Assembly: GCA_038503065.1 (NCBI GenBank)
Contig: JBCAMK010000007.1
Location: 62,001 to 126,000, forward strand
Origin: Paragyromitra xinjiangensis
Taxonomy: Eukaryota > Ascomycota > Pezizomycetes > Pezizales > Discinaceae
Direction: 5' to 3'
DNA length: 64,000 nucleotides
Shown here: piece after piece, positions 1 to 64,000 of the stretch
Position numbering within the stretch: the stretch's first letter is position 1
How the letters are laid out: each line of letters starts with the position of its first letter
Made by a program: the position numbers and the translations under genes
Notes under the pieces: generated by a model
What the model was told of the DNA's origin: nothing
Databases searched by the model: none
The model's input: only the letters and a program-made list of their open reading frames with translations

Positions 1-881
1 GTTTAGATTGCGTTAGTTTGCAAACATTGATTTAAACCAGCGAAGAGTGCATTTATGCAGAGAAATATTGTACCTTGAAGAATACACAAAGTCCCAGTCT
101 TCTTCCCAGTGCTCGGCGACTCCCACTCATGATGATGCAACAATTTCGCCTCAATCGAAAACGCAGACTCAGCAACACGAGGCGGCTTCACCTTCGACGA
201 AGGAGCTTTAGTAAGACCAGTTGGACCCCATTCAGAGACACCATACGGTGCATTAATAGAAGTGTAGTTCGCAGCTCTGCCAAAATTATTAGTATTCTGG
301 CGAGGAATATAGGAGGGGAAAGCTTACTCTATGAACCACTCAGAGATGACGTTGATGGTGCATTCTTTGGTATCCAGAAGGTTTTGGCCGGAGTCTTTCA
401 TGTTCCCTCTTCCACCGCTGATTCCGACGCAGAAGATTGGGGGGTCATGGTTTACGACTTGGGTATAGGAGAAGGGGGCGAGGTTGTGTTTCCCATCGGC
501 GGAAATGGTGGATAGAAATCCGATCTATGGTATAGGATCTAAATTAGCAATTGCTTCTTCTTCAGTTTCTCGATACCGGGGGCTTATGCGAACCGGACGA
601 GGAATGATCCCAGAGATCAGGAGCTTGTAGTTGTCGATACTATTTCTCCCCTCTCCATATGGATCAATCTCGACTGTGCCGTGCTGCTTCCAGGAATCAT
701 CGTTGGCGCCTGATCCAAGTTTCCATTCAGGTTTCTTGGTTTGGGTTTGGTGGAAGGTGGTGTCTTCCTCCCAAGCTGGGCGAGAAGCTTCGACGGTTTT
801 AAAATCACCCTAAAGCCTCTAAAGTCAACTAAAACCCATAGTGCTAACAACAAACTTAAGGGCACCAACGTGTGAACCCAT
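1..881 (-). CDS. Flavin-reductase-like (FMN-binding split barrel) protein, partial
   Basis: Fungal flavin reductase-like domain protein, a family that binds FMN in a split beta-barrel; the physiological substrate is unknown. Spliced minus-strand model: exons 881-870, 809-594, 524-328 and 276-74, after which an intron (GTACAA) runs past the left edge, so the C-terminus is missing. The exons join in frame and give the family signatures EIDPYGEGRNSIDNYKLLIS, then IIPRP|IGFLSTISADGKHNLAPFSY across a splice, then VNHDPPIFCVGISG and later APYGVSEWGPTGL. Introns are 60, 69 and 51 nt. The donors at 869 (GTTGGT) and 593 (GTTCGC) are weak, and the four-residue first exon (MGSH) is the least certain part; a start further upstream is possible. 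No unspliced frame is open across the gene. Family call is confident, exact 5' end is not. Confidence 0.8.
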
Positions 882-2318
882 TGATGCTGGCTTATGAGAG
901 AACTTTCTGAATTGAGGTTGGATCTGGGGTTGACAGAGTGCAAATCTACGAGATCTTAAGAGTACTGTGCGGGGGAGCTGGAGCATCTACTGATGAGAGG
1001 TGACCAGATTGGAAGGAGAGGGTGTTTCTTTTTAAGACTTGAGGATTAACCATCAGTACTCTGTTAGATGATGATTTCTGAATAATTACAAAGACGGCAA
1101 TTTACAAAGGTTTACAAACGATTCGCGATGCTTGGAAATCCGCATGCAGGTCATGTGGGGGCTGCGCCGGCTTTTCTCGGCTCGGTGGTGACGCCATGAA
1201 AAGGCTTATCTGTTGCGGAGCCTCAACACCATGTCTAGGATATGAAGGTCCTTACGCGGTAGGCTTGGTACCCTTCTTATTTGGTTCTAACTGAGATAGA
1301 GAATGAATTTCTAACCTTGGGATTAGAAGGACCAAACAGAGAACTTACTGGCACACCCAATTGGTAGACAAAACTATCTGCTAGACGAGGAATGATCAAA
1401 TTCATTAAGCATAAAAGGGAGATGACAAAGGTATGTAATATTGAATCGAGCTGCAGGATTCGGGTTAGCTAAATCGAGGATGTTCCAGATCTGCCGCCGA
1501 ACCGATACCCTGGCCCAAAACCACTTCTCCCGTAGACTACGGCACTCAGACCATGCTGGACGAACCGCACTGGACGAACCGCACTGGATGATCTTAGCCA
1601 GCTAGCCAACTCTCTTTTAAGATGAAGATACCTGCTGGCCCTACGTACGGAAAGCGGTCCGTATACTTTTAATTAGGATTCTCCCATACTAGGCATTGAG
1701 GAAACTAGAGCCATCTAGGTGAAGCTAGAATGATACACTCTTGGGGACTTTAGCATATCTAAGAAAGTGGCAATATTAGGCATCTTTACGAGGCTAGTGG
1801 CGATTAGCGAAGCTGGATAAACAGCATAGTTGGTTCATCTGACTGTGTACGGACTCCTCACAAAACACATGCCTCTAAGTGTATGCACGCAAAATGTGAA
1901 CTCGCCACTACCCGTGCTCCTCGTCTTTCCTACGGTACTACCAGCTGGGATGTCTGTATCTTTGCAATACACATGTCCCATCCATTATTTCACCGGCGAG
2001 GCTGCGGCGAGGTCTTACTGATGCCAACTGTTTCCGAAATTCTAGAGAGAAATGGCTGCGTCTTCAGGCGTCGAATCGGTTTTGCTTTGGCCTGAGCTGT
2101 GCCTGATATGCTTCAATGCATGAGAAGAGGGGGAGAACGCTTAGCGTACGTGGCATGGCCTACGCCTTGGGATATTTGATAACGAATCCCAGCTCCCGAA
2201 GAGCTCACTGTGCCGAAAGCAATCACAGTGAGAGCGAAGATCCGATTCGTTTGTTGCTCGCCAGAATGCTAATAGTTCGGCGAGAGGCAGTGATGGGTGT
2301 ACAATATGACGCAAAACT
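882..2318. other. Gene-poor stretch
   Basis: No supportable gene. Short ORFs around 1830-2337 lack family motifs or splice structure. The stretch may be decayed sequence related to the STAND remnants downstream, but I see no readable domain in it. Confidence 0.5.
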
Positions 2319-2648
2319 GTGCAACGCCGGCACCTAACGGGAGCCCGACTGCTGCTTCATAGAAGGGATAACTTGGCAGCCTCGATTAGCGGGAGGACGC
2401 TGCTCCATCTGAAACCACTCGATGTGCTGGTCTCCCATCCCGAAAAGCGTGGGAATAGAAACGTTACAGGTAGTTTTTATCTGCTAATATCCGGGGACCA
2501 GTTGCCATCTAAGAAATGGCCAACCCCGTGGTTCTGGCGGTGGAAAGCACTTCATCTAGAGGCATATGGGAGAATCGAGGAGGTAGCACAGTTATTGATC
2601 GACGCTGGAATGCGTTTATCTGCTGATAAGAATGACGAGATTTTATGA
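2319..2648 (+). pseudogene. Ankyrin-repeat remnant
   Basis: A 109-codon ORF whose last third reads KALHLEAYGRIEEVAQLLID followed by AGMRLSADKN. This matches the ankyrin pattern of ALHLAA, then a short spacer, then VxxLLxxGA. An earlier piece (LLLHRRDNLAASISGRTLLH) is also ankyrin-like. Nothing on either side continues as a protein, so it is best read as a decayed fragment. It lies about 0.7 kb before a second remnant that resembles the N-terminus of the STAND gene at 4901, suggesting that a former copy of that gene family was broken up and perhaps rearranged, because the ankyrin part lies upstream of the N-terminal part. Confidence 0.45.
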
Positions 2649-3372
2649 TATGGCTTATGGGAGCCTTACGAAAAGGGACTTAGTAGTTAGAAATTGCATT
2701 GCATCAGCAGTACATCCTTCTTGCATGTCATGTGTTCGTGCGTGGGGGCGTGCCCGGTATCCTACGATCGTATGGTGGTATTTCTAGACTCCAGGGGTGC
2801 CTTATTAGTCGGTGGCTTCTACTAGAGTGGGGGCTTCTGCAGCTCCGAGCTTGACAATAGCCTAGGAAATGGGGTCATACCCCGTGATCCCCGTACTAAC
2901 GGAGGTATCGCAGTTACTTTTTGGTTATCCCATTGGTATTAGGCGATATATGGGTAACTACTTACTCGTGCAAAAGTAGCAGTTCGATGACTATTCCGAG
3001 GTTTATCTGCGGAAATATATGTCGAAAATTTCAGTGCAAATCAACTATAGAGGAGATTTCCGGTTATATTCAACAATAATTCACGGCCTGTTGGAGCAAT
3101 ATTATCTATGAATAGGTGAATGGGACGAAAATCACCTACTCGTTATAATTATGCTTCCGACTAGAGTAAACGGTGACGAAATAAAATACCTGCCAGTTAC
3201 CATTATGCATACAATTTTAGGAAGCTGACACCTGTATTAGCTAGTGAAGCTAATAAAGAGAAGCCTTGAATAAGGTTACAATTAACGAAAGTGTAGTGAT
3301 GGATATGATGTTTCCCCACTCCCTAGGTATTTTTTCTGTGTTTTTCGAAACTACTCCGATATCCTACTCAGT
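2649..3372. other. Gene-poor, AT-rich stretch
   Basis: No ORF with recognisable content and no RNA gene seen. It lies between two remnants of STAND-type sequence. Confidence 0.5.
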
Positions 3373-3560
3373 ATTGCAGAAACCCTAACAGCAGTAGATT
3401 CAGTAGCGAGCATCCTCACAATTATTGAACTTGCGCGAAAGGTAGCAACTGCAAGCTTTAAGTATCCTTTGGTGGTAAATGAGGCAACACAAGAGCTTGC
3501 AAGACTTTTTTGGGGATCGGTCCACTCAACGCTTTTGTGGTCGATCTACGACAAACTGCG
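3373..3560 (+). pseudogene. Decayed STAND N-terminal domain, paralogous to the gene at 4901
   Basis: The frame beginning ATT at 3373 reads AETLTAVDSVASILTIIELA, then RKVATASFKY, then NEATQELARLF. It aligns with the first 50 residues of the STAND gene at 4901 (SVSSAIALAQLAGKVATSTY). Shared positions include the VSS/VAS-ILxxxxLAxKVATxxxKY pattern of the fungal STAND N-terminal (Helo-like) domain. There is no start codon and the frame soon ends, so this is a relic rather than a gene. The similarity is seen directly; the common origin is inference. Confidence 0.55.
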
Positions 3561-4900
3561 AAGCCAAATACAGCAACGCGTAAGCCGGATACTCAAGCTT
3601 AGATCCTTGGAATGAAATGAAAGGAGTCTCACGCGAAGGAGGTTGATCCGGACTTCCGAAGAAGGGGAGATTCCGCAGTACGTTCAATCGAAACGCGAAG
3701 ACGACACTTTTGCTTTGCTTACCCGGGGATTAGTAGCGAATTGTAAGAGAGAGTACCTACTAGATTAAGCTGATGGTTTAGGAATTGTTTGATAGAGATT
3801 GAGGAACTTGGTTCTCGGCTGTGTTCCCCCTTATATACAAGCCCCCAGAAAGTACATAGTATTGATGCGTCGGAATTTTTATAGGAGAGATGGCAGGCGC
3901 CTATCTTAAGAATGACATTTGTGGAAAGCTCTTATTTGTGTGTACCTTTCAGTTTGGGCTAATTATTTCCAGTATAACGCTAAAAGCACACGAACACCAA
4001 TTACCAACAGGTAGCCAAAGTGGTGACAGGCGGTGGGGTACCCGGCTTGGCCAATTTCATAACAAGGGGACAAAGTGAGATGCGGCCTCAATGAATGATC
4101 CCCGAAGATCATCAAACGAAAGTGTTTTTTAGTTCCGGGAGTGTGATCTAAAACTATTCTCAGCTGAGGCTGAATATACGTCAGAAGTCGGAGGACATAG
4201 AGGAGGATATGCATGGCTATGAGGAAAAAAAGTATACTGAAGTGGGACTATTAGTGGCTACAACCACTAACTGAGGCTACCAACGTAAATGGGTAGCTTG
4301 TATTTGAGTCAGGTAAAATACGAGGCTACTCGCAGATTTCACTGTTGGTACCGGGAGGTTTATACTGCATAGATATAATCTGCGATATATCATTTAGCTA
4401 TCGCCCTGATATAAGTTGTTTCGTTCCTCTATCTCCCAGTCGTTATTCTGGGGCCTCAGGCGGAGTTCATGTGGATACCCGTGGTGGGAGTGGTCACCTA
4501 GCTTACGTCGAGTTCTTCTCCACATGGATAAACATGGCGAGGAGGTTGCTTCCCGGCCGTTGCATCACTTGAGCGCGATGCAAGTCAATCATGAGAGTCT
4601 GCAGATACGGAAAGAAGCCTCTCTGCGGAAACCTTACATTAAAAATGATTAAGACCTAATGGCTATAGGTTATAGGTTACATTTCTAGTCACGCGCATAT
4701 CGAGAGTTGACCCCAACCGTGAAGTTTAACGATCTTGCTTGATGCTGTTTTTAATATCCAATACCTCTTCATCGGGTCACTCGGGAAACAGTGAACGGGG
4801 TTTGAAACCCTCTTAGAGCCTCCTAGGGTATGAATAAACAGTTCATCCGCCTCTGGTCACTAGGAGCGCCGAGTGCCGAGGGCCAGCAGAGTGAGTCAAT
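3561..4900. other. Upstream region of the STAND gene
   Basis: Short unconnected ORFs only (for example 4345-4652). No motif recognised. It holds the promoter side of the gene at 4901 but no element I can name. Confidence 0.45.
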
Positions 4901-7824
4901 ATGGCAGAAGTCTTTGGGTCGGTTTCAAGTGCAATTGCTCTTGCTCAACTTGCAGGGAAGGTAGCAACCTCCACTTACAAGTACATTTCCGAAGTCAAAA
5001 AAGCACCGAAGGACCTGGATCAACTTTTGCTTGAACTTAGCTCGCTTACTACAATTCTGATTAATTTGTGCGGCAATTGGAAAACGGGGTTAACAAAAGC
5101 AAATGCGCCAAGTGATCGCGATGTGGGTCTTCCGGAATGTTTTTCACAGTTGCATATATTGCTGAAGGAACTATATGAAAAACTAGCACCTTGGTATGGG
5201 ATGAAAGGAAGAATATTTAGGAGATTTACTTGGCCATTTCAAGCACAGGAAGTCTCAGAGTATCTCACGAAACTCGAACGACATAAAAGTACGCTGCGTA
5301 CGGCTTTATCTGCAGATCAACGGTACGCTGAGAAGAGAGTATATTCCCCGGACTAGGCTGACTATTAAGAATCCGATTGGTAGACATTGAGAAACATGTT
5401 TTAAATACGGAGGGGCTTATCCTGAGGCTGGGGAAAGATGTGATGGAAACGAAGAACGTTGCCGCGGATACGAACCTAGGAACGCACGACATTAAACAGA
5501 CCCTTGCACTCCGGGGAGCAGAAAGGGATAGCGAGATCAAGTGTTAGTCTATTGAATGCCCTTTTTCCTTTACTGTTATGTGGACGTTTCCGCTTTGCCA
5601 TCAGAAGCCCTTCGACCATAACCCTAACCGTTTCTATCTTGAATTTCTTACCCTATTTCCGTATACACATTCCACCCCACTCTCCTGCTAGTGTTTACAC
5701 AACGCCGAACCCCGAACACGCCCCTTATAAACATCATTGAAATGTGTTTACGTTACCTGTCAGGCAACCTATATATCTATTACCTCTTTGTTCGTGGGCT
5801 ATTATTCTGAATAGGCGCTCCATCATAAGGGGCAAAATCTGTGACCTATTTCTTTATATTACACTAGGAAAACAAAATTTGCAGATGCTAATCTATAAAG
5901 TTACAGTAAAAAAACGAGCAGCTGTTTTAGAGTGGTTCTATAATGATTCTTTCAGAAACAAGCATAATGCCATCAAGAATAGACGACAAGCGGGTACTGG
6001 TGGATGGCTTCTCCGGAGTAAGGAGTTCCAAGATTGGATGAATCCTAAAAGCCAAAGTGCTTCAAGATTTCTCTGGGGTTATGGAAATCGTATGCTCCAA
6101 GTTAACCGTCTATTATCGTCACATTTATGAAGAGAATAGGCTGAACAAGGTCATTGCGGGATATATAGCCGGTGCTGGGAAAACATTTATAAGGTATCTC
6201 GCTACTCAGGCTTTGAATAGAGATACAGCCGACCACTGAATCCTCTCAGTTCTACCATCATCGATCATCTTCAAGATTTAGTACTCGGGGCAAAGCACGG
6301 AGTGGCATACATTTACTTCGACTACCAGTGCCAAGAAAAGCAGAACCAATTCAATGTTCTTTCTAGCCTCATCAGACAACTACTGGACAGAATACCACAT
6401 CTTCCGACTGAAATTGAGAAACTATATGATGGATCAAAGCGAAACGGTATACAATTAACCCTAGAAAATTTATTCCCTGCTCTTCTTGCGATCATTGATT
6501 CCTTTGAGAAAGTCTTTTTTGTCTTCGATGCATTGGACGAAATCGAGGGTGACAAGAATGAATCTCGAATCAACTTTCTATCGCTCTTCCATCGCATGGG
6601 TGACCATGGTATCAATCTTTTCCTGACCAGCCGACCGCATCCCCAGGATATTAGAGTTTCACTGTGCACCGCATCCACAATCCAACTTATACCCTCAGCT
6701 GGAGATATCGAATTGTATATCCAGAATATCTATCAACACCCACGAGCAGCTCATTTTATCGAAGAAGGGAAATCTGCGAACATGGTTGCCCCCGACGTGC
6801 TTACTTCTGACATTTTAAAGTGCTCCAAGGGAATGTAAGTACTATCGCAATGAGTTATATGGCTAGTTTACTAAATGCGGAAAGGTTTCTACTAGCACGT
6901 TTTCATATCCAGTACCTCTGTCAGCAGACGACAACAAGGAAGTTCCTGAATGCGCTGGAGACCCTCAAAAACAGTTCTCCGTCCGCAAGCAGTCCCTTGG
7001 ACCCTACTTACGATAGGGTCATGGACAGTATTCGAGGTCAAAAAAGCTCTTCCACTATGGCGCTTAAGGTCCTATCGTGGCTTGTTCAAGCAAAACGACA
7101 GTTATCGGTAAATGAAATTAGAGTAGGAATCTCCGTCGAGCAGGGTCGCTACAACCTTGACGAGCTTGATATTCCGGATCGGACGACTTTGCTGGACATC
7201 TGCGGCGGCCTTGTTACGATTGATGAGGCTAGCCACACAATTCAACTGGCCCATCAAACCGTTCATGAATACCTTCTAAAAGACGTTGCGCTTCTTCAAG
7301 ACGCTAATTTTGGCCTCGCTGTTGCCTGTACAACGTATCTCACTTTTGACGTCTTTGCAAATGGCGCCTGTCACTCGCATGATTCGTTTATAGCACGATT
7401 CAAGTCGCACCCTTTCTTAGAATACGCAGCACAAAACTTAGCATTCCACCTCCAACAATGTGATCAGAACCTTACAACAAGGATAGTTCTCAATTTGCTA
7501 AAACGATCAGGTTGCATCGAATCATACATGCAAGCTCTCTACGATTATATATCTGTAAATGATAAACCCTCTACTATCCACACCAGGTATCCTAAGAACA
7601 GGCACCCGTTACATGTAGCAACTCTCCTCAAGCACCGCGAGGTAATTCAGGCGTTATTTGAACAACACGACAATTGCTCAGAGCCGGATAGCTCTGGGGA
7701 GAATGCACTTCATACGGCGGCAAAAAATGGGGATATTGAAATGGTCAGGCTGCTGCTTGACCAAGGCATAGATTTTACGCTCTGCGATAGATTTGGACAT
7801 ACACCAATACAAAATGCAGCCTAG
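4901..7824 (+). CDS. STAND NTPase (NACHT-type, NLR-like) with ankyrin repeats
   Basis: Fungal NLR-like signalling NTPase. Exons 4901-5322, 5370-5542, 5907-6089, 6169-6193, 6250-6834 and 6885-7824 join in frame to 775 codons. Order of parts: N-terminal fungal STAND/Helo-like domain (MAEVFGSVSSAIALAQLAGK); a linker reaching GTGGWLLRSKEFQDW; Walker A GNPGAGKT, made only after splicing the introns at 6090-6168 and 6194-6249; Walker B VFFVFDALDE; sensor FLTSRPHPQD; winged-helix-like TYDRVMDSIRGQ; AHQTVHEYLL; then ankyrin repeats. Introns of 47, 79, 56 and 50 nt have typical branch sites; the 364-nt intron 5543-5906 is unusually long. The ORF ends at a TAG (7822) in the middle of the ankyrin array, and the same frame continues with clean ankyrin repeats to 8268. 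Either the protein is naturally short or the allele is truncated. Such proteins are linked to heterokaryon incompatibility and immunity; the role here is inference. Confidence 0.8.
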
Positions 7825-8268
7825 CGCGGGAACATAGATGTGGTTCGCTTGTTACTTGAAAGGGGGGCCGATATCTTGACTCCTGATAGGAAAGGGCAGA
7901 CTACGCTGTACAAAGCAGTTTTAAGAGGTGACATAAATGTGGTCCGTTTATTGATCGATAATGGTGCCGACTTGTCTACCTCAGACAGAGACGGGTGGAC
8001 TGTGTTGCATAGGGCTGCAAAGATGGGGTATGAGGCAGTTGTTCGATTGCTAATTGAGAAGGGAGCTGATCTGTTAGAACTCGATAATGACGGGTTGACG
8101 GTATTGCACGCAGCTGTGGAGGGTAACCAAAGAAAAATAGTTCAACTTTTGCTTGAAAGCGGGATCGATTCCTCGATTGCAGACAGCGAAGGAAAGACAG
8201 CACTGAACTACGCAGTGTCGGAAGGACACGAGGCAGTAGCTGAATTGCTTGAGAGGTATCTAGCTTAG
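7825..8268 (+). pseudogene. In-frame ankyrin extension beyond the TAG of the STAND gene
   Basis: Directly after the TAG the same frame continues for 147 codons with about four well-kept ankyrin repeats. Typical pieces are NIDVVRLLLERGAD, GWTVLHRAAKMGYEAVVRLL and GKTALNYAVSEGHEAVAELL, ending in a normal stop. No GT-AG intron removes the TAG: the repeat period runs straight across it (PIQNAA-stop-RGNIDVV). A single C-to-T change (CAG to TAG) would explain it. A second gene starting at the ATG at 7840 is possible but less likely. Confidence 0.7.
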
Positions 8269-10175
8269 GGCTGGTAAAGTACCCTTGATCCTAGATATAC
8301 TCCCTCATCCGAAAGCTAACTCTTGGCACCAGCTCCTGAAGATTCCCAAGGCCCTAGCGATAAGTTTCCGAAGAAAATTAGTACCTAGTTACATACGGTT
8401 ATTCAACATGTTTCAGTTCAATGGGCCAGAGACAGTGGTATCAAGAATAAGGAAGTTTCAAATCAGAAATATAAAACCAGGATTAATGGGAAGCTCTCTT
8501 TTGGTGGGATAAGTAGAGGATATGTTTTAACGAATTTTGCCGAGCATCATAGGCCCACTAGGGAGGGTCATCAGATCTGGAGTCAAGTTTGACCGGAAAA
8601 TATAATCCTGTCTCCTCAGAAAAAAGGGCTATGTCATGTTGTACTTGCCAGGTCAAGTCAGGCGTGTTTCTAGTCATGAACGATTCACGTGACAAAAAAA
8701 GTCGTGTATGCCAAACTGTACCCTGTATTTCTATCACGAAGTTAATATACCGATTCACATACAAGAAACGTGAGGAAACATGCAAATAAATGCCTCTAGG
8801 GAGAAGAAGACCATAGGAAATGCATCATGAGATGCGTCTCCTTATGCCCCTACTCTATATCTCTACTAGCAGAAACTCACTGGGAAAGAACCCCAAACAA
8901 GCGAATTAGCAAATTTGTACACCTAAAAGTAGAAAAATTGCAGGGATAGAGGCGTTCAAAAAATGTTTATTTGCAGAAAAATCATGAAAAACATCAGGAA
9001 ACGTATCAAGATACGTACATATTAGAAATAGGGCGGGATATAAGAGACTCTTACTCTTTGTAACTACGTGCGCACAATCAATCTAGGTGATGAGAACAGT
9101 AACAGATCCGGATGGTCGTATGCGTAAGGTGCAGGATAATTAAACTGAAGTTTTACACAAACTACTCTCAACGTTAACGATAAGTCATACTTTAGCTAAT
9201 TTAATCAGACTAGCATCGCCATAACTAAAACTTTATGTACCCTTAGTGGATTAGTAAATAGGCTTGAGCTATCGATCTATCTATAATAAAACAGCCCAAA
9301 TCATTACTACTACTACACGGTCCAAATCATAGATTATCACTCGATAGCTACAACACCTTGGTTTTTTTTATAGAAATTCGAGCTTCTTGACTCCCCTTAG
9401 CCCTAACAGGCACGCAATTTTGAATACACAGTACTGGTTTCGGCCAAGACATAGAGAGAGCGCTGTATATATGGGAATCTATTTCTTTGCCCTTTGTTCT
9501 CTACTCAATTCTCTAGCTGCTACATACCTACTATTTCAACATTGGTGTTAGGGAATCGGTATTATATAGTAGTTTACTTGCTTGCTCGCTTGACTAGGGG
9601 AAAGTTGCTAGTCCACAGAAAATTCGCACGGGTTACTCCTCAATAACATAGAACGTAAGAGCTTGCTATAGTTTTAATGCTCGAGAAATGATCCCACTAT
9701 TCTTTGATCGGCAGGTCAAATGATTAAGTACATCTAACCACTTTGGTTATGTATATATAATTATGGTAATGATATACCTAATGCTTTCTTCCTTCCTAAA
9801 GACTCACATCTAAGTAAATCTCTAGCCCTAGTTTCCAATCAAAAACACAAACATCACAATACAAAGTCCGAAGATTAAACCCTTCAAACCACCCCTTCTT
9901 CCCTCATTCCTCCCGCAGAGCCTTCAAACCACCCTCTTCCCTCGCTCCTCCCGCGGAGAGAGACTCGGAGAGAGAACCTTGGGCCGCTGTTTAAGCGACA
10001 GGAAGGAGTAGACATGTTCGCTGCAATAGGAACGTAAGGGTGCGGTGGTAGACACCATGTCGATTAGACGCCATACGGCATTTATCTAATGTAGGACATC
10101 CAGACACCTAACAAGGCTATAGGTTTAGTCCAGAATGCTCGAACTCTATTGGACTAGCACCCGTACCTGAGAGTG
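8269..10175. other. Gene desert
   Basis: AT-rich sequence with no supportable ORF. The only structure noted is the 40-bp tandem duplication listed separately at 9881-9960. Confidence 0.5.
9881..9960. repeat. Direct duplication of a 39-40 bp pyrimidine-rich unit
   Basis: Two adjacent near-identical copies, 9881-9920 and 9921-9960, each starting CCTTCAAACCACCC and ending near CCTCCCGC-GAG. They differ by a few substitutions and one indel. Confidence 0.75.
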
Positions 10176-10548
10176 CTATTCAATAAGTTCAAGAAGTAAT
10201 TCCTCAACCGCTTGCCTCTGGCGGCGACTCCATCTTGATGTCCCTTCCCCCCGTTGCAACTGAATCTTCAGTTCCTTCAGCAGCTGAACATTTTTGAATA
10301 TGTTATCCCGTGTTCTTGATCTTATATTCCAGCCAGCAGGTAGGTCAGATCCAGATGGCCGTGCCGTCTGGGGACCCGTGACGTTTTGGTTAGTACTCAA
10401 GCCAAAACAGTTCAGATTCGCATACTTCGTTTCTTTCGATGTATGCATTACAAGTCTGAATGAATTCAGCCACAGACGGAGCATCCTTGTCCCCTGAAAT
10501 GATGAGCTTTGATTGCTCAAACACTTCATGGATTTGGGTAGATGCCAT
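10176..10548 (-). CDS. Small two-exon protein of unknown function
   Basis: Not recognised. Start ATG at 10548; exon 1 (10548-10426) gives 41 residues beginning MASTQIHEVFEQSKLIISGD. A 58-nt intron (10368-10425, GTATGC...TACTAAC...CCCCAG) has an excellent branch site. Exon 2 (10367-10176) gives 63 residues ending RQRQAVEELLLELIE. The total is 104 aa, hydrophilic, with no signal peptide or membrane segment; the C-terminal half is basic and looks helical (NVQLLKELKIQLQRG). The consensus intron and unbroken frame on both sides make this a real gene rather than a chance ORF. The longer unspliced frame starting at 10529 is a shadow that only shares exon 2. Confidence 0.6.
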
Positions 10549-13500
10549 TTTGCCTTAAATTTGCTGGCTTATATATATGTGGGAGGGACGTAGGTGGTAG
10601 ATTTTTGCAACTGCTGAGAGGATTGGGGAGCTAGAAGGAGCAAAACTGATTAGAAGAGAGCCGTATATATAAGCATTAGGTATTGACGATGGGATATAAC
10701 TCACCCGAACTCTGACATATGATTTTCCAAGTTTCCATGGAGCACTCCTTTCTATGGGTTGGCCTAGGGTGTATATGTAGCTATTTAAGGCTAGTTGCTG
10801 CGCACATTTTTCCTCTCAGCTGCAGCCCAACTAGAAATCTCCCCTGTGAGATACTTCTGGAAGGGAGGGCTGCTGGGAGGGAGGGATAGAACGCAACTGC
10901 AGGTACTAGTTGGACTCGTCCTACCGTACAAGGTGGCTTGGGTTCCTGCCCCTATGTCTCGACCATCCGGTTGTGTCTCCTGGAAACACGCAACGCTGCT
11001 GTCTTTGGCCAGTCCTGGCTCGAATTTGTTCCTAGAGTGCATAGGCGTTTCATGTTGGCCTACTTCCTAAAAATAATAAACCTCAGTTGCTTGAGGATTT
11101 GGCCGATTTGGGTAGTTGGCGTTTTATTTCGCTGGGGAAATGATTAAGAAAATTATGAAGGAGTGGGGGTTAGAACAGAGTTTTATAGACTTGGAAATCG
11201 GCGATAAAATAGAACTCGCTGTAGCCGTACCCCAGCTCCATTTTCTGGATTTCTATGTTTTTTGCATAGCAGACTTTGATGTTCTTTTCTATGGGTGGGT
11301 TGGCCCGGAACATACGTACTTATCTTCCTTACCGTTTTCGATATGGATAGAACGCAGTCTCGCTGCCGACTTGTCACGTGACAATCCTCCGTCTCTCTGA
11401 TCGACTCTGACACCTAGTCTCGTGCCCAGCCCCATTGCGCAGCTTGCTGCGATGGGAACGAGCCTACCCAACACCTTATTTAGAGCGAATAAACGTCGAT
11501 TGCGAGACTAGATAGAACGCCGGTTTTTGAGATAAAAAAACAGGTGATATAGCCGCCAAAGTCAATCGGAAAAATCCCCTAAGTTTCGTTAAAATAGCAG
11601 AAGGCATCCCCCGGTTATTGTATTGTGTGATGATGAAAAAAAAGCGATCTCTTTCGTTGCTATCTGCAGATTTGCCTCCTACTGTATCTTTCAGGATTCC
11701 ATTCAATGGTCGCTGTGCTCTCTCCCCCAATACATTTGGACCTCCGCTTGTACCATTGTATAGTCGCACCTCGCTATGTCGGAACTTGGTATGCCAAATG
11801 CCTTGCTGTCCCGTACAAAACGTCCCGGTGCAAGCAGTAATTCTACATATTTCATGTGTCAGGCTTGGCAAGAGCTATTGATTGGGTACAGGTACTGATT
11901 TTTTGCCCGTATCTACCCTTAAAAGCTTTGAGGCGTAGTGAAACATAAAGCAGATAGGCTGGGAAATATAGATATCTACTTATGTCGAGCATGAAATTCT
12001 ATGTACCAGTGTTGTAGCCTTTAGAGATATCCAGGCTGAACGTTCCTGCGCTCTGTAGGTTGCATACTACAAGTTCCACCAGAGGTAACTCGCTTGCCGT
12101 GGGTCAGGCCTGCAACCACATGCAAGAACTCCAGTAGTTCCACGGGAGGTCGCACGCAAAAGGGGAGTGGGCTACATGTACAGTCGCGTTCGCAAAGTCC
12201 TAGCACCCTACAAACTATTAACAGCAAACCAAACTGTTGTAGATCGAGCTAGGGAAAAGTAAATTAAAAGAGAAGAAAACTATGGAAATACTGAGGTCTG
12301 AATAACATCTAACAACTTTATATCACTACCTCCTACACAAATTATAGTCTCAATCTACTGGCAGTCGTGCTCAACAAAGAGGAGGGATGCCAAGACTTTT
12401 TGAACGGAATTGTACTTATGCTCTACCTTAAGTACCTGAAAACAGGGATGTGAATTTGGCCAACCAAGTCGCAAAGCGCTGCTGCGGTGCGAATCAAGAG
12501 CTGTTGCCGGCCGAATATATTTTCAGGTAATTATGGTATTTCCTTAACATAGAAAGATACGAATGATCTACTCCACTCATATTTGAATGACGTTCCCGAA
12601 CGGCCTGGGTCCACATGGAGATGCATACCAGTAGAGAAGAGCGGGCGCTAAAGATTTCAGCCAGTCAACTAGGGGTTTACTACCCTATTGGTTAGAATCT
12701 ACTTCTTGCTACTTCTCTATTGGCCTGCACTTCCATGCAGACCCAGTTCAGTTTGGAAACGTCATTCAAGTGCGAGTAGATATAGGTATATGGGGTGATT
12801 TTATCAAGCACGATCATGTTAGGATGCGGATATCTGCCATATCGCAGTTCTAGTCTATCCGTCTCAATAGAATGACCCAGGTCGGAGGACAGTGGTACCG
12901 TGTACTCGGATCAGGGAAAAAGTGGCTGGGCAGCCTCGCTCTGTCAGCTGCAGGCGGTAGATGGGGTTTTGCGTTGCGATGATATTTCGCGCTAAGTCAA
13001 TTTGGGTGCTCTATTCTACCAGGTTGCTGGGAGCCCACGCAAAACTCCAGTCACCTTACTAGGCCCACCCTCTCCAAAAACTCAATCACCCACCATGGAG
13101 TTTCGCTAACATTACGCACTACCGAAGCACTATACCACGTGCATCTAAAGAGCGACCAACAAGTGGCGCTACCTCGAAGCTTATAGCCCGGAGGTAAAGA
13201 ACATTACCCGGGAGACAACTACCGATAGGATCACCAGAGTCTTTTTCAATTGGACTTTCTCCGCTAGCTTGATTCTTACAGGGCTGATGATTCTATGTTA
13301 GTTCGACCTGGTGTAAGGCTTCTTGTGCTAGTTTACTTTCTATAGGAACAGTAACGTCATGTCGATAGAGCACGGAGACCTATCTCATGGGTCGTACAAA
13401 AGCGTTTCTGCACGGGTTTATGCATAGGCTTTCGGTCCCGAACGGCTAGATATTTTTTTTGGGTTTTCTTATCCCTTTGTACGCTAGATACTCCAGTTAG

Positions 13501-13634
13501 AAGTTGCTAAAAAAAATAGATACATGACCAGATATACGCTATATTGTGACCTCCAGAACATGGTAAAAGCCCTTTTGTACTGATATTCTTATTGGATGTC
13601 AAGGAATCTAAGACATAACAGCTTAGCAATTATC
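10549..13634. other. Gene desert
   Basis: Several short ORFs (for example 11116-11400, 11476-11871) have no recognisable motif and no splice continuation. A locally GC-richer patch lies near 10800-11060. No gene can be supported. Confidence 0.45.
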
Positions 13635-13913
13635 TACTGCACGTGCGTAGACAGTCGCGCATACGGGTCACTCACTTCCTTAGCGGCAACATGCTTAGAG
13701 GAAACCTTTATCTTTCTATTCGCTCAGGAGAGTGCTGTCTCAGGCCACTCCCTGATCCATAAGCCCGATGGTATGAATTCGTGAAGATATTCCATTGACC
13801 CCCCGTTAGTCATTCCCGTTTCACCAACTAGTAAAGTCCCTTTTACCAATCACATTTTTGCGAAAGAAGTGAGTGAGTGACCCGTATGCGCGACTGTCTA
13901 CGCACGCGCAGTA
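13635..13913. repeat. 42-bp inverted repeat flanking about 195 bp (foldback or MITE-like)
   Basis: Arm 1 at 13635-13676 begins TACTGCACGTGCGTAGACAG. Arm 2 at 13872-13913 is its reverse complement with one mismatch, and weaker similarity continues inward. The spacer has no ORF of note. Together the unit could fold into a long hairpin. It may be a non-autonomous transposon or a duplicated-inverted segment; I see no clear target-site duplication at the arm ends. Confidence 0.8.
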
Positions 13914-14422
13914 ATGAGTAGTATCTATTAGCACCTGCCAACGAGCTAGTACGGTTAAGAATAATCAGAGCATGGGAATTGGAAGAAGTGGATAATCTTA
14001 TGCATAAAGGAAACCAATAAGAACGTAAAAGAAGTGTAGGGAAACCTGCCATAGGTTATACTGATGAAAGTTGAATATACATGCTAGTTATCATGAATTT
14101 TAGGCTCGTTTAGACTAAAACTGTACGCGAGCGCAGCCACTGTCACGAACAGCCCTAGGGCTGCTGCATATCAACTACAGTGAAATTTAGAGTTCAGGGC
14201 TAGACGCCACTATGCAGCATACATTTAATAACCCCAGTAACCATACGCAAAACGTTATTAAGCCTACAGGAACACCGAAACGCACCGGCACAAGAATCAC
14301 AAGTGTCAAGACCCTATTTCCATTATACTATGATACGTCCTTTGATTCATTTATATTCCAATTCAGTTCGGAAGTCCAATAGCCCTGCACCACAAGCAAG
14401 AACTAAAATACGAAGCAGAATG
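13914..14422. other. Intergenic
   Basis: Nothing recognised. It lies downstream of the Dabb-domain gene, which ends at 14423. Confidence 0.5.
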
Positions 14423-14938
14423 CTAATAACCCCCTTCCGTAAAATCCAAAACCTGAACTTCCCCAATCGGAAGATCTAGCAAGGTCTTGATATAACCCTG
14501 GTGTGTGGGGTCTTGGGAGACGTAGTAATCTCTATCCTCGAGGTTTTCAAACTCCATGACAAAGAGGTGAGTGTAACCCTTCTGTTTTATCCCAGGCCCA
14601 TCAGCTAACTCCCAGAAGAAATATGGATTTCGTCTGATAGAGAGGGGGGAAGATGGAAGGTTAAACGGAATTATTAATGGCATACCTGAAGCCCTTCCTT
14701 GCTATTGTCTTTACCAGCCTTGAACGACTTGATGTACGGCAACTTCGTAGTCGGGTGAATGCATGTATCCTTCAACGCCGCAGCATCATCGAGAGCCTTG
14801 ATTTGACCAAGAACCGTTAGCACTACTACAGGAGGACAATTATCACAGAATAACGAAGCGCTAACGAGTTACCTTCTTTTTAGCGGCCTCGGAGGTGGTT
14901 GGTTCGAATTTGAGGATAACGACGTGGACGACTGTCAT
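14423..14938 (-). CDS. Stress-responsive A/B barrel (Dabb) domain protein
   Basis: A small dimeric alpha/beta-barrel protein family; a biochemical role is rarely known. Exons 14938-14873, 14796-14686 and 14581-14423 give 111 aa, a normal length for a single Dabb domain. The start MTVVHVVILKFEP is the family's first strand. The third exon carries YTHLFVMEFENLEDRDYYV and HQGYIKTLLDLPIGEVQVLD, matching the usual second half (HxxFVxxFxxxxxxxxYxxxPxHxxF). Introns are 76 and 104 nt; the first has branch site GCTAAC and acceptor AAG. No targeting signal is seen, so a cytosolic protein is likely. Confidence 0.85.
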
Positions 14939-15620
14939 CTTTGCAATTATGATGATTTTGGTTAAAGAACCGAAACGACGAAATCAATGGAGATGCGAAG
15001 GATTTTATACGCAGAGGGAATGGCTGGAGTAGGGGATAGGAGCTTGATGTTCAGCCCCCCGTAATTAACTTCGTGCAGGAAGCGGGGGTCCTTAACATTG
15101 TGTAGTAACTCAACTAAACTAGTCCCCGTATTTCCGAGCCTACGAATATGCTATCATGCCCGCGGAACTTGCATCGGCCTAGGTTGTACGCCGACGTGAC
15201 ATGAGATTCACATCCTAACCATCCCTGCACGGAGATTCTGGAGATAACAAACTACATGTAATCAACTCATTGCAGCAATCGTCAATGACAAATGTAATCT
15301 TAGGGTCTAGAGGGTTCCACGAAGTTTTTTCAAACGTGAAACATTCCATTTACGAAAATTAAAACCCACCAGTCTCAAATCCGCCAGAGGAACCATGACT
15401 GCGAGTGATAATTGATGAATATCTGAAATGGTGAACCTATAACTCGCTTCGAATGATGTTTATCAGAAGATAGCTTACGCTCTATTGCATAATAACTCCC
15501 GGATGATGGACGAAGATAAGTTCGGTAGATGAAATTAGTTGAAAAATTAACCTTCGGTAAAGAGAAAACTGAAAGAAAAGTACACTCCAAGACGACTATA
15601 CAAATCTGAATAAGAGAAAA
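14939..15620. other. Intergenic
   Basis: Upstream region of the Dabb gene and downstream region of the gene ending at 15621. A short minus ORF at 15375-15590 has no support. Confidence 0.5.
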
Positions 15621-16202
15621 TTATACGCTTGCCCAAGATATACCATCATCATTACCCCCATCGCCATCGCCATCACTGCAACCCTGCGGTTTACGTTTAG
15701 TGAGACTTTTGAGCTTAATCACGAGTATTGAAACCTGCCGCTTTAACCTATTGCGTTTCCGCCCTACTAAAGTAACATCTGGTAGAGGAAGCCCTACTGG
15801 ACCATCTTGGGTATGAGTCGAAGAAAGATCAAGTGATTCATCTATCTGGCTATCGGCAAGATCCCCGCTCTCGATTTCAAAATCAGGAAGAGTTTGCAGC
15901 CAGCTCAGAATTCGGTTATTAGCAGCAACGATCCCTGTTTCTGGATCTAGGAGCGAACTTGGAGCACGAAATCCGGGGCCTGGCGCACGATCTTCCGCAG
16001 CAAGCTGAGCTAATTCCCACTCAAGACGTATGAGTCCCCCTGGGACAGGGCCGGGCCAACGAGCTAGTCGAGTCTCACCTGGGGGAGTGGGATGTCTGAT
16101 GAATTGGGGGCGCGTGCCTGAAGTTTGCGGGTTACTGGACGAGCTAGGGCCTGAATCTTTAGGTTCTCTGTTAGGTTGGTTTTCGGGGGTTTGGGAAGAC
16201 AT
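15621..16202 (-). CDS. Hypothetical disordered protein
   Basis: Not recognised. A single-exon ORF of 193 aa. The N-terminal 55 residues are rich in Ser, Pro, Asn and Gly (for example SGPSSSSNPQTSGTRPQF). A middle segment is more ordered (LIRLEWELAQLAAEDR and NNRILSWLQTLPDFEIESG). Next comes a basic patch with RKRNRLKRQVSILVIKLKSL, and the tail is Asp/Gly-rich. The basic patch could be a nuclear localisation signal. The composition and the intact 582-nt frame favour a real gene, but there is no family evidence. Confidence 0.5.
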   Translation of the reverse strand: MSSQTPENQPNREPKDSGPSSSSNPQTSGTRPQFIRHPTPPGETRLARWPGPVPGGLIRLEWELAQLAAEDRAPGPGFRAPSSLLDPETGIVAANNRILSWLQTLPDFEIESGDLADSQIDESLDLSSTHTQDGPVGLPLPDVTLVGRKRNRLKRQVSILVIKLKSLTKRKPQGCSDGDGDGGNDDGISWASV

Positions 16203-17100
16203 TTGGGCGCAAGGAGTGATGTGGAGCTGAATTTCCGATGGAGGTCGTGGGAGCGCGTTGTGAATTACAAATGTTGAGGAGAAAAGTAACAGTACATGGA
16301 AACATATCTCTTTAATAGATTTTGAGTCGCTTCAAATTGCCAACTTGAAGGATTCAAGGCGTAAAGTCCTAGAAATGCCATGGAGACTAATTTGAACCCC
16401 TGGAATAAGTGCTAACATGATAAGCGAGAAGGTATGATCGAAATGGCTGCTTGAAAATAAATTCTCCCCGTAATAAATATTTTTGTGGTTCGGTTAGCAG
16501 ACAATTTGACAACTTAATCCATAGCCCACATGGCAAGAAGCACACGTTAGTAGCATTCTGGCGCAATAATCAGCACTTATACCGAATGTTCTTAGGCTGC
16601 GGTTACATCATTTGTGGAGTCTCTTCTAGAGCAGAATGAAGCGGGGGAGTTATGATCTAACGTAAAAACGCAAAGACTTTCGAATCCACACCAAACAGCC
16701 AGTAGTAGCTTAGGTTTCTATTCTTCCGAAGTCTCTAGATCTTCAGACATGTTGTTGCTGCTGATTGGTTCTTCTTGAATTGAGCTTTGCCTGGGGGGCT
16801 GATATAAACGATATTTTGGGGCCGACATTAGATCCCCAATTAGTAGCGTATTCAGAAACCTGGATTTGTATTTGAGCCAACTGACTGTATGTAATGACAA
16901 TTCCTAACCCCCAAAGTAATGAGATGCAAGATCATTGACATCTTGCGGCTCTACAGTTACCCTCCCTTCTCGCGAAATCTTGGCGCGCCAAGCCACGAAA
17001 AAGTCTCCTCCCACTGGAAAAGAAAAAAAGCTCCAGCAGCAGCGACAACCCACTACTATTCCATACCACCACCCCCCAATAATCAATTCACCCTCACAAA
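16203..17100. other. Intergenic, includes the NOP2 promoter side
   Basis: No gene recognised. The last 90 bases before 17101 are CA-rich and pyrimidine-rich (CCACCACCCCCCAATAATCAATTCACC just before the ATG), as is common for fungal 5' leaders. Minus ORFs 16718-17119 lack motifs. Confidence 0.5.
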
Positions 17101-19359
17101 ATGGGTCGCGGCCGTTCAAAGCTCAAGCAGGGCCCTCCTGCCCCCCTCGACGAATCCCTCATTTCCTCCCTCAAAAAACCTAATAAGCGCAAAGTGACTA
17201 CAGGCTTCGAAGACCGTGAAGAGGGTCCCACCTCCGTTGGCAAGAAGCGTCGTGCAGAGGGGGAAGAAAAACTCAAAAAGAAGAAAGAGGAGGAGTTCCG
17301 GAAGTTGAAGGCGAAAGATGCTGCTGCCAATGGGAAATCCAATGGCAAAGCAAAGCCTTCCCCGAAACCGAAGAAATCTGCTGCAAAGGTCGTAGCGAAA
17401 GCAAAACCATCGCCGAAGTCGAGTGCGCCGAAGAAAGACCTGTTTGATGATATCGATAAGATCAATGCTGCGATTGATGACTCGGAGGATGAACTTGACG
17501 GCCCACTTTCACTAAAAGACGACTTTCTTGCCAGTGGGGACTCTGATAGTGATGACGATGACGAAGTTTATGATTCTGGCGATGAGGCCTCGAAACCAAT
17601 CTTCTCAGACGATGAATTCGATTCAGATGCTGAAGAGAAACTCACTGCTGCGAACATTGAGGGTCTCTCCCATAAACTCGATTTACAACTTGCAGAAGAA
17701 GCAGCAGAAGCGCAAGCCGAATTGGAGGAGCAAGCAATGCAAACCAATATTGCCCCCGAAAAGCCTCGAATTCTTGGAGATGCCGGCGACGAATACGAGC
17801 AAATGGCAAATGCCCCACCAGATATTGCACTACTCCGAACCCGAATCACCGACACCGTCCGCGTACTAGAGGATTTTTCAAACCTCGCAGAAGAGGGCCG
17901 GTCTCGTGCAGACTACACCGAGCAAATCCTAAAAGATATTTGCGAGTACTACGGCTATTCTCCCTTCCTCGCCGAAAAACTCTTCGAGCTATTTGCCCCC
18001 TCTGAGGCGTTCTCCTTCTTCGAAGCGAACGAGAAAGAACGTCCCCTCGTAATCCGAACAAACACCCTCAAGACCGCCCGCCGAGAACTCGCACAAGCAC
18101 TAATCAACCGCGGCGTCACCCTCGAGCCTGTCGGCAAATGGTCCAAAGTTGGTCTCCAAGTCTTCGAATCCCAAGTCCCCCTCGGCGCAACCCCAGAATA
18201 CCTCGCAGGCCACTACATCCTACAAGCAGCATCTTCCTTCCTCCCCGTCATGGCTCTAGCCCCCCAAGAAAACGAACGCATCCTCGACATGGCTGCTGCC
18301 CCCGGTGGTAAAACAACATACATTTCCGCCCTCATGAAAAACACCGGCTGCGTCTTCGCCAACGATTCCAACCGCGCTCGTGCTAAGGGTCTCATCGGTA
18401 ACATCCATCGTCTCGGAGTTAAGAACACCATCGTATGCAACTACGACGCACGCGAGTTCCCTAAAGTCATTGGCGGTTTCGACCGTATTCTTCTTGACGC
18501 TCCCTGCTCTGGCACTGGTGTCATCTCGAAGGATCCCAGCGTCAAAACCAACAAGAACGAAAAGGACTTCCTGTTGCTCCCGCACCTACAGAAGCAGCTT
18601 CTTCTCGCTGCCATCGATTCCGTCGACCATGCGAGCAGCACAGGTGGCTATATCGTCTACTCTACTTGTTCCGTCACCGTTGAAGAGAACGAGTCGGTTG
18701 TCGAGTATGCCCTTCGTAAACGGCCTAATGTCAAACTTGTTGAAACGGGCCTCACATTCGGTCGTGAGGGGTTCACGTCGTATAGAGGTAAAAGGTTTAG
18801 TGAGAAGATGAAGTTCACGAGGAGGTTCTACCCGCATATGTATAACGTGGATGGATTCTTTGTCGCAAAGTTGAAGAAGATTGGGCCGACCCCGAAAGCC
18901 GGGGCAGCGGAGAAGGCAGCCGCCGAGAAGGAAGATGAGGAGATGGATGATGTGGAGGATACTGTACCTTTTGGCGGATTTGATGAGGAGGGTGATAAAG
19001 AGCTACTAGAGAAGGCGGAAATGAGGCAGAGGAAGAAGAAGGGGCTAAACCCAAAGGCCACCGCCAACGGGAAAAGTGTGGATGGAGGTGCAGCGGGAAA
19101 GGCTGCGGAAGAAAAAGATGCACCGGCAGCCGAGAAGGAGAAAGATACTACTGAAAAAACAGTCGTTGCGGAGAAGAAGCCTAGCAAGAAATCCGCCGAG
19201 AAAGCGAAGAAGGCTGCTACCCCGGATGTTGAGAAAGCTGCAGAATCCAAGGAAGCTACGAAGGAGACCACCACCACAGACAACAAGCAACAACCCCTGA
19301 AGAAATCTCCCGGCAAAGCGAACGGGAAACAGAAGGTGAAGAAGGGTAGCAAGAAATAG
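17101..19359 (+). CDS. NOP2: 25S rRNA (cytosine-C5) methyltransferase Nop2
   Basis: Nucleolar RNA m5C methyltransferase needed for 60S subunit assembly; it uses S-adenosylmethionine. Single exon, 752 aa. Residues 1-150 are Lys-rich with NLS-like stretches, followed by an acidic segment (DSDDDDEVYDSGDEA) and coiled coil. The catalytic domain spans about residues 230-600: SAM-binding DMAAAPGGKTTYIS near 395, catalytic motif DAPCSGTGVISKDPSVK near 465, and the second cysteine in YSTCSVTVEENES near 520. The RRFYPHMYNVDGFFVAKLKK motif closes the fold. The C-terminal 140 residues are Lys/Ala/Glu-rich and probably disordered, as in other fungal Nop2 proteins. The start is the first ATG after the CA-rich leader. 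Essential in yeast by general knowledge. Several long antisense ORFs inside it are shadows. Confidence 0.97.
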   Translation: MGRGRSKLKQGPPAPLDESLISSLKKPNKRKVTTGFEDREEGPTSVGKKRRAEGEEKLKKKKEEEFRKLKAKDAAANGKSNGKAKPSPKPKKSAAKVVAKAKPSPKSSAPKKDLFDDIDKINAAIDDSEDELDGPLSLKDDFLASGDSDSDDDDEVYDSGDEASKPIFSDDEFDSDAEEKLTAANIEGLSHKLDLQLAEEAAEAQAELEEQAMQTNIAPEKPRILGDAGDEYEQMANAPPDIALLRTRITDTVRVLEDFSNLAEEGRSRADYTEQILKDICEYYGYSPFLAEKLFELFAPSEAFSFFEANEKERPLVIRTNTLKTARRELAQALINRGVTLEPVGKWSKVGLQVFESQVPLGATPEYLAGHYILQAASSFLPVMALAPQENERILDMAAAPGGKTTYISALMKNTGCVFANDSNRARAKGLIGNIHRLGVKNTIVCNYDAREFPKVIGGFDRILLDAPCSGTGVISKDPSVKTNKNEKDFLLLPHLQKQLLLAAIDSVDHASSTGGYIVYSTCSVTVEENESVVEYALRKRPNVKLVETGLTFGREGFTSYRGKRFSEKMKFTRRFYPHMYNVDGFFVAKLKKIGPTPKAGAAEKAAAEKEDEEMDDVEDTVPFGGFDEEGDKELLEKAEMRQRKKKGLNPKATANGKSVDGGAAGKAAEEKDAPAAEKEKDTTEKTVVAEKKPSKKSAEKAKKAATPDVEKAAESKEATKETTTTDNKQQPLKKSPGKANGKQKVKKGSKK

Positions 19360-20432
19360 ATAATCTTTGTGGTTAAAGTATCTATTGTTTAATAGCGGTT
19401 CTCAAGAACCTTCTTTTCTTTGATTCCCTTTCGTTGATGAAGTGCATGGCTGGGAAAAGATGTTTGTACTTGTTTTCTGTACTTGATATGATATTTTTAG
19501 CTTTACTGTACAAATATATCTGGGAGACCAATAGAGTAGGAGAGTCAAGAATAGTTCCTCACCATCCGCAAGGCCTCCAAAGCTTGCGAAGAATATTAAG
19601 TTTCCCAAAGTCGACAAGGGTTGTCAATCCGGGTATGGGAAGAGCGAATCCATAAAAAGGGCCACATTTTATTGAAATATTAGATCACTAGCATGTTAAT
19701 GTGTGTCCAGCTTCCAGACGCCTATCGGTTTTAGGCTCACGAAAACACCAACACGATATTGAACCCGCTTCCTAATCTTTCTGGCCTTAGATTCGGAGGG
19801 AAGGATATTATATCAAATTTCTGGTGGCGCTGCACGAACCCTATACCATACCAGCTTTCCTATGAGTCCGGGAGTGATATCTGTGCATGTACATAGATAC
19901 CTCCCCAACTGCCCTCGCTTAACTCCTGTGTACTTCTCTAGGTGCAACATCGCATTGAACCCTCTACTCGCAAACACAGGCCAGTTGCCTATTTAGGCCA
20001 AAACTAATCTTTTAACCCTAGCCCTATAACCAGGCAAGCATTTTCTACTTCTAAATTTTTGGTACAAAGTTATAGCCACAGAGAAGATATCAATTCGAGG
20101 TATTACCGTAGGCAGAGCTACAGATATCATGGGTACAGGTGAATAGACCTGAGAGATAATCCCCGGAGGCCTTTTACACATCTTACAATTACTTGCTGAG
20201 AGGCTATCAGAGATACTGATAAAGACCTAATCTAAGATGGTCGCTACGAAGGTAGCTGGGGATCGGCTTATGAGTCAAGTCTTGGCATCCTTCGCGGCTA
20301 GGTAATAACCCTTGTCTTGGCGCTGATTCAGCCATCGAAGGAGCACTTTCCTCTTTCCTCGCTTAGCCACCCACTTCCAACCTCCATCCACCATACCGCT
20401 TCTGAACTACCGCCATCTCCCACGGCACCACT
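19360..20432. other. Intergenic
   Basis: Downstream of NOP2 and upstream of the gene at 20433. Short ORFs only; nothing recognised. Confidence 0.5.
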
Positions 20433-23289
20433 ATGGTCAATCCTAAACCTAAGGTACGTCTGCTTGCGTTCTTTGCTTTGATTCAACTTTATTGTACTGA
20501 TGTACGAGCTAGGTTCCTTCATACTTCAGGACATCCCCTCCCTCGAAATGGGACATCTGCGACTATCCAGACGCAGAATTCAACCGCAGAGGCACTATCC
20601 ACTTCGACTTCGGCACGGCTACTAGCAACTGGACTGCAACGATTCTACACTTTTCAAGTTATGGTGAAGGGGACCAAAAAACTGTGTCGGTGCAGAAGCT
20701 TGAACACTACAGGGGTTGTCCGGTATGTCTTCGCATTTTCCGAGCGTCGCTTTGTTACATCGCTGGCCCTACCCTGGTAGCCTATATGATAGATATTCTT
20801 CAGTCTTTCGATACTCAGCTCAGTTCACCAGGCTACAGGTACCCTTCGGGTTATCTGAGTCCTGGCCTGGTGAGCCCATGGTAACCTTCGGGTTTTTTGA
20901 CTCTGATTCAGGCTTACCGGGCTACAAATACCCTTCGGGTTATTTGAGACCTGGCCCGGTAGTCCTATGGCAACCTTCAGGTTTAAATCTCATAATAGGC
21001 TACAGATACCCTTCGGGTTATTTGAGACCTGGCCTAGTATGGGTCCATAGTAACCTTCGGGTTTTGATCTTAGACATAGGCTTCCTGGGCTACAAGTACC
21101 CTTCGGGTTATTTGAGACCTAGCCCGGTAGTCCCATGGTAACCTTCCGGTTAGGAGCACCCCCCCGGGCTACAGATAACCTTCGGGTTATCTGAGACCTG
21201 GCCCGGTGGGCCGATGATAACCTCCGGGTTTTAAGTCTTACACCGGACTACAACCACCCTTCGGGTTGGTTGAGTCCCGTCCGGTAGTCTGATAGTGGCT
21301 TTCGGAACATTTCATCTCAGACTCAGACTTAGATTCACCGGGCTACAAATACCCTTCGGGTTATTTGAGACCTGGCCCGGTGGTCTCATCGTGTTGTTGA
21401 GTTCCTGACTTAATCTAATAGCTTTCCTAAACCTTAATACATTGTCCAACCCACTAAATAACCTGGAATTTTCTGATTACTAACTTAATTGGATTGGCAA
21501 TCCAATCCCGCCAACGCTTAGGGAGACCTATCGGACAAGACTCGCGCTAGGAACTGGCGGAATAACAAAACCAAAAAGAAACGAAATATTTCCGCACCGC
21601 CACAACCCTCAGAGGTTCCACCCCAGCCTTCGGCGATCCCACAGCAAGTCAACTATTACGCGCCAGTCAACCAAGTCGTCAACGGTAGCTTCGACAATTC
21701 ACCTGTGAATTTCAACGGGAACGAATCTGAAGGTGTAAGTCTTGTGTCATCCTGATTTTGTCTTTCCCAAGGTTGAAGTTAGTCCATGTTAGGCTGTCGG
21801 TGCTTCTGCTTGCAATGTGGGGTAATTTCGGATTAATATTTAGTCACCATTGCTTGTCGCTAACAAATATAGTGAAATTGTGGATGAGCACCCACAAGAT
21901 GCCGCCGTTGTACCTGAACTAAAACCAGACGAACCAGACAAACTAGACGCTGAAGGAAAAAGGTTAATTCTTCTCTGCAAATCGTTCCAAAAGCTCCGGA
22001 AAACCATGACTACCACGTTCCCACTCCCTAGTGGCGGCAATTTGGAAGACTGTCTGGCTAAGTACATCGAGGGGTTGAGCCACGTAGACCCTGCACATGC
22101 TTTCATTGTCGATAAGAAAATGCTTTCAACATTACCGACGGGGGACAAGCAGCAGGTGCTAAGTCAATTGCAGCCTTTGCCAGCATTCCCTGAAGGACTC
22201 GAGAAAGTCCTCGCGAAATATAAAAAGGTGCCCACCCCGCTACCTTTTACCAAAACGCTAGACTCACCCCATGATAGGTCACTACACTTGCTCAATGCAG
22301 AAAAGCTAGTCGAAAGGTTACTAAGTCATGTCAAGACGAAGACATACACTAGATCACCCGGGTCTTTGAGCAAATGTTAGCTGCTTCTATCAGACTATCT
22401 ACCGATTTCTGTGATTCAGGTTTAACGGAGACATGGCGTGACTACTTACAGGGCACGACTAATCGACAATGGGTACATGTCATTTAACCTTGGAGAGGGA
22501 GTGTTTGATACCCTTGTCAATTCTGTTTTGTGGGATTACTACTTCCTCGATATCCCAGAAATGATACTTAAACGGTATGCACCACCTGATCTTTCCGGTG
22601 CATCTCGCACTAGTATCACTAATTTGAAACATTCTAGGAAAGAAATCACACTCTCAGCCATGGGCGACGAGCCATACAAGTACCTTGGTTACAATCCACA
22701 CTTCACAGGAATTCTCCGAACACGTGTACACGGGCAAGATTGCTCCTACGAGCTTGCTCTATTCGAAGTGTCAGGTAACCACGGCAAAAACGAGACAAAG
22801 AAATCGGTTAAGGACCGCACAAAACTAATCGCCGGCTGTCGTGCAATGCTGTATCGTCTCCAGGAACTTGTGAACAACGATGAACATATAATCCCGAAAC
22901 TACGCGTGGTTGGAATAATGCAAGAAGGTAAGCCGCTTTAGAGTTATTCCACTCCAACATCGTCTAATAGCCACGCGCCTCGAATAAACCAGGTCTTCGC
23001 ACTCAGTTGTTTATCATGTCATCAATCAATAGCAATGTATTTCATCTGAAAGCTGGTTACGGGCGAAATTTACCTAGCACCTATACATCCCTTGACCACG
23101 TCTCTAATGTGATTACTCTTGCTTGGAAGGCTAAGGTTCGTGTCGACCCATATCTTTCCCTCTTGATACTCATATCTTACATTCCATCAGAGAATTGTCA
23201 TGGATACTGCAGCTGTTGTTAAAAAGTATCTCAAGGATGCCGAGTTAAATGATTGTCGTGCAGACAGGACCGATCCTGATTGGTGCTAA
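20433..23289 (+). CDS. Multi-exon protein of unknown function, probably frameshifted
   Basis: Not assigned to a named family. Model: 20433-20453, 20513-20722, 21522-21734, 21844-22308, 22353-about 22480, then 22927 by way of the frame open from 22438, 22993-23135 and 23191-23289. Exons 1-4 and the last three join in frame with clean signals (59-, 799-, 109-, 65- and 55-nt introns). The intron 22309-22352 has a weak donor. Near 22480 the frame reading LTETWRDYLQGTTNRQW must shift to the one reading NLGEGVFDTLVNSVLWDYYF. No good intron does this; a 2-nt loss in a T run would. The C-terminal part, with YELALFEVSGNHGKN, then KDRTKLIAGCRAMLYRL, then LRVVGIMQEG, resembles fungal proteins with a PD-(D/E)XK nuclease-like core, but that is tentative. 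Exon 3 is Pro/Gln/Asn-rich linker. Confidence 0.6.
20826..21382 (+). repeat. Seven tandem UUCG-capped hairpin repeats inside an intron
   Basis: Seven copies spaced about 77-95 bp, at about 20826-20872, 20915-20961, 20996-21036, 21083-21129, 21158-21208, 21241-21286 and 21336-21382. Each is a nested palindrome: an outer GC-rich stem (CACCGGGC with GCCCGGTG), a CTA/GAG(A)CCTG internal loop, and an inner stem such as CAAATA.CC with GG.TATTTG capped by TTCG. Between them lie short hairpins of the form AACC-NNNN-GGTT (near 20883, 20972, 21052, 21139, 21219). The arms vary together between copies. All lie in the 799-nt intron 20723-21521 of the surrounding gene. Confidence 0.85.
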
Positions 23290-25330
23290 GAAGATATTGA
23301 ATTAGATACACAAAACTAACCCCTGGGAATGAGTTATGAGAAAAGAAGCACTAGATAGTTTCGCACATATCCATTTATGTTTATTATCCTACAGCGTTTG
23401 AGTCGCAGTATGAGCTTACTAAGTTAACGAGAAAGCAAATATATTATATTTTATTTTACCCAAAGTGCAAAAGTAATCTTAAACCTTAATCAGCCAACTA
23501 TCAAGACACTAACAACATTCCAAGTACTAGCTCCAAAGCCGCTCATAAGAAGTGCTGCCTATGTATGGGGCTGGGCAAGAGACTACATAACTATTACGGT
23601 TGGACCACCCTCAACGAAATGGTTCTAGAGTACTGACCCAGTCAGGTTTAGCATGGCTGCCGGACCGGGCTTCCAATAGTAGTGTGCTGGTCTGGATTAG
23701 GTCTAGTGCAAAACAAGCTACTCACAGCGAACTACGAAAACATTTACTATTCAACGAAAAATAAGGCATCATGTTTCAGCATTCTTACTTAAAGTAATAA
23801 TAGTACGCCTTTTATCATATTGGCGTAATTTAGATCCAGTTATGAGAGGCATGGTGGAGTTGGGACTGCGCTGGTACTTATAGCAAACGTCACAGATCAT
23901 CACTCGCTATTCGAAGCCACTTTTTTATTAAGGGTAGTCAGAACTCGTTTTAAGAATTTTGGGGTTTTAAGTATGGTAAGAGCCTTGGGCGTATATAATT
24001 AGTTGAAAGAGCCGGGAGTGGGGGAGCTTTGGAACCCCCCAAGTTAAGTGAGAGGCCCCTTTAAAAGCACACATTTTTGACACCTTCCATCCCCTGGATC
24101 GTAGTCGGGTGTTTCCACGGACTCCAGTCAGTGAATTTGAAACACCTCGGCTCGGCACATTCAGCGCATCTCCCCGCAAATTCTTGTATTTTGCGGCTAG
24201 AAATTCATAAACAGAGACCTAACAGGGCCTATTAGGTATCCCTGCTGTAATTGGCAGGCTTAGGTTGCAAATCTCCAAAAACAATCAAGCAACTAAAGCC
24301 TGAAGTATTGAATTTCGGTGCGCGAGGAGCTACGATCGAGAGGATAGTACTGCTGGCACCTGCGCCGATGCATACTAACTTGTATAACCCCCTACTAGCA
24401 GAGAGGGTTCAAATAGTTGAAGTAGATGGTGATGAACGTGGGCGTGACGTAATTACTTCAAAATCTTAAGGTCATAGGGGTGCTGCAACTACCCCTAGGA
24501 TTTTATCTTAATCCTCGGTAACTTTCACCTTAAACCACCTTGAATCACCTGCTTTTAAAATTGAGTCTCTAAAATCTCCACCTAAAAGTCCTAAAATTGA
24601 GCATTAACTATCCTTATTAGATATTTGCTCCCCTTCGTGCCGTATATGGCTCTATTCTATTATTTAGTCTTATTATTTCCGGCACTTACATAGGGCTTCG
24701 TATGCCTGCGTAGGCTTCTCTACCCAGGGTTTCCACTATTCCTTGCCTATTCTGCCTTTCTTTGGCTATGGATCGTTGGGCGCTTATTCAGCTTATCTGA
24801 AGGCTGTTTTGGGCTAGCCAGCGAGCCATATAGTGGGAAATGCCTAATTAGCTATATAGCAGTATATACAAAGACTTTCTGTCCCTGCTTCGTTTCTCTC
24901 TTCTGTATCCTTTCTGCCAATTGCAAGCCTTCTATGGCAGCAATGAATATTGTCCCTTCTCACCATTTTCGTTAGAAATATAGAGATATAAGTAGAGGAT
25001 CGAGAATTAAATACCGATCGAAGGACCGAATAGAGCCCTACATATACAGCGAATAGAGCCTACTCTTGGCCGAGATATGCGGATAGTAAATCACCAAGAA
25101 ACACTAGGAAAAGATCTATGAAATGAGATGGCATCCATGATCGGGTGTCTTAATATCACAATATATAGATTAGGAAGCTTACTTCGACACTTTTTCACGT
25201 TTCTCTTTTGTGAGGCTGTCTCTACCGTATTTTGTAAGAAAGGGAAAATATTTATAATTCATTCCAGATCAGATCCCCATTTTCTACCTATTTTCCGTCT
25301 CTATATTTAACTTTTATCCCAAATCTCCTT
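23290..25330. other. Gene-poor stretch
   Basis: No supportable gene. ORFs at 23967-24179 and 24251-24469 lack motifs. AT-rich, possibly decayed mobile DNA, but no transposase or reverse transcriptase motif is visible. Confidence 0.45.
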
Positions 25331-27849
25331 CTATCTCCAGATTGCAACTGCCATATCCACAACCTTCCTCATCTCCTCCACATCATGCACTCTCACAATA
25401 TCCGCACCCCCGCTCACACACGCCGCAACTGCCCCCGCAGTCCCCCACTGTCTATCTCCCGCCCTCTCCACCCCCGTCACAGTGCCCACAAACCGCTTCC
25501 GACTTGGCCCCAGCAACCATGGCATCCCCTTCAATCCCTCTCCTACTCCACCATGTCCTTTTGCCCCTGTCAGTTCCCCCAACCGCCTAATGATTTCTAA
25601 ATTCCCTGCCATATCTTTCGCGAAGCCAAGTCCTGGATCTAAGATGATATTCCATCTCCGTACCCCGACCTTCTCCGCCGCAGCAACACGTTCTTCAAGT
25701 TCCTTCACTATGGTGGGTATTACTCCGTTAGGATATGTCGTTAGACCTGTCATTGTGGCTGGAGTCCCGCGCGTGTGCATTAAGCACACGGGAACGCCAA
25801 GCTCCGCTACAGTACTTAACATTTCCTCATCCAACACCCCCGCGGAGATATCGTTAATAATATCAGCACCAGCCTCGACAGCTGCGCGGGCTACGCTAGC
25901 ACGGTAGGTATCAATTGAGATGAGTATAGTGAGGCCAGCCTCACGGATCGCGCGGATGGCGGGAATGACACGCGCGGTTTCTTCTTCGGCTGAGACTTGC
26001 GGTGCGTGGGGTCGTGTGGATTGGCCGCCGATGTCAATGATATGTGCGCCTTTGGAGATGAAGTCCTGGACAGTGGCAATGGTGGTAGGGTGGCTTGAGG
26101 TAGGGTGGAGGCCACCGTCGGAGAAGGAGTCGGGTGTGAGATTGAGGACTGCCATGATAAGGGTGGGGCGGTGAGGGTTGGATGGGTCCAGAGGGGAGAG
26201 GTGGGGGGAGAGGTGGATGAATGTGCGGAGAGGTGGTGTTGTGGGAGGGGGCGGTGGGAGAGCGGAGAGATGATGGGTGAATGCGGTAGAGGTGAGAGGG
26301 TGTGCCCGGTTAGGAGCAATACTAGATAATATTAGTCTCTGGACCCAAAGAATTGAGTAAGGGGTTCATACTCGCAAAGCGGCCGCAATACAAACTCTCG
26401 CTCAAGCATACTCGCGTGTGGAATTGTTAAGTTCTCAGTTTGAAGGACCAGATCATCGTATAGCAATATATCCAAATCAATAGACCTAGGCCCTTTATCC
26501 ACTGTTTTTGTCCTTCCCATAGTATTTTCAATCTCTTTTAGTTCTCTTAAAAGATCTTCTGGCGAGAGTGTCGTCTCTACCTATTTTGGAATCAGTTGCC
26601 CATGCTCAACACCAAAATACAAAGGCGGTTATTACCTGGCAAACGCCGTTTAAGAAGGTTGGTTGATCTAGAACGTACATCGGCGCACTTTGGTATAAGC
26701 TGCTTGTTCTCTTAACTTTAATATCTCGCTTCTCTAGCTCTTTTACCGCATCTTTCACCGCTCTAAACCGATCCCCAACGTTACTTCCCAACGCAATGAA
26801 TACATCATGTTTTCCCTCCCCGACTGTTCTGAACTCTTCTAGATTGAAGAAAGATCGTTCTCGAGTAATTTCGACTCCAGGGCACTCAGCGAATGTCAAT
26901 GCACTGGGCTTCTCCGCCTGAACAGTAATTTTTGAGATCCCGCAATGAACACACGCCTCCCGTGCGATAGCAGTGACGAAAGCTTCAACCGTCTTATAGT
27001 CGCTCGCCTCAACATGTTCCGTCACATGCTGAGCAACCACGCGAAAATCATAGTAAGGGTCAAAGGCACCTGTTTCCTTCCCTCCATCTCCGTTCACCTC
27101 TTCAGACTCCAGAAGAGCACGTTTATTCTGTTTATGCATGGTCAAATTAATCACGACATTTTGCTTTTCCTCCCTCTCCCACGGGTTTACTCCAATAATA
27201 GTAACCAATCTCAGGTTCTTCACAAACACCCTATCCTCACCCTCGGCAATCACCCTCCCATCCTTCTCCTTCCGCCTAGTGATTGCAATCCCTGCTGCAT
27301 CTGCTCTCAGAAGTGCGCGTGGTTTTTCAACGACAACTTTGACCCATTCTCCATTCAGAGTTGGGCTCAATGCGAGCTGTGAGACCTTCTCAGCGAGATT
27401 TTCGAGTGAGGTGAATGTGGAATTCTCGACGAGCGCAGAAACGGCCTTAGCAACCGTGCCATAGTTGATTGAATATGGAAGATGGTCGGTAGAGCCAGCA
27501 AGAGCAACAGATGTCTTAAGCCAAAGTGAGAGAAGAATTGGCTGTGGACGAGTACGACGCCAGGAGTCTACACCAGTAGTTGCTTTGCTGACGTATTCAG
27601 CTTTGGAAGCACGTTATAGGGGGGTGGGGGTAGTCACAGGTTCAGGGAACGAAGGAAGATCAAATCATTCCCATCTTCTGAAGAGGGAGCTTCGCGCATG
27701 GTGAAATTGGTACGTTTCTGCTGCTGGGGGAATTGACTCTGGGGGAATTGAGGAACTAGTCTGGCCGTTGGGAGAGGGCGGAGGGGTATAAGACGGCGGG
27801 AAGAGAGTGAAAGAGCTGGCTTCAGATAGCGGCGCACTTGAGGCAGCAT
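25331..27849 (-). CDS. FOL1: Trifunctional folate enzyme: dihydroneopterin aldolase / HPPK / dihydropteroate synthase
   Basis: Makes dihydropteroate from dihydroneopterin in three steps of folate synthesis; the DHPS part is the sulfonamide target of the family. Exons 27849-27638, 27587-26636, 26580-26372 and 26321-25331 (introns 50, 55 and 50 nt) join to 787 aa. Residues 1-55 are Arg/Ser/Leu/Pro-rich and free of acids up to the Met at 27699 (MLPQVRRYLKPALSLSSRRL), like a mitochondrial presequence. Two FolB repeats follow (about 55-190 and 200-325). HPPK starts at about 331 (HDVFIALGSNVGDRFRAVKD) and contains GPRSIDLDILLYDD and FVLRPLC. DHPS starts at about 514 (MAVLNLTPDSFSDGG) with IDIGGQSTRP, DPGLGFAKD and LGPSRKRFVG. 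The order FolB-FolB-FolK-FolP matches fungal Fol1. The alternative start at 27699 would give a protein without the presequence. Shares a divergent intergenic region with IND1. Confidence 0.95.
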
Positions 27850-29632
27850 GAAGGAGGGGTTGATGGCAGATCCCTGGTTATATTTTTCGTTTTTACTGTG
27901 AAGATCACATAACTGTGGGAAACTCCTGAGCTGCATCTGATTAGATGGCGGGGTATCACGTGAGATGGGGTGATTAGATAACGATAACCGTAATGCGCCC
28001 AAGCCAATTTCTTTATTTGCCATTCTATGCATTGAAACCAATCTACTCACTCAGACACTGAATAAATTATTCAGACCACAGTACCTCCGATAATTTCAGA
28101 TCCTACATCGTCTAAGGCCTTCTACCACATCCTCACCTTAATTTTCGTTGCCCCAACTCACCCCTCAGCTGGGGTGCGGAAAGGTATAGAGCCACGATAT
28201 ATTCATAAAAACTCTCGTTCACCTGCAAGATGATCGACCAAAAGTCCATGAGCCTTGAATACTAGGCAAATTGAAGAAAGGAATTACATTCCTACTCTAC
28301 GCAGCCAAAAACGAGGACTCCCACACGAAAGACAGTAATATTTTACGCCCTATCACACCTTCCCCCAATCAACAACAACCAAACAAAGTCATACTCAAAC
28401 CAGTACCACAGAAAGTTCGTCGGAGTGCAGGCCCAAATCACCAAGGCAGAATATTGAGCTCTCAACCCCCTTCTCAGAAGGAAAGTCCGTCAGTACTGAG
28501 ACCCCAAAACCCCACTCCGAGCAAGCAGGAATAAAGAGTATTACCGTGGCAATCCCCACCGATTGAACCGAGCACCATATTTCGAGGATAAACTATAGCA
28601 AAAATATCATGTTCAATAACGAGATTGCTTCCCATCGTACGTTCTCAGCGATCTGCAAAGGGGATGGGCCTATCGTAAAATTAGTAAGAGCATTTCCTCC
28701 CGTCTATATTATTCCCTCCACCAATGCCAGACAAGGTGGGGAAGTTACAAGTCCTAAAGTCGTCCAGAAACTAAAGAACTAGGTTAAATATGCGAAAGCG
28801 TTTGAGTTAGCTATGGAATTTAAGGCCAGGGAATTAAAAGGCACTTATTCTGGGCCATGATGAATAAGTTATTCTACACACCCACCACGATGGAAATGTC
28901 TCATATTCCCTCGAGACAGAAAAGAGATACTCTGAAAAAATTCCTGCTTTGTTACACAAATGAAACGTGACTAGAGTATTTAAAAGCCCGACTCTTTTTC
29001 TTGCGTAAAATAATTTGTAAGGTTCCGAAATGTACTAAGAGTAACAATCTTATGTATTCTATATCAAAGAGCCCCAGAGGCCGGTTCGGGACAAACCAAT
29101 AGAATCTTACCATACCTAGATAGAATCACCATTCACCCCCGTGGGTGTATCCTTGGAATTTTCGTTTATCGCATATAGCCGTTAGACATTCTTATAGTAA
29201 ATCAACATGGGGTCATCAAAGTCTACGTCCAAGATTAGAAACTAGTAAAATATATCTCTGCCTGTTTGTATAGTAGACAATAGACATACATACATTATCA
29301 ATTTACTATACCTATGAAATAAATCAGTTGGGTAATACACCATCCTCCACATTCACCACAATATTCGCAAGTTCTTTCTCGGGGATGTGATCAATCGTGG
29401 TGTCGAGACTACCACTAGTGATTAAGTTATCGTCTCGTGACTTTAAGGGATCAAGACACCAAATGTGTGATAAATGCGGTTTAAAGCCCTTGCTGCAGAA
29501 CCAGATCGAGTGATGGACCATGACCCCAGTCGCCAAGCAATCACACCAATCTGATAAGCTGATAAGCGAAGAGCCGCTATCTTCCCTGTCGTCATTTTGC
29601 CTTTTCAATCTGCGCTGCAACCTTCGAGCAAA
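27850..29632. other. Divergent intergenic region between FOL1 and IND1
   Basis: Possible small coding pieces at 28271-28534 and around 28609-28782 (+) and at 29324-29620 (-) have no motif and no clean splice link, so none is called. The promoters of FOL1 (leftward) and IND1 (rightward) should lie here. Confidence 0.4.
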
Positions 29633-30828
29633 ATGTCGGCACGCCGATTGTTTTCAACCTTCAGAGCACTTAACCATGAGAATCCTTTGGTAATTATAGG
29701 ACTCCCCTAACTGTAAATTTTTTAAGCTAATGTTTCCTAGGGCCTCCCAAAATCTGGCTCACCTCCGCAATTCCCGCGAATGCAGAGAGGTTTGCCTACA
29801 AAAAGGCACATCAAGGACGTCGACAAAGTGATCGCTGTTTCTTCGGCAAAAGGCGGTGTTGGGAAGTCTACAATTGCAGGTATATACAAGAGGCATGAAG
29901 ATATTTATCGTGGCTCAATAGAATGCTTACCCCTCTGTTCAGTCAATCTCGCATTAGCACTCGCAAGACAAGGCAAGAGGACCGGAATCCTGGACACAGA
30001 CATCTTCGGTCCCTCTATACCCAGACTTCTAAACCTATCTGGCGAGCCTCGTCTCTCTGAAAGTACACAATTCACTCCTACCACCAACCGAACGAATTGC
30101 GGAAGTTAAGATGATTTGGGAGGTTAGACAACCAGTTAATTCCGATGTCGAACTACGGCATCAAGTCCATGTCCATGGGGTACTTGGTGGGAGAGGAGGC
30201 TCCTGTCGTTTGGCGGGGATTGATGGTCATGAAGGCTTTGCAGCAGTTGCTTCATGAGGTTGAGTGGGGTGGTCTAGATGTCCTAGTTTTGGATCTACCG
30301 CCGGGGACGGGTGATACGCAGCTTACGATTACGCAGCAGATCATACTTGATGGTACGTATAGTCATGATACCCAAGCTTTGGAGAAATAGAGTTGATGAT
30401 GGTTAGGTGCGGTCATTGTGTCCACGCCGCAGGATATAGCTCTGATTGATGCTGTTAAAGGCATCAACATGTTCAAAAAAGTCGATGTTCCAGTAAGACC
30501 ACCACTCACTATCCATCTCCTACCATTGAAAATACCCGACCCTAACTAATCCTCACGTTTGAAAACCCAGCTTCTAGGGATGGTACAGAACATGAGCGTC
30601 TTCACGTGCCCGAACTGCAACCACTCAACACATATCTTCGGAACCGACGGAGTTTCTCGGGAGTGCGAAAAACACGGGATTGAGCTTTTAGGTGACATTC
30701 CTTTACACGCCTCTATCTGCCAGGATGCAGACCGGGGGAAACCTACGGTTGTTGCCGACCCAGATGGGATCTACGCTGCGGCTTTCTCTTCAATTGCTGC
30801 GAAAGTGAGCAGCAAGTTATTCACATAA
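29633..30828 (+). CDS. IND1: Mitochondrial Fe-S P-loop ATPase for complex I assembly (Ind1/NUBPL-like)
   Basis: Mrp/NBP35-family scaffold that delivers Fe-S clusters to respiratory complex I. Six exons: 29633-29689, 29741-29879, 29943-30062, 30128-30352, 30407-30492 and 30571-30828, giving 294 aa, with introns of 51, 63, 65, 54 and 78 nt. The N-terminus [18 protein letters not shown] is an Arg-rich mitochondrial presequence, which separates it from the cytosolic Nbp35/Cfd1 paralogs. Deviant Walker A is [13 protein letters not shown]; then [40 protein letters not shown] and [12 protein letters not shown]. The cluster-binding CxxC is in [14 protein letters not shown], and the end is [15 protein letters not shown]. 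All key residues are present. It lacks the N-terminal four-cysteine ferredoxin-like motif of Nbp35, as expected for Ind1. Confidence 0.95.
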
Positions 30829-32296
30829 TCATGTTACATAGTTCTGGCGGTACATATTTCTGACACAAGGCCGAATAAACTTGTTCACGTCCTCTAAATA
30901 GTCTTCATATTCTTCATACATACTTCAGGAGTAGAACCGCAAGTTCCTCGATACTTGCTTTGTCACTTGGCGGTATCCTTCTTATCCATATCGTTTGCTA
31001 CAATCTTAAAGACTCCTTGCTCCACACTTACATGTGACCTTTATACAAGTCCAAATTGCTTCAGGGTTAGGTTAGTAAGGATGTTTAGTACTTCTACTGG
31101 TAGGGTAACTTGGGCGAACAGTCCCTCAAACACGCTTTGTCACTAGGAATACTCAACATCATCTATCATCTATAACATATCCAACATACTTCATTAATTA
31201 CATCCCTCCAAACCTTCAAAGCTCATTTCAACGTATTGCTTTTGAACTCATGACATATTTCGCCTACAAACAACACAGCACCATACAACAGCAAGCAATT
31301 ATTCAAACGCCCAAGTACTCTACGTACATGTACCCACAATCTACCCTACCGTTTCCACGGGGGCCCAGAATTGAATTACATCTATCGGGGTCATTTGAAG
31401 GGATGAGACGATCATGGCTGACATTCAACAAAACCATAGAGAATCACGCACCACTGCCATTAAGGCAAGTAGGTAGAAACTACAAAGGCTTTATTCGACA
31501 GCAAACATCAGCGGAAACATAAAATACCAATAGCAGATGTAGTTCATTGGACACCAGACCTTTCTTACAGATGTCTACTTGCGTTTGTACGTACCACTAA
31601 CTCCCTCTACCAACTTTGTATGAAGGAAGTATCCACTAACCCAGAGCCACCCAGGAGCACAAAGCCCTAGAACTTATCTAGAACGAACATAATTTTATGT
31701 GCCTACGCTCACACCAGAGGGAGAGCTTCACCACCGACCAGGCTCTAGAGTCTCATAAGCCTCTAGAATATGACAAAACTACACGCCCAAATATCATTCG
31801 TGGAAAAACGGCCTAAAGGAAGCGACAGCAGCCCGTATTTCCTTCTAATTACAGAGCTATAACACAGAAATATGTCGCAGGACCATGAGGCTATGGGAGA
31901 AAACTTGAGAAAACCACTACACTCCCCTTAAGAAAGCTTAATTCTGGTGGTATTAGACGTCTCCTATTGTATGAGAATAGTAAATCATAAGATTCGTAGC
32001 GGCCCCTAGCGTACTAAAGAAAAGATAACCATAACAAGCCCGCTTATCGCCAGGAAACAAGGGAAACCTACACCAAAAGATAGCTACATAGATTCCAAAT
32101 AGTGGCTACCGGTACAATAGTTCATGTTGAGATGGACATTCTGGATGATAGTGAATAATGATGATCGTATCCGATGATAGATCAAAGAAAAAACAAGAAG
32201 AGCAACATAAATACAGAATTACCCCGCTACTAGCGCATTCCTTAGTCTAGGCTAACTAAGCCGCCACGTGCACGGAAGGACATCACAACAGTTCAA
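30829..32296. other. Intergenic between IND1 and the IRG-like GTPase gene
   Basis: Apart from the possible degenerate exon at 30963-31141, only unsupported short ORFs (for example 31250-31522). AT-rich. Confidence 0.45.
30963..31141 (-). pseudogene. Possible degenerate coding fragment
   Basis: Reading minus, a frame gives FEGLFAQVTLPVEVLNILTN, then LTLKQFGLV, one TAA, then HVSVEQGVFKIVANDMDKKD before a stop. The composition looks protein-like on both sides of the single stop, and it lies tail to tail with IND1. The family is not recognised. It could be the remains of a 3' exon or chance. Confidence 0.3.
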
Positions 32297-33730
32297 TCAC
32301 CGCCTTCCTCCTCTGCCATTTCTCCTTCTCCCTGGGGTCGGATTATTCCTGGACCCTTCACCAGTTTCTTTTTTCCTCTCTATATACTCCTCAACTGGTA
32401 GCTGGTCTCCAAAGACAAATATCCATTGTGGAATTGGCACCGAAGGATAGAATGTTAGCATGGCCACACGGGGGGCAAACATGCGGGGTGTCCCGATGAG
32501 CATTTCCGGGAGTTCTGGGTTATTCTCCGATATTTCGCGGTAGAGCTCCTCTGCGTTGGTTCGTTGTTTAGGCTTTATCACTTTACGTACTTCTTTACTG
32601 GGTTGGCAGTTGGGTTCTCTCTGGGTATCTGCTACCATAGGGGCCACAGCTCCTGACATCTGCGTCAGAGGTAAGCAATGGATGTCGGTCTAGAGACGCA
32701 ATCAAATACCTGAATTCCCTGGCGCACGGCTAAAAGGTTGGAGAAGCCTGAGTTCTTGCACTGGCGATTGAGTTCCTGGGTAGCTGAGCGTTTATCTTTT
32801 AACCGTTCCTTGAGTGATATCTGTGATGACATTAACTACCAACCATGTTTGATGCCCCGATAGTCTTACCTGCCCACACCTCCGTTGGGCTGCCGCAGTC
32901 AACAGATCCTCGACTAGCTGATCCTCGTGGATCAGCGTTTCTCTCCTTGGCTGAGCCGCTGGCGTTGCGGGGAGTTTTAGCGAATCGTGGTATGTTTGCT
33001 GCAGTTCATCCCTCGACACAATATATACACGCTGATCTGGTAGACCCCCCTTCTCCAGCTCCTCACTTACCATCTGTTGTGTGTCATCAATAAACTCATC
33101 CCGACACTTTTCGTAGCAGCGCCTGCTATAATCTCTGTACTCTTTCACCGAATTAAAGATATGCATGTCAGCCTTAGACCTGACTATAAAAGCCGGGACC
33201 TTGAACTTCGCGCAGTTTTCAAGAATCCGTACATCTATCTCTTCAAACCGATCTCCAATAGCTAGGATAATTAAATCAAACACATATAGCCCCTGCTTGA
33301 TGAAGTAGTCATGATGCGGGATGCTCTGCGTGCCCGCACCAGGGATGTCAAACCACACCATCCACCGCCGGGGTGGCTGGTCTCCAGGGTCTTTATACCG
33401 CTTGACCCGAGAGGTTTTCTCCTTCGTCCCCGTAGGCGCAGCACCCTCTTCTTTATTTCCTAAATTTCTGAACGCATTGATGAGGGATGACTTTCCACTA
33501 CCAGCTCTGCCGACTATTGCGAAGTGGAAGTTTGCGTCGCTGTACTGGGTAGCCTGGAGGGTTTCCCGGATCTCGTCTTGTGTTGGCCAACGGAGAGGGC
33601 CAAATTTTTCCTTTTCGCGCTTCCTTTGCTCATACATTTCTTTAACTGTTGCGTTCTCCTCTATCGGCCCCCCCAAAATTGCTGTGAGGACGGCAATGCT
33701 AGCAATGCCAACGATGATAAATGGTATCAT
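32297..33730 (-). CDS. IRG-like (p47) dynamin-superfamily GTPase with N-terminal membrane segment
   Basis: Exons 33730-32870, 32820-32710 and 32659-32297 give 444 aa; introns are 49 and 50 nt. The first 22 residues (MIPFIIVGIASIAVLTAILG) form a membrane anchor or signal anchor. The GTPase domain follows: G1 VGRAGSGKSSLINAFR, G2 region PTGTKEKTSR, G3 DIPGAGT, and G4 as RSKAD in place of the usual N/TKxD. In immunity-related GTPases of animals G1 is GxxxxGKS and G4 is TKVD, so the family call is good but the Arg-Ser-Lys-Ala-Asp version is unusual. The second exon is basic (SLKERLKDKRSATQELN). The C-terminal 120 residues are polar, with RTNAEELYREISENNPELPE, and end in Arg/Gly-rich NPTPGRRRNGRGGRR. 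The function in fungi is not known; a membrane-linked role is inference. Confidence 0.82.
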
Positions 33731-35462
33731 TGGGAAGAGCTTTTTGCTAGATTTGGAACACCAGGTATGTCAACTTTTATCGCCGGTGTGAGTTGGGGGC
33801 GCTTACTTCTGATAGTGCGGGTGTATTGAAGTATAGACGTTTTGATAGCCGCAGCGCTTAGTATCCGGTATTATGCGCGCCGAAAATGTCCTCACAAGCG
33901 GCGATATCGTCTTCTACTACCAGGTGCTTTTTGTGTATAGGCGTGGAATTTCAACTATAAGAGTGCGTGTATGATTTATCTATCGACTATCCCGTAGTCC
34001 GGTAAAGCCGCCCCCTCCTTTAGAGGGCTAGATTATGGTTGATTAGTTTATAATTGACTAAGCTATCATTCTGTGTCTAGCCACCGCCACTTTGGGGGGG
34101 CATTTTCTACCAGATTATGGGATAAGAGTACGGATATCATAAGACATTTCAGGCAACCATGTGTTGAGTAATTGCGGTTAGTGGCGGCAGGGCTAGGTGT
34201 GTCGTCGTATTTGGTGGCACTGAAACAAAGCGCCTGCCCTCATGCTGCATCTGGATGGATTTACTATTGTTACTAAATCCGGGGAGCTAACAACAATAAA
34301 AGCGCACCTGGGGCTAAAATGGCTGGAATTCTTTATTATACAACGGCTAGGTCGAAACCAACGAAGAAATAATTCGCCTTGGCGAGCCAGATAGACCTGT
34401 AGAATCGATTTCCCGTGTTGGAGTTATCACTTCAGCGCACTAGTACTGGATATTCACTAACATCAAGCTCTGTCTCGTTCCCAGCCTATTTTTCCATAAT
34501 TAATTTATTTTATTCACAATTATGACCAAATACTTAGAGACGCGTGAGGTACGAACCTTGGCGCCAAGCACAAGTCTGGGCACGAGACAGCATCAAGCTA
34601 TTCCAGAACCTGTAAGCCCTCTTAGCAACATCGGTAGGGTTTTTACTTGAGAAAATCAATACGCCACGTTGGGAAGGCCTGGTCCCATAGTTGGGGTGGG
34701 GATATGGAGATTTGGAGTGATAAATTGTGGAAATTTGAAGAGAGGGGAGATTGTTGTGTGTGTTTGTTTTATTTTGCCATATGGTAGCTGGGTTTTTGTT
34801 ATTTTTTTTATGTTACGGATTTAGATTAGGTGTGCCGCCATAGCCTAAGGGCTGGATGCGTGTATGAAATATCAATCAATCAATCAATCGAGTCTGGCCC
34901 ATAAGCTGCTCCTTTGGGGCATTAGAGTGATTATTGGTGAAGGAAACGCCAATTAATGGATACTGGATATGCCCGCGGACATTTTGTTTCTAACTTTACT
35001 CAACCTTATGAGCTATGAGGCTATGGGATACACCCATTTTATTGTGGCAAGACATAGTCAATGCAACAACTTTCGCGGAGTCTAGATTCTGTTTCATAGA
35101 TCAAGGTTGTGACACTAATCCCAGTAACACAATGTTTCACATTTACGGGTCTCTTTTTTTATACTTTGTATTTTTACCTTACCGTCTCCAGACTTCCCGT
35201 CCTATTAAAGATGGCTGGCCTGTGCGTGGAGAGAAACATTGCAGTCGTTTCAGAAGGTTCCACGAATTGCTGGTGAGATCATAGTGCACTGTTCAGCATC
35301 AGGTCTGTCCACGGGTCAATGCTTCTCTGACCTTATCTTACAAGTTTTATCTTCCTTCTGTGAAATTGCGAGACAAGATGAACGACGAAAGAACCAACAA
35401 TGCCAATTACCGTGTTCCTAACTCGCGTGTCTGGCGGCTCTTGGCGCTGCAGAGATTGATTT
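33731..35462. other. Intergenic
   Basis: No supportable gene. Contains an ATCA microsatellite at 34871-34889. Around 35340-35460 it becomes the leader of the gene at 35463. Confidence 0.5.
34871..34889. repeat. ATCA tetranucleotide microsatellite
   Basis: Almost five perfect ATCA units in tandem, in a gene-free stretch. Confidence 0.9.
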
Positions 35463-37712
35463 ATGAATAGAAACGCAACGCAACGTTGTTCAACGCACGT
35501 CAACACCTCCAGCCTCTTCCTCTCCCCCACTACCACCCGGTCAGACAACTCCGTAAATACCACTCAACCCTCCACCATCCGAATCTCCCCTCTTACTAAC
35601 ATAACCAAAAAGCCCCAGCAAAACCTCATCCCGCGTCCCGGAATGGCCAGAGAACCATCTGCACCAACCCCCACCAATACCGAAACTACCCGTCTCCACA
35701 TCACACCCCTCACACCGTCTACCCTCACATCCCTCATACCCGCTTCAATCATCGACGATACAGCCCGTGGATCGCTCTCATACCACTCAATCCCCACCTT
35801 CCCCGAGAACTCGTACGCGTTCCTAACCCTCCCCGTAGCGAAGGCCGAGGCGCTTAAGAAGAAGCTCAACGGGTCTACTTTCCGCGGTGTTAAAGTCCGT
35901 GTGGAAGAAGCACGTCCCGAGAAGGAACCAGCCATGGGAGACGGGGGTGAAAAAAACAGGAAGGAGGTGAAGGCGGAGAGGAAGGAGAAACGGAAGCGGG
36001 AGGATGGGGAGGTGAAGGTTAAGAAGCGGAAGAAGGGCGAAGATAAAGAGGTTGTTGATGGCGTTCAGTTACCGGAGGGACGGAAGGTTGCGCGTGGGTG
36101 GACGGCTTCTGAACAGGCTCCTACGTCGAAGAAGTATGCGGGGAAGTCTGCGTCTTCGGGTAAGAAGAGTGAGGATGATTCTAAGCGCGAGTGTTTATTC
36201 AAGACGCCCCTACCTCCGAATAAGGTTTCTACTAAGGAGAAGAAAAAAGATGAAGATAAGAAGGATAAGAAGGATAAGAAGAAGCGCAAACGGGAAGTCG
36301 TCGTTAAAGAGTTCAAGAACAATACCAAATTCCCGCAGTTCTTAAAGGTTGCGCAGTTGGGTAATACTGCAACGGATGCGATGGCGAGCGAGTATGTTGA
36401 CGGTGTTGGATGGGTCAATGGGAAGGGAGAGCTGGTGGAGGAAGAGAAAATCAAGAGGAGGGCAGCGGATATTGTTCAGACTGAGGTGGAAACACCAAAG
36501 ACTACGGATATCCTAGAACCGGTGAAGGCTCCGGAACCGGAAGACGATGTCAAATCTACGGTCTCTTTCTCCGATGAGGATGAAGCAATGGTTGATGTGG
36601 ATTCCAGAAAAGATGCTGCTAGTGCATATGTCTCTGAGAGCTCAGAATCTGAACCTGAAGTTGAATCTGAGCCCGAGTCTGAGGAATCCGAGGATGAGCC
36701 CGAAGATATTCCTACAAAAGCCACCAAAACCAAAACCTCCACAGTTCCTGCCTCCGACTCGGAATCCTCAGAGGCAGAATCAAACTCGGAACCCGACGAG
36801 TTAGAGTCCGATCCAGAATCAGACTCCGAGTCAAAACCGGCCACCCCACCTGCCACCACTACCAAACCCTCCTCTATCACCGCCGCCCCCCTCACACCAG
36901 TCACCCCTGTCTCAATCCCTCACCGTACCATATCCAACCCCTCCTCCAAAAACACCACCCCTACCCTCCGCGTCACAATCCCCACCTTCCCCTCCCCCTC
37001 CACAACCGAAGTCCACCCCCTCGAAGCCCTCTACAAACCCACCGCCCGACAAACTGTCCTCCAAGTAGGCGTCACCGCCTCCCCTTCCGTCGGCGAAACC
37101 TCAACCTTCAAATTCGGCTTCGGCACCGCCGACGACTCCGACTCGGACCAAGAACCCGTCGTCCAAACCCCCTACCGCGAGCGCTACCGCTCCGCCGCCC
37201 CCACACCCGATACAGCCATCGGACACCGTAAGTTCTTTCCTGATGACAGCGAGGATAGCACCTATCATGGGAGACTAGGGTTTGTCCCGAGTACACCAAA
37301 GGTTGTAGGGTTTTCGCGCGGGGAGGACGTGTTTACTCGTGGTGGGGCCGCTACGGAGAGTCCGTTGCTGTTTCCGCATAGCGAGAGTCGGTTTCTGGGG
37401 GCATTGAGTGTGTGGAGCAAATTACCTACGCCGAAGGCGTTTACACCAGAGGAGCCTAGTTTAGAGGAGGTGGAGGAGACCACGCCAACGGAGAAGAAGG
37501 ATAAGAAAAAGAAAAAGGCGAAGGGGAAGAAGGTAGAGGAGGAAGAGGTTGGGGAGGTTGGAGAGAAGACCCCGGCGGAGGTTTGGAGTGACAAGTTCTA
37601 CGAGAAACGGGGGGAGTGGAATCGTGCGTGGAAGGGAAGGCGGAGGGAGGTTTTGAAAGCGAAGAGGAAGAGAGAAGCTGCAGCGGGTCCGGGGAAGAGA
37701 GTTACCGCATAA
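35463..37712 (+). CDS. Nucleolar-type acidic/basic protein with an RRM-like N-terminus
   Basis: Single exon, 749 aa from 35463, or 689 aa from the Met at 35643 (MAREPSAPTP), which I favour as the start because the residues before it are low-complexity. After that start an RRM-like fold is visible: TRLHITPLTPSTLTSLIP, then YAFLTLPVAKAEALKKKLNG, then FRGVKVRVEEARPEKE. A Lys/Glu-rich section follows (EKRKREDGEVKVKKRKKGED) with a conserved-looking FKNNTKFPQFLKVAQLG; next a long Ser/Glu/Asp tract (SESSESEPEVESEPESEESE), a Pro/Thr/Ser linker, and a C-terminal AEVWSDKFYEKRGEWNRAWKGR. This architecture resembles fungal SRP40/NOL8-like nucleolar proteins. A ribosome-biogenesis role is inference. Confidence 0.72.
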   Translation: MNRNATQRCSTHVNTSSLFLSPTTTRSDNSVNTTQPSTIRISPLTNITKKPQQNLIPRPGMAREPSAPTPTNTETTRLHITPLTPSTLTSLIPASIIDDTARGSLSYHSIPTFPENSYAFLTLPVAKAEALKKKLNGSTFRGVKVRVEEARPEKEPAMGDGGEKNRKEVKAERKEKRKREDGEVKVKKRKKGEDKEVVDGVQLPEGRKVARGWTASEQAPTSKKYAGKSASSGKKSEDDSKRECLFKTPLPPNKVSTKEKKKDEDKKDKKDKKKRKREVVVKEFKNNTKFPQFLKVAQLGNTATDAMASEYVDGVGWVNGKGELVEEEKIKRRAADIVQTEVETPKTTDILEPVKAPEPEDDVKSTVSFSDEDEAMVDVDSRKDAASAYVSESSESEPEVESEPESEESEDEPEDIPTKATKTKTSTVPASDSESSEAESNSEPDELESDPESDSESKPATPPATTTKPSSITAAPLTPVTPVSIPHRTISNPSSKNTTPTLRVTIPTFPSPSTTEVHPLEALYKPTARQTVLQVGVTASPSVGETSTFKFGFGTADDSDSDQEPVVQTPYRERYRSAAPTPDTAIGHRKFFPDDSEDSTYHGRLGFVPSTPKVVGFSRGEDVFTRGGAATESPLLFPHSESRFLGALSVWSKLPTPKAFTPEEPSLEEVEETTPTEKKDKKKKKAKGKKVEEEEVGEVGEKTPAEVWSDKFYEKRGEWNRAWKGRRREVLKAKRKREAAAGPGKRVTA

Positions 37713-38156
37713 GCGGAATGAAGGGGAGATAAAAGCATATCGTCATTTGTTGATACGGGGCATTTGTTAGTACTGTGATATACCCGGCTTTGCTTTTACC
37801 TTATTACATGTATGTTTACGTTTACGGCTAGCAAATATTATGGGTATTTCATTATATGTCTCTGCGGTGGCCGAAGGTTGAGAAAATTTCTGGCCCCGTC
37901 TCTATAAATTCCCCTCCTCCGTCCGTCTTTCAACTTTTTTTTTTCTTCCTCCGTCAACCAACCCTCCTACGCCTCATGGCATTTCCTGCTCCCCTTTTAC
38001 CTTTTCGATCCCTACAAAGGCATTTCTAGCCTCAAATCAATTTCAAAAAAAATTCACATCAAATTCAACTTGTCGCATCCTACAAAATATAACATTCAAC
38101 AATCCTATCAGAACGAGCATTTGCTTCAATTCACATTTCACCAGCTACAATGTAAT
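37713..38156. other. Intergenic
   Basis: Pyrimidine-rich and A-rich runs near 37920-38060 (T run about 37938). No gene seen. Confidence 0.5.
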
Positions 38157-38302
38157 ATTCACCAAATGCATCCTGAAGAAGGCTTCCCCACAGCATTCAC
38201 CGAACACGTCCTGTTGAAGGCCTTCACGCAGCATTCACCGAATATGCTTTGATGAAGGTCTTCACGCAGCATTCACCAAACACATCTCAAAGAATCTTCC
38301 AT
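38157..38302. repeat. 38-bp tandem repeat, about four copies
   Basis: Copies start at 38157, 38195, 38233 and 38271, an exact 38-bp period. The unit begins ATTCACCGAACACGTCCTGT and ends CCTTCACGCAGC; copies 2 and 3 are closest. The period is not a multiple of three, so a coding role in one frame is unlikely. Confidence 0.85.
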
Positions 38303-38699
38303 ATTCACCACATCTCACCATATTCACTAGATATGTCGCGAAGAAAATATCATTAAGAATCCAATCCATCGCTGTCTATTCTGCCAGCTACCACCATACC
38401 TGGATTTGCGGTTTACCCGGAGCTAAATATTACGATCTGTCCGTCAGTGTGTGCTAGTTGTCATTCTGTCAACCATCATCCCAACCTTCCTTGGGCATTT
38501 TGCAAAGATAATCCTATCACTATTCAACCGACTAACATCCTATCAACCATCATGCACCTTCCCCATTTACGGAGATTAAACTATTAACTGGCATTCTACC
38601 AGTCCTTCAGACTATTCTCGCCATCTATTCGATGGTGAGGAAGGTGAAGATCATTACGAGTGAAACAACATTCAACATTAAAGTTGCACCCTCGATCTG

Positions 38700-40050
38700 A
38701 ACCCGTTGAGAGGGATCATTGCGAACTTAGATCTGCGAATTGGCATTCTGCTAGTGGTGTCTATCATCCCCTCCGAGTACGTGGCGGAGATAAGATCATG
38801 GAGATCTTATCACGATTTAGTCGAGTCTTTCAGCAATCCAAACGACTATTTAATAGAGTACGTCGCGGAGAAAAGATCATTACGATCTTGATGGATTCGA
38901 AGTTCAGACGGGCGACGTTACCGGTATCCGAACTTGCCAGGAGATCCATTTAACGAGAGCATGTCGCGGAGAAAAGATCATTACGATCGTAGCACTCTGT
39001 CGACTGGAATTACCAGTATCCAGGATTGCCAGAAACTCCATTCAACGGAACACGTCGCGGAGAAAAGATCCATTGGGATCTCAACCGTCTTCAGGTGGAT
39101 GGAATTGTACCGGTCCTTCTGTCTTCCGAAAACTATCCGTTTAAGAAGAATCATTAAGGTTTCTTTCTTCTAGCGGTTTGGAATTCTACCTCTACTACAG
39201 GATGAAAATCCATTCAACGGAGTACGTCGCGGAGAAAAGATCATTACGATCGCAGCACTCTTCGGTCAACTGGAATTACCAGTATCCAGGATTGCCGGAA
39301 AATTTATTCAACGGAGTACGTCGCGGAGAAAAGATCATTACGATCGTAGCGCTCTTCGGTTGACTGGGTTTACTAAGTATCCAGGATTGCCAGAAACTCC
39401 ATTCAACAGAGCACGTCGCGGAGAAAAGATCCATTGGGATGTCAACCGTTTTCAAGCAACCGGCATTGTACCGGTCCTTCTGCCTTCCGAAAACTATCCA
39501 TTTAAGAAGTATCATTAAGGTCTCTTTCTTCTAGTGGTTTGGAATTATACCTCTACTACAGGATGGCAGCCATATATTCTATCGAGTATGTCGCGGAGAA
39601 AAAAGATCATTAATATACTATCACCACTCAGTCAACCATGGCATTGTACCAGTCCCTCTGGCTTCCGATTACCCGTTCAATAAAAACGATTTGACTGTCG
39701 TCTATTCCATCGAGCATTTCGCGGAGATAAAGATCATTAAGATGCTATCAGTATCCAGCCAACTGGGATTGTACCAGTCTATCTTCCTCCTGAAAATCAT
39801 CCATTCGGGAAAAAACATTACGATCCTATCCCTCTAGCGGTTGGCATTCTACAGTTTCAACTCCGCCTATTCTATCCGAGCGTGACGCAGGTGTTATTGA
39901 AACGATGCCACCTGCCTTCCCAATGGCCCTCCAAGGAGAATCATTACGATTCAATCGCTCTGATTTTTGGCATTCTGCCTGGTTGTCTGTCCTTCCCTCG
40001 CCATCCATACTATTGAGTATGTCGCGGAGGTAAGATCATTATGATCGTAT
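38700..40050. repeat. Degenerate minisatellite with a GTCGCGGAGAAAAGATC core
   Basis: The core GTCGCGGAG(A)AAAAGATCATTACGATC or a variant recurs at 38781, 38862, 38963, 39054, 39226, 39320, 39415, 39590, 39719 and 40021. Simple spacings are about 81-101 bp, with longer 172-175 bp units. The segment 38963-39203 is repeated at about 39320-39563 (offset near 360 bp), a higher-order duplication. Each unit also has a small palindrome around CTGGAATTACCAG. No frame stays open through the array, so it looks non-coding. Confidence 0.82.
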
Positions 40051-42038
40051 CACTAGATATTCACCCCGCATCCTACCAGTCTTTCACAACCTCCTTCGCC
40101 GTCTATTCAATAGACACAGGCTGCCGAGGAATTCATTAAGATCTGGTCATTACGTATACTCAGCCGTCGACTGGCATTCTACAAATCTTCAACACCATCC
40201 ATTCGATCCGAGTACTCTACGTCATAAGATAAAATACATTGATCTTTTCACGCCTCGCTGGCCATGCGACACTATTCACCGTTCGGAAACGACGTCACAG
40301 ATTATGGATATCCGGCGTATTTCGATACATACTATCAAGCTTGGATAACCACTCCTCCTGATTCATGTGGAGGGTGTCAAATACCCAGTGAAATAGTACC
40401 GATAGTTCCTTCATATTTTGGAATTAGTGTGCTATGCAGTGGGCGGTTATTAGTATACACCTTTGGTAACATCGATCATTCGCTGTCCTGAAAAACATTG
40501 CATTTGGTGTGTTACCTACTACCTCCATCGATCAAGCTTGTAAGTTATCCAGTGTGAACACTACCGCATTTCAACTAACCGAAAACTTTAGCCAAGTCTA
40601 TTGAAGCACGACAACCAAAAAAAGTATTCAAAAACAGCTGCAGCCCGCAATAATATTCAAACATGACTTTTTCTCCTCCGTTCCTGTTAAATCGGAAGTT
40701 ATTTACCAACTTCATCTTCAACAAGTGCATAAGTCACACCTCCGCTTTAAAGACCCCGCATACAAAAAGTTATTCAAAGCTTGTCGCTGGCTAGAATCGG
40801 TGTTCATTTAACTGTTATCACTTGGTGTGGTGGGGTCAGTAGGGCTAGGGGAAACAACGGAAGCTTAAGTTTATTTGTACGGTTTCCGCTTTCGGAGTCT
40901 ATCACTTGTACTACTGCATGTATTTGATACTATTCTTGTGAAGTGGAGGCTTATGCTCTCAACTGCTTCCCATACATTCAATATAATGTTCGATTGCACG
41001 TTTTCTATCTGCTAGTATCTAGATAAACTTTGGTAAACCAATGGGTATTCCTCTGCCAATACAGTTCACTGTAACTCTCCAGCCCCGATCAGGTACTTCA
41101 CCCACGATCAGATGATCACCCCCGGTATTCAACAAACATCCTACAACAAACTCCGATGTTTTCGATGCTAGTTCGCTTCTGAGACAGTACTACGTGTAAT
41201 GATCCTATAGGTGCTCCCCTTTCTCTATTTATTACTACAAACTATCTTTCAGTTAGGTTTGTGCTAATGAGGGTCTCCAACGGTGGATCGCGTGCATAGA
41301 ATAACAGTTTTCGTATACGGGTATGGCGTCAATATGAAGATCTGAACCTGGTCGTCTTGCGGGGGATGTTAGCTGGATTAGTTCAATAGTCTAAAACGGT
41401 TTATGGCGTTGGAGGTAGAATTTATGTGTCTTCGCCGTTAACGAAAGAAGTAGAAGTATATCTTTATCTACAAACTTATGTTTTCGCTCCCGACTTTTTT
41501 CGTGTCTAGGGTCTTGTATGGCATCCCCTCATGATTTCACAGTTAAAATTCGTGCATCGCGGCCACCGGACAGGTTTGAATCTCTCAAGTTTCCACCTCG
41601 TGCCGCCTATCCTAACGAGAGAATTACCCGTAGAAAGTCACGATAAAATACTATGCCCTTTGTCAGGCCTTTTCGGGCGGCTCCTAACCCTGGAAATATC
41701 TGTTAGCATTCTTGAGCTATTTACTGATCGTTATTGAATTGAAAAGTCCTTTCAAAAGGGAATGGATTCAATGAAGCGGAAAATTGCCTTGGATCTTACA
41801 CATGGCCTATCAACAGCAGTCCGTTAGCTCATGAAAACGTTCACCGATCATGGCCAGGATCCCGGTTTGGTTCAATCGACTACATTGAATGGGCAGTTAA
41901 TTTAAGTCTCACTTAGCTCCAGAACAGAATTTAGAGATCATAATAGTATTGGATATATCTAAATCAAATATTCAACCAAGTACTCCATCAAACCATGCTA
42001 ACCAACGAATAAACACAACACCAACCCAACCCAACCTT
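40051..42038. other. Intergenic
   Basis: The short ORF 40264-40491 (+) and others lack motifs. No gene is called between the minisatellite and the LOG gene. Confidence 0.45.
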
Positions 42039-42760
42039 CTATTCCTTCGCCCAAGAAAGCGCTAGACGACCTCCAGGAGGTACATATGTCTCGATAGCTG
42101 TGATGACCTCGTTCGGCGTTGTAGCTACACTCAATATCCCCCGTGTATTCTGGTCAACAAATCCGTTCTGGTAGAAGTCTTCCATCATTTTCAGAAAGTT
42201 GTCGAAAAACCCATCGGGGTTGAAAAGAACGATGGGTTTTTCATGGATTCCTATTTGGCTCTACAGGTCCAAGAAATTATCTCATTAGCTCGGCTCACTA
42301 AATCACTTTCGATCACCGAACTCACCCATGTGATTATCTCAACCAGTTCGTCCAAGGTTCCAAAGCCCCCAGGCATCGCAACAAAAGCGTCACTTTGGGC
42401 AGCCATCATTTCCTTCCGCTCGTGCATGCTTTCGACGATCGTAGTGAGTCCAATGTCCATTTCTCCTTCCTGTCATTTATTAGACCAACCATAGTTTCAA
42501 TATTTTGGAATCTAGAGTACCCGTACCACTTCACGTCGTACCAAAGCCCGTGGAATTATTCCATGAACTTTCCCTCCCCGCTCAAACAGCGTTCTAGCGA
42601 CGCTTCCCATCAGCCCGCGGTTTCCACCGCCATAAACAAGACTCCAACTCTTGGAATACAAGGCATTGGCCAAACCCTCAGCTGCCACAGTGAACTTTGG
42701 ATTTGTCCCTGGTCGAGAAGCGCAAAAGACACATATTCGTAGTTCTTCCTTCACAGTCAT
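42039..42760 (-). CDS. LOG family protein (cytokinin riboside 5'-monophosphate phosphoribohydrolase-like)
   Basis: A Rossmann-type nucleotide hydrolase once annotated as lysine decarboxylase; LOG enzymes release the free base from N6-modified nucleotides. Exons 42760-42527, 42469-42326 and 42260-42039 (introns 57 and 65 nt) give 199 aa, typical for type I LOG. Motifs: [50 protein letters not shown] followed by [14 protein letters not shown]. These include the PGGxGTxxE signature with its Glu and the preceding Arg. The third exon reads [19 protein letters not shown] and ends [11 protein letters not shown]. No targeting peptide. Whether it makes cytokinin in this fungus is unknown. Confidence 0.93.
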
Positions 42761-44030
42761 TGTGTTCGTTTTCCCGTAAATTCTAGGAGCGGAGGAGAGT
42801 TTTTGCCGTTGCTGTCAATCTCACGGGAAGATAAGCTTCATAAATAAGGGTCTTAACGTTACTTTGACGTGGAGCTGAGGCCGGTTTGAGTGCTGAGCTT
42901 TCCCAATTCTAGTCATCATTGGTTCGGTTTCTCGCATGCTTTCCTTAAACGGGATGCTTGATGTTGGGAGTTGTGTTGGCTAGCCGCTTTGGGAATGTAC
43001 AAGCTAGGAGTGAGTGCTTGGCTGTGACAACTTCTTTTCTTTTGGAGATAAGGCCGGTTATAAACGCATGAAAGCGGAAGGTATGTGAACAATTATACTT
43101 AATGCCACATATATCTGTAGATGAATAATGCGGTGTGTTTAATATGCCAATTTCATTTCTAGTTGGTTTAATTGCCTGTAAAGCATAGATCACTCCCTGT
43201 CACTCGAATCATCATGCTACTATTAATTGTACCGTATCATAGCGTACGCTACACATGAGTTCGTCACATTCACACAGACATCCCCAAGGCTGTCTAGGCG
43301 GGAGAATCCGTAAGATTTCTTCAGTCCTGAGGGGGAAAAACCCCTCAACAATACGCTATAAGCATTCTACTAGCCCTAAAAGTCCACCTATGCTCTACGG
43401 TGTATAAAAGACTGAGCCTTAGGTAGCCCGGCGATTGCAAGGAGGATTTATAGATGGTGAGCAAGGTGGGACACGGGCTCCTGCTCCGATAGTATTATGA
43501 CAATGATCAACGGATGACTATTAGAAGGCTAGACTTCAAGCCTAGGAGTCACACCAACACCTTCATTGGCTATAACTTCCGTTATAACAGCCAAAGATCG
43601 GAGGAATATCCATGCTGTGAATCAGGTTCTCTCGGATCGGAAACTGGACTCTGCCGTTGACCGATCAATGATCATCTCTCGAACTCAGGAAGCACAAGCA
43701 CCTGCGTGATCACGGCTGCGGGCACGACGGCCGTTACAAACAGAGGTCACAAGCGGAAAGGAATTTCAAGTACTTCCGAAGCCATGTCATTTTTGAACCC
43801 CGCTTCTTGGATTATCTCCAACATTGTTAATCTTGGTGAGATGTGTCTTAGGTTGGCGGGGCAGATTGCCCATTTCTCGGAGGATCCAAAACCCATGCCA
43901 AGACGGCAACATCCGAAATCGCCGATCGGGACTAGTGCGGCTCAATTTTTTGCATGGCTAAACTTCTGCCTGCAACTTTTTTTTCCCTGGGCGAATCTGG
44001 TCGATAATCAGTTCGCAACATCTCGCAACA
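42761..44030. other. Divergent intergenic region between LOG and AATF/BFR2
   Basis: Upstream of both flanking genes. The ORF at 43706-44149 (+) overlaps exon 1 of the AATF gene in another frame and is not credible. Confidence 0.5.
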
Positions 44031-45997
44031 ATGCCTTCGGCAAAACCTCGGTCAGCCCTTTCATTAACGGAGCAACTTGCGCTCTTAGAGAACCCGGCGC
44101 CAGCTGGTACTTTTCCATTCCCAGGTTTTCATGGATAGCTTGCTTATAGCTTTCTAGATTTTGATCCCGAGGCACTTGAGCAGGAACATTGGGATGGAGA
44201 GGATAGTGGTGGGTCTGAGGGCAGTGGTGATGAGGGGCAACACAATGGGAGGGAACATTATGTTGCAGTTGGGTATGGAAAGGATCAAGTCTCTTTTCTT
44301 ATTTGGTAGCACCTAGAGAGCTAATTCCAAATTGAGGAGCGAAATAGAAAGAGTAAACTGCGGAAAGGTCATACCGTCCTTCTAGACCCAAAATATAACG
44401 GCGCCAGAGTCAGTCGGGATAAACTCTACGATGAAGATGAGGACAAAGATACAGAGAGTGAGCCTAGCGGAGATGAGAATGAAGTGGAAGAAGGCGGCGA
44501 AAAGTCAGACGACGAATCAGCCGGAGGTGCTGAACTCGATAGTGAAGCGGATATTCGGGAAGGTACACCAAATAGCGGTGAGGACGACGAAATTGATAGT
44601 GATGATGCCTTAGGCAGCGAGGAAGAAAGATTCTCTGGCTTCAAATTCCGTGGAAGCCTAACTACAACGAAAGCCGGAGGAGTAAACTCTAGTGGGGAGA
44701 GTTCCGGAGTTGAGGATGGAATAGACGATAGCGATGAAGATAATGAAGATAAGACTGAGGATGACGAGGAAAGCGACGGGGACGATGATGAAGAGGATGA
44801 TGAAGAAGACGATGAAGAAGACGAAGATGAGAGCGTGGATGGCCAGGAGGAGGAAATCGCACGGAGAGATCAGTTGCGCAAGATGATGGCCGAGGAACAA
44901 AAGTATGAATTTCCCTTCGCGTATGAAATCAATATTTAGAACAATGTCTAACGATGATTTTGCAGGAATGTCGTAGCAAATATTTCGAAGGCCGCTAGAG
45001 CAGATGCAGACAAAGGTACAGCCGTACGGCAGCAACAGGTACCACTCTCCATCTCACACAATTAAAGGAAAATATCCTAAGATGTATTATAGAAAACCTT
45101 CGACTCCTTCCTCAGTATCCGCATTAAGCTCCAAAAGGCCTTAATATCAATAAATTCCCTCCCAAAAGGTGATACCTCCACCACCACCTCCGAAACATGG
45201 AAGACTGCCGAAAAAACCGCCCTAGGTCTCTGGAAAACTCTATACAGTCTCCGGTCAGACCTCTCCAACTCACGAACCGGTTCCAAACGAAAACACGATG
45301 ACACTGAAGAAACCAGCACCGACGTTCTCTGGGCCAAAATGCGCAAGCTCGACCGTGACGCAACACCCTGGCGTGATAGCACGCTCGATAAATGGTCCTC
45401 TAAAACTGCTGGCATTGCAACCGCCTCACTCGCGGCGAAACTAAACAATACTGTCTCCACTCCTCGCTCCCTCACTGCTTCTCTCCGTGAAACCCTCTCA
45501 TCAGACTCTGACCGCCTTATCGCTCGTACGCGTACACCTCGGTCAATGGCACCTAAATGTACTGCTGCAGAGGATGCAGAGATCTTCGATGATACGGATT
45601 TCTACCAGCTTCTCTTGAAAGCACTAGTAGATCGACGGATGGTGGACGGTGCGGCAGGATCAGGGGCGGTAAGATGGACTACAGCTATGAGGGACTCGAA
45701 GAAAAAGAAGGTGGTGGATACGAAGGCGAGTAAAGGACGAAAGTTAAGGTACCAAGTTCAGGAGAAGATCCAGAATTTTATGGCGCCGATGGATAATAAT
45801 AGCTGGCATGAACAGCAGATTGGGTATGCTCACCTGGACCTGCGCTTATGATGGTCATGATGATACTAATGGATTTTTTCTTTCGCAGCGAGCTATTTTC
45901 TAGCCTGCTGGGACAGAAGGTTAGAGTCGACGAAGAGGATGACGGTCCAGACGATGAGGATGTGGATATGGATGGGCTACGGTTGTTCAGGAGTTAA
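44031..45997 (+). CDS. BFR2: AATF/Bfr2 ribosome biogenesis factor
   Basis: Nucleolar protein of the early 90S/40S processome. Six exons (44031-44106, 44158-44272, 44348-44902, 44966-45038, 45093-45823 and 45889-45997; introns 51, 75, 63, 54 and 65 nt) give 552 aa. The N-terminus MPSAKPRSALSLTEQLALLE and DFDPEALEQEHWDGEDS are the conserved family opening, followed by SKLRKGHTVLLDPKYNGARV. Then comes a long Asp/Glu tract (about residues 90-240). The AATF leucine-zipper-like domain follows (KTFDSFLSIRIKLQKALISI) with VLWAKMRKLD and WRDSTLDKWS. The C-terminal Traub domain is FDDTDFYQLLLKALVD, then GRKLRYQVQEKIQNFMAP, and after the last splice GELFSSLLGQK, ending in an acidic tail. All parts are present and in order. 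Each intron is confirmed by frame change. Confidence 0.95.
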
Positions 45998-47335
45998 TTT
46001 ATACCCGGCTGTTTGTGTAAATCTGACTCAGGAATTAATTAATCTCACCCGATGTTAAGAACTCCACTTGTACTTGTATATCTTAGGTTGATCTCACTTT
46101 TGGGTGGTAGTGAAGTGTAACTTTTTGGCATTGGGGCCACAGGCTGTGATTAGGCGTGGCTTTTTATCATCACGGATTCCAGATCCCCAAGTTGGGGCTA
46201 CGAAGGTTTGGATGTGTAGCGGATAGCCTATTTCGTGCCAGCCTTCTCGCGATTGACTACTACCTGCATTCCCCCGCTACTGGGACATAAGCCCTGACGC
46301 CAGCTGCAGGGCTGCGAGGCAGAAACGAACCAAGTGGACTGCATCCGATACTAGGTCTAGCCCACAGCATATTATACATGCATCTTGGAGAAGACTACTC
46401 CAACGGCCATGTCTACAGCAGGATGGCTAGAACAGGAAAGTGTGTCTAGCCTTGTCCAAGTCATGCTATTCTTCATTCTAATCAAGACCTTTTTCATCGG
46501 TGATCGGAACACAAGGCTAGAGGTGCCGCCTGTGCTTCTAGGCAAATGCAGACAGGACCCTAATCTGCGGGGAAAACACGAAAAAAGTAACTACAGTACA
46601 ATCGCCCTATAAGAATATTTGCCATATAGGAATATGTGGATCGGACCAGACAGGGATTATTAAACTTTTACGTACGCTAGTACTTTCCTATAAAGGTGTC
46701 TGTTTACTCTAGTTTCGTATTCTGATAGGGAAACTGTACTGTATTCGGATATTTACTAATGAGGACTTGGGCTTTGTGTGTTTTAAGAGCCTCTTCTATA
46801 TATGTTGGTTCTAAGGTTTTAAAAATTTCGTTCGCTAATATCGCTAGTCCTGCCATCTAGGGTTTAGATTCTAGAACCAACCCCTCAGGCTAGTCTAGCC
46901 TGGCCTTGATGCACAACCTTCATCGCAAGTAGTGGGATTGGCTTGTGTCAATTTCTCAAGGCGAGATACTCCCTAGAAAGACTACAAGCACCGCGCAATA
47001 CCTATAGGACCGCTAAGTCAGCTATAATTCCTTAGATAAGGCTGCATTTCCGCGCGAAAAGACTACTTACGCTGCAGTTGCCGCAAAAATCTCGTACCTT
47101 GAAGCGTTGGTACAGCCTGATAGCATCAACGAAATCCCTATGGTAAAGCTTAAGACGATATAAAGCCTTGCTTGGCTTTCCCTAATGTAGTATAGCAGCA
47201 CAATTGGAATAAGAAGCGATTTTACTGCAAGAATGGTTACGAGGAGTCGGACTAGGCGGCCAATTCGGGGGGCAGAATATAAGTGAAGATACTTGTAAGA
47301 GCTTTTGCGACGCAGTGACTATAGTTTAGGTAGGG
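45998..47335. other. Intergenic
   Basis: No gene supported. A frame at about 47063-47163 (+) reads KTTYAAVAAKISYLEALVQP but has no start or continuation; it may be a mobile-element relic. Confidence 0.4.
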
Positions 47336-48405
47336 TTAGTTTTTGCTCAACAGATATTTTTCAGTACTCCAAGATATATGGATAAGCGTATCGTGATCGT
47401 ACCTTTGGGGAGAATATCTATAAAAGTTTAGTTTAAGTTTGGTTATAAATATGATAAAGTGGAGACTCACACATGCGCAACCGCAACAAAGTTTAGGTAG
47501 TAGCCACTCTATAGCAGAATCAAGAAACCCGTAATCAAGATCCTCTTGAGAAGAAGGCACAAAATCCTCTATATCCTTCATAAATCCAGTTTCGATTTCT
47601 ACAAGCGGACGATTCCCCTCCATCCAATTAACGAAGCTTTTAGAATTCCTTGGGGCGACTGGCTTTAGATTTATAAGTCCCTGATGACGGAGAAGTGCCT
47701 CGTCTTTCGTTCAATACTTATGAGAAACGATATCTATCATGCGGGATACGCTCTGGATCGGGATATATAATTACCATATTTGGCAAGCTTTTGCTCAATT
47801 AGGTCCAGTAGTTCCATTCTATCCCCATCGCGATCGTAACGCCGGGAACTCAAGTAGAGTTGTGTCTTTTCTCGAGAGTCCATGAGATCTAGTCGTTCCT
47901 GGAGCTCCTGGAGCTCATCTTGTTTTCTAAGTAGTATTCTGATGCGCAGCCGGCCAAACCTTCGGAACATATCAAACTTTGGCTCTAGATCCATGAACGC
48001 CGCCATACCCGGATACCCTCTAGGGTATTTTCTTTCAACTAAGATGAGATAAGTAAGTTTAGGTCGATTCTCCCCCCTAGCTAAGGGGATTTACTGCAAT
48101 CGTCGGGTATCTCTTGGTTAACGTTGTCTGGTGCGGCCTCTAGAGATTCTTGCTCTGAATCATTCCATTTACTGAACTTTGCAGGAGATATAGCTGAGAT
48201 CAAACCCAATCCCCATCAGCATTCGAAAGTGCGCCAGCAATTTTCTGCCATTCAACTTACGGGACTCATTGACTGTTGTAGCAGAGCTGAACGTTGACTG
48301 GTGGAGATCTCCGGCTAATAGTCCTGGACGTTCATAATCGGGTGGGGTGGTCCGAATGGATAGTTGGTTCTCCTCATTTGCGGGGCCAATATTGTCAGAA
48401 TCCAT
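47336..48405 (-). CDS. DUF6594 domain protein, C-terminal membrane hairpin not seen
   Basis: DUF6594 is a fungal family of unknown function, usually membrane proteins. Exons 48405-48261, 48154-48095, 48038-47775 and 47703-47336 (introns 106, 56 and 71 nt) join in frame to 278 aa. The first 65 residues are polar. The domain starts YPRGYPGMAAFMDLEPKFDM and continues FRRFGRLRIRILLRKQDELQ, a predicted coiled coil, then LSSRRYDRDGDRMELLDLIE and, over the splice, LAKYDEALLRHQGLINLKPV and NWMEGNRPLVEIETGF. Family members normally end with YS-R-I and two or three hydrophobic helices. Here the tail after WLLPKLC is short and atypical, so the gene may be truncated or the last exon may lie outside my model. 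Confidence 0.72.
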
Positions 48406-49248
48406 TGAATCGGGTGATGCGGATTGTGTGGTAAGTATTAACACTTTCTGATGCTGAGATGCTAACTGACATCTAGGTATTCGGGAACGAAAAATCAAAA
48501 GGGATCCGGGAGGAGCAAAGAGGAAAGCCGGCAAAATCCTACATCGTGAGGCTCAGAATAAGACATCGCCTCGCGACCGTTTTCTAAACCTAAGCGCTAA
48601 GCCGCGCCTTTAGTCTTTAATCGATACCCAGACCACATGTACCTTATAGTGATGTCACATATATACCAAATCAAATTCTGTAGTAGCGGGATGGCCAGTT
48701 TATTCGCATGAACAAGTGTTAGGCTCTAACAACGGCTATTGACTCGCATTTCCTTGTAGGGATCAACTAAATTTCTCTTAGAATTTCAATGAATCAAACC
48801 GATCAGCTTTGTTCGGCGAAAATCGACCTGTTATGCGAGTCGAGGATGACCTGGGCTTTGTGTCGTCCTTAGTTATTGGTTCTCTAGAGAATTATTCGCT
48901 AGACGGAGTGTGGATTAACATTCTGTCAATGTGCTTTTCATTTTGTTTGCAGGGGCTCTTATCTATAAGTTAATTGGCTGCGCCCCGCGCACCGAGCCCC
49001 GGTCATGTTTTGTGAGCAGTAAAGATGCATAGATGTGGCTTGTATTAAATGTGTTCACAAAAGCGAAACTTCAAAGCCTGAATACACTAAGACATAAAAG
49101 ATCCTCTAGGTAGTTAGTCTTTTCAAACACTCCTTTCACACGCAAATTTACTGAGTCTATTGCTTTTGAACGCGACTCGTTTTTTTGGTTCGCTCACCAT
49201 CTAAAATATAAAACCAAAAAGCGTGTTTCTAATGGTCCTCAGGATACC
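48406..49248. other. Intergenic
   Basis: Upstream of the DUF6594 gene and downstream of the next minus-strand gene. The reading frame extending upstream to 48534 is open but the Met at 48405 fits better. Nothing else seen. Confidence 0.5.
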
Positions 49249-49791
49249 TTATTTTTTCTCGCGCTCTGGATGCTTCAATTCATCCTCATGAACAATCCCT
49301 TTGAAGCCGTGTAGCTCATACCGTCCATTACCATGATCAGTCTTTACAACATATGGCCCCTCAGGCTTTTTCCCAGGTCGCAGTAAAAGCACAAACTCCC
49401 CCTCTTCATAAAAGGAGAAAGTACTAGGTATTTTTATCCACTAAGGTAAACCATAACAAATCAGCCTCTAGATAATACGTAATAGGGCCAAATAAGCAAC
49501 TTACAGGAGGTGGGTTTGGGTTTTTCGAGCTATACGACCTCGTATCTGACTGCTCCTCACAAGGCGAAGAAGTAGCGTCCTATAAGTAATATTAGCTAGA
49601 TGAACGGAGGCGCGAATATTTGTGTGGTTGCTTTGGGTGTTCACATTTTTATTGACATCAGGTTTAGGAGTTTCCTCGGTTTTTGTTTCATTACTATCGG
49701 TTATGGAGCCGTTCTCGCCCTTGGCTCCAATATAGGGCGAATTTGGAGAGGCAATGGGTTGGCTCTCGAGATCTATGCCGTGAGGTGACAT
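49249..49791 (-). CDS. Small two-exon protein with SH3/KOW-like C-terminus
   Basis: Not recognised. Exon 1 (49791-49505) encodes a polar N-terminus (MSPHGIDLESQPIASPNSPY) and a more ordered SVHLANITYRTLLLRLVRSS. An 81-nt intron (49424-49504, GTAAGT...CTAG) leads to exon 2 (49423-49249), reading FYEEGEFVLLLRPGKKPEGP, then YVVKTDHGNGRYELHGFKG, ending HEDELKHPEREKK. The total is 153 aa. The second exon has the strand pattern of a small SH3-like barrel, as in the region after integrase domains of fungal retroelements, where F-x-x-G-x-x-V and GPY-V are common. So it may be a domesticated or decayed retroelement piece; that is inference. Confidence 0.55.
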
Positions 49792-50378
49792 TTCGGTCTT
49801 GGTGAGATATCATGAGAGAAGCGGAGGAGGGTCCTGACGGAGCCATAGCCATATATACAGCCTTGTGCTTGCTTAAAGAAAGCAGCTCAGATACTCATCA
49901 TGCAGGGGTGTTGGAAATGCCAGATACCGCCTTGTGCTAGGTTACCCTCGAGATGCACAACACCCCAGCTTCAGCCTTGCATAGGCCTATGGAGATCAGT
50001 CTCTACTATTCGACCAACCTTCAAAAAATACACTTTCAATCCTGCCCTTCGGACTACTGAGTATGTTTTCCGATCCATGACTGTCAAGCCTCATGCAGCA
50101 TCGCCTGGATCTACGAATGATAGAAAGAAGCCAACTGCCAGGGTCGGGACAGAGACCCACCTCCATTTTTAAAGCTCTCCGAATTCGCAGCCGAATTCTG
50201 GTGCTGACCCAACTTCGCTTCGAGTGCCTGCCCCTAATCTTTTCCTTGTAGACTAGGGTAAGGGTTACCTTATCGATAAACGAGAGGCTCTGCGATCACA
50301 GAAAAAAACTCTTGACCCCTCCCCACCATACCTCATCACCGAAAGCTAGATCCCAACTCTACCGAAGACGATACAAGA
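49792..50378. other. Intergenic, RIO2 promoter side
   Basis: No gene supported (ORF 49900-50172 has no motif). It separates the divergent small gene and RIO2. Confidence 0.5.
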
Positions 50379-51692
<1,314 letters not shown>

Positions 51693-52240
51693 CCCTGCTG
51701 CTTTCTGGTGGCAAATAAAGAGAGGCAAATAACCCGTGTGAATTTCTGAAGTTGGTCAGGTCTACGTCAATAATTTCTTTTCTTCAGAAACCCCACGGAA
51801 TAAATGGGGCGGAACGGCGTTGAGAATCTTATCATTATTATGCAATCGTCATCCAATAATTTTCAAAAATCAAGGAGAAACCATCCAGAGGTCTCTGGCC
51901 TCAAGGTACTCTTAAAACTGCTTCACCCCCCACTGCCCCAAAGAAAATAATACCAAAGATAGAGTATGAATAAATTATTCCTCCAAAGTGTGCAGCAAAC
52001 GGGACAAATTCTGGCATGTTATCACCGTCGTAAGATTGGGAATTTCATCTTAAGAAGATGAAAGGTATTCTAGGATGTGTATTCCGGTGGACCCTAGGAT
52101 TACACCTGATATCAGCTAGTACAAATATGTCCAATCTAGTAAGTGTACACTGACCTCATCATTCGTTTCGATAACCGGTGATCTGTCCAGCCAGGGTTAA
52201 GTCATTTTACTTAATCGCCAATAGTTGATGTTGTGGGTAC
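51693..52240. other. Convergent intergenic
   Basis: Between the 3' ends of RIO2 (+) and the lectin-like gene (-). Nothing recognised. Confidence 0.55.
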
Positions 52241-53365
52241 TTACGTGATAATCCAAGTCTTATTTGCCTCCCCGTTGCTAAATGTTCGATTAAGACAGAT
52301 GACCTCTTTACCTTCGCCGAGAGTTATGCCTGTCCGTTCGAGTAGGAAAGAAGTTTTATAGTTTATGATCTTCCAATTACAAGCTGCATCGAGCTCAAGT
52401 TTCCATGTATGCCCTAGAACATCAGCAGTATCAAATTCCCATGCAGCTACCCCAAACTTCTCCTCCCCCTTGAAATAGTATTTAACATTTCCCAGGAGCG
52501 TTCTTGTGAGCCTGTTCATGATGCACCATGTATTTATTCCACCCAGTCCAGAGAATCTTGGCGCAAAGTTTTGAGCGTGGATTAAGGTCCATTGCATTCC
52601 CCAGCTTTCACGGCACTGGGAAGGCTTTGGTGCGATGGGATATTGCATAAGGATAGGTGGAGAAGAGTGATAAGGTTGGTTGAGGATATCTCCAGTGGTG
52701 CTGCGTATTTGAAACCATCCAGGCGGAGAAGCTGCCATTGGGATGATGAACTCCCAACATTGTAACCTGTCCCCAGGACGAAATTCTCGTGTTGTAGCAG
52801 CAGAACTAAACATGGAGTAATGCGCAGAAAGTGCACCGTCGTTGTGGTAGTTCACTATCTTGTAGTGAGCTCTAATATGGTGGAAGTATTAGCCCGTGTT
52901 TATACTAGGCAATTTATTACTAGGTCTTCCGAATAAAGAATAAAATATTTACCCATCTTCGCCATCTTCAATTCTGATGATCCTCCACCTCTGCCACGGA
53001 GCTCCATGCTCACTCCGTACAATAATCCTTCCTTGTGCTTGCGCAACTAGGGATAGTCAGCCACAGTTTCACACCAACACAACTTGGGGTGTCACGCCTG
53101 TTTTTGTTCCATCCGGTCCAGGCCCTGGATTCAAATCAAGAGATCTCCCGCTAGCTGTGTTTGTGATAGAATACAGCATTCCTTCCGGGCCAGTGCAGCT
53201 GGGTAGCGGCTCAATCCACCATATTTGCTGATCACGATAGTTATTTTCATTTTGGTCGAAGAGGATCACGGTAGATAGAGAAGCTTTCACATTCGGGTCT
53301 TGGATATGTAAAACAGAGGACGATTTGTTGCGGATGACATACGCTCCAGGAGTAAGTTGATTCAT
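52241..53365 (-). CDS. Beta-trefoil (ricin-B-type fold) lectin-like protein
   Basis: Carbohydrate-binding-type beta-trefoil protein without any enzymatic or toxin domain. Exons 53365-53098, 53046-52953 and 52871-52241 give 330 aa. The N-terminal motif series is typical: LTPGAYVIRNKSSSVLHIQD, YRDQQIWWIEPL, YSITNTASGRSLDLNPG, then IIVRSEHGAPWQRWRIIRI and HYKIVNYHNDGALSAH. The C-terminal half contains further trefoil-like units (LGHTWKLELDAACNWKIINY). The first intron only works with a GC donor (AG|GCGTGA, 53097) and acceptor CTAG at 53047, 51 nt. The alternative GTTGTG donor would leave 36 nt and a poor frame. The second intron (52872-52952) is GT-AG. No signal peptide, so probably cytosolic. 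Sugar specificity is unknown. Confidence 0.75.
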
Positions 53366-55217
53366 ATTCGCGTTTGACCAACTGAGTTGGGAATATTGGA
53401 CTATTTGGATATTCTAAGATAGAGAGATAGGAGAGGGAAGAGGAATACAGTAGCCTCGTTTCCCCCCACGAAAGGTTGCGCGGCTGATGTCAGAGATCTA
53501 CTCCTGTAGCACGTGATCAGTCGATTTACTTGATGATAGTGGCCAAACGGTAGCCCGCATGCAGGGCTGCAGTTGGCAGTGTGGTTGGGATCATGAGACA
53601 TGCCACAAATGGCTCAGTGACTCTGCCTCTGTGGCCGAGTCACTCAACCACAATCCAAGCCAGGCATGAGTTTAAGGATAACCACATTACTACGGTGAAA
53701 TTTGCAGATTTTTTCGCTACTGTCTTGTACGCTTATCTTAGAGATGCCTTTATCAAAGAATAAGCTTTCTTTTGACGTTGGGTACGGAATTAGTTCAAGG
53801 TTGTTGACGTTGCGGATTAAGACCACCCTTGCTAGTTTTTAATGCAGACCCATGTCCGTTCAATCACTTTATTCCGAAACTTGGTACCAACTTTGAGTTT
53901 TCTACTCGTACTCCGGCAGTGTTTGTAAAACAGGCTTCCCTTAGACGCTATACGGGATCGTACATTCGTCACAACTTTGGGCCTGGCCCATTTCACAAAT
54001 ATCAACGGAATATGAGTAGGATATCAATACCGAGATCACATTATCTAAGGGTATGACGAACTTAGATGGTTCGATTTCCTGCGATCTAAACGATACACTA
54101 ACCAGACGACTAAAAAACAGATTTTGATATTCATTAGAGATATAAGCTCCCTAATATGCCCGCATATGGCTATTCTACTAATTCCCATAATCTTTTCTAG
54201 CGTGCTCGGGCGCTTTGACTGTCCGGCAGCTGCTCGGCATATTCATCGTGATGGCGAAGGCTGCTTCAGGCGAAGGCGTATTACCGGCGAGCAGTGTAGT
54301 TGGGACTTTGCAATTGGCCAAGTTCTTGTATATATAGAGGAGATTCCCGCCCTTCCCTTCGATCTTTTTTCTCTTTCCCTTTTTTTAATATTCTGCTCTA
54401 CACGGCAAAACCATATATACCAACGTCATTCGCCGAGTAGCGAATGATTTTTTATGATTAGTACTCTTAGATCAAGGGGGCGGTGTATCATTGCTAGAGG
54501 AACGATTCTCGCAATTGAGGTCACCTGGAATTATTTAGAATATGCAAAGATTTACGAGGAATAGGTCATGCTACCTACCCAATTCAATCGTGCCCTTCAA
54601 GTTCTGAGTTGCTTTTATATTCAGATTTTTAACATCTTCCCGCATATTATGATTGCCCATCGTCTGGTTCGGCTTCGAGCCCGACAACTCAATCAATCAC
54701 GCAAAGCTCCAAGTTTGCGGGTGGTAGCTCGTTTTGACTTGTAGATATCTACTTTATGTGGTAGGCTCGTTCCCATCCCCTACTGCCTATGGCTGCTGCG
54801 CACCGTAAGTTTATGTGGTGCGAGCTAGGGACATGATGCACCACCCGAGCCACGGGTTGTGACGCCCTTGCAAATGGGACTGGAGCAGATATCAAGGGTG
54901 TTGGCTCCCCCACCTTGGGAAATGGTCTCGGCCAACACCTTTTCACCTATCCGAGTTCTTTTTGAGTCCGCTCACAAATGTAGGTGCCGGCTAGAACAAC
55001 CAACTGATTGAATTATGATTTTCTCCACTTGGAAAACTACTGATTTTCTATGGGAAAGACGTCGTCACCCATCCACAAAAAAAATTGAATTTGAAGAAAT
55101 TATGTAAGTGGGAACAAATGAAATGAGAATGTAGTAAATAGAACGGAAGATACTCGTAAACATCCGACTCAGTAGATTGCTAAGTACAATATCGGTAGTT
55201 AGAGAAACCCCCGATCA
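53366..55217. other. Gene-poor stretch
   Basis: Short ORFs (53581-54447) have no motif. The sequence around 54200-54450 has a TATATATA box-like run near 54331 but no gene follows that I can support. Confidence 0.45.
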
Positions 55218-58200
55218 TTACCTATCTCCCTCCAGCCACGAATTTATGTCGGCTTGCAGGTGACCCGGTAAATAGGCACCTAGGTCCGCTCGTGGGGCAT
55301 CTGCCATGATTTGATCCCGGTCACTATGAGCTAATGACCACCATGTAAGCACCGGATTCGTAAAATCAAGGTGGTGCTCCCGGTCATCGCTTTCGAATAT
55401 CTTATACGCTGAACCCTGCTCTCCAGTGCCGTCACTGGATTGAAAAGGAAGAGAAATGTGTTCGGCGGCAGTAGGGGGAGTAATGCACTCATACTCCTCA
55501 AAGTGTTCCCCGACCCTTGGCGCCACTTCCTTGAGCTGACCCGCTAGTTCCACGCTGTACCTCCCAAGTGATCTGTTCATTTTTGAAACACACTTCAACC
55601 AATTCAACACCTTCTTACCATCCGCAAAAAGTGCGGCTCTAAGCTCAGGTGTGTGAACCGCTTGATAGACCATTTCCAGCATTATTATTGCTTTTGCTGA
55701 CATGAGATAGTGGAGGAGACACCACCATGGAGAATTCTTGGACAGCTTGCTCGGGTTTGGTTCATCGACTATGAGGTAAATTATTGTACGGGCAGAGCTC
55801 ACGCAGGTGGCCGCGGAGTGCTGGTTAAATTCTTTAGACTCGGAGGATTCATTTGGGATGCGGCCGTCTATCGGGCAGAGACAGGGGCGGTTGATTAGCA
55901 TTAGGATGTTGTGGTACTGGAGCGCAAGGTTTAACCTCTGTTTCAAAATGAAAAATCAGTGAGCCGATTGTTACTTTGGCTTCGAATACACTGCAATGCT
56001 AACCTGACGCTTGAAAACATGATTTGGCTGGTCACTCTGAAAATCGAGAGCGGATGGGAGTGAGGCCCTCCATTGCTCTAGCGAGGCTGATAGATTTCGT
56101 ATAGAATCTTGCATCTGAGACCAACTTCTATCTCTAGGGGTTTGCGCAGAATATAAAATATCTAAGACATCCGTAGAAATAATCATAAGGCTCTGGTGCT
56201 TTGAGAAGTAAATGTCCAGGGCCGCGCCATTTCTGTGCTCGCTCGGTAGGATCTCATCATCCAGACCCGTAGGACACGGGGCACTGCAATGTTTATCCTG
56301 AATCGCACAGGGCCGTCCAGTGATCAAACAAAGATTACTTTCGAGACAGCAAAGGCAATACCAGACACGCAGGCGCATTTTCTTCTGCGTTTCTTTTACA
56401 GGACTGTCGTCACGTAGGTGAAGGCCAATTCCGTAGGCAAGGCGGATAGCGAGACCGATAACGTTCCATGCACTATTGAAATAAGTCAGCGTTTGTATCT
56501 AGCTTTGGGGGGTTCTTAGGGACCGACAGACCGGTTTTTTTGGGCGCTGGCGAGCAGATAAATCCCCGTCAAACCCAATGCCTGTACTTGTCCTAAATCT
56601 GGAATTTCAAAGACAGATCCACCATCTAGTGCCCCTAAGACCCTCGACTTGATGAAGTAATCCACGTCTTTACTTTCGTCTCCCGTCACCCCAAACGCTG
56701 ACTTAAGATATGTTTCACCAATCGCAAATACTAGGTTCAGCACTGTGAGCCACTTTCTGGGGCTTTCGCCGTTCGGAGATGCTTGTGACGCGTAACAAGC
56801 ATCATATTCAGTCATGAACATTGGCTTGCAGATGATCGGGAGTAGTGGGTGTACGGTGACGAAGTACGAATCAACAAGCTTATCGGCTACATGTTTGGGT
56901 GGGAGACCAAACATATCAACCTGTCGGCCAAGGATCGAGACATCCAGATCATCGAAAGAAGAGCCTGGTTTATGTTAGCTCAAGTTGTTCGCTTTGAAAT
57001 TGTCACTGGTCAACATTCCTTGAACTATTCGTCGAGACGAATTCATTCCAGCGGCCCTTGAAGTTGCATTGGTAACTTTCTGAGAAGGTGACAACCCAAA
57101 ATCTTCGGCACGTGTCTCGTTGTCAGCTTTTTCGAGCTCCTCGCTCACACGGTTCATCCATGTCGCCTCGTTGGTTTTACCCAGGTATCCACTTGGCTTG
57201 TTGACTGAGATAGTGTTCACGTCTTCGGTTATGTGGTCGAGAGAGCCCGTTGAACCCGTGTCGCCAGGGACAAGTGACTCACCAGCGTAATTGTCAGAAC
57301 TCTGGAGTGGAAAGAAGTCACTGCTTGCTTCATTTGTGCTGACGGACATCCGCTCAGGCGAGACCGTACGGTACGAAGTTGAAGCTGGGGACTGTAGTCT
57401 GTCAGTAATAATATTAAAAATGTGGGGTATTTGAAGAGGAACCCCGAGAACATTTGCTAAAATCTTCTGAACAGCCAATTTTCCCGCGCTGTCTAGGTGA
57501 GGTTCGATGCTCTGTATCAAATCTTCGAGAGATGCAATACGGGTTTCTAGTGATCTCAGATTTCTAGAATGAGTATCAGTATCAGTTTTTCTTCTAAATA
57601 GGCGCTTTTGAATTCAAATCATTGCTAGATTTCTCCCAAAACCCCTTCCTGAAAAAGAGGATTTTTGATTGAAATGGAGTGCAGAACATTGAGAAAAAGA
57701 TGACAAGAATGCTGACTTCTTTGCCCGTTCCCTCTTTCCATCCCCGTAATAGCAGTCTACTCTAGACATCCGACAATGATGGCACAATGGTCTGTCATCT
57801 CAGCGACCAAATGTCAGGAATTGATCATAATTTTCAGATGGGTTTCTACCATTTCCGCTGAGGGAATTGTGTAAAGCCTTTGAGGCTGTGATGGGGGGGA
57901 TAAGTTTAGTATAGCGGACCTGTCACCATCGCACTGTTGACCATAACAACGTTAGATAGAGTTTTAATTAGACAGGGATAAGGGAGATAGCCATTCCCAT
58001 GCCATTTAACTAGAGTGAAAGTGGGGAGGAGGCAAAAATAAAAATTTCGGGGCAAACCTTGGTTTTCTTCTCTCTACACGGCTCGCAGGCATGTGATACC
58101 CGTCTCTTCTCTACTGGCCCATGAGAGTGAGTATCGTATTCTTTAGGCCTCCTCCAACGTGGTATGGGAAGCTTAGGACGGTCTGGGTTGTTGCTGTCCC

Positions 58201-58225
58201 CTTCCAAAGAGTGTAGTACGCTCAT
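55218..58225 (-). CDS. Zn2Cys6 transcription factor with fungal_trans domain and a 14-nt microexon
   Basis: Fungal-specific transcription regulator. Exons 58225-58058, 57933-57920 (14 nt), 57791-57717, 57563-57007, 56964-56532, 56472-56004 and 55937-55218 join in frame to 811 aa; introns are 124, 128, 153, 42, 59 and 66 nt. The zinc cluster is completed only with the microexon: CEPCREKKTK|CDGDR|PLCHHCRMSRVDC, spacing C-x2-C-x6-C-x6-C-x2-C-x6-C. A basic linker and a coiled coil follow (NLRSLETRIASLEDLIQSIE). The middle domain starts VDMFGLPPKHVADKLVDSYF and carries the family hallmark AWNVIGLAIRLAYGIGLHLR (over a splice), then MRLRVWYCLCCLE and RPCAIQDKHC. The C-terminus is ADINSWLEGDR. Target genes are unknown; no biosynthetic cluster lies beside it. 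Confidence 0.9.
57920..57933 (-). other. 14-nt microexon of the Zn2Cys6 gene
   Basis: Sequence TGCGATGGTGACAG, preceded by acceptor GTCAACAG and followed by donor GTCCGC. It supplies the third zinc-ligand cysteine (C-D-G-D-R). Without it the cluster has five ligands. Confidence 0.8.
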
Positions 58226-60464
58226 TTCGAGGTAGAGTAGCGTGGTGAGATGGGTAGTGGATGTATTCTGAAGGAGTCTATTTTCTCCATCGGCTCTTTT
58301 AACCTTTATCGACCCTTATTTTTAGGGCAAGAGCTCCCTAGGGGGCCAGACTAGATTCCAACTTCCCACTCGCTGGGCGAAGTAAGGAGGCGACTAGTAG
58401 TACTGTTTAGGTCGTGAACCTACATCATTACTATATATCTTGTGTGAATACATACCATATAAAACGCCGCTAGGCCGTAGCTTACACGTGCAATCGGATC
58501 TGAACCATCGAAAGTACAGCACGCAATTCAATCCTATGCGCAAGCCATAAACCATGGTCATATTTCGACCAAGTTCATGCAGCAGTGGAAGTACTGTTAT
58601 TTCGGGAACATATGCTATGAATATTCGATGCCTAATTCTTGAGAGGATACCGGCATCGAGAACTAATTGCATCGCTTGGGGACCGATATCTCGGACTTTG
58701 TGCCTTATATCACATCTTCTTTCCTAATCCTACGCCGGTCTCGTCTGCATGGAACAAGTCAGCTCCCAAAGCCGACAACTATGGCTCTTGAGGAGAATAG
58801 TTACCCTGTGAGAATTTTTTTCTTGGAAAACGTGGGAGAATCGGGGCGAAGTACTGCAGCTATTTGGCTTTTCGCAGCACTCTTCGACACGTCTGAGCGC
58901 CACTAGCTATGGTTTGAGAACTTCCGGCTGCACACCCCAGTTAAAAGGGCAAGACGGGGGAAGGACACACCATAATCATTCATTCCCATTATCGTAGTTT
59001 ATAGCCCTTTGGCACTGGGGTTCTCGATAGACTTGATGGATGACGTCGAGGTTGGGTGGCGATGGGGTTGTTATTAAACCGTACTTGACGAATCTTGACT
59101 GGGGTGAGGCTCAACGCTGTCACTTCCCCGCAAATCTTCTGGACAGAGAGTCACCCGGATAGCCCGGTTATCGGGCAGATGATCATGATAATTGAAAACA
59201 GGAAAAGCTAGTTGCCGTGAGTTATTAGAGCTAGATTCGCTAGACCAACTGCCAATGACAAAAGGGCAGTCCCAGGGGCTGCTTGCTCTGCCTGACCCGA
59301 ACAGGCTTCTTAGGTCTAAACCAACTGGGGAAAGTTCCGACCGAAAAAAATCCGGGATGGTTGGTACACAACCGTGAAGCTGTATGGAAAAGTAAGTAAG
59401 AATGGTTTGGATTACTCTAGCCGCCTACCATGTTCTGTACAATAGCCCTAATTACGACCAGATACACGAATCAATCTGGGGACCCAACTATACCGAAATC
59501 CCCAGCAACAGCTATGATGACATTGCAGCCCACTGACCTTCATGCAGTTTACTTATCTTTTAGTATTATAATCTACATGTACTCCGCCCCTCTGCGATTG
59601 GTTTCATACACATATTCAAATCTTCAGGGCTCATGCAAATAATCACCACCTAACCAAATCCCCCTAACCCCTACTTGTTTTTCGTGCCCCCAGATATTCC
59701 ACCAGCTAGAATCACTCTAGCAGAGATCAAACTCATCTGTTGTATTGCTAGGTATTCTCTCCAGTATGGAACTAAAGACGCGATGTTTACGGCATGTTGC
59801 CGTGCGCACGTCTGTTATCTCCACGTGACCGGTTAAAAAAGTCAGCTAAAATGTTTCACTAAAATCTGGAACGGCTTAAATCTTCAGTGATAGATAAACA
59901 CTGGGGAATTGGGATTTTTGGAAAAGCACAATAAATGACACTTTAGATGACGTCAGTCTGCTGATGATAACAGGCTATAGTTGTCACTCATATTTTAGAC
60001 CCGGGACAGTTTACTAGGAGAAAATGCTCTACTCAAGCTACTCTCCTAACTAGGAAATTTCTTACATCTTCAAGCTTTAGAACAGTTTGGATCAGGGGTT
60101 TTTACATACGAGAAGCTAGGGAAGGGAAAGGCACCCGAAGAATGCCAAGAGAGGAACCAGAGGTTGCCTACCATGCTTTCAATGGACGTTGACGGCGGCT
60201 TGAGCATATTCGCGCAGTCCCATTTTAAAATTAGCGTGACAAGGATTTTTAGCTGCTGTGCAGCGCTAGAACAATGCCAACTGAGCATCTAATGTATGAG
60301 TTCCATGCAGAAAAACTTCCGCTGAGACTACAGTCGCTCCTGGGGTCACGACGAAACTGGTGCTTTGACGAACGAAGGTTACAACCATAGAGGTTTCTAG
60401 TTTCAAGCCCCATTTCTCGTTACCCTGCATTCAAAATGCAGCTTTGCAGGTTACTTTCGTCATG
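58226..60464. other. Gene-poor stretch
   Basis: Upstream of the regulator. ORFs 58667-58906, 59192-59642 and 60070-60288 lack motifs. Nothing supportable. Confidence 0.45.
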
Positions 60465-60560
60465 TTGCTAGAATTAATGTCAGTCACGTGACAGTTTTGA
60501 CCAATCAAAACCGGATCCTCTGCCCATTAGTCAGCCCGCGACCGACATTAATTCTGGCAA
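60465..60560. mobile_element. 96-bp MITE-like element with 17-bp terminal inverted repeats
   Basis: The left end TTGCTAGAATTAATGTC and the reverse complement of the right end (TTGCCAGAATTAATGTC) match at 16 of 17 positions. It is flanked by ATG and AATG, a possible short duplication. There is no internal ORF. It includes a CACGTG box-like palindrome (GTCACGTGAC) near the left end. Confidence 0.6.
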
Positions 60561-61128
60561 AATGAGTATACTTGGCGAAAATTAAAGTATCCGGATGCCA
60601 AGAAATGACTCAGCCTCGTATGGAGGGTCAAATGGGGCTAGCAAGCCAGTGAATACGGTCCGAGCGTGAGTTAGGGTTATTAGACATCCGAATACTTCAA
60701 TCTCTCCGAGCAGGTTCTATCAGGAAGAATAACATACTCAGCTGTCTCCGGACAGTCCTACATATGACGATGTGCCGAACCCCTTTCCCAGGGTTGTTGG
60801 AATACCGGTAAGTCCTGCATAATCTAAAGTTGCGAAATGGTGTGTGCAAGGATTAGAGATGTTGGAGAGACCGGAGACTCCATGTGGGAAGGGGTAGTCA
60901 CATATCAGCTTCTCGATCCATTGGACTCAAATATACCCAAGGGAATATATCGAGTCCTTAGGGTGATAGTCTTTGGAAGCGACACGCTGCCCGAGATTGA
61001 TACCCCACATCATTACCGCCATCCGTTAAACCGGTTCTTGTAGTTCATGACGCTCCAGAACACGGTTTTCGCCCCAACTGCAGAATTCTAATTTTGCCGC
61101 TCAGTGTAGAAAGTCGCATCGCACTAAA
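60561..61128. other. Upstream region of the GH85 gene
   Basis: The ORF at 60837-61043 is unsupported. The last 20 bases before the ATG at 61129 give no unusual feature. Confidence 0.5.
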
Positions 61129-63376
61129 ATGGATCCACATGACTTCATTTATCTCGAGTCGATGCAGGAGCTTGCCGACTGGAAGTTTGAATTCTCCTTC
61201 GAGCATACTCCTAATATCTCCAATACCCCACTCTGCATTCGCCCTGTACCAGCGCCCTCAGCTCCCTCAGGCAAAATCCCCACAGGAGGCTCGATCCCAC
61301 GACTTCTCGTATGCCATGACTACAAGGGGGGTTATCACCCCTCGGAGTCTTCACAGGGCCGTTGTCCCTTCCCTGAGAGTACCTATACAGCAGAGTACCT
61401 CCAGTATATTTCAACATTTGTTTACTTCTCGCATAAAAGGGTTTCGATCCCACCAGCGTCATGGATAAATCTAATGCATCGAAATGGTGTCAAGGTTCTC
61501 GGAACATTTCTTATCGAAGGCGATGAAGGGGTAAGTGAGATGGGGAGGCTACTCCAACGAGGTCTTGAGGGAGAGTTCTTGTTTGCGACTCAGCTTGCCA
61601 TGATAGCGAATAGCTACGGATTCGATGGATGGCTGTTGAACTTCGAGAGTAGTTTTCCTGCTGGAAAGTTTAGCCCCTTCGAGCTACAGCAGTTCCTTAG
61701 AGAGTTACAGAGCGCTACAGCGGCGATAGTTCCTGGGAGCGAGATCATATGGTGAATATATGTTGTGCTTTATAGCTCACCCCCCATTTTTCCTGTTCAT
61801 ATCGCTCCCGTCCTTCTCATCGTCTGACGGTTGCAGGTATGATGCTCTGACGATCTTGAATCAAGTTCACTGGCAAAATGGCCTGACATTACTCAATGTA
61901 CCATTCTTTACCGTAACAGATGGCATATTTACGAACTATGGCTGGCGTCAACCGCATCTCCATCATACAGCCTTGATGTCGAAAGTTTTTTCAAGGCCCT
62001 CCAAGGTATATGCTGGTATAGATTGCTTTGGTCGTGGTTCTCTAGGGGATGGCGGGTTTGGAGTTGGACAGGTCCGTTCCTCACTTTAAGCATTTTATGA
62101 TCTACAGCCCGAGAAACGCCCTAAGCCGAGTCCGGCAGCCACTTTGCTCACATGCTTTACAATTTTCTTCTCCCTGCAGGCTTTAAAGGAGATCCGAAAA
62201 GAGGGACTTTCGGCCGCATTGTTCGCACCAGGATGGACTTTCGAGAACTTCGATGGGAAGAATTTTCATTCAATAGATCGAAAGTTTTGGGTCGGTGATG
62301 AGACATCTCTAGCAGAACCTGGGCCTATAGCAGACTACTGCGACCTTCACGAAAGCGGTTCGGAGCATTACTTCTACACAAATTTCAACAGGGGCTTCGG
62401 AAAAGCCCTATGGTTGAAAGGAAAGGTACAAGAGCTCTTCCCCTCCGTTCCATAAGCAGTGGTGAATCACACCAAAATTTTAGCTAATCGTGATAGTAAG
62501 TAGAAAATTTTAGATGCCCCATGGGTCCACATAGGCACGCAATCCATTATTCCTTCTTTTCACCCACGGAGTGAAGATACCTTAAAATGGGTATATAGCA
62601 ATAAAGTAGCCTATACGGGAGCTTGGTCTCTTAACATCTTCGCAACCCCACCCCACTATTACCAGGAGGATGTATCTCCAGAATACTTCTGTCCACTTTA
62701 TAAAGTTGGTGTCAAGGTTACGCGAGACCTAATCCTACAATTCACATACCAGCTTCCCGAGAGCACAGGCGAAACCGTAGGATTTTATTGCGATATTGCT
62801 TCTGGCTGGCGAAGCAATGAGGAGCAAATCAAACGATACAAATACGACGTGGTGGGCTCTACACCTACCGAGGAGTCAGACGGATGGGTTACTGCGTATA
62901 CACTGCTCCTGGAGGACGTAAAAGATTCTATAGAACGTCGCGTTGTGGAAGTCGGTATTTTCTACCGTCCACCTATCGCAACACCTCATGTTGGTAGAGC
63001 AAATACCGCCGGACGGCACAATACCCCAACCAGTATTGCCACGATTGGCGAACTACTTCTCACAGTCCCCAACACGGAGAAAGGCAATCAGCCATGTTTC
63101 ATCACTAATGTTATCCCCTCTGGGACTGCAGCAGGAAAGCTCAAGTTGAGCTGGAAAGTGTATCCAACACATGACGCGACGGCAAAGCGGAAACTTGGAA
63201 TGTGGAGTGAATTCACGAAAGATTTTGCATGGTTTGTGGTCTGGGAGGGAAGTCGGTTCCTTGGTGTTTCGCATTGCTTGGAGTTTGTGGTGGATAGGGC
63301 TGCTGAAGGGATCGAGGAAGGGGAGTGGAGAGTGGATGGTGTGACTTGGGACGGTGAAGTTTTTCCCGGGACGTGA
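61129..63376 (+). CDS. Endo-beta-N-acetylglucosaminidase, GH85, cytosolic type
   Basis: Hydrolyses the chitobiose core of N-glycans. Exons 61129-61751, 61837-62071, 62180-62425 and 62504-63376 (introns 85, 108 and 78 nt) give 658 aa. There is no signal peptide (MDPHDFIYLESMQELADWKF), so it is likely cytosolic and may act on free or misfolded glycoproteins. Conserved pieces: PRLLVCHDYKGGYHPSES, YFSHKRVSIPPASWINLMHR, GVKVLGTFLIEGDEG, then the active site YGFDGWLLNFESSF with the Asn and catalytic Glu two apart. Next come WQNGLTLLNVPFFTVTDGIF with TNYGW, YAGIDCFGRGS and FAPGWTFENFD. The C-terminal 290 residues match the beta-sandwich part (PWVHIGTQSIIPSFHP onwards). All catalytic features are present. 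ENGase genes are patchy among ascomycetes. Confidence 0.95.
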
Positions 63377-64000
63377 GAAGTTAGATATCCTATATTACGC
63401 AGGCTATTAGATAGCGAAAATTTTCTTCCGCTTCACCTAGTAGCATAGATTACTTATACTTTTACGCAGAAAATGAGATAGCGATTTAGCCAACAAGCAT
63501 AGTTAAGAATGAGATCCTCCTCGCGTGTTAATATTTCTATGGTAGCTGATAACGAGACTATCTATAACATCTGACTTAGAGTTTCTTATGAAGTCCTATA
63601 ATAAAGTTAAACTACATGTATCTTTAACTATTTATGGAAAGCAACTGAATCACATTTGTACGTACCTCCTAAACTCAGCACAGAACTTTATTCTTAGTAC
63701 TGGAGCTAAAATATCACAAAATGCAATAAATTAGGTTTTAACACGTTTGTGTTCTCGTACACCATTATTATGCAACTAATTCACTACTATCTGCCTCCTT
63801 CAAGCGTTGCAACGTTGCTGCGCTACTGTCTTAATGCGGTGCAGTAAACGTTTGTTAGATTCATGCAGGTAATGACATCATTTACCCCAACGGCCCGATG
63901 GGGTTTATTAAAATCTAATAACCTTAAGCATTACTAATTACAACGGATCACGATAGTCAGACGCCAAGGAAGGCTATAACCAAAAAGCGAACAGCGTATT
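63377..64000. other. Intergenic to the right edge
   Basis: AT-rich, no ORF or RNA gene seen. Confidence 0.55.

Follow-up and report, generated by a model that had tools for sequence, protein, structure and literature searches.

Introduction

Fungal introns are usually short and are treated as inert. Yeast has autoregulatory ribosomal-protein introns, and fungal TPP riboswitch introns hold structured RNA able to control splicing. The introns described in this work share with the latter a structured intron RNA, but they have no Rfam match (release 15, in the loci searched) and are built from repeated hairpins. Introner-like elements, which spread new introns into many genes and have stable secondary structure, are again structured fungal introns; here, on the other hand, a single intron position common to one family is concerned. 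Finally, double-hairpin elements and GC-rich palindromes are known from fungal mitochondrial genomes. These resemble our locus in being short stem-loop modules in fungi, whereas ours are found on large contigs, at a single intron of one gene family, and those of their sequences that we tested are non-dispersed.

Two further systems are compared here using portions of their published accounts. In the portion of PMC9508853 that we draw on, structure that shortens the distance between branch point and acceptor is known from yeast introns. The likeness lies in the stem-loops within a spliceosomal intron and in the possible regulation of splicing; the differences are that we find modular repeats across a gene family, with a sequence specific to each locus, and that the path through the intron is not shortened. 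The ToxI repeats of type III toxin-antitoxin systems, as described in the portion of PMC8860590 used here, are also a repeated structured RNA tied to one protein gene and variable between loci. That system is bacterial, with pseudoknots and an endoribonuclease toxin, whereas our repeats are intronic and only nested stem-loops have been modelled. The type III feature of a repeated structured RNA linked to a protein gene is found at our locus, inside the intron and not upstream. No paper that our searches of the open-access literature brought up describes, in its title or at the start of its abstract, intronic hairpin arrays of this kind within a gene family.

Results

A tandem hairpin array in a predicted intron

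The window, i.e. the whole stretch of 64,000 nucleotides of Paragyromitra xinjiangensis DNA that was analysed, hosts an array of seven tandem, nested hairpins at 20826-21382. The array is real, and a sequence-only reading had delimited it correctly. It lies in the second intron of a predicted gene, for which the features are as follows.

20433..20453, + strand: predicted exon 1 (ATG GTC AAT CCT AAA CCT AAG), placed by splice-site consensus only
20454..20512, + strand: predicted intron 1, 59 nt (GTACGT ... TACTGAT ... TAG)
20513..20722, + strand: predicted exon 2, N-terminal domain, 70 aa, open frame
20723..21521, + strand: predicted intron 2, 799 nt, phase 0, host of the array (GTATGT donor, TACTAAC at 21478-21484, TTAG acceptor)
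20826..20872, + strand: unit 1 main hairpin (CACCAGGC/GCCTGGTG), by register and pair count
20873..20914, + strand: spacer with a small second hairpin, AACC-TTCG-GGTT (an example; units 2-5 are similar)
20915..20961, + strand: unit 2 main hairpin, by register and pair count
20993..21039, + strand: unit 3 main hairpin, by register and pair count
21083..21129, + strand: unit 4 main hairpin, by register and pair count
21162..21208, + strand: unit 5 main hairpin, by register and pair count; the hairpin inside it, at 21172-21193, is matched by the covariance model of ten other members (E 0.0015)
21241..21286, + strand: unit 6 main hairpin, the most diverged, by register and pair count
21336..21382, + strand: unit 7 main hairpin, by register and pair count
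21522..21734, + strand: predicted exon 3, open frame read by eye, starting G-D-L-S-D-K-T-R-A-R-N-W
21844..22377, + strand: predicted exon 4, open frame of 178 aa, no Pfam match
22426..22938, + strand: predicted exon 5, open frame of 171 aa, core common to the paralogues, no Pfam match

The predicted intron length of 799 nt, which follows from the splice-site consensus and a hand-placed matching position in paralogues, agrees with the earlier estimate of about 800 nt. Predicted exons 1 to 4 form an open phase-0 path, and the junction of exons 4 and 5 is possibly frameshifted, so that this copy of the gene may not be intact. A Nop2 gene (17083-19359) adjoins this gene; its product is 97% identical to one unnamed database protein and 77% identical to two Morchella proteins, which most likely places the fungus among the Pezizomycetes, close to the morels. 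A tRNA scan of the window found none, and a phage collection gave no match.

Each unit of the array is 47 nt long (46 nt in unit 6), and a tandem-repeat scan describes the whole as 79 bp x 6.6. From 5′ to 3′ a unit comprises an outer 8-bp stem, a 2-nt 5′ side (TA), an inner stem (6 + 2 bp) that encloses TTCG, a 7-nt 3′ side (AGACCTG or similar) and the partner arm of the outer stem. In register, 108 of the 112 base-pair cells are paired and seven of the 16 pairs show compensatory, i.e. double-sided, changes (neither count was reached in 2000 shuffles); these counts carry no correction for the kinship of the copies, and for them one gap in unit 6 was shifted by hand into the internal loop. The unedited MAFFT alignment of the units, also uncorrected for kinship, gives 93.7% paired (0/500 shuffles) with six double-sided pairs (1/500). 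The covariation of the arms proposed by the sequence-only reading therefore holds in the counts, and every stem pair that it quoted is present in the sequence, with a C.A mismatch at the outermost pair of copy 6.

The earlier claim that every loop is TTCG stands for the sequence of the main hairpins (7/7), while in the fold model several copies have a loop of three nucleotides, UUC. It does not extend to the second, inter-unit hairpin, whose loops in units 1-5 are TTCG, TTCA, TTCG, TTCC or TCCG and which is unformed in unit 6. UUCG is not an essential feature of the element, because other members of the family use other loops. The 5′ arm could also pair with the internal loop (46 of 49 cells), a possible second conformation, but this pairing is no better than in shuffled sequences (158/500 for cells paired).

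A gene family with a structured intron

DNA searches of the 48-Mb genome with the window array found no copy elsewhere and no link to any other family member. The host gene, in contrast to this single array, has diverged paralogues with a homologous intron, so the earlier frame of one array was too narrow. Exon 5 of the window gene has 14 genome matches, exon 5 of a paralogue 17 and exon 4 of the window gene four; exon 2 of a paralogue gave nine at E up to 1. Some paralogues have, upstream of the intron, frames with weak similarity to exon 2 (best E-values: C18a 2.8e-4, C18b 0.003, C16 0.004).

From splice sites and flanking exons we placed the corresponding intron by hand, after the N-terminal exon, in 23 members: C7w (the window), C3, C16, C22a, C22b, C11a, C11b, C11c, C12, C7b, C18a, C18b, C10, C15, C14, C13, C6a, C6b, C5, C9, C1, C21 and C4. 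The introns are 172-1730 nt long. In many members exon 3 starts, as read by eye, with approximately G-R-x-S-D-R-x-R-A-x-x-W, a start that is weak in C13, C6a, C6b, C9 and C4. Protein support is weak for the exon 2 matches of C13 (E 0.0026), C6a (0.032) and C6b (0.044) and for the exon 5 matches of C5 (0.005) and C21 (0.007); the resemblance of the introns contributed to the acceptance of such members, a circular step.

With the spliced protein model of the window as query, none of 7953 candidates reached E<=0.001, and with a four-member protein alignment none of 6386 reached E<=0.01. No Pfam family came close to its cut-off with the host protein, a search of PDB sequences gave a single match (E 0.16), and neither source revealed a toxin or nuclease domain in the family protein. 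An AlphaFold model of exon 5 alone is unusable (mean pLDDT 38). By the two homologue searches above, the predicted family protein has no detectable relative outside its own genome, and it appears to have no known domain.

Members tend to lie near contig ends: 13/23 are within 110 kb of one, a zone that makes up about 10% of the assembly. A contig end is not always a telomere, since telomeric repeats were seen at only five of the nine ends inspected.

On reading, all 23 introns contain stem-loops, which differ in sequence and are often in tandem. Their mean local-fold z is -2.37, with 14/23 below -2 and 8/23 below -3, versus a mean of 0.01 in 22 control loci (two below -2, one below -3), which are chance matches of a pattern search rather than random draws, and a mean of +0.73 in 22 downstream flanks of the same genes (one below -2). 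Leaving out C13, C6a and C6b hardly shifts the mean (-2.33). It is -2.97 for the first 12 members in order of discovery and -1.71 for the later 11. Nine of the 23 introns miss a z of -2, and seven lie above -1 (C12, C18b, C6b, C5, C9, C4 and C11c); C12, with the longest array, scores 0.19. Watson-Crick helices of at least 7 bp number 45 in the introns versus 20.1 in shuffles, and 20 versus 24.0 in the 23 flanks; a perfect helix of 7 bp is absent from C16, C10, C6b, C9 and C4. Hairpins also occur in short introns (172-350 nt).

A common hairpin in diverged sequences

An inner hairpin of the approximate form CAGAYGACC-NNNNN-GGTYGTCTG can be aligned over 14 copies from ten members. Six of its nine pairs are changed on both sides (1/500 shuffles), pairing amounts to 89.7% and the covariation score to 0.453 (0/500 for each), figures that apply to seed hairpins chosen because they pair. 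The outer stems, which played no part in the choice of hits, prefer their own partners (32 units in 14 members; 16/3000 permutations): six of the 32 own partners score at least 14, versus 6.8% across members.

The sequence-only reading had suggested a search with a covariance model. Model R1, made from the window units alone, has its best hits outside the array at E 0.14, 0.22 and 0.31, all on the sense strand of family introns (C11b, C11a and C13, respectively); this model is too sequence-specific. A model of the ten members, from which the window array was held out, matches the inner hairpin of unit 5 at E 0.0015 in a search of the whole window and 0.0017 in the locus search. The other held-out introns with matches are C4 (0.029), C5 (0.18) and C22b (0.57 and 0.59), so that four of the 13 held-out members have a match at E<1 and nine have none; the search covered 24 loci, and those for C12 and C22a include part of the intron. 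Within the held-out loci there is no match at E<1 outside the intron, an antisense copy at the window site excepted. The background is two matches at E<1 (0.031 and 0.43) in the 22 control loci and one (0.5) elsewhere in the window.

A motif count anchored on one arm is uneven and leaves nine of the 23 introns without a match. The pattern GAYGASCNNNNNGCTYRTC gives 20 rows in 48 Mb, at 18 distinct places, and its reversed control eight rows. Thirteen places are in introns of six members (C10, C11b, C14, C15, C18a and C18b), four are elsewhere, and the last is an apparent decayed duplicate of the C10 intron (C10:55739). As the pattern was derived from those members, this shows that the motif is non-dispersed and not that it was predicted. 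The outcome is less clear for the outer-stem pattern GAGCCAGCGCTGGTCCC, which at up to two mismatches occurs at nine places, three of them in family introns (C7b, C21 and C11b) and six elsewhere; the control gave 1 + 0. Rfam release 15 has no match at its gathering score in the loci of 15 of the 23 members (two of these loci with a partial intron) and none at E up to 1 in 19000-23000 of the window.

Tandem repeats and strand preference

Tandem Repeats Finder reports arrays of period 51-79 in eight of the 12 members scanned (period x copies: C3 65 x 9, C16 71 x 6.7, C22b 51 x 5.8, C11a 51 x 2.9, C12 71 x 16.6, C22a 71 x 6.5, C7b 62 x 3.2 and C7w 79 x 6.6). The 22 control loci (66 kb) have no array of period 45 or more. 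The defining property of an intronic minisatellite, head-to-tail tandem copies in one intron, is thus present, and it is insufficient for that assignment given that other members have single, non-tandem hairpins.

These repeats may nonetheless be palindromic intronic minisatellites, in which unequal exchange makes the copies, quasi-palindrome correction during replication keeps the arms complementary and the RNA is functionless. A palindrome-repairing copying process of this kind was one of two explanations offered by the sequence-only reading. The tandem arrays themselves speak for it, and so does the lack of a clear excess of pairing over shuffles in six of the nine arrays other than that of the window (of 300 shuffles: C3 29, C4 19, C22a 134, C15 167, C12 286 and C6a 300); pairing clearly exceeds shuffles in the window, C16 (3/300), C22b (1/300) and C18a (2/300). 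The 806-nt stretch around the window array also folds equally well on either strand (z -5.54 on + and -5.53 on -, 20 shuffles each). Against it, a similar hairpin with an asymmetric internal loop recurs at the corresponding intron of diverged members even where there is no tandem array (e.g. C11b, C14 and C21), and the downstream flanks of the same genes are without excess folding.

The remaining evidence concerns the strand. The sense strand folds better in 15/23 introns (Wilcoxon p=0.033), and the strand difference in z is -2 or lower in five introns and +2 or higher in none, an overall preference that speaks against the minisatellite explanation. A strand-symmetric helix search counted 160 G-U to 73 A-C pairs, compared with 121 to 117 in the flanks. 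After controlling for composition the G-U share is 0.687, versus 0.626 in shuffles (2/60), and without C12 and C22a it is not significant (15/60). Base composition explains most of the G-U excess, the strand tests are weak and the sense-strand signal is modest. Selection at the RNA level, on the sense strand, is favoured by these results and not proven. We consider functionless minisatellites improbable, while still deserving real weight.

Discussion

In this work we have followed a single hairpin array to a family of introns. Computation supports modular stem-loops in these introns, folding that as a group exceeds that of shuffled sequence, and compensatory changes in the window array and between members; together these suggest an element common to the family. 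That similar hairpins with different sequences sit in the same intron suggests that the intron RNA of the family has a job. Our tentative proposal, which we would put at somewhat less than an even chance, is a lineage-specific intronic RNA element of a multigene family, through which a putative trans-acting factor controls the splicing or processing of its own gene. Selection for structure, the other explanation offered by the sequence-only reading, gains from the diverged paralogues, which keep similar hairpins with compensatory changes, and is held back by the modest strand signal. The same reading had named a lack of other copies or of structure conservation as evidence against its view: sequence copies are indeed missing from the rest of the genome, and the structure recurs in the paralogues.

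The excised or retained intron might instead serve in trans as an antidote RNA, neutralising the encoded protein by binding to it, in analogy to the RNA repeats of type III toxin-antitoxin systems in bacteria. Locus-specific structured repeats inside the gene of an uncharacterised protein would suit such a role, as would a multicopy, diverged family enriched near contig ends. The eukaryotic, intronic setting argues against it, as do the failure to detect a toxin or nuclease domain and the unusable structure model of exon 5, and we think it quite unlikely.

Similarly low credence goes to the idea that the hairpins are precursors of small RNAs (mirtron-like, or cut by Dicer) through which members of the family are silenced. 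There are many stem-loops in a presumably transcribed intron, and a multigene family is a natural target, but the stems are short and interrupted. Furthermore, silencing of other members is unlikely, as the window array is without a sequence match elsewhere in the genome.

Structure that shortens the path from branch point to acceptor is documented in yeasts (in the portion of PMC9508853 used here), yet it is very improbable that our hairpins do no more than bring the splice signals of long introns effectively closer together. Through the predicted folds, the path between the donor and acceptor regions is on average longer than in shuffled introns by a factor of 1.38, and it falls below the shuffled mean in only 8/23; this contradicts the idea in silico, and short introns bear hairpins as well. 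We also reject a dispersed mobile hairpin (a double-hairpin element, MITE or introner), because the array is unique and 13 of the 18 places of GAYGASCNNNNNGCTYRTC are in family introns.

Since the hairpins are modular and a shortened intron path is contradicted, repeated binding sites fit better, and this is why we propose trans-acting regulation. In the proposed mechanism the hairpins, in the pre-mRNA or in the excised intron, would be repeated landing sites where an RNA-binding protein, possibly encoded by the family itself, acts in trans. Their occupancy could set the balance between a spliced, full-length transcript and an intron-retained, truncated one. Dosage or isoforms may be controlled in this way, in a fast-evolving family whose members are over-represented near contig ends. 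More sites would arise by tandem amplification within the intron, and selection for structure would keep the stems paired while the sequence drifts.

The boldest reading of the family goes further, and is a long shot that draws on analogy. Each copy may have, in one fixed intron, its own RNA repeat, fast-rewritten in sequence and conserved in structure, that binds and restrains a putative protein partner from the same gene. The family would then consist of self-contained modules of protein and intronic-RNA control, or of poison and antidote, a notion to which we likewise give little credence. We know of no described eukaryotic counterpart for such a module.

In summary, structured RNA seems to be retained at one intron position of a multigene family even as its sequence and copy number change. 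The paralogues of one genome thus provide a covariation experiment done by nature. Should a protein recognise these hairpins, it would form with them a new RNA-protein pair, and the specificity of this pair may co-evolve separately at each locus.

Alternative pairing within the hairpin units

In the seven tandem units of the window array (20826-21382), the 5′ arm has a potential alternative partner on the internal loop's 3′ side, with pairing in 46 of 49 cells (base-pair positions counted over units), so that each unit may be bistable. When compared with shuffled sequences, this alternative pairing in the window units was not above the shuffled level. In family members C3, C22a, C22b and C14, the internal loop has a recurring pyrimidine stretch, TTCTCT or CTCTCT, on its 3′ side between the inner and outer stems; this stretch is a possible protein-binding motif.

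Possibly degenerate copies and further matches

The window copy of the host gene may itself be degenerate, since no clean splice joins its predicted exons 4 and 5 (21844-22938) and the paralogue-like stretch there is seemingly in a different frame. Near the C10 member, a region at G000:C10:55739 (locus L083, about 1300-1600) lies 2 kb from the parent C10 intron and reads as a partial, decayed copy of that gene in which most of the hairpin intron survives. Allowing two mismatches, an outer-stem pattern gave six extra genome matches beyond the placed introns (control, 1), which may be chance occurrences or additional family members.

Extra outer-stem matches and other window repeats
G000:C5:925051, extra match
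G000:C5:2357208, extra match
G000:C10:786407, extra match
G000:C15:1008141, extra match
G000:C19:42715, extra match
G000:C22:554575, extra match
Window 39204-39431, tandem repeat, 94 bp x 2.4
Window 38157-38283, tandem repeat, 38 bp x 3.4

Contig ends and family placement

A 7-bp telomeric repeat, CCCTAAA/TTTAGGG, is present at five of the nine contig ends inspected: C7, C22, C6, C11 (start) and C21 (end) (loci L101, L100, L103, L011 and L104). This is the plant-type repeat, here in a likely Pezizomycete; a literature search turned up no account of it. The family is enriched near contig ends, with 13 of its 23 members lying within 110 kb of one (C11a, C5, C15, C9, C22b, C22a, C4, C21, C10, C11c, C6a, C6b and the window member).
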